64,000 bases of DNA, from contig NZ_NSKE01000010.1 in the NCBI RefSeq assembly GCF_002287075.1, positions 1 to 64,000 on the forward strand. The letters run 5' to 3'. Both the position numbers and the translations under genes were made by a program. Positions 1 through 64,000 of this stretch are shown here, piece after piece. A model generated the notes under the pieces. It ran no database searches and was not told the DNA's origin. It saw nothing but the letters and a program-made list of their open reading frames with translations. Positions within the stretch are counted from its first letter, which is position 1. Each line of letters begins with the position of its first letter. The DNA comes from Fodinibius salipaludis. Lineage in GTDB: Bacteria > Bacteroidota > Rhodothermia > Balneolales > Balneolaceae.

Positions 1-242
1 AACAGCTCCAGGCGGACACCTACTTTACCCGCCCGTATACCTCCCAGGATAAAGGAACAGTCGAAAACAGGATTGGCGTCATTCGCCGGTTCTTTCCCAA
101 GGGCATGGATCTTCGAACGGTTTCCGAGGAGCGCATCACAACCGTGGAGCAATATCTGAATTTTCGACCGGTACGAAAATTTGATTACCTTAATCCTATT
201 CAACAAACCCTAAAATACCGCAGTGTTGCATTAGTTACTTGA
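1..242 (+). CDS. IS30-family transposase, C-terminal fragment (cut by window edge)
   Basis: The open frame enters from the left edge (first full codon at base 3) and ends at TGA 240-242, leaving 79 residues. It matches the end of the DDE integrase core of IS30-type transposases. A GTVEN motif carries the likely catalytic Glu and is followed by IRRFFPKGMD, close to the family's usual IRxxFPKGxD. The stop region around 220-243 probably overlaps the right terminal repeat of the element, as in IS30-type elements (inference). The rest of the gene lies outside the window, so intactness cannot be judged. Confidence 0.85.
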   Translation, partial: QLQADTYFTRPYTSQDKGTVENRIGVIRRFFPKGMDLRTVSEERITTVEQYLNFRPVRKFDYLNPIQQTLKYRSVALVT

Positions 243-345
243 ACACAGCTATCTTATCACATTCCATCAGGAAATTTCTTAATCTTGATTAAAAGACTAT
301 ACTTTTTAAAAATTCCAAAACACAGGTAATCAAGAATTATTTGCG

Positions 346-648
346 ATGGGACGAATAACAAAGCTGCTGTTCGTATTATTAATTGCAGTTACGATAACAC
401 AGTGTAATAATATAAATTCTACTCCCGATACCGACCTACACTTCGAAGGAGAAGTTACCTATATGGAACTTGAAGGTGGATTTTGGGCGGTACAAACTGA
501 TGAAGAAACCTACGAACCCACCAATCTTCCCTCTGAGTTTCAGAAAGATGGTCTTGAAGTTACGGTCTCTGCGAATATAGAAGAAAATATGGGAAGCATC
601 AGAATGGTAGGTCCTATTATCCGTATTGTTGACATAGCAAAAAGATAA
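346..648 (+). CDS. Small exported (lipo)protein, unknown function
   Basis: This 100-residue protein has an N-terminal hydrophobic stretch (about residues 5-18) ending at Cys20 in the context TITQC. It may be a lipoprotein, although Gln before the Cys is unusual for a lipobox. The mature part is a single small beta-rich domain (EGEVTYMELEGGFWAV, then NLPSEF and a GLEVTVSA strand). This resembles the small all-beta domains sometimes found on secreted inhibitors, but I cannot name the family. It lies 100 bp after the IS30 fragment with no obvious operon partner. Function is unknown. Confidence 0.6.
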   Translation: MGRITKLLFVLLIAVTITQCNNINSTPDTDLHFEGEVTYMELEGGFWAVQTDEETYEPTNLPSEFQKDGLEVTVSANIEENMGSIRMVGPIIRIVDIAKR

Positions 649-1014
649 TCCATTCCCTTTGACCTTAGCTATAAATAGCACCTGAAGTCTTATAGTTGTT
701 AGTCCACAGGTTGTTTTTGCTAACTTCTGCCCCCCTTCCTTTCGATTTATCAATTTTTTCATATTTTTTTTGATTTTTTTGAAACTTCGAATCTAATTTT
801 TCGTTTGACCATTCTGACAAAAAAATAATCGGAATTAGAAATACAGTAGGTAATACCAGCAGTTAACCAAATCAGAGTGTATCAATTTTCATTTTTTAAA
901 GATAATGCCATTGGTATTTCTAACGATTTGAATTATAATGTTTTAAGTTTACCGTTAATCTGTATTATTTAAGAATCAGGACATTCTTTTAATAAAAAAT
1001 TAAAACTCCACAGT
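649..1014. other. AT-rich gene-free gap with an imperfect inverted repeat
   Basis: I see no convincing gene in these 366 bases. They are very AT-rich, with T-runs around 750-780. A bulged inverted repeat lies at 827-844 and 914-928: AATCG plus TTAGAAATAC against GTATTTCTAACGATT, with three extra bases on the left arm. The promoter of the following DUF305 gene should be in the right part, but no motif stands out. Confidence 0.5.
827..928. repeat. Bulged 15-bp inverted repeat in the gap before the DUF305 gene
   Basis: The left arm (827-844) and right arm (914-928) pair over 15 bp with a three-base bulge on the left; about 69 bases separate them. No T-run follows, so it is not a standard terminator. 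It could be the ends of a small non-autonomous element, a structured leader, or chance in AT-rich DNA. Confidence 0.4.
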
Positions 1015-1692
1015 TTGAATTATCTAAGAATACTCTTGGTGTTTCTGCTTGTTGCAGGAACCGTCGCTTGCCAAAACACTAAAAAAACGACAAAAGAATC
1101 TTCAGCTGACAACGTTGATAAATCTGAGCTTGAAGAACTCTATTGGGATCGTAAAGAAAGCTCCCGGACTTCATTCACCAAAGCGGATGTCAAATTTATG
1201 ACGGGAATGATTGCCCATCATGCACAAGCACTTATTATGTCTCGATTAGCTCCTGAAAATGGAGCAAGTCCCGCAATACAGCGGCTGGCGGCACGAATCA
1301 TTAATGCCCAAAAGGATGAAATCGCATCCATGCAGCAGTGGCTTCGTGACCGAGATCAACCCGTGCCTGACATTGAAATTGAAGGTCTTAATTTAATGAT
1401 AGAACTCAACGGTGAACCTTATACGATGTACAAGAAAATGAGGGGAGTTTTATCACAGCAACAGATTGAGGAATTAGCTTCTGCAAAGGAATCAAAATTT
1501 GATAAACTTTTTCTTAAATACATGATTGAGCATCATTCAGGCGCCGTATATATGGTCGAAAACCTGTTCGATACCGATGGTGCTGCACAGGATGATCAGG
1601 CATTCAGGTTGGCATCCGATATACAGGTAGATCAACGCACCGAAATAGACCGCATGCAGCAAATGCTCGATCAGCTAACCGAATCAGGATAA
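1015..1692 (+). CDS. DUF305-domain lipoprotein
   Basis: The 225-residue protein starts at TTG 1015, which places a signal peptide directly before Cys19 (GTVAC), so it is probably a lipoprotein. The mature region is a DUF305 domain, a four-helix ferritin-like fold. It contains FMTGMIAHHAQAL (about residues 62-74) and a second matching half, KYMIEHHSGAVYM (about residues 164-176). The paired His-His motifs and Met residues are typical of the family; some members bind copper or contribute to copper tolerance (family knowledge), but metal binding here is inferred. The next gene begins 29 bp downstream, so the two are probably co-transcribed. Confidence 0.85.
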   Translation: MNYLRILLVFLLVAGTVACQNTKKTTKESSADNVDKSELEELYWDRKESSRTSFTKADVKFMTGMIAHHAQALIMSRLAPENGASPAIQRLAARIINAQKDEIASMQQWLRDRDQPVPDIEIEGLNLMIELNGEPYTMYKKMRGVLSQQQIEELASAKESKFDKLFLKYMIEHHSGAVYMVENLFDTDGAAQDDQAFRLASDIQVDQRTEIDRMQQMLDQLTESG

Positions 1693-1721
1693 CACTTTAC
1701 CTTTAACCTAAAACTATCTTT

Positions 1722-3779
1722 ATGAACTCATATTACAACCGTATACTTTCTGCTACCGGATTAGCCGGAGCAAATAAGCGCTGGCTGGGACTATTATTCG
1801 TAGTAGTTCTATTCGGCACTTATGCCTGTTCCTCTTCATCATCGGTAACAGGTAATCAGCAAGAGCAACCTACCGAATCATCCAACATACAATCACTGGA
1901 TCAGGTAACGCCTCCCAGTCCTGATCCTCGTGTAGGCCTAAAAGCGGGATTATTTGATGCTGAAGAAGCTATATGGAATCTCGAAATGTTGTCACAGACA
2001 CCTCCACCGGAAGATTTTGTGGGGTCAACAAACTCCGACCTGGCATTTAAAGGAAATTATGCTATCCAGGGAAATTATAACGGTTTTATGGTTTGGGATT
2101 TATCCAATCCCGAAGATCCAAGTCTTGTAGTTGATTTCCTATGTCCGGCCTCTCAAAGTGATGTATCCGTTTATGGGGATCTTCTCTTTGTATCCGGAGA
2201 AGGACTTGGTGGTCGCCTCGATTGCGGTACCGAAGGAGTTGATAAGCAAGTAAGTGAAAAGCGACTGCGCGGAATACGAATTTTTGATATCAGCGACATT
2301 GAAAATCCCGAATACGTTTCTAATGTGCAGACCTGCCGCGGCTCACACACACACTCGGTCTTAGATGATCCGCAAGATGATGAAAATGTATATATTTACG
2401 TTTCCGGATCTGCTCCGGTACGTCCCGAGGAAGAGCTATCCGGCTGTTCTTCTGCTCCTCCCTCAGAGGATCTTAACTCTGCTCTGTTCCGAATTGAAGT
2501 AATACAGATCCCTTTGGATAGTCCCGAGAATGCTAAAATTGTTAATTCTCCACGCATTTTTGAGAATCTAACCGAAGCACCTTCCCACGGAATGTCTCCT
2601 GCCGATAAAGAACAGATTGAAAAAGCGGAAGAAGAAGGAGCATTTGTAGCAGAAATTTTTGGCCAGCCACGCATTATTCCTGATCGCTACGTCCAGCAGA
2701 TGCTTGCACAAGTGGTAGAACAACGCGGCGGAGAAGGAGAGCCAACTGCACAAGACAGTGCTATGCTGCGTGAAAATATTGGCAAAATGATTGAAGAACG
2801 CTTTGGTGGTAATGATGACGATGGGGAAGAAGATTTAATGGCTAACCGCGGTCCGAATCAGTGTCACGATATTACACTCTATCCCGAAATTGGATTGGCT
2901 GGCGGAGCCTGTGAAGGATACGGTCTTCTGTTAGATATTAAAGATCCCGCTAATCCCAAACGCGTTGATGCAGTAGCGGATTCTAATTTTGCCTACTGGC
3001 ACTCTGCCACCTTCAACAACGAAGGCGATAAAGTACTTTTTACGGATGAATGGGGCGGCGGCGGTCAACCAAAGTGCCGTGAGAAAGATCCCATGGAATG
3101 GGGCGCAAACGCCATCTTTACTATTGACGAAAACAATGAGATGGATTTTCAAAGTTACTTCAAAATGCCAGCACCACAGACACCAGAAGAAAACTGTGTA
3201 GCGCACAACGGCTCACTGATACCGGTACCCGATCGTGATATTATGGTGCAATCCTGGTATCAAGGTGGTATCTCCATTTTTGACTGGACGGATCCTAATA
3301 ATCCTGTTGAAATTGCATACCACGATCGCGGACCTATTGACTCTACTCGAATGCAGATGGGGGGAAGCTGGTCGGTATACTGGTACAACGGTGTTATTGT
3401 AAACTCTGAAATTGCTCGCGGACTTGATATCTTTGAACTGGAACCCAGCCCATACCTCACAGAAAACGAGATTGCAGCTGCCAATACCGTTACTTTTGAG
3501 CAGCTTAACCCACAGGGGCAACCGAAATACGACTGGCCCACAACCTTTGCTCTTGCCAAAGCTTATGTTGATCAACTGGAACGCGGTAACGGACTATCAG
3601 CAGATCAGTTAGCGAACACCAGAGCTCAAATTTCTGAGGCTGAAAAGGCTTCCGGGTCAAATAAATCAGACATCTTGACCTCGCTGGCAAATAACCTTGA
3701 CGGACACGCAAATAATTCCAGTCAAACTGCAAAGGTAAATAAATTAGTTGATACCCTGCATAAACTGGCTGCCAAATAA
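1722..3779 (+). CDS. Large LVIVD-repeat (beta-propeller) lipoprotein
   Basis: The 685-residue protein has a hydrophobic segment ending at Cys36 (GTYAC), a probable lipoprotein signal. Repeated units of the type GFMVWDLSNPEDPSLV, GIRIFDISDIENPEYV, GLLLDIKDPANPKRV and GISIFDWTDPNNPVEI are LVIVD repeats, expected to form a beta-propeller outside the cytoplasm. Several His/Asp-rich stretches (GSHTHSVLDD, CHDITLYPEIG, WHSATF) and conserved Cys pairs lie between blades and could bind metal or form disulfides (inference). It directly follows the DUF305 lipoprotein gene. No enzymatic role can be assigned from sequence. Confidence 0.85.
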   Translation: MNSYYNRILSATGLAGANKRWLGLLFVVVLFGTYACSSSSSVTGNQQEQPTESSNIQSLDQVTPPSPDPRVGLKAGLFDAEEAIWNLEMLSQTPPPEDFVGSTNSDLAFKGNYAIQGNYNGFMVWDLSNPEDPSLVVDFLCPASQSDVSVYGDLLFVSGEGLGGRLDCGTEGVDKQVSEKRLRGIRIFDISDIENPEYVSNVQTCRGSHTHSVLDDPQDDENVYIYVSGSAPVRPEEELSGCSSAPPSEDLNSALFRIEVIQIPLDSPENAKIVNSPRIFENLTEAPSHGMSPADKEQIEKAEEEGAFVAEIFGQPRIIPDRYVQQMLAQVVEQRGGEGEPTAQDSAMLRENIGKMIEERFGGNDDDGEEDLMANRGPNQCHDITLYPEIGLAGGACEGYGLLLDIKDPANPKRVDAVADSNFAYWHSATFNNEGDKVLFTDEWGGGGQPKCREKDPMEWGANAIFTIDENNEMDFQSYFKMPAPQTPEENCVAHNGSLIPVPDRDIMVQSWYQGGISIFDWTDPNNPVEIAYHDRGPIDSTRMQMGGSWSVYWYNGVIVNSEIARGLDIFELEPSPYLTENEIAAANTVTFEQLNPQGQPKYDWPTTFALAKAYVDQLERGNGLSADQLANTRAQISEAEKASGSNKSDILTSLANNLDGHANNSSQTAKVNKLVDTLHKLAAK

Positions 3780-3821
3780 ACTGCTGAGTATTTTCTGAGC
3801 GATTTTATTTGTAATACTTTT

Positions 3822-3868
3822 GGCTCTTATTGGAATTGCTAAACGCATTCTGATAAGAGCCTTTTTTA
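3822..3868 (+). terminator. Rho-independent terminator after the LVIVD gene
   Basis: GGCTCTTAT (3822-3830) pairs perfectly with ATAAGAGCC (3853-3861) and is followed by a run of T. It ends the DUF305-LVIVD unit. Confidence 0.85.
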
Positions 3869-3901
3869 TTTGAGGATTTTTTATAAAAACTAATTATTGA
3901 C

Positions 3902-3946
3902 CTAAAAAAGTAAAGTCCGGCAACTCGAATTGTCACCGAACTTTAC
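3902..3946 (-). terminator. Rho-independent terminator after the fasciclin gene
   Basis: Arms 3910-3920 and 3936-3946 form an 11-bp stem. It is fully paired only when read as minus-strand RNA, where the one irregular pair becomes G-U. Minus-strand reading then gives a run of six T, so it serves the fasciclin gene converging from the right. Confidence 0.85.
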
Positions 3947-3969
3947 CCCTTATCTTATAACAAGCTTAC

Positions 3970-4545
3970 TTAGTTTGCCACTAAGAATACTTTGTCAACA
4001 ACATGGACTCGACCGTTTGAGGCATCAACCGAACCTAATATTTTAGCGCCATTAACATACACTTCTCCATCCTTTTCTTCCGACTGTACATATTGTCCCG
4101 TAGCCAGATACACACTCGTACCTCTTGCCAATCGATCTTTATCCAGCGAAGCAGGTGATGCGTGAGAAGTTAAAATTTTGGCTAACTTTGATTTGTTCTC
4201 GGGCTTCATCAACTCATCGAGCGTACCTTCAGGTAAAGCCTTGAAAGCTTCATCAGTAGGAGCAAAAACCGTTAATGGTCCCGGATTAACCAACACATTT
4301 TGGATACCGGCTGCTTCTATCGCTTTGGCCAAAATGGTATGATCAGGGGATTCCTTAGCAATCCGTAAAATATGTGCTTTAGACTCATCATCCACTACAC
4401 CGGCCTGCCCTGTGGTAGACGCAGAAGCCGTTTTACTCTGAGCTCCATTATTATTGGTTTTCTCCTCCGTGTTTCCACACGAAATCAATGCCATTGAAAG
4501 TACCGCTGCCAACGCTATCGTGCCTATTTTTTGTATGATATTCAT
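3970..4545 (-). CDS. Fasciclin (FAS1) domain lipoprotein
   Basis: The 191-residue protein has a signal peptide ending at the lipobox LISC (Cys23), then a Ser/Thr/Asn-rich linker. A single FAS1 domain follows from about residue 50 to the end. Family hallmarks are visible: TILAKAIEAAG, the H1-like FAPTDEAFKALPEGTLDELM block, and the closing NGRVHVVDKVFLV. FAS1 domains are extracellular adhesion or carbohydrate-binding modules; the partner here is unknown. The gene stands alone between a terminator and the divergent MutS-type gene. Confidence 0.9.
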   Translation of the reverse strand: MNIIQKIGTIALAAVLSMALISCGNTEEKTNNNGAQSKTASASTTGQAGVVDDESKAHILRIAKESPDHTILAKAIEAAGIQNVLVNPGPLTVFAPTDEAFKALPEGTLDELMKPENKSKLAKILTSHASPASLDKDRLARGTSVYLATGQYVQSEEKDGEVYVNGAKILGSVDASNGRVHVVDKVFLVAN

Positions 4546-4733
4546 AACTATTTGGGGGTTTATTATTTTGATAAATCACCTAACAAGAATAAAAGATCTC
4601 TTTATCCTTTACTTGAATTTATGAAAAAATTATACCTTGCCCAATAATATATTATAGCCCTAATTTCTATCTGCATCTTTTCGTTGCTTTCTCTATCCTA
4701 TGACATAGTATTTTTATTCCAATAAAACTTCAT

Positions 4734-6566
4734 ATGCAGAACTATTCCCGACAGTCATTGGCAAACGCGTTCAAGAATCAAGTCCGCCGTCTATCAGATA
4801 ATACTGAATCACTTAACAAGCTAAGCAGTCGCCTTTCAATGGGTCGCCTTTTTGGCTTTATAGGCGGACTTATACTGGTTTATGCCGCCGGAAGTTGGGG
4901 ACCGGAATGGTTGTTCTGGATCACCTTGGTCTTTTTTCTCTTTGGATTTCGCCAGTTGGTAAAAGTCCACAATAAAGTGGAGCAGTCGAAAGAAAAGTTT
5001 CAAATATGGAAATCGATTCGAGAAACACATTTAGCTCGGCAACAATTAGACTGGCAAAATATTCCCGCCCGAAAGCCATCTCCAAATTACGAGGGTCACC
5101 CCTTTGCCAACGATCTCGACATTATCGGCACCCATTCACTGCTGCAACTTATCGATACGTCGACATACCAAGGAAGTACCGATGAGCTATCCGACTATCT
5201 GTTAATCCAGAATCCCACTCCCAAAGACGTACAAAAGCGCCAGGAAATTGTTAAGGAACTTACCTCGAAACCACAATTTCGCGATCAGTTACACCTTTTG
5301 GCAAAACTCAACAGCAAACAGGAACTCGAAACTGACTGGAACCTCGATCAACTGCTCGACTATCTGCGAAACTCAAAAGTGGTTAACTATACGCTTCCAC
5401 TAACTATCCTGGGAGGGCTTTCGGTTCTCAATATTGTACTGCTGGTACTCTATCTGATGGGAACCATTGCTCCCTACGTCATTATCAGTTTTGTAGCCTA
5501 TTTGGTGATTTACAATTTCAACAGCGAAAAGATATCCGGTCTATACAACGAGGCGCACCAAATTGAGAAACAACTAAGTCGTTTTAACCCCGTTTTACAC
5601 TTTCTGGAAAATTACGACTATCAATCAAACGAACAGCTAAAAACATTCTGCAAACCATATTGGAGCAGCGATTATTCACCATCCAAGTATGTAAAGGGGA
5701 TTATTCGCATTGCCGGAGCGGCCTCTTCTCAACAAAGTGAGATTGTCTGGGTACTGCTCAACTTTTTAGTGCCGTGGGATCTCTACTTTTCACAAAAACT
5801 GAGCACGTATAAAAAAGAACTGGCCCCAAAACTGGATGAATGGCTCACACATTTTTATCAGCTTGAGGCTTTTTGCTCCATGGCCAATTTCGCGTGGTTA
5901 AATCCGCAGTATCATTTTTCTTTGCCTGATAAACAGTCTTCAACTCCTTTTTCTGCTACTAATCTCGGGCATCCGCTCATCCATCACAAAGAAAAAGTAA
6001 CTAATGATATTACGATCGATTCCAAAGGTGATATTCTGTTGATTACCGGCTCTAACATGGCCGGAAAAAGTACTTTTTTACGTACTATGGGCATTAATCT
6101 GTCTATGTGTTTTGCAGGAGCCCCCGTTAATGCTTCAACATTTTCCACAATTCCCTTTCGGATTTACAGTAGTATCAACGTAACCGACTCGCTTGACAAC
6201 GGACTCTCTCACTTTTATGCAGAGGTGAAACGGCTGCGAGAATTAATGGATATGCTCAATGACAACCAAGATACCCCAGTATTTTTTATGGTAGATGAAA
6301 TCTATCGCGGCACCAACAACCGGGAGCGACTGCAGGGTAGCGAAGCTTTTCTGAAAAATGTAGCCGGCAAAAACGGTGTAGGACTTGTTTCCACCCATGA
6401 TCTGGAGCTCGCACAACTCGAAGAATCCATCCCCGAGCTCAGCAACTGGCATTTTGCCGAAACCATTGAAGGCAACAAAATGAGTTTCGAATATAAGCTG
6501 AAACCCGGCCCCTGCCCTTCTACCAATGCGCTCAAAATTATGGAAATGGAAGGTCTTCCTACGTAG
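4734..6566 (+). CDS. Membrane-anchored MutS-type ATPase
   Basis: The 610-residue protein ends in a MutS family ATPase domain (about residues 420-600). It has Walker A GSNMAGKST (about 439-447), Walker B FFMVDEIYRGTN and the STHDLELAQL signature. Unlike MutS, it has no mismatch-binding or connector domain. The N-terminal half carries two hydrophobic regions, about residues 39-77 and 222-260, each long enough for two membrane spans. A central helical region resembles a MutS lever/core. Such transmembrane MutS-related proteins recur in Bacteroidota (recollection), with no established role. The start at 4734 is ATG, and the SGNH hydrolase gene follows after 27 bp. Confidence 0.85.
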   Translation: MQNYSRQSLANAFKNQVRRLSDNTESLNKLSSRLSMGRLFGFIGGLILVYAAGSWGPEWLFWITLVFFLFGFRQLVKVHNKVEQSKEKFQIWKSIRETHLARQQLDWQNIPARKPSPNYEGHPFANDLDIIGTHSLLQLIDTSTYQGSTDELSDYLLIQNPTPKDVQKRQEIVKELTSKPQFRDQLHLLAKLNSKQELETDWNLDQLLDYLRNSKVVNYTLPLTILGGLSVLNIVLLVLYLMGTIAPYVIISFVAYLVIYNFNSEKISGLYNEAHQIEKQLSRFNPVLHFLENYDYQSNEQLKTFCKPYWSSDYSPSKYVKGIIRIAGAASSQQSEIVWVLLNFLVPWDLYFSQKLSTYKKELAPKLDEWLTHFYQLEAFCSMANFAWLNPQYHFSLPDKQSSTPFSATNLGHPLIHHKEKVTNDITIDSKGDILLITGSNMAGKSTFLRTMGINLSMCFAGAPVNASTFSTIPFRIYSSINVTDSLDNGLSHFYAEVKRLRELMDMLNDNQDTPVFFMVDEIYRGTNNRERLQGSEAFLKNVAGKNGVGLVSTHDLELAQLEESIPELSNWHFAETIEGNKMSFEYKLKPGPCPSTNALKIMEMEGLPT

Positions 6567-6593
6567 GAGCTAAGAATTAATAAGTCAAAGGCT

Positions 6594-7277
6594 ATGAATA
6601 ATTATATCCGGTCGGTTATATTTGGGCTACTCTTCTCGGCATTATTATTCTTGGGATCCTGTGAAGACGAATCCTCCTCTATTTCATTGTTAGCTCTGGG
6701 TGACTCTTATACTATCGGTGAAAGTGTGGATAAGGATCAGCGCTGGCCTGTACTTCTTGCTGACTCACTGCGCAGTCGGAATTTAAGAGTTGAACAACCC
6801 AAAATAATTGCTCAAACAGGCTGGACCACTTCCGACTTACAAGAAGCTATTGAAAAAGAAAAGCCTCACTCCAGTTACGATCTCGTTTCACTACAAATTG
6901 GTGTTAATAATCAATACCAGGGATTGGATTTCAAACTGTTTGAAAAAGAGTTTAAAGAGCTTTTAAAACAGGCTGTGTCTTTTGCCGATGGCAAATCCCA
7001 AAACGTATTTGTCGTTTCTATTCCCAACTATGGCGTTACCCCTTTTGGGCAGAAAAAGAATCCCGATAAAATTACTCGAGAGCTAAGTCGATATAATGAA
7101 ACGGCCCGGAAAATTGCTCAAAAACATGATATTACTTTCATCAACATCACTCCTATTTCTGAGGATGCTCTTAATAATCCCGAACTAACGGCAAATGACG
7201 AACTTCATCCATCCGGAGAAATGTACCAGCAGTGGGTTTCAAAAATGCTTCCCTCAATATTACCTAAACTACAGTAA
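6594..7277 (+). CDS. SGNH/GDSL-family hydrolase, lipoprotein
   Basis: The 227-residue protein has a lipoprotein signal ending at Cys23 (FLGSC). SGNH block I follows as LALGDSYTIGES with nucleophile Ser38. Block II is around ARTGWTT-like IAQTGWTTSDL, block III is LQIGVNNQYQG, and block V is NDELHPSGEMY with the Asp-His pair. These give the full Ser-Gly-Asn-His set of an esterase or lipase-like hydrolase, probably periplasmic. The substrate cannot be read from sequence. It sits 5 bp before the dehydratase gene, suggesting one transcript. Confidence 0.88.
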   Translation: MNNYIRSVIFGLLFSALLFLGSCEDESSSISLLALGDSYTIGESVDKDQRWPVLLADSLRSRNLRVEQPKIIAQTGWTTSDLQEAIEKEKPHSSYDLVSLQIGVNNQYQGLDFKLFEKEFKELLKQAVSFADGKSQNVFVVSIPNYGVTPFGQKKNPDKITRELSRYNETARKIAQKHDITFINITPISEDALNNPELTANDELHPSGEMYQQWVSKMLPSILPKLQ

Positions 7278-7282
7278 TCGAT

Positions 7283-8236
7283 ATGGAGCTACTAAACGAA
7301 ATTGAACAAGCTCATAAGCGTATTCGGGATGATGTTTTTCAAACACCCCTGCTCTACTCCAACTGGTTGAGTGATTATTGTAGTGGGGATGTTTATCTAA
7401 AACTTGAAAGCGAACAGATTACCGGATCATTTAAAGCGCGTGGGAGTTTAAACAAACTCAAATGGATAAAGGAACAAAATATTAAAGGCTTGCCGGTTAC
7501 CGCCTCAACGGGAAATCACGGACTCGGGTTTGCCCGCGCCTGTGATCTTCTGGGAATCAAAGGAAAGGTTTTTCTTCCGCATAATGCCGTTTCATTCAAG
7601 GTAGAATCTATCAGAGCTTTTGATGTGGAAATCGAATTTCACGGGGATGATCCCTATACAACTGAAACATATGCTCGCAAAACAGCCGAGCAAAACGAGT
7701 GGATCTACGTATCACCCTACAACGATCACCAGATTGTAGCGGGACAGGGAACCATCGGGATAGAAATATTAAATAACATTTCCAATCCTGATAACATTTT
7801 TGCCACAGTGGGTGGCGGAGGGCTTATTTCGGGAATTGGAAGCTACGTGAAAGCTCAATCTCCGGCTACGAAAATTATTGGATGCCAACCGGAAAATTCA
7901 CCGGAGATGAGCGTGAGCGTACAGGCCGGAGAGTATCGCGAAGTGGAATCCAAGCCCACCCTTTCGGATGGTTCGGCCGGTGGGTTTGAGCGCAATTCCA
8001 TTACTTTTGAACTGTGCCGAAAGCTTGTGGATGATTTTATTTTGATTTCCGAAGACGAAATTGCCGACAGTATTCGTTCTATGATAAAGCACCACAGCAA
8101 ATTAGTGGAAGGATCAGCGGGAGTGGCCATTGCCAGCTTGCTAAAATATCCGGAGAGATTTGCTAACCAAACGACTGTCATCGTCGTCTGTGGTGCAAAT
8201 ATTTCGGCAGATAAATTACAATCAATCATTTGCTAA
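7283..8236 (+). CDS. PLP-dependent threonine/serine dehydratase or serine racemase-like enzyme
   Basis: This 317-residue protein belongs to the fold-type II PLP enzymes. Lys51 in TGSFKARG is the Schiff-base lysine, STGNHGLGFA binds the cofactor phosphate side, and VGGGGLISGIG is the glycine loop. The length matches single-domain catabolic threonine dehydratase or serine racemase, because the ACT-like regulatory domain of biosynthetic IlvA is missing. It probably converts threonine or serine to the 2-oxo acid plus ammonia; racemase activity cannot be excluded. The diadenylate cyclase gene begins 4 bp after its stop. Confidence 0.88.
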   Translation: MELLNEIEQAHKRIRDDVFQTPLLYSNWLSDYCSGDVYLKLESEQITGSFKARGSLNKLKWIKEQNIKGLPVTASTGNHGLGFARACDLLGIKGKVFLPHNAVSFKVESIRAFDVEIEFHGDDPYTTETYARKTAEQNEWIYVSPYNDHQIVAGQGTIGIEILNNISNPDNIFATVGGGGLISGIGSYVKAQSPATKIIGCQPENSPEMSVSVQAGEYREVESKPTLSDGSAGGFERNSITFELCRKLVDDFILISEDEIADSIRSMIKHHSKLVEGSAGVAIASLLKYPERFANQTTVIVVCGANISADKLQSIIC

Positions 8237-8240
8237 TAAT

Positions 8241-9707
8241 ATGATAGAAACACTTGGATCCAGCCTGCAAGACTTCGCCTACAACGTGCGTATTGTGGAT
8301 ATCCTGGATGTTGCTCTAATCTCAGTAGTTTTCTATCTATTGATAAATTGGCTAATCCGAAGCCTGTCAAAGCGTACGCTAATCGGCTTCTCAACCCTGT
8401 TTGTGATTTATCTTATAGCCCGTCTATCAGGTATGTACCTGACTGAATTACTCATCCAAGCCCTCTTTATTGTTATTTTGATTGGTATGGTTGTCGTCTT
8501 CCAATCGGATATCAGACGGATCGTTGATAGCGTCGGCAACTGGAATTTCTTTATGAAAAATGACCCTCCTTCCGATTCCAGAACCGCGACTAATATAATA
8601 GCAGAGGCCGCTTCCAAGATGGCTTATAATAAGACGGGAGCCCTTATTGTGATCCGTGGCAAAGAAAACTGGGATCGCCATATTGATGGCGGTATTGCTC
8701 TTGATGGGCAACTTTCTACTTCGCTATTATATAGCATTTTTAATCCCACAGCTCCCGGGCACGATGGTGCCGTATTGCTTGAGGGTAATAACATCGTTCG
8801 ATTCGGTACCCATCTGCCGTTATCAAGGAATATGGGCGAAAATTTTGAAGGCGGAACTCGTCATGCCGCCGCTCTTGGTATATCAGAACAATGCGATGCC
8901 CTTGTTGTGGTCGTATCTGAAGAACGAGGAACAATTAGTGTGGCACAATCTGGTTTACTCAAAACTCTGGAATCCCGCAGCGAGTTAAAACGCATTCTCG
9001 ATGATTTTTGGGAAAAGCACTATCAATCGGAGGATACTTCTATTATCAACGGATGGAAACAAAGGAATATACAGACGGCCATTGCTTCTTTAGTAATTGC
9101 CGGCATGCTTTGGTTTGCTTATGCCTACCAGTCCGGGACGGTCTACCGCTCCTTTTCAATACCTATTGAGTATCGGAATTTACAAAATAGTAGTATGATG
9201 GTTCAGGATTCACTGCCAATGCAAGCCCAAGTTACCCTGGCCGGACCAGAACAAGCCTTCCGTGCCTTAGATCCATCTACCCTTGTTATAACATTTGACG
9301 TTAATGAAGAAAATTTAAATTCCGGTAAATTTCCAATCACTGAAAATGTTATTAATATTCCCAATGAATTTCGTTTGTACGATGCAAATCCTCAATCGTT
9401 AGAAATTACTGCTCAGGAAGTAGAACAACTCCAGATACCGGTACACATTGCTATGAGCGATACCCTTTCGGATCAACTCGAACTTCTCTCAATAAGTGCC
9501 AAGCCTGAAACAGTCACCGTAGCCGTTCCCAAGGGTAATACTGTTCCCGACTCTATTGCAACTGAATCTATTGATCTTTCTGATATTGAAGAGTCCATGA
9601 AGATAACAAAAGATCTTCTGCTTCCTTTAGGATTAAGATTATCTGAAGATGAAACACAAGAAATTGTCATCTCTATTGAAGTTCGAGAAAAAGATAATAC
9701 CAATTAA
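8241..9707 (+). CDS. cdaA: Diadenylate cyclase (CdaA-type) fused to a YbbR/CdaR-like domain
   Basis: I chose ATG 8241 (488 residues), just after the dehydratase stop; an upstream TTG at 8160 would overlap that gene by 77 bases and add no recognisable domain. Three membrane spans (about residues 20-90) precede a DAC domain (about 100-255) that makes c-di-AMP from two ATP. The DGA motif is present (Asp175), but the usual RHR motif reads R207-H208-A209 in GTRHAAALG. A further span (about residues 272-292, IASLVIAGMLWFAYAY) leads into an extracytoplasmic region to 488 that looks like YbbR repeats. YbbR is normally the separate regulator CdaR. The protein therefore appears to join enzyme and regulator in one chain. 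Confidence 0.85.
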   Translation: MIETLGSSLQDFAYNVRIVDILDVALISVVFYLLINWLIRSLSKRTLIGFSTLFVIYLIARLSGMYLTELLIQALFIVILIGMVVVFQSDIRRIVDSVGNWNFFMKNDPPSDSRTATNIIAEAASKMAYNKTGALIVIRGKENWDRHIDGGIALDGQLSTSLLYSIFNPTAPGHDGAVLLEGNNIVRFGTHLPLSRNMGENFEGGTRHAAALGISEQCDALVVVVSEERGTISVAQSGLLKTLESRSELKRILDDFWEKHYQSEDTSIINGWKQRNIQTAIASLVIAGMLWFAYAYQSGTVYRSFSIPIEYRNLQNSSMMVQDSLPMQAQVTLAGPEQAFRALDPSTLVITFDVNEENLNSGKFPITENVINIPNEFRLYDANPQSLEITAQEVEQLQIPVHIAMSDTLSDQLELLSISAKPETVTVAVPKGNTVPDSIATESIDLSDIEESMKITKDLLLPLGLRLSEDETQEIVISIEVREKDNTN

Positions 9708-9728
9708 CCTATTAGATATAGAAAAACC

Positions 9729-10400
9729 ATGCGTTACTTCATTATTTTAATATCCTGTATTTGCATAACTGCAACAACACAAGCTCAGAATGTCATCTCT
9801 ATAAATGCCACTGCCGAGGTATTGGTTCCGGCCGATAAAATTGCTTTTCAAATCAACTTGAATGCGGAAGGTGACACTCCTCAAGAGGCCTATAACCTCC
9901 ATAAAGAGCGTGAAAAAGTGTTGGTACAAGAGCTGAAGAAACACGATATCAAGGAAGAAGATCTAACTTTTGAACCCATTTCTATCAATAAGACCTACAA
10001 CGGATCGTATCGAAATGAGGAGAATAAACGCATTCAAACACGCCAAAACGTTATCGTAACGCTGAAGAACTTTGATATTTATGAGGAGATTCAGATCACG
10101 CTTATTGAAAATAATTTTGATGAATTCAGCGGTAATTTTACATCCAGCGAGGCCGAAGAAGGAGAAAATGAGGCTCTAAAAGAAGCATTAAAAATTGCCC
10201 GCGAAAAAGCTGAAATTATTGCCAACGAAACGGGCGTCACTATCACCGGCATCAAAAATATCAGCCATTCATACAACAGTCGTCCGCCCAGACCAATGAT
10301 GGAGATGACTTCTGCAAAATCTTCTGACAGCCTTTTGGAGTTCGATCAGTCGGTAAGCGTTTCAGCCAATGTATCAGTGACATATAAATTTAAGAAGTAA
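9729..10400 (+). CDS. SIMPL (DUF541) domain exported protein
   Basis: The 223-residue protein has a cleavable signal peptide (residues 1-19, ending TTQAQ). The mature part begins ISINATAEVLVPADKIAFQI, typical of SIMPL/DUF541 domains. Other family features are QEAYNLHKERE, RQNVIVTLKNFD, and the helix EALKIAREKAEIIANETGV. SIMPL proteins are periplasmic or outer-membrane-associated with poorly defined roles in stress. It lies 21 bp after the cyclase gene and may be transcribed with it. Confidence 0.88.
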   Translation: MRYFIILISCICITATTQAQNVISINATAEVLVPADKIAFQINLNAEGDTPQEAYNLHKEREKVLVQELKKHDIKEEDLTFEPISINKTYNGSYRNEENKRIQTRQNVIVTLKNFDIYEEIQITLIENNFDEFSGNFTSSEAEEGENEALKEALKIAREKAEIIANETGVTITGIKNISHSYNSRPPRPMMEMTSAKSSDSLLEFDQSVSVSANVSVTYKFKK

Positions 10401-10448
10401 CCATTTAAGTAAAAGGTGTCATTACTCAGTACAATAGCATCTCTTTTT

Positions 10449-11375
10449 TTAATTCCGAAATTCAATATTCGGATTACGATAGACAGGCACCTCGTTAACG
10501 GCCTCAAAGAATTCTTTCGCTTTCATCAGACCTTCTCTGTCGTTAATAGCATAGGGCCAATACTGCTCCACGTTCCCGCGTCCCATAAAAAGTTGCATGG
10601 TTCCCTGTGATTTGTGCTCTGCAATCACCCAATTGGCAACAATTTTGTAATCCAGTCGATCATCAAAACCAAACTTTTGTGTTCGGTCAAATTCCATCGG
10701 CTGTTGTCCTTCCATCAGCTTGGAAATCGGATAACCTTCCAGCTGTGAATAGTCATTTTTTTCTCCAAGTGATTCAGTAATAGTCGTGGCAAAAACAAGA
10801 GGACGCTCCTCTTCGGGTAAATTTTGTATTGCCTGCAGCGCCAGAATAGCTGAAGCTTTGTGATGCCCGTGTGTTTCTACAATTGGCGTCATGGTAAATA
10901 CAAAATCGTACTGTTCCTCTTTCAGTATTTTTTGCAGTCGCTGCTTTATCCAGTCAGTGTCCCAATTTTCCATCGGAGGACTTATGTCTTCGGAGTATTC
11001 GTCATCCACCTGATCAAAAAAGAAGTAGTTGCGCATACCCACAATTTTACCGCCAGCCATCAATTCCCGTTTGCGGATGCCCGGCAGGTATTCACGTCCC
11101 ACCTCTTCCCTGTCAAGCTCACGATTATAAATATAATTTCCCAGCGTCGAATATTTATACCCGCCTTCGCCGTTGGTCATAATTGCCAAATCCACTATCC
11201 CATCAAGTAGATGTGTAGTCTTAAAAACCGTGGCTGCAAATATAGCGTCATCATCAGGATGAGCGGTCACCAACAGTACTTTTGGCTCATAATCCAACTC
11301 CTGAGCCTGAGTACGTTCTGCAAGTCCATATGAAAAGAGTAAGCTGACAATTAAGAACGCTTTAATCCTGCTCAT
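10449..11375 (-). CDS. Exported PIG-L/LmbE-family deacetylase
   Basis: The 308-residue protein has a signal peptide (ending RTQAQE, about residue 25). The PIG-L zinc motif AHPDDDAIF follows at about residues 37-45, and a later HGHHKAS supplies the third zinc ligand. MTNGEGG is also typical. The family removes N-acetyl groups from sugars such as GlcNAc derivatives in a zinc-dependent way. With the signal peptide, the enzyme should act on periplasmic or extracellular sugars. It lies 12 bp after the TesA-like gene on the same strand, so the two form a small operon. Confidence 0.88.
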   Translation of the reverse strand: MSRIKAFLIVSLLFSYGLAERTQAQELDYEPKVLLVTAHPDDDAIFAATVFKTTHLLDGIVDLAIMTNGEGGYKYSTLGNYIYNRELDREEVGREYLPGIRKRELMAGGKIVGMRNYFFFDQVDDEYSEDISPPMENWDTDWIKQRLQKILKEEQYDFVFTMTPIVETHGHHKASAILALQAIQNLPEEERPLVFATTITESLGEKNDYSQLEGYPISKLMEGQQPMEFDRTQKFGFDDRLDYKIVANWVIAEHKSQGTMQLFMGRGNVEQYWPYAINDREGLMKAKEFFEAVNEVPVYRNPNIEFRN

Positions 11376-11387
11376 AATAATATCCTT

Positions 11388-12035
11388 TTAATTAGCATGA
11401 TTATCTGCTCTTTTAGATTCCAAAATAGGCTTTAGCACATTCCATGTTTTATCAGCTAACAATCTATGTCCGGCCTCCGTTGGGTGGATTCCATCGGACT
11501 GCATTAATTCCGAATCGCCCCCCAGCTCATCCAAAAAATAAGGAATAAGTTCGGCATTATTTTCTTCGGCTAATTCCGGATATATCTCTTTGAATTCTCG
11601 CGTGTAATCAGGTCCCAAATTGGGCGGCACCTGCATACCGGTGATAACAATAGATGCATCGGGATACTTGGCTTCCACCTTATCAATAATTTTTTGCAAA
11701 TTCTGTTTCGTTGCATCCAAATCAATCCCGCGCAGTCCGTCATTACCGCCCAGTTCAAGTACAAAAACAGATACCGGCTGACGCAACATCCAGTCGATTC
11801 GAGACAAACCACCGGCCGATGTTTCACCGCTCGATCCCCCGTTCACCGCTTTGAAATTCCAATCCAGCGAATCAATTTTCTGCTGGATAAAAGCCGGAAA
11901 AGCATTTTCTTCTCCAATCCCATATCCTGCGGTAATACTGTCCCCAAAAAAAAGTATGCGTTTGGGAGGCTCTTGCCCGTAGACCATCATCGGAAGTAGA
12001 GAAATCAAAACAATAACCGTCAAAATCCGTTTCAT
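11388..12035 (-). CDS. tesA: TesA-like arylesterase/lysophospholipase (SGNH hydrolase)
   Basis: The 215-residue protein has a signal peptide (MKRILTVIVLISLLPMMVYGQ). SGNH blocks are clear: ILFFGDSITAGYGI (nucleophile Ser), the Gly block GGSSGETSAGGLSR, ELGGNDGLRG with Asn, and DGIHPTEAGH with Asp and His. This order and length match the periplasmic thioesterase/arylesterase TesA. It is divergent from an ABC ATPase/permease pair, as in Escherichia coli tesA-ybbA-ybbP, which supports the assignment. Confidence 0.88.
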   Translation of the reverse strand: MKRILTVIVLISLLPMMVYGQEPPKRILFFGDSITAGYGIGEENAFPAFIQQKIDSLDWNFKAVNGGSSGETSAGGLSRIDWMLRQPVSVFVLELGGNDGLRGIDLDATKQNLQKIIDKVEAKYPDASIVITGMQVPPNLGPDYTREFKEIYPELAEENNAELIPYFLDELGGDSELMQSDGIHPTEAGHRLLADKTWNVLKPILESKRADNHAN

Positions 12036-12158
12036 AAATCAGTAAGCGTAAATTATTGTTATAACATTTTCATTTAGGTTGGGAAACGCTTTCCTTTACG
12101 GAATGATTCACCCGTTGGTAGATGTTACTACCTATAATTCATATTACGATATTATTTT

Positions 12159-12878
12159 ATGGCATTAGATCCAATTTTGGAAGTTACAAATCTCACACAA
12201 CAATTTAGAAGTGGCGATAAAAAATTAACCGTCCTCGATCACGTCGATTTTTCGGTTGAAGAAGGTACCACCTGTTCTATCGTGGGACCATCGGGCAGCG
12301 GTAAGACAACCTTGCTGGGACTTTGTGCCGGGCTCGATCGTCCCACAACCGGGGAAGTAACACTCAACGGCGTACAATTAGGACCGCTCAATGAAGACCA
12401 GCGTGCCGCAGTACGCAATAAACATGTGGGATTCGTCTTCCAAACCTTTCAACTGGTACCTACCCTTACCGCTTTAGAAAACGTAATGGTTCCACTTGAA
12501 CTCCGAGGAGTAAAAACCTCAGAGGTACAGCGTGATGCCGAAGAATTGCTTACCCAAGTGGGTCTTGCTGATCGTATGAGTCACTATCCCTCTCAACTTT
12601 CCGGTGGTGAACAACAGCGCGTAGCCATAGCACGTGCGTTCATCAACAAGCCAAAGATACTTTTTGCGGATGAGCCCACCGGGAACCTTGACTCTGAAAC
12701 AGGAGCCACCATCGAAGAATTACTTTTCGATCTCAATAAAGCACGCGGCACAACCCTCATTTTGGTAACACACGATTTATCTCTGGCCGAGCAGTGTCAA
12801 CGTATCATACGGTTGAAAAACGGTCAAATTCACAAAGACGAGTGGATTGACAATCCCACTGCAGAACAGGTTCAATAA
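12159..12878 (+). CDS. ABC transporter ATP-binding protein (YbbA/LolD type)
   Basis: The 239-residue ATPase has Walker [10 protein letters not shown], signature [14 protein letters not shown], Walker [14 protein letters not shown] and the H-loop LVTHD. The [24 protein letters not shown] segment is typical of the LolD/MacB/YbbA subfamily, which pairs with FtsX-fold permeases. The permease gene follows after 21 bp. With the divergent TesA-like gene it reproduces the ybbA-ybbP neighbourhood. Its role is probably mechanical extraction or export of an envelope lipid or protein rather than solute import (inference). Confidence 0.92.
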
Positions 12879-12899
12879 GAGTTTTCAGATATTAGATTT

Positions 12900-15446
12900 A
12901 TGTCATCATTCTTTTCTAAATGGTCATGGAAAATGGCCTGGCGAGATGCCCGATCCAACAAAAAGCGATTGTTCGTTTATATCTCAGCCATCATTATTGG
13001 AGTTGCGGCACAGGTAGCGATCACCTCATTTCGTGACAGCCTCAACAATACGATCGATAACCAATCAAAAGAACTGCTGGGGGCAGATCTTGAAATTGAA
13101 ACTGAGCAGCCACCACCCGATACGCTCACTGCCTATTTTGATACATTAGGCGGAGAACAATCCACCATTACAGAATTCCCCTCGATGGTCTTGTTTCCCC
13201 AAAATGGGAATACACGCCTGGCCAACGTCCGTGCGTTGGAAGGAAACTTCCCCTTTTACGGGGCACTCGAAACCATCCCAATAGAAGCCGCGCAAACATT
13301 CAAATCGGACACCACTGCCCTGGTCGATCAGGCGTTGATGACCCAGTTTGATATTGAAGTCGGTGATTCTATTAAAGTCGGGGATGTTACGTTTGCCATC
13401 GGGGGTGGGATTACCAAAGTCCCCGGAGAGGCTGCCGCTGCGTCAATGATTGGTCCACGCATATTTATTCCGGCTTCGATGCTGGAGGCCACAAATCTTG
13501 TACAGCGCGGCAGTCGTGTAGAGTACAAACAGTACTTTAGCTTTGCTGATGAGCGGGATGTGGATGCCATCGAAGCACGTGTTGACTCGCTACAAGATGC
13601 CCTCGGCATCGATATCGACACCGAAACGGTAAAAGAGCGACGCGAAGAAATCGGTGAGGCGGTTGGTAATCTCGGTAAATTCCTGAATCTCGTCGGCTTT
13701 ATCGCCCTGCTGTTGGGTGGTATAGGTGTGGCAAGTTCCATCCACGTGTATATCAATCAGAAGATCAGTACGGCATCCGTTCTTCGATGTTTTGGGGCTT
13801 CCTCTGATCAGACGATGAGTATTTTTCTTATTCAAGCGATTGTTTTAGGATTCCTCGGAGCCCTCACGGGCACAATAATTGGTGTAGGCGTTCAATACTT
13901 GTTGCCCGGTTTGGTCAGTGATTTTCTGCCCGTTACTGTAGAATTGACCACCTCTTGGTTAGCCATTGGGCTCGGACTTTTTACCGGTACGGGTGTTGCC
14001 CTTGCCTTTGCCCTGTTACCGCTTCTGGCGCTCCGTAAGGCTTCACCGCTGTATGCCCTGCGTACTATGGAGGGCTCGATCACGGCTCTGCTGTCAAACA
14101 AAACGAAAGCTATTATCTACGTAGCCGTAGCACTTGTTGTTATGGGATATGCAACCCTACTGACCTCCGACTGGATTATAGGCGGGCTGTTTACCGCCGG
14201 AATGATCGTTGCTTTCGGATTACTGTGGCTGGTCGCAAAGTTATTAATCAAACTTATTCGCCGGAATTTCCCCTCTAACTGGCCTTACGTCTGGCGCCAA
14301 GGCTTGGCGAATTTATATCGTCCCCATAACCAAACGACAACGCTCATGCTCTCCCTGGGATTGGGAATGCTGCTGGTTAGCACGCTCTACTTTAGCCAGG
14401 ATATGCTGATGGAAGAGCTCGATTTCGCCACTCGTGATGACGCCCCTAATCTCATCTTCTTTGATATACAACCCGATCAAAATGAAGGACTTAATCAGCT
14501 CCTGGAAGAAAATGATGTGCCGATTATCCAAAATGTGCCGATGGTTACAATGCGGCTGGACTCGTTGCGTGGACGCAGTACCCAAGCTATCGATGACGAC
14601 AGTACCAATAACGTGCATGACTGGGCTCTGCGAAGAGAATACCGCTCCACCTACCGCGACAGCCTGATTGACTCTGAGACACTGCTCGAAGGAGAATGGA
14701 TTGGACAAGCCCCAGATACGGGACGCGTTCCGGTATCAGCGGCCAAAGAAATTTCCGAAGATCTCAACTTGGAGATTGGCGATGCGCTCACCTTTGATGT
14801 ACAGGGCGTACCCGTAGAGGCAGTTGTAGGCAGCATTCGCGAAGTAGATTTCCAACGCGTACAACCCAACTTCTTCATGCTCTTTCCCACCGGTGTTTTG
14901 GAACCTGCCCCCCAAATTTATGTCACCGTTTCGCGAGCTCCCAGCCAAGATATTTCCGCCTCCGTTCAACAAGCGGTTGTGCAAAAATATCCCAATGTAT
15001 CGGCTATTGACGTCAGTCGCATCCTTGAGACCATCAACCAATTTATTGATAAAATTTCGTTTGCCGTACAATTTATGGCGCTGTTCAGCATTATTACCGG
15101 ACTTATCGTCCTTGCCAGCTCTGTAGCCACCAGCCGATTCCAGCGTATCAAAGAAAGTGTTTTACTACGGACAATCGGTGCCAGTAAGAAACAAATTATC
15201 CAAATACTGTCGGTAGAGTATCTTTTCCTGGGGATTCTGTCCGCACTTACGGGACTCATACTTTCAGTAGGTGCTACCTGGCTACTGGGCTACCTCTATT
15301 TTGATATCACCTTTACACCCAATCTCTGGGTCATCATTCTGGGCACATTGATCGTTACCGGTCTTACTATTCTAATTGGAATGTTTAACAGCCGAAGTGT
15401 CTATAAAAAGACTCCTCTGGAAGTATTACGTATGGAAGCCGAATAG
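12900..15446 (+). CDS. FtsX-type ABC transporter permease (YbbP-like)
   Basis: The 848-residue permease has one N-terminal membrane span (about residues 24-44) and a large periplasmic domain. Two FtsX blocks of three to four spans follow, one at about 260-380 and one at the C-terminus (about 720-835), with extra spans near 405-450 and 480-500. This ten-span, two-FtsX plan fits YbbP rather than the four-span MacB or LolC. It works with the ATPase encoded immediately upstream. The C-terminal KTPLEVLRMEA is a common end for the family. Confidence 0.9.
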   Translation: MSSFFSKWSWKMAWRDARSNKKRLFVYISAIIIGVAAQVAITSFRDSLNNTIDNQSKELLGADLEIETEQPPPDTLTAYFDTLGGEQSTITEFPSMVLFPQNGNTRLANVRALEGNFPFYGALETIPIEAAQTFKSDTTALVDQALMTQFDIEVGDSIKVGDVTFAIGGGITKVPGEAAAASMIGPRIFIPASMLEATNLVQRGSRVEYKQYFSFADERDVDAIEARVDSLQDALGIDIDTETVKERREEIGEAVGNLGKFLNLVGFIALLLGGIGVASSIHVYINQKISTASVLRCFGASSDQTMSIFLIQAIVLGFLGALTGTIIGVGVQYLLPGLVSDFLPVTVELTTSWLAIGLGLFTGTGVALAFALLPLLALRKASPLYALRTMEGSITALLSNKTKAIIYVAVALVVMGYATLLTSDWIIGGLFTAGMIVAFGLLWLVAKLLIKLIRRNFPSNWPYVWRQGLANLYRPHNQTTTLMLSLGLGMLLVSTLYFSQDMLMEELDFATRDDAPNLIFFDIQPDQNEGLNQLLEENDVPIIQNVPMVTMRLDSLRGRSTQAIDDDSTNNVHDWALRREYRSTYRDSLIDSETLLEGEWIGQAPDTGRVPVSAAKEISEDLNLEIGDALTFDVQGVPVEAVVGSIREVDFQRVQPNFFMLFPTGVLEPAPQIYVTVSRAPSQDISASVQQAVVQKYPNVSAIDVSRILETINQFIDKISFAVQFMALFSIITGLIVLASSVATSRFQRIKESVLLRTIGASKKQIIQILSVEYLFLGILSALTGLILSVGATWLLGYLYFDITFTPNLWVIILGTLIVTGLTILIGMFNSRSVYKKTPLEVLRMEAE

Positions 15447-15527
15447 TTTTAGGAAACATTATCTGTAGTAACCCATTAAAAGGGTATAGCATAAGAACAC
15501 TTCAAAAATTAACCGACCAAGTTTCCC

Positions 15528-16211
15528 ATGAAGTTATCTAAATACGGCCTAATTATTACACTTTGTCTTGGACTATTGACCGTAACAGCCACTAATTGTA
15601 AAAACTGGAGCAAAACGGCAAAAGGAGGAACAATTGGCGCCGGTGCGGGAGCGTTAGCCGGAGCAGTTATTGGTGAAGTAACCGGTGATAATAGCGTAAA
15701 AGGGGCCATTATTGGAGCGGCTGTTGGTGGTGCAGCCGGGGCAGCTATCGGTAACTATATGGATCGTCAGGCCCGTGAGATGCGTGAAGACCTTGAAAAT
15801 GCCGAGGTAGAACGCGTTGGTGAAGGTATTAAAATTACGTTTGACTCGGGGATCCTTTTCAAAGTTGACTCCTATAACCTCCAGGAACCGGCAAAAGAAA
15901 ACATTGCCGAACTATCGGAAATCCTTAAAAAATATGATGACACCAATATCCTTTTTGCGGGCCATACCGATAATACCGGTTCGGAAAAATATAACCAGCA
16001 GCTATCAGAAGATCGCGGAAAATCAGTAGCAGAATACACTTCCTTTTTGGGGGTAGAATCTAATCGAATGACCATTATTGGCTACGGTGAGACCGACCCT
16101 ACCGCTTCGAACGAAACCGCTGAGGGACGGCAGCAAAATCGTCGCGTAGAAATTGCTATCTATGCTAATGACGAGCTGAAGAAAGCTGCTAAAAGTGGCG
16201 AACTAAATTAA
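15528..16211 (+). CDS. OmpA-family lipoprotein with glycine zipper (YiaD-like)
   Basis: The 227-residue protein has a signal peptide ending at Cys25 (ATNC). A glycine-zipper stretch of GAGAGALAGAVIG and GAAVGGAAGAAIGNYMDRQ type follows (about residues 38-80). A C-terminal OmpA domain (about 105-215) shows the peptidoglycan-binding signature, including FAGHTDNTGSEKYNQQLSEDRGKSV and NRRVEIAI. It probably links the outer membrane to the cell wall. A strong terminator follows, so it appears to be a single-gene unit. Confidence 0.92.
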   Translation: MKLSKYGLIITLCLGLLTVTATNCKNWSKTAKGGTIGAGAGALAGAVIGEVTGDNSVKGAIIGAAVGGAAGAAIGNYMDRQAREMREDLENAEVERVGEGIKITFDSGILFKVDSYNLQEPAKENIAELSEILKKYDDTNILFAGHTDNTGSEKYNQQLSEDRGKSVAEYTSFLGVESNRMTIIGYGETDPTASNETAEGRQQNRRVEIAIYANDELKKAAKSGELN

Positions 16212-16237
16212 ATCAATTTTAAAAATTTTCTTTTTCT

Positions 16238-16276
16238 AAAAATGGCTTCGGACTTTACCGAGGCCATTTTTATTTT
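16238..16276 (+). terminator. Rho-independent terminator after the OmpA-family gene
   Basis: A 14-bp stem (16238-16251 with 16258-16271) ends in a T-rich tract. Its one irregular pair is T-G in the plus sense, fitting plus-strand use. Confidence 0.88.
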
Positions 16277-16322
16277 ACAGCCTCTCAGCCGAATGCGATA
16301 TAAAATCAGAATTAATACGTAT

Positions 16323-16493
16323 ATGGATATTGATCAGAAAACGAACCTCATTTCAATTATCATTTTACTGGTTTGTACCCTGATAGCTATCGGTATTTAT
16401 ATGTACAGCGGCAACATTGTAGTTGCAATCTTTATTGCTCCCCCTATCATCCACTGGATCCTGAAAAAGAGAGCCAACACAGAGCACTTATAA
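16323..16493 (+). CDS. Small two-span membrane protein, unknown function
   Basis: From ATG 16323 the frame encodes 56 residues: a short polar start (MDIDQKTN), a first hydrophobic span of about 18 residues, then GNIVVAIFIAPPIIHWIL and a basic tail KKRANTEHL. An earlier ATG at 16242 lies inside the preceding terminator, so it is unlikely to be used. The sequence looks like many small inner-membrane proteins; no family can be named. CorA begins 87 bp downstream. Confidence 0.6.
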   Translation: MDIDQKTNLISIIILLVCTLIAIGIYMYSGNIVVAIFIAPPIIHWILKKRANTEHL

Positions 16494-16580
16494 ATTGAGG
16501 AGATATACCTTTGGTCGTTTGTTTTAGGTCTTTAGCTTAACCATATTATTGATGTCAGTTAACCAAAAAATAGTATCAGT

Positions 16581-17702
16581 ATGGCTACATCAGGGACACT
16601 TAAAAATATGCTGCCAAGTGTTCGATTCCGTAGGACCGGACGTCACAAAAAACCGGGCACAGCCCCCGGCACCATTGAACATATCGGTGAACGGCACATG
16701 GATGAGATCAAAATCACCGTTCATGATTACGACGAGGAGCACATCGATGAGATTCCAATCAGTAAAATCCAAAAGGTCCAACCTTACTTGGATGCTCCTT
16801 CAAAAACCTGGGTGCAGGTACAAGGCCTGCATGACACCGAAAAGCTAAAATCAATCTGGAACTTCTTTGATCTGCATACCCTCATTCAGGAAGATATTGT
16901 CCATACGGCCCAGCGTCCCAAAGTAGAAGTCTATGACAACTGCATCTTTTTTGTACTTTGTCTGCTTTCCTATTCCAAGGAAGAGCAAAAAATTCAGGCT
17001 GAACAGATCAGTATCGTACTTGGCAAGAATTATGTTCTGTCGTTTCAAGAAACAGATGTTGATCATTTTAAGCCCATTATCAATCGGCTCGCCATAAAGG
17101 GAGCACGCATCCGAAAGCAGAATGCTGATTACCTGATGTATGCTTTGGTTGATACCGTTGTGGACTACTATTTCAATATCATCGAACACATAGCCGATGA
17201 TATTGAGGGACTTGAAGATGAACTCCTGCAAGATCCCGAAGACCACCTGTTGAATCAAATTCATAAAATTAGGCGCGAAATTATCTTCTTCCGAAAACAA
17301 GTTTGGCCGTTGCGTGATGCGATCAATGCCACCATCAGAGATGAATCACAATTTATTGACAACAGCACAAAAATATATCTCCGTGATGTGTATGATCATA
17401 TGATCCAGGTAATCGATAACATCGAGAATTATCGCGACATGATCCTGGGTCTCCAGGATATGTATATGTCGCACGTGAGTAATAAGATGAACGAAGTAAT
17501 GAAAGTGCTCACCATTATTGCTACTATTTTTATTCCACTCACTTTCGTGGCCGGTATATATGGAATGAATTTTGATCCCGGAGCAAGTCCGTATAATATG
17601 CCCGAACTCAGCTGGTATTGGGGATATCCCGCCTCATTGGGAGGCATGACCATTCTTGCACTTATCATGATTTTCTTCTTTAAACGCAAGGGATGGTTCT
17701 GA
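16581..17702 (+). CDS. corA: CorA-family magnesium/cobalt transporter
   Basis: The 373-residue protein has a long soluble N-terminal domain. The two closing membrane spans carry the CorA signature YGMNF (Gly328-Met329-Asn330) in the periplasmic loop and a basic C-terminal tail (FKRKGWF). The preceding segment FIPLTFVAGIYGMNF is typical. CorA forms homopentameric Mg2+ channels; Co2+ and Ni2+ can also pass. The first 30 residues (MATSGTLKNMLPSV, basic) extend beyond the core fold, and a downstream start cannot be excluded. Confidence 0.93.
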   Translation: MATSGTLKNMLPSVRFRRTGRHKKPGTAPGTIEHIGERHMDEIKITVHDYDEEHIDEIPISKIQKVQPYLDAPSKTWVQVQGLHDTEKLKSIWNFFDLHTLIQEDIVHTAQRPKVEVYDNCIFFVLCLLSYSKEEQKIQAEQISIVLGKNYVLSFQETDVDHFKPIINRLAIKGARIRKQNADYLMYALVDTVVDYYFNIIEHIADDIEGLEDELLQDPEDHLLNQIHKIRREIIFFRKQVWPLRDAINATIRDESQFIDNSTKIYLRDVYDHMIQVIDNIENYRDMILGLQDMYMSHVSNKMNEVMKVLTIIATIFIPLTFVAGIYGMNFDPGASPYNMPELSWYWGYPASLGGMTILALIMIFFFKRKGWF

Positions 17703-17756
17703 GATAAAAAGATATTTTTGTATTATAAATTCAGCTTTTAATCAAATACTACCATC

Positions 17757-18641
17757 ATGGAAAACATTAAAATACTTGTCCCGCTCGACTTTTCTGACCT
17801 TGGATCCAAAGCACTCCATTCCGCCGAAAAGCTGGCTAAATTATTCAATGGAAGTGTCACCCCTTTTCACTCTTATTTACCACTTAATGAGGTTGACGGC
17901 GGTCCTTACATGTTTGGAATGGGGACTTCTACGATGGAAGATTTTGATGAAATTGAGGAAGCACTCCACGAACGACTTTCTGAACTGGCCAACGAAGAAA
18001 TTGACTCCTCACTGGTTACAGACCCCTTGATATCGATTGGTAATCCGGAGCAATCTATTGTGGAGGAATCCGAAGATTTTGACATGATCGTCATGACTAC
18101 ACACGGGCGTACGGGATTTTCTCGGTTTTTCCTCGGATCGGTATCTGAGAAAGTACTCAGAATGTCGAATGTTCCCGTTTTAATTGTCAACGAAGAACGT
18201 GAGCTTACCAACTTAGACCATATTATGGTGACAACCGATTTCTCGGACCACTCCAAAGAGGCCTTTCCGGTGGCGATGGAAATTGCAAAAAAAGCCAACG
18301 CCAAGCTTGAGCTGGTCAACATAATGCCGTATGATCCTCAGCATGAGGATGAACCCGATGATTCCAAGAAACAATTGCGGGAACAGCGCCTTAAGGTGTT
18401 AGCCAAAGAAGTGATGCACGAAATGGGCGACCTGCTGGAAACTAAGGTAATTGTATCAGAAGAAACTCCTCACGAGGCCATTCTTAATTATAACCTCGAT
18501 AATCCGCAAGATCTTATCGTTATGTCAACGGTGGGGCGTACCGGCATCGACTACCTCATGGTGGGCAGTACTACAGCCAATGTAGCCCGGCATGTAAAAA
18601 GTCCCGTACTAAGCGTAAATCCCAAAGCAAATAATAACTAA
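17757..18641 (+). CDS. Tandem universal stress protein (two UspA domains)
   Basis: The 294-residue protein has two UspA domains (about residues 3-146 and 155-290). Each ends in the ATP-binding pattern: THGRTGFSRFFLGSVSEKV in the first and TVGRTGIDYLMVGSTTANV in the second. Both copies therefore probably bind nucleotide. The protein is cytoplasmic and likely helps survival under stress or energy limitation. The next gene starts 6 bp after its stop, implying a shared transcript. Confidence 0.93.
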   Translation: MENIKILVPLDFSDLGSKALHSAEKLAKLFNGSVTPFHSYLPLNEVDGGPYMFGMGTSTMEDFDEIEEALHERLSELANEEIDSSLVTDPLISIGNPEQSIVEESEDFDMIVMTTHGRTGFSRFFLGSVSEKVLRMSNVPVLIVNEERELTNLDHIMVTTDFSDHSKEAFPVAMEIAKKANAKLELVNIMPYDPQHEDEPDDSKKQLREQRLKVLAKEVMHEMGDLLETKVIVSEETPHEAILNYNLDNPQDLIVMSTVGRTGIDYLMVGSTTANVARHVKSPVLSVNPKANNN

Positions 18642-18647
18642 CTGTTA

Positions 18648-19688
18648 ATGCATTTTTCGTTTCAAAAACTCTCCTATTTTCTCACTGCATTACTGCTTGT
18701 GTTAGCAGCCTGTGGTACGCCTTATCAACCGGAAGAAGACCCCGACGAGGAGCAGGAAGAAGAACAAGGAGAACAAATTGAACAAAACGATCCTGTATCA
18801 CCGGACGGCATTCTGGAAACCGTAACATGGAATATTGAATGGTATGGGGCGGAATCCAATGGGCCTTCAAACGAAATGCTTCAAACTAAAAATATTGTTG
18901 AAGTTGTAGACTCTTTAGACGCAGATCTCTACGCTTTTCAAGAAGTTGCGAATCAAGATGCTTTAAATGACATCGTTAAATACATGAACGGATACAGAGG
19001 TTTTACAGCCAGCCATGTTCCGAGAGACCAAAAAATGGCCTTCGTTTACAACACAAATACTATTGATTCTCTTGAGACAGGATCAATCAGTGACGTCAAG
19101 GAAGAATACCAAAATGATTGGGACTACTATTGGGCCAGTGGACGTACTCCCCTGTTTTTTCGCTTTAATTACACCTATGAAAACGTGACACAGAAATTCT
19201 ATGCCGTTGTAATCCACGGTAAAGCAAACACAAGCAATTATGCTGAATCCTATGAACGCCGGCAAAAAGCCGCTGAGGGACTTTATTACTTCTTAAAAGA
19301 TAATAAACCGGATGCCAATATTATTCTTTTAGGGGATTACAACGATGATGTTGATAAGTCGATTTATTATGAAGAGCAAAACGGAGACAACGTCTATCAG
19401 GAAACACCTTACGACGAATTTGTTGAAGACACTGATAATTTTGATGTAATAACAGAAGTTCTTTCAAAAGCAGATGAGACAGCCTCAGTACCTGAAGAGT
19501 ATACAGATCTCATTGATCATATTACGATTAGTGATGAGCTATTTGATGAGCATGTGCAAAATAGTACGCTCATTCATGATCCCAGACCATATATTAATAA
19601 CTATGGCAGTACCACTTCAGATCACCTTCCGGTCTGGGCTAAATTCAATATTACGACTACTTCAAAGTCACTGGCTAACAGCCAATAA
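18648..19688 (+). CDS. Endonuclease/exonuclease/phosphatase-fold lipoprotein
   Basis: The 346-residue protein has a lipoprotein signal (LLVLAAC, Cys22) and an acidic linker rich in Glu (about residues 28-45). The domain shows EEP-fold landmarks: TWNIEWYG with the first metal-ligand Asn, FQEV with the metal-binding Glu, LLGDYNDD with the catalytic Asp/Asn pair, and TSDHLPVWAKF with the closing Asp-His. It should be a metal-dependent phosphodiesterase or nuclease outside the cytoplasm; the substrate (DNA, RNA or a phospholipid) is not evident. The stop lies only 4 bp from that of the convergent porin gene. Confidence 0.9.
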   Translation: MHFSFQKLSYFLTALLLVLAACGTPYQPEEDPDEEQEEEQGEQIEQNDPVSPDGILETVTWNIEWYGAESNGPSNEMLQTKNIVEVVDSLDADLYAFQEVANQDALNDIVKYMNGYRGFTASHVPRDQKMAFVYNTNTIDSLETGSISDVKEEYQNDWDYYWASGRTPLFFRFNYTYENVTQKFYAVVIHGKANTSNYAESYERRQKAAEGLYYFLKDNKPDANIILLGDYNDDVDKSIYYEEQNGDNVYQETPYDEFVEDTDNFDVITEVLSKADETASVPEEYTDLIDHITISDELFDEHVQNSTLIHDPRPYINNYGSTTSDHLPVWAKFNITTTSKSLANSQ

Positions 19689-19692
19689 ATCT

Positions 19693-21183
19693 TTACAGCG
19701 TCATTCTAAGACCAGTCATTATATTAAGGCGGGTCACTTGCTCATCAACCACTTCGGTGACATCAGGCGTAGAATAGAGGGCGTTTTGATCATCCCAGAA
19801 GCTGTATTGAAGACCAAAATCAAAAGTAAGACCTTTGGTTAAAACGGCACTGAATCCCCCGCTGATAAATTGGCGATCACTGTTGATGCCATCCTGTGGA
19901 CTGGGGAAATAAGCATATCCCCCACGAGCTGTAAAATTATCGTTGGCTTTATATTCTAATCCACCCCTCAGATTTATAGCATCACTCAATGCGGACTTCA
20001 CTTCGGAGTTTATATCATTCTCTTGGGGATTTAAATTGATCTCATCAAAATCGATTTTCGCATCCGAATAGGAAATAGCTTCAGCCGATCCCGAGAGCGT
20101 AAGCTTGGGTATACCTGAAAAGGTTACCCCTGCTTTAATCCGCTGCGGCCGTGTTATTGTATATGAAAATGTACCGGGTGCCTCATCAGAAAATTGGACG
20201 GTATTATCGAAAGTTGTCGTGATTTTAGTATTAAACTCTTCATCAATGAACAGTTTCGAGGGAAACTCATAGCTGACACCTAATTTAAAGTCGGACATAG
20301 GCTCGTAGATAATTCCAAGGCGGGCACTAAATGCCTGAATTTCGGCATCGATTCTATCAACGCTTAAAATATTATCAATATCTGTATCAGGGTTACCATC
20401 CCCATCGGAATCAATAAAATCGGCGTTGTAATCATCCTGCCGATCTGATTCCAAGAACTCCCTTCTATAGGTGTACGTGCCGTTATAGTACCCAAACGAG
20501 CCGCCGATAAATAGGTTTTCAATAAACTCAGTCGCCATAAAAATAGAATACTCCCCCGTTTTACCTCGCTCAGTCATTTCAATATCCTGATTGATTCCCG
20601 GGAATTGTGAGAATCCAATGCGGAAAATCGAAGAGGTCTCAGCAAAAGAACTGTCGGTCGTCGCAAAATCGACGGCATAGGTATCAAAAGCAGCAAAAAA
20701 CAAACTGTCATCACTGGTCGTATTATAGAAATCAGTGATGGTAGAACCGTCATTTCTTCCCGAAGCCGAAAGTGCCCGATTAAAATCGGTCGTTTGACTA
20801 TATCCTCCTCCCACTACCAGACTACCTCGCGTGGTAGGCACTTTATACACCAAACCAAGGTCGCCAATACCTGTTTGATTATCGGAGTAGTTAGAAGTAT
20901 TCCCCAAATAGGTCCCCGTTTCGTCGAGAAAGCGGCTACTTAATCCCATCGAGAGAAAGCTTTCCTCAAACAGTGCCATCGAGGCCGGATTTTCCTGATA
21001 GGCACCGAATCCAGTGGCATTACTAACCCCCGGCATCACTATACTAATGGGATCGTACGAGGGATACTCCAGGCTATATCGCAGTACATCATCCGCGCTC
21101 TGGGCTTTAAGTTGAATAGTAGAAATAACGAACACACCAATGAGTAACAAAATACTTTTTTTAGACATACTTCTGTCATTCAT
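19693..21183 (-). CDS. FadL/OmpP1-family outer-membrane transport protein
   Basis: The 496-residue protein has a signal peptide (ending LKAQ; the start could also be the ATG five codons in, at 21168). The N-terminus has the FadL-type hatch with YQENPASMALF, carrying the NPA motif, followed by many alternating strands ending in an aromatic Leu-rich strand. The family forms a 14-strand barrel for uptake of hydrophobic compounds such as fatty acids. A DSDGDGNPDTDIDNI loop resembles a calcium-binding insertion. Substrate is unknown. Confidence 0.85.
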   Translation of the reverse strand: MNDRSMSKKSILLLIGVFVISTIQLKAQSADDVLRYSLEYPSYDPISIVMPGVSNATGFGAYQENPASMALFEESFLSMGLSSRFLDETGTYLGNTSNYSDNQTGIGDLGLVYKVPTTRGSLVVGGGYSQTTDFNRALSASGRNDGSTITDFYNTTSDDSLFFAAFDTYAVDFATTDSSFAETSSIFRIGFSQFPGINQDIEMTERGKTGEYSIFMATEFIENLFIGGSFGYYNGTYTYRREFLESDRQDDYNADFIDSDGDGNPDTDIDNILSVDRIDAEIQAFSARLGIIYEPMSDFKLGVSYEFPSKLFIDEEFNTKITTTFDNTVQFSDEAPGTFSYTITRPQRIKAGVTFSGIPKLTLSGSAEAISYSDAKIDFDEINLNPQENDINSEVKSALSDAINLRGGLEYKANDNFTARGGYAYFPSPQDGINSDRQFISGGFSAVLTKGLTFDFGLQYSFWDDQNALYSTPDVTEVVDEQVTRLNIMTGLRMTL

Positions 21184-21223
21184 GAATTAAAAATGATTGC
21201 GTAGGAATGTGGCGCATTAACTA

Positions 21224-22513
21224 TTAATTGCCACGGCTTCTGTCCGAGCTCGATGAACTGCCATTATCGCTTCGACTTCGGGACGAAGAACTACTACTGC
21301 CCCGTGAACGTGAATTACTGGATGATGATTTACTTCTTGTCACCGAACTGCGATTGTTACTACTCGAACTACGATTTATAGCCGACCTGTTTGTCGATGG
21401 GTAACTGCTTCTGGTACGTAATGTTCGTCCATTATTCCCATTCGAAAAGCTGCTGGTTCCTTGTTCAAAAAAGTTCTTCATCCGGTTAAAAAATGTTGTT
21501 CTCTCCCTGTTACTATTTGACTGAGATCGGTTTATGATACTATTTCTATTATTGCTGTTTCGAGCCCGAATCTGTTCCAACTGTTTTTCATCAATAACAA
21601 GCGGTAGCTCGTCACCTCTGCGATAGTCATAACGATCTACCCGACTGTTATTAATTTGACCTTGCCCTCTTGTTCGACTCCGGCTTGAGGAACTACTGTC
21701 ATCCCGGCTTTTCGTACGCTTCACAGTTGACCTGTCCGAAGTATCTCGAGTGCGAGTGGTACCTACCGATCGGGTGCGAACCGTTGAAGATTTTCGATTA
21801 GTCACCGCAGCACTTCGATCCCCACTAACCGCTCTGGATCTATTGCCACTTGATTCCACCCGGTTTGTGCCAATGGAACGCGGACCATAACGAACATTGC
21901 TATCCTCTCTTACTTTTTTATCGGGATAATATCCTTGTCCATATCCGGACTTTCCATAAAAATTCCCATATCCATAGGCATATCCACTGTAATATCGATG
22001 CCAATAGTAGTCATAATAGGGGCTATAGAACGGATCGTAATAACCGTAATGATACGAAGGCCATCCCCATCTTAAACTAATCGATAACCCATAATGCGGT
22101 CGATCGTACCACCGACCGTAAAAGCTGTGATAGGCCCAGCGATCATAACTAAACGGATGCCACGAATAAAAAGAACTATATCTTAAATGAGGATAAGTAT
22201 TATATCCATACCAGTCATCACCGTAAAAGTTGTATACATTGCCATATTTAGTAGCATACTCGTAATCCTTATAATATACCGGGATATACTCTTTGGCTTC
22301 CGCTTGTTGATGCTCTGCCTCAGTTACATCGCCATTCGTTTGATCTTGCGAAGACTCATCTTCCTCCTCCCCACTCCAAGCATAGGTGGAAGTATCGCTT
22401 GCCTTTTTCTTATCCGTAACCTTTTTCATGGTTTCACTATACTGAAGCTGAGTATAGCAACCAGTTAGGAGGAGTGACATCAGCGTAATTATCAATGCTT
22501 TAAACAGTTTCAT
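21224..22513 (-). CDS. Tyr-rich, Ser/Arg-rich low-complexity lipoprotein
   Basis: From ATG 22513 the protein has 429 residues with a lipobox LLLTGC. The middle (about residues 70-195) is extraordinarily rich in Tyr, Trp, Phe and Gly (for example YGYYDPFYSPYYDYYW). The remaining part up to the end is dominated by Ser, Arg and Asn in RS-like runs, with a short patch RGDELPLVIDEKQLEQIRARN. No enzymatic domain is visible. The composition suggests an intrinsically disordered surface or matrix-like protein. Similar proteins occur in Bacteroidota (recollection). Function is unknown. Confidence 0.75.
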   Translation of the reverse strand: MKLFKALIITLMSLLLTGCYTQLQYSETMKKVTDKKKASDTSTYAWSGEEEDESSQDQTNGDVTEAEHQQAEAKEYIPVYYKDYEYATKYGNVYNFYGDDWYGYNTYPHLRYSSFYSWHPFSYDRWAYHSFYGRWYDRPHYGLSISLRWGWPSYHYGYYDPFYSPYYDYYWHRYYSGYAYGYGNFYGKSGYGQGYYPDKKVREDSNVRYGPRSIGTNRVESSGNRSRAVSGDRSAAVTNRKSSTVRTRSVGTTRTRDTSDRSTVKRTKSRDDSSSSSRSRTRGQGQINNSRVDRYDYRRGDELPLVIDEKQLEQIRARNSNNRNSIINRSQSNSNRERTTFFNRMKNFFEQGTSSFSNGNNGRTLRTRSSYPSTNRSAINRSSSSNNRSSVTRSKSSSSNSRSRGSSSSSSRSRSDNGSSSSSDRSRGN

Positions 22514-22625
22514 AGCGATCTCCATATTAAATTTCAGTAGAGTAATCTGGCGTTCCAGTTATTTTCTATCACTATTTTATCAAACAATAACATGATTAAC
22601 AATCACATATTCATGCGAAGGAGGT

Positions 22626-23261
22626 CTAAATTTCTCCCTTTAATGACTTCGCAATGACTTCCGCCTTAGAGTTAACGTGCAGCTTCTTGTAAATATTGCG
22701 GATATGTGCACGAACCGTATCTATAGAAATGTCGTAGCGGTCAGCGATCATTTTATAGCTTAATCCATCCACGAGCCCATTTACGATATCATGTTCACGG
22801 GGCGTCAGATCTGAATCGGTATTCTTTTTCGGTGCATTTTCCTGGAAATGGTTAATTACCTTGCGCGCAATCTGTGGGGACATAGGCGCGCCGCCGTCTA
22901 CAAGCTTTAAAATCGACTCCTTAATTTCCGGCAACGAGGTATGTTTTAGCAAATATCCCGATGCTCCAGCCCGCAGGGCATTGAAAATTTTGTGGGAATC
23001 GTGATACACCGTTAGCATGATGATATCAACATCTTCATACTTCTCTTTAATCAGACCTATGCCTTTTATACCTGACATCCCGGGAAGTTGAATATCCATC
23101 AAAATAACATCCGGCGCAGGATGATCTTCAAGATATTCCAGCATCTCCTCAACTGAATCCACCGCAACAGGACATGACAACTCATCCTGCATATCCAGAT
23201 AGCGCTGTATTAAATCCCGTATTTTTTTATTGTCCTCAACAATTCCAACTACTGGTGCCAT
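22626..23261 (-). CDS. NarL/FixJ-type response regulator
   Basis: The 211-residue protein joins a receiver domain (residues 1-125) to a LuxR-type HTH (about 148-208). The acidic pair Glu9-Asp10, phosphoacceptor Asp56 (ILMDIQLPGMSG), Thr and Lys (LKH) of the receiver are all present. The HTH block is LTPREHDIVNGLVDGLSYKMIADRYDIS then TVRAHIRNIYKKL. It lies 39 bp after the sensor kinase gene and is its evident partner. Confidence 0.93.
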   Translation of the reverse strand: MAPVVGIVEDNKKIRDLIQRYLDMQDELSCPVAVDSVEEMLEYLEDHPAPDVILMDIQLPGMSGIKGIGLIKEKYEDVDIIMLTVYHDSHKIFNALRAGASGYLLKHTSLPEIKESILKLVDGGAPMSPQIARKVINHFQENAPKKNTDSDLTPREHDIVNGLVDGLSYKMIADRYDISIDTVRAHIRNIYKKLHVNSKAEVIAKSLKGEI

Positions 23262-23300
23262 AATACCGGAGCTTTTACATTTGAACTAAATCCGTACTAA

Positions 23301-26162
23301 TTAATTACAATTCTCTACGATCACTTCAAAACCATTTTTATTATTAAATGTAATTTCTCCATCAATTCGTTTCGCTCTCATCTTCATATTCCTTAGTCCC
23401 TGCCCACTTTTTCGCGATCCTGAAACTTCAGTCCCATTATCTTTAATCCCCATTGTAAACCCACTACTATCAACACATAACTTTACATCTACACGATCTG
23501 CATTTGAATGCTTGGCTATATTATTTACCGCTTCCTTAAATATTAGATACAAATTTTCTTTTAATGACACATCCAATTGTCGCTGCATATCACAATCAAA
23601 ATCGTAATACACCTTCCGGTCCGGTAATACATTATTCATATAATCCTGCATCCGATCTGTAAGATCTCCTATCGTATCATTACGGGCATCAATCGACCAT
23701 ACAATATCGTCAAGACTGGAGACTATTCTACGACTTTGTGTACCAATCTGCTTAAGGGATTCTTCCATCTTATTCGGCACATCCATTGTTTGCAGAAAGT
23801 CAGACTGTAGCGCAATTTCTGTTAGAGCCGATCCCACATCATCATGCAGATCACTGGCAATACGTACGCGCATTCGCTCCATTTCTATCATCTTTTTGAC
23901 GCGGTAGTAGTTGTAAATAAACAGCATGATACCTGCCAGAGCGAAAACAACCAATACAATAAACCACCACTGCAGCCAAAATGGGGCCTGCACCGAAAAA
24001 CTAATACGTGCAGCCTCGGGACTCCATCGCCCATTAAAATTTCGTGCCTTTACCTCAAAGGTATAGTCTCCGGGCATAAGTGCAGAATACCGAACCGAAG
24101 ACTGAGTAGTTTCCTGCCATCCTTGATCAGAATTTTTTAATCGATAACGATATTGCATCTGATGAGGGGCCGCAAAGCTAATGCCGATAAATTCGATCGT
24201 GATATTACGATTTTCACTCCCAATATCCACAGGCTCTTTGATAGAAATACGTTCCCCGGATACGCTAACATTTTCAATATGTACCTTGGGGGCGACATTG
24301 CCAATCTTTTCTTTGGAGGGATCCAAAACGGATACCCCTCCTACCGATCCAAACCAAAGTCTTCCGCGGCTATCCTTAAATGAAGCTCCTGCATTCATTT
24401 CGTTGGAGATAAGTCCCTGATCGGTGGTAAGTAATCGAAAAATCTGGGTATCCGTATTTTCAGTTCCCGATTGATAGGCCCGGTGATCAAATCGAACAAC
24501 GCCCTTATTAGTCCCGATCCAGAAAATTCCGCGCTCATCCTGTTCTATAAAATAGCAAACCTTATCAGGCAGTCCATTTTCGGGGGTTATAGCTTCAAAA
24601 CCATCGCCGGTAAAGCGGGCAATACCACCAAATGTCGTCACCCATAATTCCCCGTTATCAGCAATTAATACATCCAGAATACCATTATTGGGCAACCCAT
24701 CCTGCAGCGTATAATTTGTAAATGTGTTGTCTTTTAATCGGCTTACCCCTCCATAAGTGGCCGCCCAAATAGACCCGTCAGCTCCCCTTTCCAGTGCCAT
24801 TACCGTATTATTAGCTAATCCGTCATCTTCGGTAAACTGGTCAAATTGTTTATCTCGATATCGAATAATTCCCTCCCCGTAGGTCCCCAATAAAATATCT
24901 GAACCATCATGAGAAGGTAAGATTGCACGAATTTTTCGATGGGGAAGCTCATGCTCGTCAAAATTATTGAATGTCTCATAATTATAGATACTAAATCCCC
25001 AACGCGTACCAACCAACAGCTGGTTCTGATCATCCGTACGCAACGTATATACCTTATTATCTACCAAACCATCTGAGGCATTGATAGTTTTAAGTGATTT
25101 TCCGTCAATTTGGGTTATGCCTCCACCGTAGGTAGAAACCCACTGATGTCCTTTGTGATCTTCAGTAATTGAGGTAACGACATTGTTGGGTAATCCATCC
25201 TCAATCGTATAATTTTCAAACTGATCCCCTAAGAAAAGGCTAATCCCTCCACCAAAGGTACCAAACCAGATATTACCCTCGGTGTCATAATACGTTGAAT
25301 GGATAATATTATTCGCTAATCCCTCATCCGCCGAATAGTTTTTAAATTCCCCGGCAGAAAAATAGCTGGCCCCCTCTTCGGTTCCCAGCCATACGTTATT
25401 ATTTTCGTCTGTTGATATGGATTGAATCCGATTATTGATTAAACCGTCTTGTTCAGTAAAACAGCTGATTTCTTCTTCGAATATCCTGCAGAGACCACCT
25501 CGGCTGGCAATCCAAAGTTCTCCACTTTCAGTTAATGCAAGATCCCGAAGTCGATTGTCGGGCAATCCATGTCGGGTCGTATAGGTTCTAAAGTTCCCGT
25601 CCTCCAGCTTCGTGAGTCCCTCACGGGTAGCAAACCAAATAACCCCATTGTTATCCTCCAGAACATCCCGCACCCGATTACTGCCCATTCCATGTACTTC
25701 TCGATACTGCGTAAGCTGTTGATTGCGATTCCAATGCCAAACCCCTTCGCCATCCGTTGTAAACCAAAACTCATTTCTGCTGTCATTATAAATCGATAAA
25801 ATGGAACTGGAGACCAGTGGCTGCAGCACCGGGATGGTATAAATACTATCTTCTCTCATGACGTTAACACCACCTTCAGTTCCTATCCACAGCTGATTAT
25901 CTCTATCCGCATAAAGCGACTGTATCTCGTTATTGAGTAAGCCATCCTCAACGTAATAGTTTTTAAATCTAACGCCGTCAAAACGGTTTAAGCCATAGCC
26001 GGTACCAACCCAAAGATATCCGTCTTTATCTTGGCTAATCGTGTTAACGACCGCTTCACTTAAACCGTTTTCAATAGAGTAGGTTCGAAAAGGATATGTT
26101 TGCGCCTCCACTGCAGCGGCTGTAAAAAGAAGTAGTAAGAATAAGCTGATTCCTTTCTTCAT
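23301..26162 (-). CDS. Two-component sensor kinase with beta-propeller sensor domain
   Basis: The 953-residue protein has a signal peptide, then about 13-14 Reg_prop repeats (GLNRFDG, GLPNN, GVSRL type) making two periplasmic propellers. A Y_Y_Y domain (about 635-705) and one membrane span (about 722-746) follow. The HisKA_3 block has phosphoacceptor His773 in SDLHDDVGSAL; the HATPase N-box is FKEAVNNIAKHS and the G-box GQGLRNMKMRAKRI. This is the periplasmic two-component propeller architecture, but without the response-regulator part of Bacteroides hybrid systems; the regulator is the separate downstream gene. The ligand is unknown. Confidence 0.93.
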   Translation of the reverse strand: MKKGISLFLLLLFTAAAVEAQTYPFRTYSIENGLSEAVVNTISQDKDGYLWVGTGYGLNRFDGVRFKNYYVEDGLLNNEIQSLYADRDNQLWIGTEGGVNVMREDSIYTIPVLQPLVSSSILSIYNDSRNEFWFTTDGEGVWHWNRNQQLTQYREVHGMGSNRVRDVLEDNNGVIWFATREGLTKLEDGNFRTYTTRHGLPDNRLRDLALTESGELWIASRGGLCRIFEEEISCFTEQDGLINNRIQSISTDENNNVWLGTEEGASYFSAGEFKNYSADEGLANNIIHSTYYDTEGNIWFGTFGGGISLFLGDQFENYTIEDGLPNNVVTSITEDHKGHQWVSTYGGGITQIDGKSLKTINASDGLVDNKVYTLRTDDQNQLLVGTRWGFSIYNYETFNNFDEHELPHRKIRAILPSHDGSDILLGTYGEGIIRYRDKQFDQFTEDDGLANNTVMALERGADGSIWAATYGGVSRLKDNTFTNYTLQDGLPNNGILDVLIADNGELWVTTFGGIARFTGDGFEAITPENGLPDKVCYFIEQDERGIFWIGTNKGVVRFDHRAYQSGTENTDTQIFRLLTTDQGLISNEMNAGASFKDSRGRLWFGSVGGVSVLDPSKEKIGNVAPKVHIENVSVSGERISIKEPVDIGSENRNITIEFIGISFAAPHQMQYRYRLKNSDQGWQETTQSSVRYSALMPGDYTFEVKARNFNGRWSPEAARISFSVQAPFWLQWWFIVLVVFALAGIMLFIYNYYRVKKMIEMERMRVRIASDLHDDVGSALTEIALQSDFLQTMDVPNKMEESLKQIGTQSRRIVSSLDDIVWSIDARNDTIGDLTDRMQDYMNNVLPDRKVYYDFDCDMQRQLDVSLKENLYLIFKEAVNNIAKHSNADRVDVKLCVDSSGFTMGIKDNGTEVSGSRKSGQGLRNMKMRAKRIDGEITFNNKNGFEVIVENCN

Positions 26163-26230
26163 AATTATAAAAACGAAACGGCTGGAAGAATATTTAATAG
26201 CTACCCCCTATTCTATCAAAAGTTTAGACA

Positions 26231-26261
26231 AATAAAAAAGCCCCGAAAATCGGGGCTTTAA
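26231..26261 (-). terminator. Rho-independent terminator after rpoD
   Basis: AAAGCCCCGA (26237-26246) and TCGGGGCTTT (26250-26259) pair perfectly around a three-base loop and are followed on the minus strand by a T-run. It ends the rpoD transcript; T-rich flanks on both sides mean it could work bidirectionally. Confidence 0.9.
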
Positions 26262-26287
26262 AATACTTAAATATATTTGTGCGGATA

Positions 26288-27142
26288 TTATCCTAAATAA
26301 GCACGCAATGCGGCACTTCTGTTATGGTGACGCAACTTGCGGAGTGCTTTCTCTTTAATCTGACGAACACGTTCACGCGTCAAATCAAAACGCTCACCAA
26401 TTTCTTCGAGCGTCAGCGAGTGTTCGCGACCAATGCCAAAATAAAGTCGGATAACCTCAGCTTCTCGGTTGGTCAGCTTTGAAAGTGCTCGCTCAATTTC
26501 AACTTTGAGTGATTCACCCATCAGATCCGTATCAGGATCGGGGGTTTCTTCATTTTCAAGCACATCGAGCAGACGATTATCTTCGCCCTGAGCAAAAGGA
26601 GCATCCACGGAAAGGTGTCGGCCGGAAATTTTAAGCGTATCGGCCACTTCCGAAACCGTCATATCAAGACTTTCAGCAAGTTCGGCGGCAGAAGGAACAC
26701 GTTCATACTCTTGCTCCAGCTTGGAAAGCTCTTTACCAATTTTATTAAGTGCTCCAACGCGGTTCAAAGGCAAACGTACAATACGACTTTGCTCGGCCAA
26801 TGCCTGCAAAATAGACTGACGAATCCACCAAACGGCGTACGAAATAAACTTAAAGCCACGTGTTTCATCAAAACGTTTAGCGGCTTTAATCAAACCGAGA
26901 TTCCCTTCATTAATAAGGTCGCCCAATGAAAGCCCTTGATTTTGATACTGCTTTGCAACAGAAACAACAAAACGAAGGTTTGCTTTCGTTAAATCTTCAA
27001 GCGCCTTTTGACTGCCTTTTTGAATTTCTTTGGCAAGCCTGACCTCGTCTTCAGGAGTAATAAGCTTTTCCTTTCCTATCTCCTGTAAATAACGGTCGAG
27101 AGATTCTGATTCTCGAGTAGAAATACCTGAACTTCTAGCCAC
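26288..27142 (-). CDS. rpoD: Primary sigma factor RpoD, short Bacteroidota type
   Basis: The 284-residue protein lacks region 1.1 and the long non-conserved insert, as in Bacteroidota and relatives. Region 1.2 is [21 protein letters not shown], region 2 contains [20 protein letters not shown] and [17 protein letters not shown], region 3 is around [14 protein letters not shown], and region 4 has the [20 protein letters not shown]-like block. The best start is GTG 27142, as no in-frame ATG sits upstream. It is expected to recognise the group's unusual -33/-7 promoters rather than -35/-10. Confidence 0.95.
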
Positions 27143-27315
27143 GGGATATGATGGGTTAAATTAGGATTTATTAGCGATGATTTGATCTGCTGCTAAAGAT
27201 CACTTCGATAAGACAATCAAGTTAAATGGGATAATACAACGACAAAGTTGGATATATGTTGTCTATTCTCGATCTCTATAATATAAGACTTTAAAATACA
27301 AATTTCGAACCAATT

Positions 27316-28497
27316 TTAACGGCTTTTCTCACTGTTATTCAACATTGATCTGCCTGGAAATGTTTCCGAAATACCGAAAAAATCAGCAGCAGTACTTGCT
27401 ATATCACTGAACGTCTCACGAGTCCCAAGATTAACACGTTCAGCCTTGTCAGATGGACATAATAACAGGGGTACAAACTCTCGGCTGTGATCGGTACTTT
27501 CGGATGTAGGATCGTTACCGTGATCACCGGTAATGATCAAGATATCGTCGTCATCCAGCTTACTTACGATCGCCGGTATCGCCCGGTCAAATTCCTGCAG
27601 GCATTCTGCAAATCCCTGGGGATCAAGCCGATGGCCATATTTTTGATCCGTATCAATCAAGTTTACAAATACAAAACTATCTTCCGCAGCCGACATCAGG
27701 CTTAGCAGTTGAGAAATTCCCTCGGCATTGCTTTTTGTGCGCCGGAATTGGGTAAAATACTCTTCGGTAAAAAGATCAACTACTTTACCAATAGAATAGG
27801 TTTTAGTCCCCTGTTGCTTTAACAAATTAATGACATTGTGCTCGGGCGGTTGCATCGAATAATCATGACGCTTATCGGAAATACGCTCAAAATTCCCCGG
27901 CTCCCCTGTAAATGGGCGTGCGATAACTCGTCCCACCCCGTGCTCATCCTGCAACACTTCTTTGCGTGCAAATTCACACCATTCGTAAAGTTTATCCAAG
28001 GGAATTACATCCACATGCGCGGCCACCTGAAATACACTGTCGGCCGAGGTATACACAATAGGATGCCCGGTTTCCATATGCTCCTCACCGTAATCGGCAA
28101 TAACCTCGGTGCCAGAATACGGTTTATTTACCAATACCTTTTCAACGTCGATCCCCTCACAAAACTCATCAATAACTTCTTTGGGAAAACCATCGGGATA
28201 GGTAGGAAAAGGCCTATTAAGCGGTATACCCGCAATTTCCCAGTGTCCCGTTGTAGAATCTTTTCCGGCCGATTGCTCTCGCATTTTCCCATAAGCACAA
28301 ATAGGCTCCGATTCTACAGCGACTGATGCCAATGGAATAATATTGCCCAACCCCATTCGCTGCAAATTTGGCAATTTAACTTCTGTTTCTTCACACACAT
28401 GGCCCAGCGTATTTTCATCTTCATCTCCATATTCAGAGGCATCATCTTGTGCCCCAACGCCAAGACCATCAACAACAATTACATAACAATTTCCCAT
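27316..28497 (-). CDS. deoB: Phosphopentomutase
   Basis: The 393-residue protein matches DeoB in length and motifs. It begins with the metal-binding VVDGLGVGAQDDASEYGDED, has DSTTGHWEIAG with the phosphorylated Thr, and ends with the metal site ITGDHGNDPTSESTDHSREFVPLL. It interconverts ribose-1-phosphate and ribose-5-phosphate (also the deoxy forms) in nucleoside salvage, using two Mn2+. It starts 5 bp after the GAF/GGDEF-like gene and is probably the last member of a pepF-GAF-deoB unit. Confidence 0.93.
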   Translation of the reverse strand: MGNCYVIVVDGLGVGAQDDASEYGDEDENTLGHVCEETEVKLPNLQRMGLGNIIPLASVAVESEPICAYGKMREQSAGKDSTTGHWEIAGIPLNRPFPTYPDGFPKEVIDEFCEGIDVEKVLVNKPYSGTEVIADYGEEHMETGHPIVYTSADSVFQVAAHVDVIPLDKLYEWCEFARKEVLQDEHGVGRVIARPFTGEPGNFERISDKRHDYSMQPPEHNVINLLKQQGTKTYSIGKVVDLFTEEYFTQFRRTKSNAEGISQLLSLMSAAEDSFVFVNLIDTDQKYGHRLDPQGFAECLQEFDRAIPAIVSKLDDDDILIITGDHGNDPTSESTDHSREFVPLLLCPSDKAERVNLGTRETFSDIASTAADFFGISETFPGRSMLNNSEKSR

Positions 28498-28502
28498 AAA
28501 CG

Positions 28503-30014
28503 TTATACCGCTTCGTTTTTATTGGATTTCAAAGCCTGTGATAAAGCCGATTTGGCATTTTTTAATACCTGATAACTATCCGTATAGTCACTGTCTAAAC
28601 GCACAAACCCCACTTTTATACCCGTTTCGATATGGATACCGTTTGAAAGTTCAAACGAATTGTTAAATTTCTTTTTAACGGATTTACTCCAATTTTTTAC
28701 GGCATCCTCGTCCTTGCTCTGGATTAAAAAGGAATACACATAGTCAGAATTATATCCCAAAATACCGTTATAACCGAACTGGCTCGGATTAAATGATGCA
28801 ATCAAATCCTTCTGCATCTGATCCAACTGATCCATTCGCAACTTAGTACGCAGCTCAGGAAGGTTAGAAAGTGTCACCAATCCAAACCAGCTTTTCTGCG
28901 CACCCGGATCAGGATTCAGTCGCCGTAACTCCGAATTAACCGTTTGCTCCCACAGCTCCGGCAAATAAGCCTCATACTGGTTTGCAAAAACAGAGCTGTC
29001 AACATCCAGCTTGGGATTATTTGAGAGCATCTGTAATCCCGCTATACGCACCAGGTTTATTAACTTGTGTTTTGTCGATTCCTTAAAAATCAGGGGGTTT
29101 TTATCGTACACCAGCACCACCCCCTGACGACGATCTTTCATCATCAGCGGAATAGCAATAGTAGCCCCCTCTGAATGCCGTTCCCTTGGCGAAAGCCGCT
29201 TGGGATTATTATTAAAATGGATGGCAAATTCAGCCTCACCCTGCTCGGCAGCCTCATAAGCCAGCGACCGCTCCTCCATTTTCATCCCGATAGGCGGTGC
29301 ATATTTGGCTTCATCAGCATTTAGCACATTATACCAGTTGTCCATTCCCCGAGTGATAAACGAGACCCCGCCGTCATACAAAAACGATTGAATGGTATTC
29401 AAGAGCTTCTTAATCAACTCTGTGCGGTGACAGTGAATCTCTAATCCGGAAATAGATTCCTCGTAATTAATCCACTCATCCTCCTGCTCATAAAGATCAC
29501 TGATTTCCAAATAGGTATTCAGCACATTGCGCAGTGCGTTGATATACGAATAAATGACATCACTCTTATTTTCGGTAAAGATGTGATCTCGCGATTCCAA
29601 CACCGTTATGGCTACCGTTTCCCCGTTATTTACAAATGGAAGCAAGGTAATATACTTGACCGGAACTTCACTGTAGTAATGATTTAATGCGGAAGCGGGG
29701 ATATCTTCGCCAATCTCAATTGCAGTAGGCTCATCCAGATCTTTAAACTCATCCAGAAAATGTTTATCAAAACTGATGCGATCTTTAAACATCACATTAT
29801 CAAACACCGTGGATTTCGTCTCCATCACAAACTGCTCCCGCGAGCGATTCACCCAGTACATATATACCGTTTCCATCTCGGAAGCACTCTGCAACATAAA
29901 AATCAGGTCATTCAGCACCTGCTTAAATTCACGCAGTGCTTTTTCCTGACGCTTTTGTCCCATTAATTCGGCATTTGATCGCTCCTTTTCCCGTGCCGTT
30001 GCGTAATTATCCAT
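28503..30014 (-). CDS. Cytoplasmic protein with two GAF-like domains and a degenerate GGDEF-like domain
   Basis: The 503-residue protein has no signal or membrane span. Two GAF-like modules are suggested at about residues 35-170 (ending VKYITLLPFVNNGETVAITVLES) and 190-340 (ending IAIPLMMKDRRQGVVLVYDKNPL). The C-terminal about 130 residues have the pattern of a diguanylate cyclase fold, but the active GG[DE]EF motif is replaced by GYNSDYVYSF, so catalysis is unlikely. A degenerate receptor or scaffold for a second messenger is one possibility (inference). It sits tightly between PepF and DeoB genes with gaps of 6 and 5 bp. Confidence 0.7.
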   Translation of the reverse strand: MDNYATAREKERSNAELMGQKRQEKALREFKQVLNDLIFMLQSASEMETVYMYWVNRSREQFVMETKSTVFDNVMFKDRISFDKHFLDEFKDLDEPTAIEIGEDIPASALNHYYSEVPVKYITLLPFVNNGETVAITVLESRDHIFTENKSDVIYSYINALRNVLNTYLEISDLYEQEDEWINYEESISGLEIHCHRTELIKKLLNTIQSFLYDGGVSFITRGMDNWYNVLNADEAKYAPPIGMKMEERSLAYEAAEQGEAEFAIHFNNNPKRLSPRERHSEGATIAIPLMMKDRRQGVVLVYDKNPLIFKESTKHKLINLVRIAGLQMLSNNPKLDVDSSVFANQYEAYLPELWEQTVNSELRRLNPDPGAQKSWFGLVTLSNLPELRTKLRMDQLDQMQKDLIASFNPSQFGYNGILGYNSDYVYSFLIQSKDEDAVKNWSKSVKKKFNNSFELSNGIHIETGIKVGFVRLDSDYTDSYQVLKNAKSALSQALKSNKNEAV

Positions 30015-30020
30015 CCCCTG

Positions 30021-31817
30021 TTAATTTATCTTTTTTGCCAGTTCTTCTGCCTGTTTAATCATCTCCTCAATAGCTGTAAGACCGTTATCCCAAAAATCCG
30101 GTTGTGTAATATCCAAACCCAAATTGCCCACAATATTTTCCGGCCAATCGGACCCACCCGCGCGCAGCATTTCAATATATTTATCTGAAAATCCATTTTT
30201 CGAACGCCTATACTGTTGATAAAGCGCAAGCACCAGCAGTTCACCAAAGGCATAAGCATACACGTACCCCGGCGTATGCAAAAAGTGCGGGATGTAGCTC
30301 CACCAAAGATTGTATTCCTCCGTAAGAGTTACAGAATCACCATAGACCGCTTCCTGCGTTTCGCGCCATAATGTAGAAAAATCCTCGGTAGTAAGTTCTC
30401 CTTTCTCGCGCCGGTGTGTATGTATCGCATGTTCAAAACGATTCATCGAAACCTGCCGAAAGACCGTTGCAATAGTGTCATCAATTTTACCAATCAGTAG
30501 TGCCAGTTTCTCTTTGGGATCATCCAGCTCACCCATCAATTTTTGAAATACCAGCATTTCGCCAAATACGGAAGCCGTTTCGGCGGTCGTCAGTGGCGTG
30601 TCTGCCTGCAGAGCCCCCTGCTCTCTGGATAAATACTGATGAACGCCATGTCCCAACTCATGAGCCAACGTCTGTACGTCCCGGACTTTTCCGTCAAAAT
30701 TCATAAATACATAGGGATGCACCGACGGAACGGTACTGGCCGAGTAGGCTCCTCCCCTCTTGCCGGGTTTCATTGCTGCATCAATCCAATTGTTATCAAA
30801 AAATTTACCGGTGACCGTTCCCATTTCAGGATGGAAATCGGTATATGAATCCATCACCATTTCCCGGGCTTCATTCCAGCTTATTTTCTTCTCACTTTCT
30901 AACAACGGTGCATAACGATCATAGTCATAAAGCTTATCATAACCCAATAAGCTACGTTTTAGATCATAAAAACGGTGCACCAGATTGTAGCTGTCCGTTA
31001 CCGAATTGATTAAAACATCCACCGTTTTATCGTCAATTTCGTTGGCCAAATTTCGGGATGAAATCCAGCTGTCGTAGCCGCGGAGTTTATCGTCGGTATG
31101 CTTATCGGCCAGCAGTGTATTAAAAATAAACGTCATCGTACGGCTGTGATCCCCGAACGTCTCTGTCAGCGATGCATGTGCACGCTTTCGCAGGTCACGA
31201 TCCGGTTCATGAAGCTTGCTCAATACTTCCTGCTGTGTTAGTTCTTCACCGTCGAGCTCAAAACGGGCCGCCCCCATAGTTTCATCAAAATAGCGATTCC
31301 ACGCACTGCGTCCGGTTACTTTCTTGGCGGATAATATCTGCTCTTCCTTTTCGCTCAGTACATGATCTTTGTATTGGCGGGAGGTTTCCAGATAGTGCTT
31401 GTACTTTTCCAACTCATCACTTTCGATCAGCTTCCGGGCCTTTTCATCATCCACAGCCAACCACTCCACATCAAAAAACACCAGCTTCTGATGGATCTCG
31501 GAAGAAAGCTCATTTGCTTCCTGCATCAGCTTGCCATATTCAGCCTTGTTGGTATTGGTCGACCAGATAAGATGTGCATATGAACCGATCTTACCAATCG
31601 TTTCAATCAGCTCTTCGTAATCTTGAAGAGCCTGCTTCATACTTTCTTCATCAAGATCGGCTACGTTTCCTTTATACGTTGATGCAAATTCCTCAGCCTG
31701 CTCAGCGACTTTTTTCTTGTCGTTTTCAAGAGCGGGATCATCAATAGAATTATAGAGGTCAGAAAGATCCCATCGCACATTTTCTGCCCCTGTTTTTTCT
31801 TTCACTTTATCACTCAT
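30021..31817 (-). CDS. pepF: Oligoendopeptidase F (M3 family metallopeptidase)
   Basis: From ATG 31817 the protein has 598 residues; a TTG nine codons upstream would add a few basic residues. The zinc site HELGHGVHQ is at about residues 386-394, and a downstream Glu in the VETASVFGEM helix supplies the third ligand. The N-terminal helical domain (VRWDLSDLYNS onward) is typical of PepF. It degrades small peptides of about 7-17 residues in the cytoplasm. It probably leads a three-gene operon with the GAF-like protein and DeoB. Confidence 0.92.
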   Translation of the reverse strand: MSDKVKEKTGAENVRWDLSDLYNSIDDPALENDKKKVAEQAEEFASTYKGNVADLDEESMKQALQDYEELIETIGKIGSYAHLIWSTNTNKAEYGKLMQEANELSSEIHQKLVFFDVEWLAVDDEKARKLIESDELEKYKHYLETSRQYKDHVLSEKEEQILSAKKVTGRSAWNRYFDETMGAARFELDGEELTQQEVLSKLHEPDRDLRKRAHASLTETFGDHSRTMTFIFNTLLADKHTDDKLRGYDSWISSRNLANEIDDKTVDVLINSVTDSYNLVHRFYDLKRSLLGYDKLYDYDRYAPLLESEKKISWNEAREMVMDSYTDFHPEMGTVTGKFFDNNWIDAAMKPGKRGGAYSASTVPSVHPYVFMNFDGKVRDVQTLAHELGHGVHQYLSREQGALQADTPLTTAETASVFGEMLVFQKLMGELDDPKEKLALLIGKIDDTIATVFRQVSMNRFEHAIHTHRREKGELTTEDFSTLWRETQEAVYGDSVTLTEEYNLWWSYIPHFLHTPGYVYAYAFGELLVLALYQQYRRSKNGFSDKYIEMLRAGGSDWPENIVGNLGLDITQPDFWDNGLTAIEEMIKQAEELAKKIN

Positions 31818-32037
31818 AAATTTCTTGAAACCTACTTTATCCAATCATTGTTGGGATATCAAAATAAGCAGAATAAAGGCAAAAATTATCTCTGCTCAAG
31901 AATCGTAATTTAATATAACAATGATTAACTTTACGCTTGATTGTTTATGGTTTAAAGAAACCAAAAATAACACTCAATATTAACTCTTGCAGACGTTTAT
32001 TTACTAATAATTTAAACCCACTCAATAAGACCATATT

Positions 32038-35000
32038 TTGAAGTCGCTCGAAGCTGTTTTCGGACCTAATTCCGCACTTGTTGAAGAACTTTTTAATCAA
32101 TACCAAGAAGATCCCTCTTCTGTTCCCAATCACTGGCGTCAATATTTTGACGAAATTGAAGGTGTGGAACAGGCAGAAGATCTGAAATCTGAGGCAGGGA
32201 AAACCGGTAACGGTTCACCCGCTACCCAAACTGCTCCCTCGAAAGCTCAGAATCAGAAAAAAACTAAGAAAACTCCTCAGCAGAAAGACGATAGCAATGC
32301 TGATATCCCTTCAGGAGCTACACTTGAAAAAATAAAGGGCGTGTCCAGCAAGATCGTCCAGAACATGGATGAAAGTCTGGAAGTACCTACCGCTACCTCA
32401 GTGCGATCACTTCCGATGAAGATGCTTATTGAAGACCGGGCTATCATCAACCGGCATCTAAAGCAGCGCAATGAGCCCAAATCTTCGTTTACGCACTATA
32501 TTGCATGGGCCATTATCAAAGCGCTGGAAGAATATCCCAACATGAACAACTCCTTCATCTATAAAGATGGAGAGCCCTATAAAGTTATTCCGGATCAAGT
32601 CAATTTGGGACTGGCTATCGACGTACAAAATAAGGATGGCTCTCGAAACCTGTTGGTGCCCAATATTAAGGGCGTTGACAAGATGAACTTCAAGGAATTC
32701 CTCTACGCTTATTCGGATCTTATTGACAAAGCTCGCAATGGCAATCTCGAAATTTCTGATTTCCAGGGTACCACTCTTACACTCACTAATCCCGGTATGA
32801 TCGGAACCGTACAATCGGTACCCCGCCTGATGAAAACACAGGGTGCTATCATTGCTACCGGGGCGATCGATTATCCGGCGGAGTATCAATCGATGTCGCA
32901 AGAAGTGCTCAACAAGCTGGGCATCAGTAAAGTGATGAATATGACTTCGACCTATGACCACCGGGTTATTCAAGGAGCTGAATCTGGTGCGTTTCTCAAG
33001 AAAGTCCATAGTTTGTTAAATGGCGAAGAGGATTTCTACAGTGATATTTTTGAGGATCTTGAAATTCCCTATGATCCCCTTCCTTTTGGCGCCGATAACT
33101 ATGTAGGCCAGCTGGATGGCAGCGGAGCTACGCTGGAGCAAAACAAGCGCGCCATTAATGTAATGCGACTGATCAATATGTATCGCACGCGTGGACATGT
33201 GCTTGCTGATCTCGATCCGTTGAGTGACGAACCCGGGCAAAGTCCGGAGCTGGATCTTAGCTATTACGATCTCACACTTTGGGACCTGGATCGCGAATTT
33301 TATTGCGGTGGTCTTGGCGGCAATGAAAAAGCGACGCTGCGCGAAATCATCACCTTACTGCGCGAAACTTATTGCGGAAAGATGGGTGCTGAATTTATGC
33401 ACCTTCTTGATCTGGATGAACGCAAGTGGTTGCGCGAACGAATGGAGTCAACCACTAACACCCCTGATCTGACCAAAGGTCAGAAAAAAGAAATTTTACA
33501 CAAGCTCAATCAGGCTATGGCCTTTGAGCAGTTCCTCCATAAAAAGTATATCGGGCACAAGCGATTCTCGCTTGAAGGTGCTGATACGCTGATCCCGATG
33601 ATGCATCACATGCTCGAAAAAGCAGGCGAAGATCAGGTTGAAAAAATATTTATGGGTATGGCTCACCGGGGACGGTTGAACATCCTCGTAAATATCATGA
33701 ACAAACCGTATCGCAAGGTCTTTGCTGATTTTGAAGGAAACCTCGATCCCGATAGTATTCAAGGTTCCGGTGATGTTAAATATCACTTGGGATCGAAAGG
33801 AACATACGAAACTAATTCAGGTGAAGAAGTAGAAATTGAATTAATGCCGAATCCGAGCCACCTTGAATCGGTAAACCCCGTCGTTGAAGGTGCCACTCGT
33901 GCAACTCAAGATCACGATGGTGAAGATGCAGAGAAGAAAAACGTGCCTGTACTTATCCATGGGGATGCCGCATTTTCAGGACAGGGAGTAGTTGCTGAGA
34001 CCTTAAATATGTCGCAGCTGGATGCCTATAAAACGGGCGGTACCATTCATCTCATTATCAATAATCAGATTGGATTTACTACGCTACCCGAAGACGGGCG
34101 TTCTACCGAATATGCTTCTGACCTTGCAAAAGCTATTCTTGCTCCGATTTTTCACGTCAATGGCGACAACCCCGAAGAAGCCGTTCATGCCATGCAAATG
34201 GCATTCGAGTACCGCCAGAAGTTTGGCAAGGATGTCGTTATCGATCTGATCGGCTTCCGTAAGCACGGTCACAACGAAGGCGACGAGCCGGCATTTACGC
34301 AACCGGGCATGTATAAAGAGATCGAAAATCATCCCACGGTTCGTGATATTTATACGAAAACCCTCTTGGGACGCGGTGAGTTTACCGAAGAAGAGATGCA
34401 GGAGATTTTTGATGAATTTGACGATCTGCTTCGCGAGGCTTTTGAGGATGCAAAAAATGCCTCTCCTCTCGAGGTGACTGAAGATATGATTGACCGGGAT
34501 GAGCTGACCCAGGATGAATGGCCGGAATTCCCGGATACAACCTATCCTGAGGAAGAACTCAAAGATATTGCGGTTAAACTTAACACTGTTCCCAAAGATT
34601 TTGATGCCAATCCCAAGTTGCTTCGTCAACTTGCAAAACGCGCCGAAACGGTTGAAAAGAATGAGAAGAAAATCGACTGGGGTTTTGCTGAAGCTCTTGC
34701 TTTCGGATCGCTCCTCAAAGATGGAACTACTGTTCGGCTAACAGGACAAGATGCTGAGCGGGGTACTTTCTCGCATCGTCATGCTATCCTGCACGGAACG
34801 GAAACCGACCAACAGTTCATTCCACTAAATAATATTGATGATAATCAGGCGCCTTTTTATCCCTACAACAGCCTGCTCAGTGAATTTGCTGCTGTTGGAT
34901 TTGAATTTGGATACAGTGCGGCCAAGCTTGATGCGCTTGTCATTTGGGAAGCCCAGTTTGGTGACTTTGCCAACGGTGCCCAAGTGGTAATGGACCAATA

Positions 35001-35697
35001 CATATCTGCCAGTGAAGCTAAATGGGGACAAAAATCATCTCTGGTCATGACCCTCCCCCACGGATACGAGGGACAAGGGCCTGAACACTCATCGGCACGA
35101 CTGGAGCGGTATCTACAGCTCTGTGCAGAAGATAACATGCAGGTTGTGAACCTTACGACTCCTGCACAATACTTCCACATCTTGCGTAAGCAAGCAAAAC
35201 AGGATGATAAAAAGCCGCTTATTATCATGTCACCCAAGAGCTTATTACGTCATCCGCTGGCAACATCTAAAACGGATGATTTAGCCAAGGGACAATATCA
35301 GCCATTTATTCCCGACGAGGAAGTGGAAGACAAAAATAACATCGACCGTTTGGTTATCTGCTCCGGAAAGGTCTATTATGACTTATATAAACAACGTCAA
35401 GATGAGGAGATCGATAATGTTGCTATTACACGCTTAGAGCAATTTTATCCTTTCCCCAATCAGGACGTTAGTGATATTCTGGACGAATATAGCCATGTCG
35501 ATGATATTGTCTGGTGTCAGGAAGAGCCCCGAAATATGGGAGCCTGGACATTTGTCTCAACGCGCATTATGCAGCAGCTTAAAGACGGACAGAACCTACG
35601 CTATGTGGGTCGACAAGCTTCTGCTTCTCCGGCTGCCGGACAGAAGAAAGTTCACAAAGCTGAACAAGAGAGGCTTGTTAATAAGGCTTTGAAGTAA
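32038..35697 (+). CDS. kgd: Multifunctional 2-oxoglutarate dehydrogenase E1 with fused E2-type succinyltransferase domain (KGD type)
   Basis: The 1219-residue protein starts at TTG 32038; the N-terminus FGPNSALVEELFNQYQEDP is the classical E1 start helix. A linker rich in Lys and Gln (about 50-85) leads into an E2 catalytic domain (about 95-340) with the HxxxDG-type site YDHRVIQGAESG (around Asp307). A thiamine-dependent E1 follows (about 370-1219; AHRGRLNIL and FGQGVVAETL-like block). No lipoyl domain is visible. This E2-E1 arrangement is known from mycobacterial Kgd and its relatives; it lets the cell run the 2-oxoglutarate to succinyl-CoA step using a lipoyl partner from elsewhere. Confidence 0.93.
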   Translation: MKSLEAVFGPNSALVEELFNQYQEDPSSVPNHWRQYFDEIEGVEQAEDLKSEAGKTGNGSPATQTAPSKAQNQKKTKKTPQQKDDSNADIPSGATLEKIKGVSSKIVQNMDESLEVPTATSVRSLPMKMLIEDRAIINRHLKQRNEPKSSFTHYIAWAIIKALEEYPNMNNSFIYKDGEPYKVIPDQVNLGLAIDVQNKDGSRNLLVPNIKGVDKMNFKEFLYAYSDLIDKARNGNLEISDFQGTTLTLTNPGMIGTVQSVPRLMKTQGAIIATGAIDYPAEYQSMSQEVLNKLGISKVMNMTSTYDHRVIQGAESGAFLKKVHSLLNGEEDFYSDIFEDLEIPYDPLPFGADNYVGQLDGSGATLEQNKRAINVMRLINMYRTRGHVLADLDPLSDEPGQSPELDLSYYDLTLWDLDREFYCGGLGGNEKATLREIITLLRETYCGKMGAEFMHLLDLDERKWLRERMESTTNTPDLTKGQKKEILHKLNQAMAFEQFLHKKYIGHKRFSLEGADTLIPMMHHMLEKAGEDQVEKIFMGMAHRGRLNILVNIMNKPYRKVFADFEGNLDPDSIQGSGDVKYHLGSKGTYETNSGEEVEIELMPNPSHLESVNPVVEGATRATQDHDGEDAEKKNVPVLIHGDAAFSGQGVVAETLNMSQLDAYKTGGTIHLIINNQIGFTTLPEDGRSTEYASDLAKAILAPIFHVNGDNPEEAVHAMQMAFEYRQKFGKDVVIDLIGFRKHGHNEGDEPAFTQPGMYKEIENHPTVRDIYTKTLLGRGEFTEEEMQEIFDEFDDLLREAFEDAKNASPLEVTEDMIDRDELTQDEWPEFPDTTYPEEELKDIAVKLNTVPKDFDANPKLLRQLAKRAETVEKNEKKIDWGFAEALAFGSLLKDGTTVRLTGQDAERGTFSHRHAILHGTETDQQFIPLNNIDDNQAPFYPYNSLLSEFAAVGFEFGYSAAKLDALVIWEAQFGDFANGAQVVMDQYISASEAKWGQKSSLVMTLPHGYEGQGPEHSSARLERYLQLCAEDNMQVVNLTTPAQYFHILRKQAKQDDKKPLIIMSPKSLLRHPLATSKTDDLAKGQYQPFIPDEEVEDKNNIDRLVICSGKVYYDLYKQRQDEEIDNVAITRLEQFYPFPNQDVSDILDEYSHVDDIVWCQEEPRNMGAWTFVSTRIMQQLKDGQNLRYVGRQASASPAAGQKKVHKAEQERLVNKALK

Positions 35698-35721
35698 TTT
35701 TCTAACAAAATACTCAAACAC

Positions 35722-35755
35722 TAAAAAGGGGCGTGCAATACGCCCCTTTTTTCTT
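35722..35755 (+). terminator. Rho-independent terminator after kgd
   Basis: AAAAGGGGCGT (35724-35734) and ACGCCCCTTTT (35740-35750) form an 11-bp stem followed by T-rich sequence. Confidence 0.92.
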
Positions 35756-35891
35756 ATAAAAACTATTTCTGGTATCGTAGCTCCGCTGTGATGCCTTTTT
35801 TATTTTTTGAAATAAATCATCATATAACAGAGTTATGAGACAAGTTTAACGGGATAAACAAATGATATGTATATATCAAAAAAGGAAAACC

Positions 35892-37334
35892 TTAATCTAT
35901 AGCATTTGTTTCAAGCGGCTGCTTCCTATTCGCTCCTCCCCTTGATATATCCTCCAAACTCAATCCTTTTGTTTCATCGACAAACATGTTAACAAAAAAG
36001 TAAGCAACTACTCCAAAGAAAGCGTAGATGCCGTATGAAATACCAAGTCCAAGATTTGATAGCAGTACCGGAAAGCTGATAGTGATTATAAAATTAGCGC
36101 CCCACTGTGCCATTCCACATACGGCAAGTGCAGCGCCACGGTAATGATTAGGAAACATCTCTCCAAGCATCACCCACATAACCGGACCCCATGAAAAAGC
36201 AAAGAAAGCGATGTAAGTATTGGCAGCCAGTAAAGCAATAGTACCTTGTGTTGGACCTAACGTTAGCGAATCCGGTCCGCCACCTGGTGCAATACTAAAT
36301 ACATAAGCCATTACACCAAGCATTACAGCTTGACCTAATGATCCGACCAATAAAAGCGGTTTACGCCCTACTTTATCAATCAACATAATGGCTACAAAAG
36401 TAAAGAAAATATTTACGCTTCCACTGATTACATTTTGCAGCAGTGCATCTCCCTCCGTAAATCCTGCCGACTTCCAAAGTGTAGCTCCATAATAAAAAAT
36501 GACATTAATACCCGTGAACTGCTGCAATATTGCCAAGCCCAATCCAACCCAAATCAAAGGATGTATATTCCCGGTATAACTGTCAAAAATGTTCCTGAAT
36601 TTGGGTTTTATTCCCTCTTGCAGGGTTGATTCAATATCAGCAACTTTTTCCCTAATATTGATTGAAGGCAAGATTCCCTTAAGCACTTGACCGGCCTCAT
36701 CAACTCTTCCAGCCGCTACTAAATACCGTGGGGATTCAGGGATCGCCAATAAAGAAAAGAAAAATACAGAAGCAGGAATTATCTCGGCCCAGAACATCCA
36801 TCTCCACGTTTGAAACCCACCCCACAAGACCTCTGTCGCCCCACCGGATAATCCGGCTAACCAGTAGTTACTCATAAACGCCATGAATAATCCTATCACA
36901 ATCATCAGCTGTTGTAAGGTAGCCAGCCGTCCACGTACTTTTGAAGGAGCAATTTCACTAATGTAGGCTGGTGCAAGAATACTGGCAGCTCCCATAGCCA
37001 TCCCACCGATAATACGATAAATGACAAATTCCAATGATCCGGATGAAATTCCAGATCCCCAAGCGCTACAAATAAATGCCACCGCCGTGGCAATCATTAT
37101 GGGCTTACGACCAAACCTGTCAGCAAGAGTCCCCGCAAAGAAAGCTCCCACCATGCTTCCCAACAGCACCGATGCTACATTAAATCCTGTTCCCGCAGAG
37201 TCAGAATTAAAAGCCAATTGAAGGGCATCAACAGTTCCATTGATCACTCCACTATCAAACCCAAATAAAAAACCTCCCAATGCTGCCGCAGTAGATAAAA
37301 GAATTACGCGGGATAGATTATAGTTTGTAGCCAT
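35892..37334 (-). CDS. MFS sugar porter (GLUT/XylE type)
   Basis: The 480-residue protein has 12 predicted membrane spans. Sugar-porter signatures are present: GGFLFGFDSGVINGT in span 1, DRFGRKP in the 2-3 loop, PESPRYL after span 6, and QQFTGINVIFYYG in span 7. It imports a monosaccharide, probably by proton or sodium symport. It ends 37 bp from the GH16 gene on the same strand and belongs to the glucan locus, where it would bring glucose into the cytoplasm after extracellular and periplasmic hydrolysis. Confidence 0.93.
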   Translation of the reverse strand: MATNYNLSRVILLSTAAALGGFLFGFDSGVINGTVDALQLAFNSDSAGTGFNVASVLLGSMVGAFFAGTLADRFGRKPIMIATAVAFICSAWGSGISSGSLEFVIYRIIGGMAMGAASILAPAYISEIAPSKVRGRLATLQQLMIVIGLFMAFMSNYWLAGLSGGATEVLWGGFQTWRWMFWAEIIPASVFFFSLLAIPESPRYLVAAGRVDEAGQVLKGILPSINIREKVADIESTLQEGIKPKFRNIFDSYTGNIHPLIWVGLGLAILQQFTGINVIFYYGATLWKSAGFTEGDALLQNVISGSVNIFFTFVAIMLIDKVGRKPLLLVGSLGQAVMLGVMAYVFSIAPGGGPDSLTLGPTQGTIALLAANTYIAFFAFSWGPVMWVMLGEMFPNHYRGAALAVCGMAQWGANFIITISFPVLLSNLGLGISYGIYAFFGVVAYFFVNMFVDETKGLSLEDISRGGANRKQPLETNAID

Positions 37335-37371
37335 CTAAATTTTACGTCTGAATTTAAAAAATGTCGATTTT

Positions 37372-38232
37372 TTAGTTGGCATACACTCGTATGTACTCAA
37401 CTTCCATCCGAGCTTCGGTAAGATCGGGGTCGATGCCATTTTTCAAGCCTCCGGTTTCATACTGTGCATCACTTCCCCAATTACCGCCCATGGCAATATT
37501 CATAATGATGAAAAAATCATCATTAAACGGCCAGGTATCCCCATTTTTTTGGGATGGACTATAGGTATAGAAAGTCTCTCCATCTACTTTAAATATTATA
37601 CTTTCAGAAGTCCACACAGCTTCGTAAATATGAAACGATTCACTAAAATCAGTAACCTCTGTTGAAGATGTATTTTGCGTATTGCCATAACTTGCGGGAG
37701 TATGCAAAGAACTGTGGACAAGACCAGGATTTTTTCCAACATGCTCCATGATATCGATCTCTCCACTTGCAGGCCAACCGACATCTACAAAATCAGCTCC
37801 CAGCATCCAGATCGCTGGCCATGTTCCCGATCCTGCGGGTAACTTAACTTTTGCTTTGACCGTTACGTGCTTAAATGATCGTTTACCCTGGGTTTTAATT
37901 CGTGCAGACGTCCACTCTCCGTCTTCCTTTAATGCTTCAATAATCAGTTTACCATCCTCGACTCGTACATTTTTTTGTTCATCTGTGTAATATTGCACTT
38001 CATTATTTCCCCAGCCATTATCTCCGTGGCCTATATCATATGTCCAATTTTCTTCATTAGGAGCTCCACCTTCTTCAAACTCATCCGCCCAGATAAGAGT
38101 ACCCGCTTCAGTTGTATCTTCGGGCTCCTCATCAAAATCGAAGTTGTAGTTATTACTATCCTTGCTACAAGACAGGGAGCATATTATAACAAAGAAGATC
38201 GATACGTACTTTATGACCCGCAAAAACAACAT
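37372..38232 (-). CDS. GH16 beta-glucanase (laminarinase-like), lipoprotein
   Basis: From ATG 38232 the protein has 286 residues; a TTG two codons earlier is also possible. It has a lipobox CSLSC and an acidic linker, then a GH16 domain (about residues 45-285). The active motif is EIDIMEH: nucleophile Glu158, acid/base Glu163, with the extra Met typical of laminarinase-type beta-1,3-glucanases rather than lichenases. WPAIWMLG is also typical. It should cut beta-1,3-glucan at the cell surface. It lies between susD and the MFS gene on one strand. Confidence 0.92.
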   Translation of the reverse strand: MLFLRVIKYVSIFFVIICSLSCSKDSNNYNFDFDEEPEDTTEAGTLIWADEFEEGGAPNEENWTYDIGHGDNGWGNNEVQYYTDEQKNVRVEDGKLIIEALKEDGEWTSARIKTQGKRSFKHVTVKAKVKLPAGSGTWPAIWMLGADFVDVGWPASGEIDIMEHVGKNPGLVHSSLHTPASYGNTQNTSSTEVTDFSESFHIYEAVWTSESIIFKVDGETFYTYSPSQKNGDTWPFNDDFFIIMNIAMGGNWGSDAQYETGGLKNGIDPDLTEARMEVEYIRVYAN

Positions 38233-38238
38233 TTGCAA

Positions 38239-38365
38239 AGTGGCTTTTTATATAAAAAATAAGGGATAAGCTGCACCTTTTAAGGGATCATAGATCCTAT
38301 TTAAAAAATGGGAGGTGCAACTCATCCCCTGTATAAGTAAAAATTAATTTTGAGTGATCTGTGGC
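38239..38365 (-). promoter_or_regulatory. Structured intercistronic region between susD and the GH16 gene (terminator or attenuator)
   Basis: Arms 38263-38278 and 38313-38328 pair over 16 bp. The plus-strand copy has two A-C clashes, but as minus-strand RNA both become G-U, so all 16 pair. A second small hairpin (GGATC-ATA-GATCC, 38285-38297) sits in the loop. On the minus strand the stem is followed by a T-rich tract. This looks like a leaky terminator or RNA processing element that would lower GH16 and transporter expression relative to SusCD. Confidence 0.7.
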
Positions 38366-39916
38366 CTAACCGCCGCCCCAACCAGGATTATTTTCAGTAA
38401 TTTCGCTATTTCGTCTTACCTCATCAGCAGGAATGGGAAACAACTCATGTTTTCCGGATTGGAATCCTAAACTACCCAACTCCGAAGCAGCATCGCCCCA
38501 GCGGATCAGATCGAGATAGCGAACCCCTTCAAATGCCAGTTCAAGTTGTCGCTCTTCTTTAATATCATCCATTAGCGCCTGCCCTGATGTAGTAACCGGT
38601 GGCAAGTCAGCCCGATCACGCACTTTATTGAGTTCAGTACGGGCATCGCTGTCGGTATAATCAGAGCTGTGATGATACGCTTCGGCCGCCATCAAGAGTA
38701 CATCCGCATAACGGATAAGGCGAATATTTGTACCATAATTCAATGCTGGTACCGCTCCGTCTTCAGAGCTGGTCTCACCTGCCAGCGAACCATACTTGAG
38801 CCGAACATATCCCTCATAATCATACGGATCACCCGTAATAGTATCCCCTGTTCTGTTTTCCAACTCTTGTTCAGAGAGCAGGCTATTAACTCGGCGTGTA
38901 CTGTCATTGGAATTTACAAAAGCGTTGTACAGATCCTCCGTGGGGTATAAAAATCCCCAACCGCCCTGCAAACCGGTTCCATCATTGTCATTATAATTAT
39001 CGGTACGGGGACCTGCTAACTGCCAGTGAATATTATTTTCCTGAATACGAGAACCCCAAGGAAAGTTGCCCCAGTTATATCCTTGATCTTTCACATAAAC
39101 AATCTCAAATACCGACTCCACCCCGAGCTCGGTTTCTTCGCGAAAGACTTTGCTGTAGTCAGACACCAAGTCGTATTCCATCGAAGTAATAACATTATCA
39201 AATTGAGCAGCGGCCTCGTTATACTCTTCCTGATATAAATGGGCCTTACCCAATAATGCTTGAGCCGCTCCTTTTGATGCTCGGAACTTGTCGGCTTGGC
39301 CATACTCACTCTTTAACGGTAATTCACTAATCGCTTCCGTGAGGTCTGTTTCGATCTGGGCGTACACCTCGCTGGCCGGCGTACGGGACTGAGAATATTC
39401 ACTGGGGGCCAACTCTTTAAGGTTCAATGGAACATCCCCAAACATAGAAACCAGTTCAAAATAGAAGAAGGCACGTAGAAACTTTGCCTCGGCAACTACT
39501 TGGTTTCGTACATCTGATGCTTCCGGATCCACATTATTGATTACCTTATTAGCCCGGTACACCCCATAATACAACGACTGATACGACGCTGTTATCGCAG
39601 GATTATCCGCCGAAAAAGTATAATCATTCAACCGTTGATAGGGCGGCTGATCACCACTTCCGTTACCTCCTGCAGTGGTTTCATTTGTGGGCAAAGTTTT
39701 CACCATATAGATGCTGTTCCAATCTTGTGCATAGGACCACTGCAATACATCATAAGTGGCCATTACCCCCTTAATGGCATCATCATCAGTATTATAAAAC
39801 TGTTCTTCACCAGCTTTCCCTATTGGCTCTACCTGGAGAAACTGATCGGAACAACCCATAATCATAACCAGCATCAAGCTTACTACCGCTATAATCGAGA
39901 AGTTCAATTTTCGCAT
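38366..39916 (-). CDS. SusD/RagB-family glycan-binding lipoprotein
   Basis: From ATG 39916 the protein has 516 residues (18 extra residues upstream do not improve the signal). It has a lipobox MIMGC and the SusD fold: an N-terminal helix-rich TPR-like scaffold, then the characteristic DIKEERQLELAFEGVRYLDLIRWG and FPIPADEVRRN end. It sits at the cell surface as a lid that captures oligosaccharides for the adjacent SusC barrel, 74 bp downstream of susC. Confidence 0.92.
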   Translation of the reverse strand: MRKLNFSIIAVVSLMLVMIMGCSDQFLQVEPIGKAGEEQFYNTDDDAIKGVMATYDVLQWSYAQDWNSIYMVKTLPTNETTAGGNGSGDQPPYQRLNDYTFSADNPAITASYQSLYYGVYRANKVINNVDPEASDVRNQVVAEAKFLRAFFYFELVSMFGDVPLNLKELAPSEYSQSRTPASEVYAQIETDLTEAISELPLKSEYGQADKFRASKGAAQALLGKAHLYQEEYNEAAAQFDNVITSMEYDLVSDYSKVFREETELGVESVFEIVYVKDQGYNWGNFPWGSRIQENNIHWQLAGPRTDNYNDNDGTGLQGGWGFLYPTEDLYNAFVNSNDSTRRVNSLLSEQELENRTGDTITGDPYDYEGYVRLKYGSLAGETSSEDGAVPALNYGTNIRLIRYADVLLMAAEAYHHSSDYTDSDARTELNKVRDRADLPPVTTSGQALMDDIKEERQLELAFEGVRYLDLIRWGDAASELGSLGFQSGKHELFPIPADEVRRNSEITENNPGWGGG

Positions 39917-39990
39917 ATCGTATGATTTGTTCGAATTATTCATAGTAAATGAAGTTTCTGTATTATCCATTGGTTATCGCTTTACCATCA

Positions 39991-42900
39991 TTAAAACGAT
40001 ATCGATAGTCCCGTCATCACGCTTTTAGCTATGGGATACACCCCGCGATCGATACCAAGGCTCTGTACATTACCGCTACCCGCTACAGGATCAACTCCGG
40101 GATAATTAGTAAACGTAAAATAGTTATTAAGCATAGCATAAATCTTGGCTTTCCGAAGACCAATACTGCTCAACCACTCTGGATTTAACGAGTATCCCAG
40201 TTGAATTTGCTTTATTCTAACATACGAACCATCAAAAACCATCATGTCACTGTTGTATGCATAGACATTTTCGGTATCTGCCCGGAACCATGAATTCGTG
40301 CTGCCCTCTCCTGTCCAGCGATCTTCGAAGAAGAAAGCAGGCCGATTCGAAGTCCCTCGATCTACTCGGTTCCAGCCGAGCAACACATCGTTTCCGAAGT
40401 TCCCGGACACAAATACCCCAAGGTTTACATTTTTATATGAGAAGTTGAGATTGGCACCCGCAATAACATCAGGATGAGGACTGCCAATCTGTACCATATC
40501 CTCCGAGTTAATCAGGTTATCACCGTTTGAATTAACAACGATGGGATCTCCGGGTTCAGGACTGTAATTCGCACTCGAAATATTGTTTTCATTTAAGAAA
40601 TTATCGATCTGCGCCTGGTTCTGGAAGATTCCATTCGTTTCATATCCACGGAAATACCAAATCGGCTTCCCCTTCTCAAAGTACGTGGCCGTCCATCCCG
40701 TACCAACATCCACGCCGGGAATGCGTTCGATAAGTGGATTCAGATATGTGACCTCATTATCATTGGTCGAGAGGGTCAAATTGATATCGTAGCTGAAATC
40801 ATCTTTGAAATCAGAATAACCGAGCTCAAATTCAAATCCCTTGTTTGTAACATCACCCGCATTAACAAAGGCCGGATCGTTACCAACAGAAAGCGGAGGG
40901 GCGCCGGGCGTCAACAGATCTCTGGTTACCTTTTGGTAATAGTCTGCCCTAAAACTTAGACGATCATTCAATAGGCGAAGCTCAATACCAACATTTGTTT
41001 GCTCACTGGTCTCCCATTTTAATTCGGGATTGGCCAGGATATCAGGCTCTGCACCGGAATAATATCCACCGGAACCATTAGGATAACGAATACCGGTACT
41101 GGTTATCAGTCCGCGATATTGATCGGGAGATAAGCTTGATAGACTACCATTTTGTCCCCAGCTTGCTCGCAGTTTAGCATACGTAATAGCATTAAAGTCC
41201 CAGAAATCTTCTGATGACATCACCCATCCGACAGAAACCGACGGAAAGTTACCCCATTGATTTTCCTCGGCAAGTAGTGAAGTCCCATCGCGACGGAAGG
41301 CAAGTTCAAACAAATAACGTTCATCATATTTGTAATTCAACCGTGCATAATAAGAATGCTGGGTCTCAATGCTTTTATTCCCGCTAAGCATACCTTCAAT
41401 CTCGGATCCACCGTGCTGGGCAAAACTGTCGCCCTCTTTAAACAGCGGGCCGGATAAAGTGGTGGTATACTTATGGGTAAACTTTTGAGCCGATAATCCA
41501 CCCAAAATGGTGATGTCGTGATTCTCAATATTCATTTCGTAGCGACCAAAATTCTCCCACAACCAAGTGTACCATTTATCTTGATTATCCCGAACATTGG
41601 TGGAGGTATTAATCCACTCACTGGAAAACCAGTATTCGGGCGTCCACGTATGATACAACTGAGAAGCATAATCGATACCAATGCGCGAAGTAACTTCCAA
41701 ATTGTCAAGAGGTTGTAATTTGGCATATAAGTTCCCCATCAACTTATCCTGATCCGTATCTCCCTTGGTCGTCTGTATATCGGCCAGAGGATTATGAATT
41801 TCGCCAAATACATTTGAGGACACTCCATAATAATGTCCTCCGTCATTTTGCACCGGTTTATTTCCAGCATCAATAGCATCAGTTATTATTGACGGAGGGT
41901 TGCCCTGATAAGTAACAGGAACGGTAGGATCAAACATCATAGCATTGGCAATTACTCCACCAAATACATTGTCCTCAGAAATTGTCTTACGCTTAAAATT
42001 AGTATATGACAGGTGATTACCGACTTCCAGCCAATCTTTCACTTGGTGGGTCGAATTCAACCGCGCACTAATTCGTTCAAAGTTAGCCTTGCTACCACCA
42101 GCAATTCCATTTTCATCCAAGAAAGAACCCGAAAGCACATAGGTTGAGTTTTCATTACCTCCACTAAAAGAGAGATAATGCTTTTGCATCTGGGCCGGAT
42201 CAAATGTCTCATCCACCCAGTCGGTACTCACATCTGCAACCGAGGCCGATACGCTCTGCCCGGCTTCATCCATATACGTGAGATATTGGCTGGCATTCAT
42301 AGGTTCGGTAATATCACCGGCACTTTGCACCCCAAACTGCATCTCATAATTAACTTCTGTTTCGCGTGAACTTCCTGATTTTGTTGTTATAAGAACAACA
42401 CCATTGGCACCCTCAGCACCATAGATGGCTGCTGATGAGGCATCCTTCAGCACTTCCATCGACTCAATATCATTGGGGGACAGGTGATTGATATCTCCCG
42501 TACGCATACCGTCAACAATATAGAGCGGTTGTGAATTCTGATTAGAACCTGTTCCACGAATGCGTACCTGCATGCCTGCACCGGGCGCCCCAGACGTTGG
42601 CAGTACCGAGACCCCCGCTGTCTGTCCTTCTAAGGCTTCTTCGGCCCTGGTAATGGGAAGTTCACCAATCTCGTCGGCTTGCACAGAAGATATCGACCCT
42701 GTTACCAGACTACGCTGTTGCGTCCCATAACCAACCACAACAACCTCATCCGCAGAACCTATCACTTGTGTCTTTAGTTCGACGTTTATTTCTTCTCGTC
42801 CATTAACAGGTACTTCCTCAGTTTGAAAACCGATAAAAGAGAAGACTAATGTATCCTGAGGTTCTACCGATTTTAAGGTAAAACGTCCTTCGGCATTGGT

Positions 42901-43353
42901 AGAAGTACCACGAGTAGTTCCCTTAACAAGAATATTAACTCCCGGAAGAGGTTCACTTGTTTCCTGATCGGTTACTACCCCTGTTACCGTATTCGCCAGA
43001 ATATCCAAAGGGGGCTTTTCTGCTTCAGAAATTACAAAAGTACGATTATCGATATAGGTATAATCCAAACCATGAGGTTCTAATAGCTTTTTTATTTTCT
43101 CTCTTATTGTTCCATCCAGCTCTTTTGCAGAACTAAACTTGCCTTTTATAACACTGGATTCGTATAAAAACACAATATTGTAACCGGTTTCAATACGTTC
43201 CAATTTTTCCTCTAAACTTACCTTTTCATCAACCTCTTGTGTCTTTACAAGGTCTTGGTTAACAACATACTGGGTCGACTGTTCTGCCCACAGTGCATTG
43301 ACACCAAATAAAAAGATGAACAAAACTAAGAAGGTGTATCTTTTAGTTTCCAT
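39991..43353 (-). CDS. SusC/RagA-family TonB-dependent outer-membrane transporter with STN domain
   Basis: From ATG 43353 the protein has about 1120 residues. A signal peptide is followed by an STN domain (about residues 50-120), a carboxypeptidase-regulatory-like domain (TGVVTDQETSEPLPGVNILVKG), and the plug with DEVVVVGYGTQQR and SQPLYIVDGM. The rest is the 22-strand barrel ending in an aromatic strand (MTGLSISF). The STN domain marks transporters that signal through an anti-sigma factor; the FecR and ECF genes directly upstream match. It should import glucan oligosaccharides in complex with SusD. Confidence 0.93.
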   Translation of the reverse strand: METKRYTFLVLFIFLFGVNALWAEQSTQYVVNQDLVKTQEVDEKVSLEEKLERIETGYNIVFLYESSVIKGKFSSAKELDGTIREKIKKLLEPHGLDYTYIDNRTFVISEAEKPPLDILANTVTGVVTDQETSEPLPGVNILVKGTTRGTSTNAEGRFTLKSVEPQDTLVFSFIGFQTEEVPVNGREEINVELKTQVIGSADEVVVVGYGTQQRSLVTGSISSVQADEIGELPITRAEEALEGQTAGVSVLPTSGAPGAGMQVRIRGTGSNQNSQPLYIVDGMRTGDINHLSPNDIESMEVLKDASSAAIYGAEGANGVVLITTKSGSSRETEVNYEMQFGVQSAGDITEPMNASQYLTYMDEAGQSVSASVADVSTDWVDETFDPAQMQKHYLSFSGGNENSTYVLSGSFLDENGIAGGSKANFERISARLNSTHQVKDWLEVGNHLSYTNFKRKTISEDNVFGGVIANAMMFDPTVPVTYQGNPPSIITDAIDAGNKPVQNDGGHYYGVSSNVFGEIHNPLADIQTTKGDTDQDKLMGNLYAKLQPLDNLEVTSRIGIDYASQLYHTWTPEYWFSSEWINTSTNVRDNQDKWYTWLWENFGRYEMNIENHDITILGGLSAQKFTHKYTTTLSGPLFKEGDSFAQHGGSEIEGMLSGNKSIETQHSYYARLNYKYDERYLFELAFRRDGTSLLAEENQWGNFPSVSVGWVMSSEDFWDFNAITYAKLRASWGQNGSLSSLSPDQYRGLITSTGIRYPNGSGGYYSGAEPDILANPELKWETSEQTNVGIELRLLNDRLSFRADYYQKVTRDLLTPGAPPLSVGNDPAFVNAGDVTNKGFEFELGYSDFKDDFSYDINLTLSTNDNEVTYLNPLIERIPGVDVGTGWTATYFEKGKPIWYFRGYETNGIFQNQAQIDNFLNENNISSANYSPEPGDPIVVNSNGDNLINSEDMVQIGSPHPDVIAGANLNFSYKNVNLGVFVSGNFGNDVLLGWNRVDRGTSNRPAFFFEDRWTGEGSTNSWFRADTENVYAYNSDMMVFDGSYVRIKQIQLGYSLNPEWLSSIGLRKAKIYAMLNNYFTFTNYPGVDPVAGSGNVQSLGIDRGVYPIAKSVMTGLSISF

Positions 43354-43397
43354 ATCATTTAGATTTTTCGTTATGTAATTATTCATGATCCAGTATC

Positions 43398-44462
43398 CTA
43401 TGAATCATTTTTCCCGTTGATATAAACTGTCTGTTCCCGTTTTTCTATATCCACATCCAGCGTCTTAGCGATGCCTTCCAGGATAAAGCTCAAGTCTAAA
43501 TTTTCAAATCTGCCCGTAAGCTTTTTATCTAAAAGCGCTTTGTTATTTACTACTATCTCTACGTCGTAGGTAAACTCTATTCTCTTAACTAACTCTGATA
43601 ATGGCGTCTTATCTAAAACCAAGCTATCACTGGCCCAAGAGGTATATACTTCGGGATTTACTTGCTCTACTTTGATCTGATCAAGGCTTTGAGAAAATAA
43701 AGCCATTTGATTAGGCTCCATATCATACTGCAAGTTCTTCTTGCTCAGAGAATCCTGAACTTCTACCCGTACCTTTCCCTCTTTTAGTACGACCCTGCTT
43801 TGCCCTTCAGTAGTATTTACTGAAAACTCGGTTCCTAAAACAGAAACATTACCATCAGGGGTATGCACAATAAAGGTTCTGGAATTATTTTTTGGCTTGC
43901 GAGTAATGCTAAAAAGCGCCTCTCCCTCTAACCAAACACGCATCGTATCTACACCTGTTGTTCTTTCAGGAACTCGCATCTGAGAGTTGGCATTCATAAC
44001 AATCTCGGACCCATCAGAATAATGGACCATCGTTTTTTGTCCCGAAGTTGTTTCTATAAGTTGATAGTTAATCGAGGTGGCCCGGCTACTTTCTGTTCCG
44101 TCGTTCTGTTGTAAAAGTGTATGCCGGGCCAAAAATCCAACTAAAAGCAAAATACCCGCTGCTGCGGCCATAGTAGCCCAAACCATCTTCTTATGTTTTC
44201 TCTTTACTTCTTGTAGTGGTTTGTATCGGTGTTCCGAGTCGATACGCTCCATCAGTCGTTCCAATTCCAGATCCGAATCTGGCTTCGGGACGGTTTGTAT
44301 GCCATTATTGAGCAATATTTGGGCTTTCTTCGCTAATTGTTTGTTCTTAGCACTTTGCTGCATCCAAGCAGTCCATTGCTCTTTTTCTTTCTCCGATGCA
44401 TTTCCTTTCAGAAAGCGGATAAAAGAATCATCCTTTAACAATTCGGAGAGTGTTTCTGACAT
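43398..44462 (-). CDS. FecR-family anti-sigma factor
   Basis: The 354-residue protein has a cytoplasmic N-terminus that should hold the sigma factor, one membrane span (about residues 88-110, WATMAAAAGILLLVGFLA) and a periplasmic FecR domain (GEALFSITRKPKNNSRTFIVHT, VLGTEFSVNT). A DUF4974-type tail (LVKRIEFTYDVEIVVNN, TGRFENLDLSFILEGIAKTL) mirrors the STN domain of SusC. It should relay transporter occupancy to the sigma factor encoded next to it. Confidence 0.92.
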   Translation of the reverse strand: MSETLSELLKDDSFIRFLKGNASEKEKEQWTAWMQQSAKNKQLAKKAQILLNNGIQTVPKPDSDLELERLMERIDSEHRYKPLQEVKRKHKKMVWATMAAAAGILLLVGFLARHTLLQQNDGTESSRATSINYQLIETTSGQKTMVHYSDGSEIVMNANSQMRVPERTTGVDTMRVWLEGEALFSITRKPKNNSRTFIVHTPDGNVSVLGTEFSVNTTEGQSRVVLKEGKVRVEVQDSLSKKNLQYDMEPNQMALFSQSLDQIKVEQVNPEVYTSWASDSLVLDKTPLSELVKRIEFTYDVEIVVNNKALLDKKLTGRFENLDLSFILEGIAKTLDVDIEKREQTVYINGKNDS

Positions 44463-44627
44463 TGACTTATTTGCTTTATCTATTAGATTATCCTCGACTT
44501 CTACCCTAATAGAGTGGTCTCAATCTATTTTCTACTCAATTTTTATTGTTTTTTCTCAAAAAAATATATTACTGCCCTAAGTTTATGGCATACAACAGTT
44601 TACATGATTTTTATAATGAGAAAAAAA

Positions 44628-45200
44628 CTACTCATCCAGGAATATTCGTAAGTTTTCCAGGGCATCATGCACCAAATTATAGATACTTTGTGCGCGAATT
44701 TGTAGAATATCAGCAAGCTCTTTTGTAGATAGGCCTTCAAAATATTTTAAGTAAATCACTTCTCGCTGACGTGGAGTAAGTTCTGTAACAGCCTCTTTCA
44801 AATCTTCATTTTCCTCTTCCTGCAAATCCAAAGCATGCTGCCAGACTTGATAGTTCAGCAATGCATCAAACTCTTCTGAAAAATATTTTTTATTCACATC
44901 CTCCCTTCTTTTCATCTTTTTCTTTTTCTGAAAAAGTTGTCGGCGAAGGGATATAAAAAGATAAGCTTCAACAGAATCCGGTTGGTCAATATTTTTGCGG
45001 TATTTCCAAAGATTATAAAAGACCTCCTGAATTGAATCACGAACCAAATCGGTATTGGGAGTTAAACGATAACCGTAGCTGTAAAGAGCGTCGAAATAGT
45101 CATCAAAAAGAGCTGCCAACGCTTTTTTATTTCCTTGACAAAGCTTTTTCCATAACTCCTCCGGACTTAAATTATCGTAATCAATCTGATTTGCGCTCAT
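44628..45200 (-). CDS. ECF sigma-70 factor (FecI-like, Bacteroidota type)
   Basis: The 190-residue protein has sigma region 2 (ALFDDYFDALYSYGYRLTPN then DSIQEVFYNLWKYR) and region 4 (LTPRQREVIYLKYFEGLSTKELADIL, then SIYNLVHDALENLR). The first gene of the minus-strand locus, it is followed by FecR after 165 bp. It should activate the SusCD operon when FecR releases or activates it. Confidence 0.92.
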   Translation of the reverse strand: MSANQIDYDNLSPEELWKKLCQGNKKALAALFDDYFDALYSYGYRLTPNTDLVRDSIQEVFYNLWKYRKNIDQPDSVEAYLFISLRRQLFQKKKKMKRREDVNKKYFSEEFDALLNYQVWQHALDLQEEENEDLKEAVTELTPRQREVIYLKYFEGLSTKELADILQIRAQSIYNLVHDALENLRIFLDE

Positions 45201-45578
45201 TAACCTGTATGGATAATATTCAACATTTCATGCATAAAAATACAATATTAAAGATAAAAAACTCTTTTTATATAGCGATTCGTTTTATCCTGATTACCAA
45301 AAACATAAACTTTTAAGAATAACCCATTCTGATTATCATTTAACCTTAATCAAACCTCAGTTATAACCTGACCTGATAATTTCTCGATTCTTATCAAAAA
45401 TGGTTTAAAAACATATAAGAGTCCAAGAACTTTGCAAGTTTTACTCCTCTCTTGATAGTTTTAAAATCTTGTTGTAGCTTCAAAGCGTTCCGTCGTTCTG
45501 AAATTTCAATTGCTTCTGTTACAAGTACTAATCAGAGGCATATTATATATAATTTTTAAATTTCAGAATACGACGTCT
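45201..45578. promoter_or_regulatory. Divergent control region between the ECF sigma gene and the GH3 gene
   Basis: These 378 bases are AT-rich and should hold promoters for both the sigma factor and the GH3 gene; I cannot assign a convincing -33/-7 pair. The right end holds a bulged inverted repeat (45491-45506 with 45558-45575) ending three bases before the GH3 start, and a smaller hairpin, CTTCTG with CAGAGG, in its loop. Confidence 0.6.
45491..45575 (+). repeat. 16-bp inverted repeat in the GH3 leader
   Basis: CGTCG-TTCTGAAATTT on the left is matched by AAATTTCAGAA-TA-CGACG on the right with one two-base bulge, and 51 bases between. It ends three bases before ATG 45579. If transcribed, the RNA would fold right up to the start codon and could hide it. 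Confidence 0.6.
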
Positions 45579-47939
45579 ATGGATTTTCAATCATTTCTTT
45601 TTATTCGCCTGTTAAAAAAGGGACTTTTTCTTCTATTTATCCCATTCTTAAGCTTCTTACTATTTTTGGGAAGTTTTGGTATTGCCTCAGGGCAAACTTA
45701 TCTCGACCCAGAAAGCCCTATAAAGGAACGTGTAGATGATCTACTCGCTCGCATGACTATTGAAGAGAAGGTAGGTCAAATGACCCAGCTCAACATCACA
45801 CTTATTAATGAAACCGGCGATCAGAGTGATGTGAACTTAGTTCCTGAAAAAGCTAAAGAGCTATTAACCAATCATCATATTGGCTCCTTCCTCAATGGTG
45901 AAGCTGTACCACCGGAGCAATGGCTTAAATATACGCAGGAACTCCAAAAAATAGCGGTGGAAGAAACAAGGTTGGGCATTCCCATTATTTATGGTATCGA
46001 CCACATACACGGAGCCAGCTATATACAAAACAGTACAATTTTTCCACATAATATAAATATTGGAGCTACTTTTAATACCGAAAACTCATTCCAAAACGGT
46101 CGTATTACAGCTCTTGAATCTGCTCCGTTGGGACATACCTGGAACTTTTCCCCGGTATTAGATCTCGGACAAAATCCATACTGGCCCAGACAATACGAAA
46201 CATTTGGCGAAGATCCCTACTTGGCTTCTGAACTTGGAACAGCCTATGTGGATGGATATCAACAGGAACCTGGGGATATTGCCCCTTATGGACTTGCTGC
46301 AACTGCCAAGCATTTCCTTGGATATTCTGTCCCCCGATCGGGCTGGGATCGTACCCCGGTAGATCTTTCCATGCAGACCATCCATGAATTCCATCGACCG
46401 TCTTTTCAAGCGGCCATCGATGCAGGAATTAAAACAATAATGGTTAACAGTTCAGAAATAAATGGGATACCAGTCCACAACTCTAAACAACTCCTGAGTG
46501 ATTTACTTCGAGAAGAAATGGGATTTGAAGGAATCGTATTAACTGACTGGGAAGATATCGGTAAACTTGTCAATTATCATAAAACAGCACGAAATTATGA
46601 TGAAGCCACTTACCAGGCTGTTGAAGCGGGAATCGATATGAGCATGACTCCACAGTCGCTGGAATTCAATGAAAGCCTCTTAAAGTTGGTTAAGGATGGA
46701 CGAATCAGTGAGGAACGCCTGGATGAATCCGTCCGCCGTATCCTAAAACTTAAATTTGAGTTGGGATTATTTGAGCATCCGTACCCATCCGGTGAAGATT
46801 TGGATCAGATTGGAATTGATTCTCATAAGAAAAAAGCACTCCAGGCTGCCCGGGAATCAATGGTACTTCTCAAAAATGCTGATAATACCCTGCCCTTTTC
46901 AAAGGAATTGGATCAAATTTTAGTTGTCGGCCCTTCTGCCAAGAGCAAAAGGAATCTTTCCGGAGGGTGGACATTAGCATGGCAAGGCTCTTCGGAAGAT
47001 CGTTACCCCGAATCAATGAAGACGATAAGTGAGGCTATTGCAGACAAGTTCTCTGACACCCAGGTTGTCAGCATTGATTCAATCGGGCCGGAAAACTCTG
47101 ATCGTAGATCTCATTTTAATGAAGCCTTAAATAATTCCGATGCGGTTATCATTGCAGCCGGAGAAGAACCTTACACAGAATATGTGGGTAACATAACTAA
47201 CCTTGAACTACCAGAAGATCAATTGGATTTAATTCGAGCTGTAAATCAGTCTGGCAAACCTACTGCTCTTGTATTGGTTGAGGGACGTCCCCGTGTTATT
47301 ACTGATATTGTGGATGAAACGGAAGCCATTGTTTGGGCCGGACTACCCGGCTTTGAGGGTGCCGAAGCTATTGCTGATGTCATAAGCGGTGATTACAATC
47401 CCAGTGGCAAACTCCCCTTCTCGTATCCACAATTTACAGGTCATTTTGTGCCTTACAATCATAAATCAAGTGCTGTATATTATTTTGATCCCGATGTTGC
47501 CAATAACATCGAACAGGCTAATAAGACAACGGCCCAATGGAATTTTGGACACGGTCTTAGCTATACGGACTTTTCTTATGATGAGTTATCAATTAGCGAC
47601 ACCACCTTGACCGATAATCAACAAATAACAGCTACGACAACAGTAACTAATTCCGGAGATAGAGCCGGGACTGAAATAGTGCTCTGGTATATAACTGATG
47701 AAGTGGGTCGTATTACGAGACCAGTAAAAGAATTAGTCCATTTTAAACGAATACAGCTGGAACCCGGAGAGCAGCAACAAGTAACATTCAAAATCAATCC
47801 CAAGAATCATTTAGGATATCCCGATTTTGAAGGAAAAAATATTCTTGAGGAAGGATATTTTACTATCCACGTGGGCTCCCAAAATGCTCGCTTTTATTTA
47901 CAAAGTGATTCGCCCACTATTAACTTGCAGTCAAAATAA
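45579..47939 (+). CDS. GH3 beta-glucosidase, exported
   Basis: From ATG 45579 the protein has 786 residues; a TTG at 45510 would only add a hydrophobic stretch inside the inverted repeat. A long signal peptide (ending IASGQ) precedes the GH3 N-terminal barrel (YGIDHIHGASY, AKHFLGY), the nucleophile Asp323 in GIVLTDWEDIG, the C-terminal sandwich (VVGPSAKSKRNLSGGWT) and a fibronectin-III-like domain at the end. It should release glucose from short beta-glucans in the periplasm. It is divergent from the sigma-FecR-SusCD block. Confidence 0.92.
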   Translation: MDFQSFLFIRLLKKGLFLLFIPFLSFLLFLGSFGIASGQTYLDPESPIKERVDDLLARMTIEEKVGQMTQLNITLINETGDQSDVNLVPEKAKELLTNHHIGSFLNGEAVPPEQWLKYTQELQKIAVEETRLGIPIIYGIDHIHGASYIQNSTIFPHNINIGATFNTENSFQNGRITALESAPLGHTWNFSPVLDLGQNPYWPRQYETFGEDPYLASELGTAYVDGYQQEPGDIAPYGLAATAKHFLGYSVPRSGWDRTPVDLSMQTIHEFHRPSFQAAIDAGIKTIMVNSSEINGIPVHNSKQLLSDLLREEMGFEGIVLTDWEDIGKLVNYHKTARNYDEATYQAVEAGIDMSMTPQSLEFNESLLKLVKDGRISEERLDESVRRILKLKFELGLFEHPYPSGEDLDQIGIDSHKKKALQAARESMVLLKNADNTLPFSKELDQILVVGPSAKSKRNLSGGWTLAWQGSSEDRYPESMKTISEAIADKFSDTQVVSIDSIGPENSDRRSHFNEALNNSDAVIIAAGEEPYTEYVGNITNLELPEDQLDLIRAVNQSGKPTALVLVEGRPRVITDIVDETEAIVWAGLPGFEGAEAIADVISGDYNPSGKLPFSYPQFTGHFVPYNHKSSAVYYFDPDVANNIEQANKTTAQWNFGHGLSYTDFSYDELSISDTTLTDNQQITATTTVTNSGDRAGTEIVLWYITDEVGRITRPVKELVHFKRIQLEPGEQQQVTFKINPKNHLGYPDFEGKNILEEGYFTIHVGSQNARFYLQSDSPTINLQSK

Positions 47940-47965
47940 TCCTTCAATATCGGCAGTTTAAATTC

Positions 47966-48009
47966 AAAAAGCCCTGAACTTGATTAAAGTTCAGGGCTTT
48001 TGCTTTTTC
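47966..48009. terminator. Bidirectional terminator between the GH3 and folE2 genes
   Basis: A perfect 14-bp stem (47968-47981 with 47987-48000) has A-runs and T-runs on its flanks, so it can stop transcription from both convergent genes. Confidence 0.9.
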
Positions 48010-48025
48010 CAATAATTATCGAGTT

Positions 48026-48925
48026 TTACCGCAAACCGTTCTTAACCCCTTTACAAATTCGGCTTACCGCATCATGGCTGTGAAGACTTTCCATATGCGT
48101 ACAGCGAATTACAAAATCATGGATACGGCCCTCATCATTCAATTGCTCATATAACAATCGCGCAGCATCTTCCACAAATTTTTGATAAGCACCATTCATC
48201 TCTGCAAACGCCTGCTCATCTTCTCGCTTGACCATTACCTGCGTTTCCGTCATAAGTGCTTCCCGGCAATGGTTTACTAAATCTTCGACAAAGATTTCTT
48301 CATTAAGCTCAACGGTTAAGTTCGCAATACTACGTTGACTATGGGGAATACTTGCAACTTCCCTCGTTTCACGCGCATGCTCTGATAATTCATAAGAGCA
48401 CGGACACGCACTGCTGTATTCAAAATCCAGATGCATGAACTTGCGAAATTGTCCATCCGCATCCATCGTACCTTCAATAGAAACTGTGTAATATTGATAG
48501 CCTTCCAATCCCGACCGTAAACTTTCTTGCTTAATCGGATAATTAAATGAAAGTCGCAGATATGCCGTTTGCGTATTAAGCTCCTCTCGATAGGTTTTTA
48601 ATATTTCTTCTAATTTATCGGGATGGAAAACGTCATCCTCAAAATTATAAAAGGATCGCATAATACGACTCATGTTGATCCCTTTCTTCCCGGCTTCCAG
48701 TCCCACATAACCATCTACTGAAGTTTCCAGTGTAAGCAGTTCTCCATCGGGACGAGGATACTTCAGGGGCAGTTTAAAGTTTGATATTCCAACCTGCTGG
48801 ATAGGTACATCAGCCCCTTCAATTAATGAAGCCGGACCATTTTGCAAATCGGGTAAGCTGGCCTTGTAGTCGTCCGAAACGGTAAATGTGGGATCGTAAT
48901 GTCGTTTCAATTTTGTAGAAATCAT
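48026..48925 (-). CDS. folE2: GTP cyclohydrolase FolE2
   Basis: The 299-residue protein matches the FolE2 (type IB) cyclohydrolase: MHLDFEYSSACPCSYELSEHARE carries the family Cys-Pro-Cys and His region, and FNYPIKQESLRSGLEGYQYY is typical. It converts GTP to dihydroneopterin triphosphate, using a metal other than zinc when zinc is scarce. The PTPS/QueD-family gene lies 26 bp upstream, so both act early in pterin, folate or queuosine supply. Confidence 0.92.
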   Translation of the reverse strand: MISTKLKRHYDPTFTVSDDYKASLPDLQNGPASLIEGADVPIQQVGISNFKLPLKYPRPDGELLTLETSVDGYVGLEAGKKGINMSRIMRSFYNFEDDVFHPDKLEEILKTYREELNTQTAYLRLSFNYPIKQESLRSGLEGYQYYTVSIEGTMDADGQFRKFMHLDFEYSSACPCSYELSEHARETREVASIPHSQRSIANLTVELNEEIFVEDLVNHCREALMTETQVMVKREDEQAFAEMNGAYQKFVEDAARLLYEQLNDEGRIHDFVIRCTHMESLHSHDAVSRICKGVKNGLR

Positions 48926-48951
48926 TCGTTAAAACTGCAATTTATTGGAAG

Positions 48952-49404
48952 TTAATCGAGCGTGGGTATCTCTTTTTCTAAGAGATATGGACAATATTTG
49001 GCCGAATTTCGTTCAGTTTCCTGAAGCTCAATCGAATACAAAAATCCTCGCTGGTTCGTAGCGTTACGAATAGGATCTTCGAGCTCCTTAAAAAAAGCCT
49101 GTACTAAATTTTCTGTTGATGGCATTATTCCATCCAAAAAAGGCACATCGAGATTTAGATTTTTATGATCACATTTCTCAACGATACGCGACTCTATTAT
49201 TGTCTTTAGCTCCGATAAATCAATAACATAACCGGTTTCCGGATTCTGTTTACCGGCTACCGTTACTTTCAACACGTAATTATGCCCATGCCAGTTTTCG
49301 TGGTTACATTTCCCAAAGATTTGCTTATTCCATTTATCAGATTTCTCAGGATTATGCAAACGATGGGCAGCGTTAAAATGAGCTCGCCTTGTGACAAAAA
49401 CCAA
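48952..49404 (-). CDS. 6-pyruvoyl/6-carboxytetrahydropterin synthase family protein (PTPS/QueD)
   Basis: The 150-residue protein starts at TTG 49404 (no in-frame ATG before a stop). The zinc ligands are in AAHRLHN and HGH (39-41). The catalytic region reads C33-N-H-E36-N-W-HGH, which fits both the CX5HGH pattern of tetrahydrobiopterin PTPS and the EX2HGH pattern of the PTPS-III folate-bypass group. DHKNLNLDV is also conserved. It may feed folate (FolB bypass), queuosine or a biopterin; the pairing with FolE2 cannot settle which. Confidence 0.85.
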   Translation of the reverse strand: MVFVTRRAHFNAAHRLHNPEKSDKWNKQIFGKCNHENWHGHNYVLKVTVAGKQNPETGYVIDLSELKTIIESRIVEKCDHKNLNLDVPFLDGIMPSTENLVQAFFKELEDPIRNATNQRGFLYSIELQETERNSAKYCPYLLEKEIPTLD

Positions 49405-49557
49405 ATCAGTAGGGTTTATGATTTATCGAATTCAAATATTGACCTTTTATAACGCTGATTAAATATAGAGGGTTCCAAAATCATAACCCGAAGTTATCAG
49501 CTTCTGCCATTATTATCAAATTACGGCTACTCTTGAATTTCTTATGCTAACTGTACG

Positions 49558-50637
49558 TTATTCCCCTTTTTGTAATCCTATATTAGGATTAGATTTATAG
49601 TATTTATCTTTCAGCCAAAAAGCTACATTTACCAAAAGAATCAATGCCGGAACCTCAATAAGTGGACCAACAACTCCCGCAAATGCTTGTCCGCTGTTAA
49701 GTCCAAACACTGCAATGGCAACGGCAATAGCGAGCTCAAAGTTATTACCAGCAGCAGTAAACGAAATGGAAGCATTTTTGTCGTATTCAGCTCCCATCAT
49801 TTTGCTCACAGCAAAACCGATAAAAAACATAACTACAAAATAGATTAACAACGGTACGGCAATGCGAACAACATCCAGCGGAATTTGAACAATGAGTTCT
49901 CCCTTAAGACTGAACATCACCACAATGGTAAACAGCAATGCAATAAGGGTTATTGGTGAAATAGCCGGTAAAAATTTCTCCTCATACCATTCCTTACTTT
50001 TTAAACGGATTAATCCAAAACGACTGAGCATTCCGGCTAAAAATGGAATACCCAGGTAAATAGCCACACTTTCGGCTACGGTATAAATGGAGATATCAAC
50101 AATGGCTCCCTCAAATCCAAAGAGCGGGGGGAGCTTAGTAATAAAGATCCAGGCATAAAAGCTATAGGCAAACACTTGGAAAACGCTGTTAAGCGCTACC
50201 AGTCCGGCACCGTACTCACTACTCCCCTCAGCCAAATCGTTCCAGACCAACACCATGGCAATACATCTGGCCAATCCGATGAGAATTAATCCCACCATAT
50301 ATTCAGGATAATCCTGCAAAAAGATAACAGCCAGCGCAAACATCAATACCGGTCCAATAATCCAGTTAAGCACCAGCGAAATACTTAGTACTTTTACATC
50401 CCTAAAAACCTTTGGAAGCAGTTTATAATCTACTTTAGCCAGCGGAGGATACATCATTAAAATCAGCCCAATAGCAATGGGAATATTGGTAGATCCACTA
50501 CTGAATGAATTAATGAACTCGGATGTAGATGGAATAAAATAACTGATAGCCACTCCAATAGTCATAGCTACAAAAATCCACAGTGTTAAGTAGCGATCAA
50601 GGAAACTCATCTTTTTCGTTGGTGCGGGTGTACTCAT
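49558..50637 (-). CDS. acr3: Arsenite efflux transporter, ACR3 family
   Basis: The 359-residue protein has ten predicted spans. The span-4 signature [16 protein letters not shown] with its conserved Cys and the [12 protein letters not shown] block are typical of ACR3. It exports arsenite, possibly also antimonite, from the cytoplasm. It is the last gene of the arsenic cluster, 31 bp after the arsenate reductase. Confidence 0.93.
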
Positions 50638-50668
50638 TTTATTCTTTTAATAAGACTTGTTGTGAAAT

Positions 50669-51265
50669 TTATACTTGGGACATCAGATAATACATCTCAG
50701 TAGCAATTTGTCGGCATCGCTCGTCATACGTCGCTTTTTCCTGAGGCGTACCATCTGATTCTTTGGAATCAACATAAGGAATAGAAAATCGTTTTTCGGC
50801 CCCGGGAACCACCGGACAGTTTTCATCAGCATCGGAACAGGTCATAATAGCTGCAAAGTCTTTCTGCGGATTATAGGTGTCATCGAATGTTTTAGAAAAG
50901 CAGATCAACGGTTTTTCATTCTCATCAAAAAATATTTTGTAGCGAGGATTATTTCCGTCAGGTTTTTCTACCACAAACCCTGCTCGTTTTATAGCCGCAA
51001 CAGCCCGTGAATTAAAAGCCGTGGCTTCTGTACCCCCGGAATACGTCTCTAAATTAGCTACTCCCAGGTATTCAGCCATTACTTTCGCCCAAATTTGGCA
51101 GAGATGACTTCGTCGGCTGTTATGCGTACATATGAAGGTAAGCTTTGCCTCCCCTTTTTCTCTGATATAATTAGCTATGTTATTTAGCTGATCTATACGA
51201 CCTTCAGAAATTTCTGCTGGTGTCCTTTTAACATTTTGGATGTATGAACTTAGTTCGGAATACAT
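50669..51265 (-). CDS. arsC: Arsenate reductase of the low-molecular-weight phosphatase type
   Basis: From ATG 51265 the protein has 198 residues; an ATG eight codons earlier is possible. The P-loop CTHNSRRS has the phosphatase-like Cys-X5-Arg pattern, and TCSDADENCPVVPGA with two Cys follows at the C-terminal half. This is the thioredoxin-dependent LMW-PTP-like class common in Bacteroidota. It reduces arsenate to arsenite for Acr3 or ArsM. Confidence 0.88.
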   Translation of the reverse strand: MYSELSSYIQNVKRTPAEISEGRIDQLNNIANYIREKGEAKLTFICTHNSRRSHLCQIWAKVMAEYLGVANLETYSGGTEATAFNSRAVAAIKRAGFVVEKPDGNNPRYKIFFDENEKPLICFSKTFDDTYNPQKDFAAIMTCSDADENCPVVPGAEKRFSIPYVDSKESDGTPQEKATYDERCRQIATEMYYLMSQV

Positions 51266-51357
51266 ATTAGTAATTATTATTCGTCTCATCGCTAATCATC
51301 AGGATGAGATATTTTCTATCTGGTTGCAATGCTCAACGTTGCAATCCGTATTTTCTT

Positions 51358-51382
51358 CGTTCCGACGCGGAGCATCGGAACG
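51358..51382. repeat. REP-like palindrome
   Basis: CGTTCCGA (51358-51365) and TCGGAACG (51375-51382) flank a GC-rich nine-base centre. Palindromes of this CGTTCC...GGAACG type recur in many bacteria as REP elements moved by RAYT transposases (recollection). Only this copy lies in the window. Confidence 0.55.
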
Positions 51383-51515
51383 AGATTAATCAACCTCCAT
51401 AAATTCCTCTTCTCCCGCCGAATCGATCGGGGCACAAAGAAAATCAGGATACATCTAAAATATATTATTGTGGAGCCCCCTCGTGGTATGTCTCAAAGTG
51501 TTTTTAACAAATTGG

Positions 51516-51549
51516 ATTGCAGTAAAGTATGGGCATACTTTACTGCAAT
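51516..51549. repeat. Perfect 16-bp inverted repeat after arsM
   Basis: ATTGCAGTAAAGTATG and its exact complement are separated by two G. It lies 23-56 bases past the arsM stop. No T-run follows on the minus strand, so it is not a classical terminator; it could be a protein-binding site or an mRNA-end stabiliser. Confidence 0.65.
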
Positions 51550-51571
51550 TTGGAAAAATCCTTATTGGCTT

Positions 51572-52477
51572 TCAACAGCACCCTGATCCCGGTGTACATG
51601 CAGGCCCTTCATCAATCATTTCAATTTCCTGCTCATCAATATTGCTATCGGATTCATTACCAGGCTTTTGGGCAAAAACCGTAATACTGTAAATACCGGT
51701 ATCCCCATTTTTAAATGCATCTATTTCCTCTTCTGATAAATATTTAGCCAAAATGTCGTCGGGAATGGTGATCGTCTTTTCTTTTTGGATGGTGATATTC
51801 TCAAATCCAAGTTCTGTAATATGTCCCATATATTTCTCTTTCTGGATAGCTCCCGCCACACATCCCGCATACATTTCAGCATCTTTGTGCAGGGCATCAG
51901 GAAGATCACCTACCAGCACAATATCCGAAATACTAAAATGCCCACCAGGTTTTAGCGTGCGAAAAATTTCAGAAAAGACTTTAGGTTTATCGGGCACAAG
52001 ATTGAGGACACAATTACTGACAATTACATCGGCCATGTCATCCGAAACGGGCATGTCTTCAATATCCCCATACCGAAATTCGACGTTATTAAAGCCAAGT
52101 TTATCGGCATTTTTACGGGCTTTGGCAATCATCGGCTGGGCAAAATCAATGCCGATCACCTTCCCTTCTTTTCCTGTTTCGTGTCGGGCTACAAAACAAT
52201 CGTTACCGGCTCCCGATCCAAGATCAATAACTGTGTCTCCTTTTTTTATTTTAGCAAACTGGGTAGGCAGACCGCATCCAAGTCCCAGATCGGCATCGGA
52301 ATTATAGCCTTCGACTTCGCTATAATCATCAGTCATGATGTTGTATACTTCATCAGAACTTTCCCCTGCTCCGCAACAAGAACTGGCGTTGTATTCTGAT
52401 GATTGTTCGCTAATTTGGCTATACTTTTCTTTGACTGTTTGTTTTAGTTCTTCAGCAGTTTTTTCTTTTGTACTCAT
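51572..52477 (-). CDS. arsM: Arsenite methyltransferase
   Basis: The 301-residue protein has a SAM-binding fold (VIDLGSGAGNDCFVA) and the arsenic Cys set: SCCGAG near the start, GLGCGLPT, VSNCVLNLVPDK and YAGCVAGA, ending ACTPGSGCC. The Cys in the latter motifs bind As(III). It methylates arsenite to mono- to trimethylated forms, volatile or less toxic. It starts 1 bp after the arsR stop. Confidence 0.93.
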   Translation of the reverse strand: MSTKEKTAEELKQTVKEKYSQISEQSSEYNASSCCGAGESSDEVYNIMTDDYSEVEGYNSDADLGLGCGLPTQFAKIKKGDTVIDLGSGAGNDCFVARHETGKEGKVIGIDFAQPMIAKARKNADKLGFNNVEFRYGDIEDMPVSDDMADVIVSNCVLNLVPDKPKVFSEIFRTLKPGGHFSISDIVLVGDLPDALHKDAEMYAGCVAGAIQKEKYMGHITELGFENITIQKEKTITIPDDILAKYLSEEEIDAFKNGDTGIYSITVFAQKPGNESDSNIDEQEIEMIDEGPACTPGSGCC

Positions 52478-52478
52478 A

Positions 52479-52814
52479 TCAGCAGCAATTTCCTTGGGTT
52501 GCAGTTGTAAGATTTGTTAAAAGAGGTGTTAAAAGTTCTTCCATCTCTGCTATGCCCTCTTCATCAAGACAGTAGCAAGTCCGTACGCCATCAATTTCTC
52601 CTTTAATGATGCCGGCCTTTTTAAGTGCCTTCAAATGTTGCGACACCGTAGATTGGGCCAGTGGCAACTCATTGGTAATATCTCCACAAATACAGGTTTC
52701 ACGCTCTGCGAGCAATTCAATAATAGCAACACGTGCCGGGTGTCCAAGTGCTTTCATCAGCTCGGCGGTGCGTTTTTGGGATGTATTAAATAATTTTGCT
52801 TTGGTAATTGCCAT
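52479..52814 (-). CDS. arsR: ArsR/SmtB-family arsenic-responsive repressor
   Basis: The 111-residue winged-helix protein has the recognition helix LPLAQSTVSQHLKALKKAG. Cys41 and Cys43 in ETCICGDI match the arsenite-sensing CxC site of ArsR repressors; further Cys occur in RTCYCLDE and the terminal CC. It should leave its operator when As(III) binds, releasing the arsRM and probably arsC-acr3 genes. Confidence 0.93.
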   Translation of the reverse strand: MAITKAKLFNTSQKRTAELMKALGHPARVAIIELLAERETCICGDITNELPLAQSTVSQHLKALKKAGIIKGEIDGVRTCYCLDEEGIAEMEELLTPLLTNLTTATQGNCC

Positions 52815-52827
52815 ATCATTATCGCTT

Positions 52828-52843
52828 ATCGTAAATTTACGAT
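52828..52843. promoter_or_regulatory. Predicted ArsR operator
   Basis: ATCGTAAATTTACGAT is a perfect 16-bp palindrome 13 bases ahead of the arsR start codon, of the kind bound by ArsR/SmtB dimers. AT-rich sequence upstream (52844-52880) should hold the promoter. Confidence 0.8.
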
Positions 52844-52887
52844 TAAATTACGTTTTTTGTACTAATATTTCAAAGATAATTTTGCTC

Positions 52888-52924
52888 AAAAATAAAAAGG
52901 AGGCCCCGAATCAACGGAACCTCC
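52888..52924 (-). terminator. Rho-independent terminator after the TonB-dependent receptor
   Basis: On the minus strand GGAGGTTCCG and CGGGGCCTCC pair over ten positions, using two G-U pairs that are clashes on the plus strand, and are followed by T-rich sequence. A second hairpin CTCACAT-5-ATGTGAG (52940-52958) lies between it and the stop codon. Confidence 0.85.
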
Positions 52925-52973
52925 CTGTGATCAGCACACCTCACATATAGCATGTGAGATATTCTTAAAAGTA

Positions 52974-55868
52974 TCAGAATGAATATTTAAAGCCGACACT
53001 ATAGGTTCTTGCAGGACTATAGGCCTCATAAATTTTATCTACCGTGTTATATCCGTCATAAAATTCCTCTCTCCGATCATTCAGGATATTAGAAACATTT
53101 ACACTCAGTGAATACTGGTTTCTAGGACCAAAAGCCTTATTCAAATTGAACTTGAGGTTATGGAAGGGTTCTGAATAAACATCCGGGTATGTTCCCCCTC
53201 CCACCAATACCAGTGTTTCTCCTTTTAGATTATAGAATAGTCCGGCATCCATATTTAGATCAGCATTATCATAGGTAAGACCTGCATTGATAATGTAGGG
53301 AGCCTGACCAGCCATTTGTCGCTGATCATCAATATCTTGTCCTTCTTTTTCCCTATTCTTACGAGCATTGTATTCCTCATCGGTCATATCAATTAAGGAC
53401 TTCACAAGCGTTACATTCGTACTAAATCCAAAATTGGTTAACGATTCTGATAGGAAGTTAAATGACTTCCGGAACTCAAATTCAGCCCCATATACTTCCC
53501 CATTTCCAACATTCCGCGGCTGAAACTCACTGGAGGTAGCAGAAGCTCGAAGTCTGACAAGTTCAATGGGATCGTCAAATGTTTTATAAAATCCACTAAC
53601 TGATATCAACTGATTGCCACTTAAAAATGATTCAAAGCGAAGGTCAAAATTATTTATTCGGGTCTCATGCAAATTACCATCCCAACTACCTATAGGGTAT
53701 AACCCCCCATTAAAAATCCGGTTTGATATCGGATCCAATATCTGAGCAAATGACATCTCTTTAAATGAAGGGCGTGCAATGGTTTTTGAGTACGAGAACC
53801 TCAGATTCATGCGATCTGTGATATTATAAATCACATTTGCAGAAGGGAAGAAGTCAAAAGCATCAAGTACTTTTTCATCATCAAAATTAATACCTGCTTC
53901 CGTAGCGCCCTGTGCATATGAAATATCCCGGCCCGTGTGACGCAATACATAGTTTTCGACTCTCAGACCAATATTTGTTCTTACATTTGGAATCAGACTA
54001 AACTGATTGGATACATAAACAGCCGTATTTGAGGAATTGGAATTGTAGGCATTCGGGTTGGGATCTGGATTCCCTGATTGATAATAGATCGTGCCTCCAT
54101 TACCATATATATGATCATCTATCAGAATCTCGGAAGGATTGCCCTGCCAGTCAAACTGATTGCCAAAGAAAGAAGCTGTATATGATAAAATATCATAATC
54201 ACGCTGTTTATACACATGGCTTCCTCCGAATTTTACTGTGGCGGGATTATCAAACAGTTCATAATCACCGGAAATATTAACCCGACCTACCAAATTAACC
54301 TCATCCATATAGCGCCAGGTTCTACTTGGAAATCCTCCGGCTCCTGCATTAAATGTATAGTCGCCATTAGATTTAATTGTATACGTTGTTTTTCTCAAAT
54401 CGGGATCATTCATAGTTGAAAAAGTGGGAGAAAGCCTCCAATCTATTTCCCAATTTGCATTATCAAAATAGTGCGTACCATTCAGCAAAAAGTTTGTAAT
54501 ACTGCGTTCACTGTATTCCAAATTATAAGATTCACCAATATAACCTGACTGTCCCGGAGCACTTTCACTGTTGTCAACCAAAAAATTAGCAGATCTGCTT
54601 TCGCCGTTTTGCAAATGCATACCGGTAAGCTTGAATTTTGATTGCCCGGCTTTATAGGCTATTCCAGCTAATCCACCTAAAAACACATTGTTTTCTGCTA
54701 CCGTACCATTTTGGGTAGTAGAGCGGACTAAATCAAAGTTCTCTGCATTTAAGGCATTTTGCCACTCACCGTATACGTAATTGTTATAGTACTTTGTTTT
54801 GTTGCTGTATTTTCCGGATACAATATATCCGAGGGCTTTGTCATCCCCTACCTTGTATTGATCGCCCAGGGTAAGTCCGAGGCTATAATCCATGTTATTT
54901 GTTTTCTGTTTTGGACCAAGCGTTGGATTGAAGCTGTTAACAAACTCATATACGCTATTATCTGATGTACCGCTCAGAGGAGACGGGATGCTCTCCCCTT
55001 TTGCTTCATTCGGTAATTCTCGAGCCCCGTTATCAAAACCGAGAAAATCAGTATCACTTCCCTCATATGTCAAATAGTTGCTGTTGAAGTGCATCTGAGG
55101 GTTATAAGTGAAACTTGTAGAGATATCAAATATCGGGCGCTCAGGGAAATCAATCGTTTCAATATTAACAATACCTCCCGTAAAATCTGCGGGTAATTCT
55201 GCAGAAGCTGTTTTGTTTATCACCATATTTTCAATCAGATTGGAAGGGAAAATATCAACCTGCAAACTATTTCGGTTGGGATCCAAACTTGGGATCTCAA
55301 CTGAATTCAGCATGGTATTGGTATATCGGTCTCCCAGACCGCGAACGTACACATATTTGCCGCCTTCTACCGATACCCCTGTCACTTTCTTTAGCGCTTG
55401 AGCTGCATCAGATACTCCTATTTTATCAAATTTTTCGGACGAAATTCCATCTAACATCTGGGGCGATGTTCTCTTCATAGTCAGCATGGCCGCCTCAGAG
55501 TTTCTTACCGCGCCTGCCGTGACTACAACTTCTTCCATCTTGGCTGTAGCTGTTGAAAGGGCAATATTATCTAAAACCGTAATATCACCGGCTTTAACTT
55601 CAATACCTTCAATTTTCTTGTTTTGATAAGAGACATATGAGAGACGAAGACTGTATGTGCCTTCGGGTACTTTCAGGCTAAATGTTCCATCAACATCGGT
55701 ACTTGCCCCGTCTGATGTACCAACAACCAAAACGTTTACTCCAATAAGTGGTTCCCCGCTTGAGGCATCAATAACCTTACCTCGAATGGTTCCTACCTGA
55801 CTTTGACCATAAACCATATGGGCAAAACCAAAAATCAAAATTAAAGATATGTATTTAGCTAATTTCAT
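52974..55868 (-). CDS. TonB-dependent outer-membrane receptor
   Basis: From ATG 55868 the protein has 964 residues; ATG 55883 would add five residues. A signal peptide (ending VYGQ) leads to a carboxypeptidase-regulatory-like domain (IRGKVIDASSGEPLIGVNVLVVG), then a plug domain (EEVVVTAGAVRNSEAAM, VYVRGLGDRYTNTMLN) and a 22-strand barrel ending YSVGFKYSF. It lacks an STN domain and a SusD partner. The substrate is unknown; the upstream beta-helix lipoprotein may be its partner. Confidence 0.9.
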   Translation of the reverse strand: MKLAKYISLILIFGFAHMVYGQSQVGTIRGKVIDASSGEPLIGVNVLVVGTSDGASTDVDGTFSLKVPEGTYSLRLSYVSYQNKKIEGIEVKAGDITVLDNIALSTATAKMEEVVVTAGAVRNSEAAMLTMKRTSPQMLDGISSEKFDKIGVSDAAQALKKVTGVSVEGGKYVYVRGLGDRYTNTMLNSVEIPSLDPNRNSLQVDIFPSNLIENMVINKTASAELPADFTGGIVNIETIDFPERPIFDISTSFTYNPQMHFNSNYLTYEGSDTDFLGFDNGARELPNEAKGESIPSPLSGTSDNSVYEFVNSFNPTLGPKQKTNNMDYSLGLTLGDQYKVGDDKALGYIVSGKYSNKTKYYNNYVYGEWQNALNAENFDLVRSTTQNGTVAENNVFLGGLAGIAYKAGQSKFKLTGMHLQNGESRSANFLVDNSESAPGQSGYIGESYNLEYSERSITNFLLNGTHYFDNANWEIDWRLSPTFSTMNDPDLRKTTYTIKSNGDYTFNAGAGGFPSRTWRYMDEVNLVGRVNISGDYELFDNPATVKFGGSHVYKQRDYDILSYTASFFGNQFDWQGNPSEILIDDHIYGNGGTIYYQSGNPDPNPNAYNSNSSNTAVYVSNQFSLIPNVRTNIGLRVENYVLRHTGRDISYAQGATEAGINFDDEKVLDAFDFFPSANVIYNITDRMNLRFSYSKTIARPSFKEMSFAQILDPISNRIFNGGLYPIGSWDGNLHETRINNFDLRFESFLSGNQLISVSGFYKTFDDPIELVRLRASATSSEFQPRNVGNGEVYGAEFEFRKSFNFLSESLTNFGFSTNVTLVKSLIDMTDEEYNARKNREKEGQDIDDQRQMAGQAPYIINAGLTYDNADLNMDAGLFYNLKGETLVLVGGGTYPDVYSEPFHNLKFNLNKAFGPRNQYSLSVNVSNILNDRREEFYDGYNTVDKIYEAYSPARTYSVGFKYSF

Positions 55869-55913
55869 AATATGACTGATCACAAATTATATACCGATTA
55901 CTAAGAAGTGCTG

Positions 55914-55952
55914 TTTAAAAAAATGACTTGCCCTCAATTGAGAGGACAAGTC
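55914..55952 (-). terminator. Intercistronic terminator between the beta-helix lipoprotein and the TonB receptor genes
   Basis: An 11-bp stem (55925-55935 with 55942-55952) is fully paired as minus-strand RNA through one G-U, and is followed on that strand by seven T. It should reduce transcription into the receptor gene. Confidence 0.8.
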
Positions 55953-55975
55953 GAATCGAAATGTATTGCTGTTAA

Positions 55976-57505
55976 TTAGAGTCCAACATTTGAGAGCGCG
56001 CCTGCTTGGCTGGCCCATGTCCAACCGAATACAGACGTATCAGCTCCTGTACCGCTTTGAGCATCAGCGACTTCTTCAACCTCACCGTCGTCAACCAAAG
56101 ATTGGGGGAAGTAGTCTGCAAGTGCCGTACCAGAAGGCAGAACAGCATCAATTGATGTTATTGTGTAGCCTTTAGTATTGTCGGCATATTCTGAATAATC
56201 GCTTGAGAACATGTTGTCAGCGTTTCCACTATCATCAGTAGCTAAGCCAAAGAAGACCACATTGCTGATGTTAACATTAGTATTATCATCAACATCAATT
56301 AGCTCTGAGCCATTGGTCTCGACATATGCTGAGACATTCATAATCGTGTGTGCATTACCACTTACCGTAGCTGATGACCCTTCAGGACCGTCAAGCTCCA
56401 TAGAAGAACCATCTGGGCTCATTGTAACAACATTGTCTACCGTTCCTTGCCAGTCTTGGTCGGTATCAAGAGCATCGTCTCCGTTATTCCAAACCAATAC
56501 GTTGGATACGTTTACTGTACCACCAAACCATTCAACCCCATCATCTTGGTTGGCAACAATCTCAATGTTCTCGATTGTAGTACCGTTTCCAACTCCACCG
56601 AGAGACAAGCCGTTTATTTCGTTTCCTTGTCCAATATTTGTTCCACCGTGACGAATAGTTACATATGTTAAGGAACCAGAGCTATCACTGGGATCGTTAC
56701 CACCGTACAAAGCAAGAGTCTCAGAAGTTGGAATACCTTCAATCTGAGCTTCTGTTTGGTCGTTACCATCATCACTGTACGAAATTGGAGCGTTCCCAAG
56801 CACGATCACACCGCCCCATAGACCGTTTTGCGTTTCATCTAAATTCGGGCTTCCGAAGTTACCGTTATCAACGTCTTCAGGAGTAATCTCATCTGCTACA
56901 GAAGTAAAGATTATGGGGGCCTGGGCAGTACCATTGGCATTCAATGTAGCATCTCGAGCAACGAGAAGCGTAGTAGCATTTGAACCACTTCCCGCTTCAC
57001 CTTTTACGACTGCTCCGCCTTCGATGGTAAGAGTAACATCAGGCTCGACAATAATTCGCCCTCCGAGAATATATGTTTTACCATCCTCCCAAGTCGTATC
57101 TTCCGTAATGTTTTCGGTAATAGTAAATTCTTTCTGCTCCTCACCGACATTTATAACAGCCGTTGCCTTGGCAGTCAATCCATCTACGTCAGTTACCGTC
57201 AGTTCGACAGATCCAGCTCCAGTAGTATTACCCGTATAACTAACCACAATATCACCACTTGTAGCGCCCGATTCAGGCTCTGAAGAGATTGAAGCCTCAC
57301 CATTAGCAGCCGATACACTTGCAGATTCGTATCCAGCATCTACAGAAATGCTGAATGTAAGATCAAGAGATTCTCCCACAAGTACATTTTGAGTTTCAGG
57401 GGCAGTTGCACTGGGGGGATTAGGATCATTTCCATTGTCATCATTACATGAAATAAATAAAGCCAACACTATTAAAAGGCTGACAGTATGTTTTAGTATC
57501 TTCAT
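55976..57505 (-). CDS. Lipoprotein with Ig-like N-terminal region and right-handed beta-helix-like repeats
   Basis: The 509-residue protein has lipobox LFISC. An Ig-like domain (about residues 30-120, QNVLVGESLDLTFSISVDAG to TAVINVGEE) precedes a long stretch (about 130-450) of short strand-turn units: VTLTIEGGAVVKGEAGSGS, APIIFTSV, ENIEIVANQDDGVEWFGG and SNVLVWNNGDDALDTDQDW. These suggest a surface beta-helix. Asp-rich turns suggest calcium binding (inference). It precedes a TonB-dependent receptor. No catalytic motif is clear. Confidence 0.78.
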   Translation of the reverse strand: MKILKHTVSLLIVLALFISCNDDNGNDPNPPSATAPETQNVLVGESLDLTFSISVDAGYESASVSAANGEASISSEPESGATSGDIVVSYTGNTTGAGSVELTVTDVDGLTAKATAVINVGEEQKEFTITENITEDTTWEDGKTYILGGRIIVEPDVTLTIEGGAVVKGEAGSGSNATTLLVARDATLNANGTAQAPIIFTSVADEITPEDVDNGNFGSPNLDETQNGLWGGVIVLGNAPISYSDDGNDQTEAQIEGIPTSETLALYGGNDPSDSSGSLTYVTIRHGGTNIGQGNEINGLSLGGVGNGTTIENIEIVANQDDGVEWFGGTVNVSNVLVWNNGDDALDTDQDWQGTVDNVVTMSPDGSSMELDGPEGSSATVSGNAHTIMNVSAYVETNGSELIDVDDNTNVNISNVVFFGLATDDSGNADNMFSSDYSEYADNTKGYTITSIDAVLPSGTALADYFPQSLVDDGEVEEVADAQSGTGADTSVFGWTWASQAGALSNVGL

Positions 57506-57562
57506 AATTAAGGTCTATAAGATTAGGTTTGATTACGGATTAATTTGAGATGGAGAACTTAT

Positions 57563-57580
57563 AATGCTAAGATTAGCATT
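57563..57580. promoter_or_regulatory. Palindrome near the beta-helix lipoprotein promoter
   Basis: AATGCTAA and TTAGCATT are exact complements separated by two bases, placed where a promoter-proximal operator would be expected for the minus-strand gene. The binding protein is unknown. Confidence 0.5.
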
Positions 57581-57700
57581 GATTAAAATCAGTATTACCA
57601 AACTATTATTTACGGCAATAATGAATTTTAGAAGGGATACTATCTGACCTGTCCAATAGGTATTTAGGAACTTCTTAATTGTATGATGAGAAAGGTCCAT

Positions 57701-57766
57701 TCTAAGTATGCTGATTTTAATTTGAGTAGATCCTCAACTCCTATAATCAAGGATAGCATACTTAGA
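57701..57766. repeat. Perfect 12-bp inverted repeat, 42-base spacer
   Basis: Arms 57701-57712 and 57755-57766 are exact complements. A small internal pairing (TTGAG with CTCAA) is also visible. No T-run follows either arm. It may be a structured RNA, a binding site pair or the ends of a small element. Confidence 0.5.
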
Positions 57767-57906
57767 TTGCATAACTGTTATGACACCGTTATGCCTCTAT
57801 TATTTTAATTTTAATAGAATGTTAAGAACTCCTTTTACAGCACACAGGTCAATACTTTTAGATAAGAATTCAAAAAAATTAAATAAGCTGTTCTCTTTTG
57901 TACCAC

Positions 57907-59964
57907 CTAATTATCACTGTTGTCAGGTAAATCAACAGATGAATCTTCAGTTTGATCTTTGTTGTCCTGGTCGGCCGGCTTCTCTCCATTTTTATCAGTT
58001 ATACTTTTTTCATGCTTAAAGATACCTTCCGGATATTTTCCCTCCGGATGATCCCCAAGCAGCTCTTTGAGATCATTGTGGTCGAGCACTTCTTTATCCA
58101 ACAATGTCTTAGCCATTTTTTCGAGTTTATCTTTGTGCTCCATCAATAAAGCTTTAGTACGCTCATAATTCTTTCGGATAATATCCTGAACAGCGGCGTC
58201 AATTCTCTGAGCTGTTTCTTCTGAATATTTTTTATTAAATCCGTAACTGTTTTCAGGGTTCTGGGAATCCTTTAGAGATAAATAGCCAAGTTCTTCACTC
58301 ATACCGTATTCAGCCACCATCGCGAACCCCATATTGGTGATACGTTCGAGATCATTTTGAGCTCCAGTTGAAATACGTCCGAATATGATTTCTTCGGCAA
58401 TTCTTCCGCCAAGTAATGCACAAATTTTATCATTTAATTCTTCAGTTGTCATTAGAAAACGATCTTCTAACGGGGTCTGAAGGGTATATCCCAATGCAGC
58501 CAGTCCTCGCGGAACAATACTCACTTTCAACACCGGATCAGTATGCTTAAGATACCAACCTACAATAGCATGTCCCGATTCGTGGTATGCTACAATCTCT
58601 CGTTCTTTGGGACTAATTAGCTTATTTTTCTTTTCCAATCCCGCAATTACGCGCTCAATAGAGTCCTGAAAATCTTCCATTTCAACGGCATTTTTACCAC
58701 GCCGTGCAGCAATTAACGCGGCTTCGTTGCATAAATTAGCCAACTCAGCTCCCGCAAAACCGGGCGTCTGAGAAGCAAGTAATTTAAGATCAATGTCATC
58801 AGCAAGTTTTAATTTATCAGCATGTACTTTCAATACCTCCACTCGTCCGCGAAGGTCGGGCTTATCAATAAGAATCTGTCGATCAAAACGGCCTGGACGC
58901 AATAGCGCAGAATCTAAGACGTCAGGACGGTTAGTAGCTGCCATAATTATTACGCCTTTATCGGTATTAAAACCGTCCATCTCGCTTAGCAACTGATTCA
59001 ATGTATTTTCGCGCTCATCATTCGATCCCATCTGCATACCCTTGCCACGGCTACGGCCTATAGCATCAATTTCATCAATGAAAATAATACAGGGAGCTTT
59101 TTCTTTGGCCTCTTTAAACAAATCACGCACCCGGGCAGCACCTACCCCTACAAACATTTCCACAAAATCAGACCCACTAAGGCTAAAGAATGGAACATCT
59201 GCTTCACCGGCAGTAGCTTTTGCTAAAAGCGTTTTACCCGTACCCGGCGGTCCAACTAATAACACTCCTTTCGGCAAAGTACCACCAAGCTTTGTAAACT
59301 TTTGAGGATTTTGTAAAAACTCTACCACCTCTTCGACTTCAGCTTTTGCTTCTTCAAGTCCCGCAACGTCTTTAAATGAAATCTGATTTTCAGCCTGTTT
59401 ATCATACAGAGAGGCCTTATTTTTTCCAATACTCAAAACCTGCTGTCCGGGATTCATTCTTCGGAAAATATAAATCCAAAAAACGACAGCGAGCCCAATG
59501 GGAATAAGCCAGATAAGAATACCGCTAAACCAATCCTCTTCAATCTGTACCTCGTAGACCACATTATGTTCATCCAGTATCGGACGTATTTCATCACCCT
59601 CAAGCATAATACTTGTAAAACGATTGGCTTCCGGTGCTGATGAAAGATCCCATTGACTCTCCTCCTCCACTGGTGGAGTTATTATCCCATCTTTAACAGC
59701 TTTATCAGAGTATTCACCATTTATATACACTCCGTTCTTAATAGTGATCTGTTCTACATATCCTTTTTCAACATATTCTAAAAAAGTGCTATACTTTATT
59801 TTATTTCCCGCATCAGGATTCATGAAATAAAATTGTATTCCCAGTAACACCAATAACAAAATTACATAAATCCAGATAGGAAATTTGGGAGAGCTATCAG
59901 TCCCTTTTCCCGGAGCTTTATCCCCTCCCTTTTTATCTTTAGGTTGTTTCTTATTCTCAGACAT
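57907..59964 (-). CDS. ftsH: ATP-dependent zinc metalloprotease FtsH
   Basis: The 685-residue protein has membrane spans at about residues 28-48 and 145-167. The AAA domain has Walker A GPPGTGKT (238-245), Walker [10 protein letters not shown] (about 292-300) and the [22 protein letters not shown]. The protease site HESGH is at 461-465 (the usual form is HEAGH). It degrades misfolded membrane proteins and some short-lived regulators. A Lys/Asp/Glu-rich C-terminal tail is about 45 residues long. Confidence 0.95.
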
Positions 59965-60059
59965 GTATAAATACTAATTATCGTTCAATCAATAGGGTAA
60001 TATACGGCAAATATTAATGCTCTGCGTATTTGCTTAGCTATTAGAAATTTAACGTTAAA

Positions 60060-60098
60060 ATAGAAAAGCCGACCGATTTAAACGGTCGGCTCTGATAG
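60060..60098 (-). terminator. Rho-independent terminator after thiL
   Basis: GCCGACCG (60068-60075) and CGGTCGGC (60083-60090) pair perfectly; minus-strand reading then shows a TTTT-containing tail. It serves the thiL gene. Confidence 0.8.
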
Positions 60099-60121
60099 TT
60101 ATTTGATGAAATATTTAGTGA

Positions 60122-61159
60122 TTAATCATCTTCAGGATCATCAAAGAGAATCATATCTCCTTCCGCCTGCTGCATTTTAACTCCTTCTTCTCGATCAATA
60201 ATCTTACCAATCACAGCAAAGTCAGAAAATTCATCGGTTAATTTCTCTACATCATCTTCGGGCAAGGTAAACATTAATTCAAAATCCTCTCCGCCGTAAA
60301 GAGCATATTTATCTACATCTTCTTTCATCTCATCAGCTACATGTCGTGTTTTTAATGAGATAGGAATGGTGGCACCATAAATATGTGCTCCAACCTCCGA
60401 GGCATTGGCTAAATGTTTCAATTCACTCACTAAGCCCTGAGTAATATCAATCATCGAAGTGGGAATAATATTCAACTCATCCAGCTTATCAATTACGTCT
60501 TTACGGGCAATGGGTACCAGCTGACGTTTAACAACATATTCATATTCAGCAAGATCAGGCTCAAATGACTGCTGTTCTTCTTTTTCCTCCCAGTATTTTT
60601 TTTCTCTCATTAGAATTCTCAAACCTGCTATCGCGCCTCCTAAGTCACCCGTAACACATATGGCATCATTTTTCCGGGCACCTTTTCGGTAGGTTATCAG
60701 ATCTTTTGTGACCGTACCATAACAACTTATACTGGCACTCAATATCTGATGCGAGGCTGTTAAATCACCGCCTACAATTTGAAATTTAAAATCTTTAGAA
60801 GCTGCTTCTATACCTTTATAAATCTCTTTCAGCATATCAACAGAAATTTTATTGGGAACCGCAAGATTTACCAATACAACCTCTGGATGTCCATTCATTG
60901 CATATACATCACTTACAGCTGCAACCGCAATTTTATATCCCAAATGATGCAATGGAAAATAGGTGAGATCAAAATCGACCCCTTCCATAAATGTTTCGGA
61001 AGTCAGTAATTGATAGCTGTCCCTATCCTCTAACACAGCTGTATCATCACCGGAACTTTGAAGAACGGATGATTTTTCAAAAGTAGCATGTTCCATCAAC
61101 TCATCGATAAGTTGTGTACGGCCGATGGATTGAATTGAACGAAAAGAGTCTTTGTCCAT
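60122..61159 (-). CDS. thiL: Thiamine-monophosphate kinase
   Basis: The 345-residue protein matches ThiL in length and fold. SGDDTAVLED and SETFMEGVDFD carry metal-binding residues, AAVSDVYAMNGHP and the IVGGDLTAS block follow. DDTAV and SDVYAM vary slightly from the usual DDAAV and SDIAAMG. It phosphorylates thiamine monophosphate to the active diphosphate, which the thiamine-dependent Kgd and other enzymes need. An insertion with KKYWEEKEEQQ is near residue 185-200. Confidence 0.88.
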   Translation of the reverse strand: MDKDSFRSIQSIGRTQLIDELMEHATFEKSSVLQSSGDDTAVLEDRDSYQLLTSETFMEGVDFDLTYFPLHHLGYKIAVAAVSDVYAMNGHPEVVLVNLAVPNKISVDMLKEIYKGIEAASKDFKFQIVGGDLTASHQILSASISCYGTVTKDLITYRKGARKNDAICVTGDLGGAIAGLRILMREKKYWEEKEEQQSFEPDLAEYEYVVKRQLVPIARKDVIDKLDELNIIPTSMIDITQGLVSELKHLANASEVGAHIYGATIPISLKTRHVADEMKEDVDKYALYGGEDFELMFTLPEDDVEKLTDEFSDFAVIGKIIDREEGVKMQQAEGDMILFDDPEDD

Positions 61160-61173
61160 AATATATAGATAAA

Positions 61174-61213
61174 TAAAAAAGGCAGGTACACAATGGTGTA
61201 CTTGCCTTTTTTA
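61174..61213 (-). terminator. Rho-independent terminator after the exbD pair
   Basis: GGCAGGTACAC (61181-61191 region) pairs with GTGTACTTGCC (61196-61206 region) with one irregular pair, flanked by A-runs and T-runs. It separates the ExbD transcript from thiL. Confidence 0.75.
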
Positions 61214-61233
61214 AGAAAAGTTAAATGTAAAAA

Positions 61234-61680
61234 TTATTGTTCTTGCTGCGTTGAATAATTAAGGCGAAGGGTACCTGCATCTCTAAGCTCTTCTTGTATG
61301 TCTGTAACAATACCAAACTCAGTTTCATCATGCACACGAAGTGACACAATTATCTTGGGCTCTTCTTGAAGTTTATCATACATCAGCTGCTGAACGGCAC
61401 CAACATCCTCGATTATTGAATCATCGATCTGGATTTTAGTACTACCTAACTGATTGCCCCCAAGTTTTTCGGGACCAACGTAGATATAGCTGACAAGTCG
61501 CTTCTGCTCTATCTTCTCGATATTTTCTGCCCGCGTATAATTAACTTGAACCTGCAAGGTTACTTCGCGCAGTACTGTTGTCACCATAAAAAAGATGAGC
61601 AACATAAATATAATGTCTGGCATAGCCGTCAGTGAAATTGTTGGATCCGACTCTGCAGACTTTTTTTCAAATTTTCCCAT
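61234..61680 (-). CDS. exbD: ExbD/TolR-family biopolymer transport protein
   Basis: The 148-residue protein has a short cytoplasmic start, one span (SLTAMPDIIFMLLIFFMVTT) carrying the conserved Asp, then a periplasmic domain with KIIVSLRVHDETEFGIVTDIQEELRDAG. With an ExbB-like channel it turns proton flow into force for TonB or Tol. It is the second ExbD of the cluster, 13 bp after the first. Confidence 0.92.
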   Translation of the reverse strand: MGKFEKKSAESDPTISLTAMPDIIFMLLIFFMVTTVLREVTLQVQVNYTRAENIEKIEQKRLVSYIYVGPEKLGGNQLGSTKIQIDDSIIEDVGAVQQLMYDKLQEEPKIIVSLRVHDETEFGIVTDIQEELRDAGTLRLNYSTQQEQ

Positions 61681-61693
61681 AAGTTAAATTCTT

Positions 61694-62236
61694 TTATTGA
61701 TTGGGCTCTGCGATTGAAATTTTCTTAGGATACATATCCTTAATAGCTTGTTGCTGCTCGCTACCTTCCTCTAACTGTTCATAACTCACCCCAAATTCTG
61801 ATTGGGCTCCTTGATTACGTAATTCGGCGTACGCCCCCATTACCTCATCAAGCATATCTATATAAACATTATAAGGAGTTTCTCTATCCGTTTTAATGGA
61901 TACAATAGCTTTATCCGGAGAATCGGATAATTCAGGATTTTTTCCCCGGTTCGTAACAAACTCTTTGACCTTTTGTTTGACCTGATTTACCGGAGTTGGT
62001 TCTTCATCCATTAATACCATACCCTGAGAGTTTACCAGAATATTTAAAAGGTTCCGCTCTTTAATGGGTGGTGGCTCCTGATTTTCTTCAGGAGCAGGTG
62101 GAAGTTGAAGCCCTATTCCGGTATCAACATCAATCGTTGTAACAAGTAAGAAGAAGATAAGTAGCAAGAATGCAATATCAGCCATTCCTGCACCACCTAT
62201 TTCCGGATCTTCTCGATCTCTTTTATTATCAAACAT
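61694..62236 (-). CDS. exbD: ExbD/TolR-family biopolymer transport protein, longer paralogue
   Basis: The 180-residue protein has the span GAGMADIAFLLLIFFLLVTT with the key Asp, then a Pro-rich stretch (PPAPEENQEPPPIK) and a periplasmic domain longer than usual (about 120 residues). Two different ExbD copies downstream of one ExbB are common in Bacteroidota-type clusters; the two may form a hetero-dimer. Confidence 0.92.
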   Translation of the reverse strand: MFDNKRDREDPEIGGAGMADIAFLLLIFFLLVTTIDVDTGIGLQLPPAPEENQEPPPIKERNLLNILVNSQGMVLMDEEPTPVNQVKQKVKEFVTNRGKNPELSDSPDKAIVSIKTDRETPYNVYIDMLDEVMGAYAELRNQGAQSEFGVSYEQLEEGSEQQQAIKDMYPKKISIAEPNQ

Positions 62237-62256
62237 CGCTTCGCTATTTAAGTGTA

Positions 62257-62526
62257 TTATAAATTAAATGTGGTGCGCATACCAGTAAGTGCGATCAGCA
62301 GTACCATTGCCCCCATCATGAACAACATTGTTCCGATGGCAGCCTCAGTAACCGATCCCGCAATTCCGTATGCTATACCAAACACAACGAAAGGAACAAG
62401 CATTGTGATAATTTTTTTAACATCCTGCTTTCCCTTCATTACACTTCTGATACCGGAAACAATCATCCCCAGTACTCCAAGTCCAATTAATCCTAATCCT
62501 AATCCTAATGCTATATTTACAATCAT
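62257..62526 (-). CDS. Small membrane protein in the ExbB/ExbD cluster, unknown function
   Basis: The 89-residue protein shows three hydrophobic segments (about residues 3-24, 40-58 and 62-83) separated by a basic loop, RSVMKGKQDVKK. It is very rich in Gly, Leu and Met. It lies between the ExbB-like gene (53 bp) and the first ExbD gene (20 bp), all on the minus strand, so it is very probably part of the same unit. No family name comes to mind. Confidence 0.75.
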   Translation of the reverse strand: MIVNIALGLGLGLIGLGVLGMIVSGIRSVMKGKQDVKKIITMLVPFVVFGIAYGIAGSVTEAAIGTMLFMMGAMVLLIALTGMRTTFNL

Positions 62527-62579
62527 AATAGTAGCCTAATTATTAAATATCGGTGAATACCTATTCAAAACTTCGGTTA

Positions 62580-63299
62580 TTACTCAGCGTCTGAGTTACC
62601 GGAAGTATCAACAATTTGTTCACCTTCTTGAAGCATTACAATAGAATCGATCAAGGTAATTGAACTTTCTTCCATTTCTGAAATAAGTCGATCAATCTTG
62701 GATACACAGTAGTTGTATCCTACCTGAAGGATAATACCTGCAAGCAAACCTGCAGCCGTTGTTAAAAGCGCAACTTTAATACCACCAGCTACAAGAGAAG
62801 GTGAAATGTCACCTGCCTGCTCAATAGCATCAAATGCCTGAATCATACCTACAACCGTTCCGAGGAAACCAAGCATTGGTGCAATGGCAATAAACAGAGA
62901 CAGCCATACAAGTCCCCGCTCAAGGAAACTCATCTCAATAGAACCGTACGATGAAATGGCTTTTTCGGCTGCTTCAATACCTTCATCGACACGCATTAAT
63001 CCAGCTTGGAAAACAGAAGCCACAGGACCTCTTGTTTCTGCACAAAGTTCTTTGGCTGCTGGCACGCCTCCTTCTTGTAGGGCTTCTTGTACGTCAACAA
63101 TGAATTTACGAGTGTCAATATCAGCTAAGTTTAGGGTAATGATTCGCTCCAGGAAGATAGCCAATCCAAGAATTAGAGCGACAAGGACCGGCCACATAAA
63201 CCCACCCTCATTACCTTCGTTAAATTTTTCTACGAGAACGTTAAAAAATCCTTGGTCTACTCCTGCTTGAAGGAAAAAAAGAGCTATAGACGATGTCAT
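62580..63299 (-). CDS. exbB: ExbB/TolQ/MotA-type proton channel protein
   Basis: The 239-residue protein has three spans: near residues 33-52 (MWPVLVALILGLAIFLERII), 133-155 (LFIAIAPMLGFLGTVVGMIQAF) and 175-195 (ALLTTAAGLLAGIILQVGY). FLGTVVGMIQAF and the ALLTTAAGLLAGI block are the family signature. It builds the proton-driven motor with the ExbD proteins encoded downstream, energising outer-membrane TonB receptors such as those in this window. Confidence 0.93.
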   Translation of the reverse strand: MTSSIALFFLQAGVDQGFFNVLVEKFNEGNEGGFMWPVLVALILGLAIFLERIITLNLADIDTRKFIVDVQEALQEGGVPAAKELCAETRGPVASVFQAGLMRVDEGIEAAEKAISSYGSIEMSFLERGLVWLSLFIAIAPMLGFLGTVVGMIQAFDAIEQAGDISPSLVAGGIKVALLTTAAGLLAGIILQVGYNYCVSKIDRLISEMEESSITLIDSIVMLQEGEQIVDTSGNSDAE

Positions 63300-63455
63300 A
63301 CGATTACTCCGATTAAATTATATTTATTATCTGTTTAATAAGGGCTTGTAAAGATGCAAAATGATAGATCATTTTGACTAAAATGTCAAAGAGAGGAAGC
63401 TACATTTTAAAATTAAATAGTATTTTTAACTCTATTTAACGTTATGAAGCTCCAA

Positions 63456-64000
63456 TCAAAGGTTTCCTGCACTAAAATTGTCATTTGATTCTTCAAACCG
63501 TTGAATTCCCGAATCTAAGAATTGACGGAATGTTTCTTTGTCAGCATATCCTACAAGCTGATCCATAATATTTTCATTTTCAGGATCAACAATTACATAA
63601 GTAGGTAGCGCTACTGTTCCAGTCAATTCAAATTGAAACTTTTGGTTTTCCGGTCCCTCAGAACCGTCATCCGTATATAAACGCACTTGCTGCATTTTTG
63701 CAAATCGTTTTTGAATCTCTACCAAGGGAAAAACATTGGCTTCCATAGCCCGGCAGTTTGTGCAAGTATAGCCTGTGAAGTCTATAAACAAAGGTTTATT
63801 TTCTTGTTGGGCTACCTCACGAGCTTCATCGTAATCACTGGTCCAGTTTTCAGCACCCCCTGAATTGGCAGATCCTCCCCCCTGTTGTGCGAGGGAACGA
63901 ACTACACTGACATCAGTAGCTTGTTTGGGCGGCAACCAAGAATCCCAGATACCAAGTGACGCTCCCATCAAACCGGGAATCAAATAAAAGCTAAATAAGA
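63456..64000 (-). CDS. DsbD-type protein, C-terminal thioredoxin domain (cut by window edge)
   Basis: The frame stays open to the right edge. The visible 181 or so residues start with the end of a hydrophobic membrane region (LFSFYLIPGLMGASLG), then a linker (about 40 residues) and a thioredoxin domain with the redox pair YTCTNCRAM. The order fits DsbD/ScsB-like thiol-disulfide transporters; the membrane and N-terminal parts lie outside the window. A TTG at 63983 is possible but unlikely as the true start. Confidence 0.85.
   Translation of the reverse strand, partial: LFSFYLIPGLMGASLGIWDSWLPPKQATDVSVVRSLAQQGGGSANSGGAENWTSDYDEAREVAQQENKPLFIDFTGYTCTNCRAMEANVFPLVEIQKRFAKMQQVRLYTDDGSEGPENQKFQFELTGTVALPTYVIVDPENENIMDQLVGYADKETFRQFLDSGIQRFEESNDNFSAGNL

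What the first reader, a model, noticed from the sequence alone, without database searches (positions are those of the whole stretch)
8241..9707. Diadenylate cyclase fused to its YbbR/CdaR-like regulator, with an altered RHR motif
In most bacteria CdaA and its extracytoplasmic regulator CdaR (YbbR repeats) are separate proteins. Here both appear in one 488-residue chain joined through an extra membrane span. The DGA motif is intact (Asp175), but the RHR motif reads R207-H208-A209, so one arginine normally needed for nucleotide binding is missing. Either the enzyme tolerates this change or it is weak or inactive. The fusion would give a direct link from envelope state to c-di-AMP.
Basis: partly seen in the sequence, partly recalled or inferred. 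Interest (0 to 1): 0.6.

Follow-up and report, generated by a model that had tools for sequence, protein, structure and literature searches.

The report
Second-messenger enzyme fused to its regulator
A salt-loving bacterium carries, next to its normal c-di-AMP-making enzyme, a second version joined in one chain to the outward-facing regulator that is usually a separate protein; 28 readable relatives of this fused protein all share the same changed active-site letter, so it is an old and conserved variant, not a broken copy.

Summary
Window 8241-9707 encodes 488 aa: three N-terminal membrane helices, a diadenylate cyclase (DAC) domain with intact H174-D175-G176-A177, R207-H208-A209 in place of RHR, a fourth membrane helix (267-295) and two YbbR domains (about 300-390 and 391-483). 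The change is not a one-off. In 28 of 28 fused proteins with a readable motif, across Bacteroidota, position 209 is Ala or Thr; in 38 of 38 unfused CdaA it is Arg. The fused proteins form one clade (support 100/100). In nine genomes of one family (f24) the fused protein is the only DAC found, with no canonical CdaA and no PgpH. In seven of these nine a DHH-type phosphoesterase gene directly abuts it, and 0 of the other 91 genomes of the order has that gene. This makes an active cyclic-dinucleotide synthase with a built-in periplasmic YbbR regulator more likely than a dead enzyme, though activity is untested. CdaA-CdaR fusion itself has been reported in streptococci (PMC10243994). I found no description of the fused RH[A/T] clade.

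The parts
8241..9707 (+). Fused diadenylate-cyclase/YbbR protein, 488 aa
   Evidence: ORF and translation; TIGR00159 CdaA 190.6 bits vs cut-off 188.8; full-length homologues
8292..8498 (+). Three N-terminal transmembrane helices (residues 18-86), CdaA_N-like
   Evidence: AF2 helices 18-39, 43-63, 66-86; PF19293 sub-threshold here, above threshold in relatives
8604..8954 (+). DAC catalytic domain (residues 122-238)
   Evidence: PF02457 E 2.6e-36; Foldseek/VIA matches to CdaA/DacA, Z about 25
8760..8771 (+). H174-D175-G176-A177, intact (preceded by Gly where canonical CdaA has Leu)
   Evidence: invariant in 24 fused and 38 canonical rows, except G173 vs L173
8859..8867 (+). R207-H208-A209, altered RHR motif
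   Evidence: position 209: A 16, T 8 of 24 fused; R 38 of 38 canonical
9039..9125 (+). Fourth transmembrane helix (residues 267-295) linking DAC to the periplasmic part
   Evidence: AF2 helix 267-295; W291 invariant in the clade
9138..9410 (+). First YbbR domain (about residues 300-390), below Pfam threshold by sequence
   Evidence: VIA-align 3lyw Z 9.2 over 301-394; 4qdy Z 10.1 over 292-484; PF07949 matches this region in relative L077
9411..9689 (+). Second YbbR domain (residues 391-483)
   Evidence: PF07949 399-464; 2kxy Z 9.2
7283..8236 (+). PALP-family (threonine/serine dehydratase-like) gene ending 4 nt before the fused gene; same order in G017, G034, G074
   Evidence: PF00291 E 2e-75; neighbourhood clustering
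9729..10400 (+). SIMPL (DUF541) gene 21 nt downstream; also next to the fused gene in G017, G034, G015, G011
   Evidence: PF04402 E 3.2e-33

Best explanation
It is a membrane-bound diadenylate cyclase of a distinct, monophyletic Bacteroidota clade in which the CdaA-type cyclase and a CdaR-type periplasmic YbbR regulator are one chain. Most likely it still joins two ATP into a cyclic dinucleotide, probably c-di-AMP, when two DAC domains meet head to head. The periplasmic YbbR pair acts through the fourth helix on the three CdaA helices to set how often that happens, in response to envelope or osmotic state. In Fodinibius it would be a second, separately controlled c-di-AMP source beside housekeeping CdaA. 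In one related family (f24) it would be the only source, paired with its own DHH phosphodiesterase. SHOWN: architecture, motif states, monophyly, paralogy, sole-DAC status and the DHH-DAC gene pair in relatives. INFERRED: catalysis, product, YbbR control, envelope/osmotic input.
For: H174, D175, G176, A177, G205, R207, H208, S226, E227 and G230 are invariant in fused and canonical proteins. T206 is invariant in the fused clade (28 of 38 canonical), and E228 is kept in 22 of 24 fused rows. The clade is monophyletic, 100/100, on a long branch, so these residues survived long independent evolution. DAC-domain dN/dS is 0.05-0.33. In nine f24 genomes the fused protein is the only DAC found. In seven of the nine a DHH-type gene of one subfamily abuts it, and none of the other 91 genomes of the order has that gene (gaps about -8 to +8 nt; DHH domain). 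Five of the ten f24-type loci also carry trehalose synthesis genes, and five an MscS-like gene, matching the known osmotic role of c-di-AMP. CdaA-CdaR contact through transmembrane helices is published (cited in PMC10243994), which a covalent link would make permanent.
Against: The third Arg of the motif is absent throughout, and replacing all of RHR abolishes activity in DisA, CdaS and CdaM; no single-residue mutant of the third Arg was found. f24 lacks PgpH (0 of 31 genomes). Stand-alone DHH-DHHA1 proteins also occur in organisms that make no c-di-AMP (PMC10243994), and this DHH protein resembles Mn-pyrophosphatases in NCBIfam and PDB searches. Osmotic genes are not next to the gene in Fodinibius or in f51.
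Confidence: 0.6

Rival explanations
1. It binds ATP or c-di-AMP but does not cyclise: a membrane nucleotide sensor that passes cytoplasmic nucleotide status outward through the YbbR domains, or that pairs with canonical CdaA and dampens it.
For: Ribose- and phosphate-contact residues are kept while one motif Arg is lost throughout the clade. Most fused genomes also have a canonical CdaA. f24 has neither CdaA nor PgpH.
Against: In f24 there is no canonical CdaA to dampen. The DHH gene is tied to the fused DAC. D175 is strictly kept in the clade, although this residue is often lost in enzymes that have become inactive (own knowledge).
Confidence: 0.22
2. It makes a product other than 3',5'-c-di-AMP, for example a mixed or linear dinucleotide, because the pocket is remodelled (A/T209, G173, G140, F188).
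For: Several clade-specific changes in the DAC domain occur together. f24 has no PgpH, the usual c-di-AMP hydrolase of its sister families, but does have a dedicated DHH gene.
Against: No specificity residue is known to be involved; the adenine contact equivalent to Leu188 (L192) is kept (PMC10167629).
Confidence: 0.12
3. It is a decaying paralogue with no function.
For: One copy (G012) has an in-frame TAG; distribution is patchy (11 of 128 genomes of the order).
Against: Monophyletic clade with 37 invariant columns across 15 diverse members, purifying selection, maintenance as the sole DAC in nine genomes, and spread of the intact gene by horizontal transfer.
Confidence: 0.05
4. The fusion is an assembly or frameshift artefact.
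For: None found.
Against: Full-length fused homologues occur in 25 or more independently assembled genomes.
Confidence: 0.01

Closest known systems
CdaA/DacA (membrane diadenylate cyclase, TIGR00159)
   Same: Three N-terminal helices plus DAC domain; DGA motif; DAC fold (Z about 25 to CdaA structures)
   Different: Third Arg of RHR replaced by Ala/Thr; extra fourth helix and YbbR domains in the same chain; separate clade from the organism's own CdaA
CdaR/YbbR (cyclase regulator)
   Same: One membrane helix followed by periplasmic YbbR domains
   Different: Not a separate protein; two YbbR domains rather than the three or four of lactic-acid-bacterial CdaR (PMC10243994), and about one in the f24 members
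Streptococcal CdaA-CdaR fusions (A5LQF8, E1M7C3, V8IIN0; PMC10243994)
   Same: CdaA and CdaR in one chain
   Different: Reported in Firmicutes, where cdaA and cdaR are neighbouring genes; their RHR state was not checked here, and no relation to this clade is shown
DisA, CdaS, CdaM, DacZ
   Same: DAC domain
   Different: Other N-terminal or C-terminal parts; window scores far below their cut-offs or is not listed

Membership tests
CdaA (TIGR00159) | Score above the curated cut-off (188.8 bits) | tested here: met
   190.6 bits for the window protein; three fused relatives fall just below it (170.8-180.8)
CdaA (TIGR00159) | N-terminal three-helix CdaA_N domain | tested here: met
   AF2 helices 18-39, 43-63, 66-86; Pfam CdaA_N 19.5 vs 23.8 bits here, above cut-off in relatives
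CdaA (TIGR00159) | DAC domain with DGA motif | tested here: met
   PF02457 E 2.6e-36; D175-G176-A177
CdaA (TIGR00159) | RHR motif | tested here: not met
   R207-H208-A209; A/T in all 24 fused tree rows, R in all 38 canonical rows
CdaA (TIGR00159) | Stand-alone cyclase of about 270 aa | tested here: not met
   488 aa with fourth helix and YbbR domains; the genome's stand-alone CdaA is L002
CdaA (TIGR00159) | Makes c-di-AMP from ATP | not testable with these tools
   needs an enzyme assay
CdaR/YbbR | YbbR domain(s) | tested here: met
   PF07949 26.0 bits vs 22.3; VIA 4qdy Z 10.1 over 292-484, 3lyw Z 9.2, 2kxy Z 9.2
CdaR/YbbR | Regulates CdaA activity | not testable with these tools
   needs in vivo or in vitro assay; even in S. 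aureus no conclusive YbbR effect was seen (PMC6368335)
Streptococcal CdaA-CdaR fusion | CdaA and CdaR in one chain | tested here: met
   architecture against the statement in PMC10243994; the streptococcal sequences themselves were not compared, so common descent with them is not tested

The most novel reading that the evidence does not exclude
A deep Bacteroidota clade of DAC-YbbR fusion proteins has replaced the third RHR arginine and changed other conserved DAC residues. It works either as an envelope-gated synthase of a cyclic dinucleotide other than c-di-AMP, degraded by its own DHH hydrolase, or as a one-chain nucleotide sensor; in one family it works without any other part of the usual CdaA/PgpH c-di-AMP system.
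Probability: 0.25. Interest if true: 0.85.

Novelty: new variant of a known kind. Interest (0 to 1): 0.6.

Why it matters
RHR is listed as an essential motif of all DACs. A whole clade that lacks its third arginine, and that serves as the only DAC in some genomes, either separates the needed from the dispensable part of the motif or reveals a changed function. How CdaR/YbbR controls CdaA is unsettled, and a natural one-chain version makes that directly testable by cutting, swapping or deleting the YbbR part. The DHH-DAC gene pair in f24 offers a minimal cyclase-plus-hydrolase module to reconstitute.

Tried and rejected
Artefact or pseudogene: rejected (fused homologues in many independent assemblies; purifying selection). 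Fusion of the host's own CdaA and CdaR in this lineage: not supported; the fused clade is separate from the host CdaA clade with full support. Conserved functional neighbour in Balneolales: only the dehydratase and SIMPL genes recur, and only among close relatives; transferred copies share little beyond the gene. Salt bridge between R209 and E119 as the reason for joint loss (E119 is also lost in the fused clade): set aside, because the B. subtilis CdaA alignment (6huw) has no acidic residue at that position although it has RHR. R229 as compensation for A209: R229 is common in the fused clade (21 of 24) but also occurs in 6 of 38 canonical proteins with RHR, so it is not specific. Plasmid-borne copies: none covering the query. 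Viral contigs: no relative. Literature for a DAC-YbbR fusion or RHA motif; only the one-sentence streptococcal fusion report was found. Two papers fetched by guessed DOI were irrelevant.

Full report
WHAT IS THERE. Window 8241-9707 (+) is a 488-aa reading frame starting at ATG, 4 nt after a PALP-family gene and 21 nt before a SIMPL gene. Pfam finds DAC (122-238, E 2.6e-36) and YbbR (399-464, above cut-off); CdaA_N is just below cut-off here but above it in relatives. The AF2 model (mean pLDDT 73.6, pTM 0.36; domain arrangement not reliable) gives helices 18-39, 43-63, 66-86, the DAC fold, a helix 267-295 and two beta domains. VIA-align puts 107-260 on CdaA/DacA at Z about 25, and the C-terminal part on YbbR structures: 4qdy Z 10.1 over 292-484, 3lyw Z 9.2 over 301-394, 2kxy Z 9.2 over 389-488.

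WHAT WAS MISSED. The same genome (near complete, 98.9%) has a canonical 272-aa CdaA with GTRHRA, next to folP, and a separate 335-aa YbbR protein, next to ispH (folP and ispH are named from their sequences by eye, without a family search). It also has PgpH. The fused protein is therefore an extra component, not the cell's only cyclase. Named relatives place the window in or near Fodinibius, Balneolaceae (F. salsisoli, F. roseus).

HOW WIDESPREAD. Fused orthologues occur in 11 of 128 genomes of the order, counting the window's own, one truncated copy (G058) and one with an in-frame TAG (G012). The class adds G157 and G188-G190. A phylum sample adds G331 and G316. The order of G316 adds eight more f24 genomes and G600, and the class of G331 adds G740, G786 and G833: 29 genomes in all. 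Hits outside Bacteroidota were ordinary unfused CdaA.

THE MOTIF. Every fused protein whose motif can be read (28) has RHA or RHT. In the 62-row alignment position 209 is A 16 / T 8 in fused and R 38/38 in canonical rows; one further unfused protein has RHK. Other residues that track the fusion are G173 (or T) for L before HDGA, G140, G156, F188 and F256. H174, D175, G176, A177, G205, R207, H208, S226, E227 and G230 are invariant in both groups, and T206 is invariant in the fused clade. The tree separates fused from canonical with 100/100 support and one change; the root is by midpoint, so which state is older is not shown. Thus the motif change is common to the whole clade and goes with the fusion.

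IS IT FUNCTIONAL? The DAC domain is under purifying selection (dN/dS 0.05-0.33 in usable pairs); the C-terminal part is looser (0.06-0.40) (several pairs are saturated). In Balneolales the gene moves on its own: G063, G075, G115 and G058 copies are 84-89% identical at DNA level over the gene while their flanks share at most a few short stretches, and canonical cdaA dS in the DAC domain between the same genomes is 1.86 or saturated, against 0.23-0.37 for the fused gene. A gene that spreads intact is unlikely to be debris.

THE f24 EVIDENCE. In family f24, none of 31 genomes has canonical CdaA or PgpH, while the sister families mostly have both. Nine f24 genomes have the fused protein as their only PF02457 protein. 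Seven of these nine carry a DHH-domain gene of one subfamily directly upstream, with gaps of about -8 to +8 nt where read closely (G316's gap is about 40 nt); none of the other 91 genomes of the order has it. The genomes are related, so the count is not a set of independent events. Five of the ten f24-type loci (including G600) hold trehalose synthesis genes and five an MscS-like gene. DHH-DHHA1 proteins include c-di-AMP/pApA hydrolases but also others (PMC10243994), and this one also resembles Mn-pyrophosphatases. Taken together a cyclase/hydrolase pair is the simplest reading.

WHAT THE MISSING ARGININE MEANS. Published losses of activity come from replacing all three residues (PMC3328451, PMC4568413, PMC13022847). 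The S. aureus DacA structure names D176, G177 and T207 as ligand contacts (PMC6368335); all have counterparts here. A Gly-to-Ser change two residues before RHR was selected in S. aureus DacA (PMC3754961), so this loop matters. I found no test of the third Arg alone, so whether RH[A/T] is active, weak or altered is open.

PRIOR ART. A 2023 review states that CdaA and CdaR are fused in some streptococcal strains (PMC10243994). Fusion alone is therefore not new. The fused RH[A/T] clade, its sole-DAC status in f24 and its pairing with a DHH gene were not found in the papers searched.

VERDICT. Real, conserved and more interesting as a clade than as a single gene: a new variant of the CdaA kind with a built-in CdaR-like part. 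Active cyclase 0.6, nucleotide sensor 0.22, other product 0.12.

Noticed in passing
L170:3016-4080, L166:3-1091, L167:7439-8500, L168:7599-8702, L169:7238-8302, L173:1751-2797, G316:C28:45625-46638: A DHH-domain phosphoesterase subfamily found in 7 of 98 genomes of the order, always directly next to the fused DAC gene; a likely cyclase/hydrolase gene pair.
   Followed up: yes
L085, L170, L171, L172, L173: Trehalose-6-phosphate synthase/phosphatase and TreT-like genes, with MscS-like channels at several of these loci, cluster around the fused DAC in f24 genomes, suggesting an osmotic-stress island.
   Followed up: partly
L037, L040, L041, L042: Single-gene horizontal transfer: 84-89% DNA identity over essentially just the fused gene in genomes of different genera and families, with otherwise unrelated flanks.
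   Followed up: partly
L039:8224-9732 (G012): The fused gene of one Fodinibius-group genome has an in-frame TAG just before the DAC domain, at a locus different from that of its relatives.
   Followed up: no
family f24 (order of G316): Whole family lacks both canonical CdaA and PgpH, while its sister families mostly have both.
   Followed up: partly
L212 (G650): An unfused CdaA with RHK in place of RHR, another natural variant at the same position.
   Followed up: no
window 9729-10400: SIMPL (DUF541) periplasmic protein gene directly downstream of the fused DAC in five related genomes.
   Followed up: partly
L201-L203, L221-L223: In f51 genomes the fused gene sits between a gene of about 534-549 aa (looks like a PAS sensor by eye, no family search) and a DNA polymerase-like gene, not an osmotic locus.
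   Followed up: no
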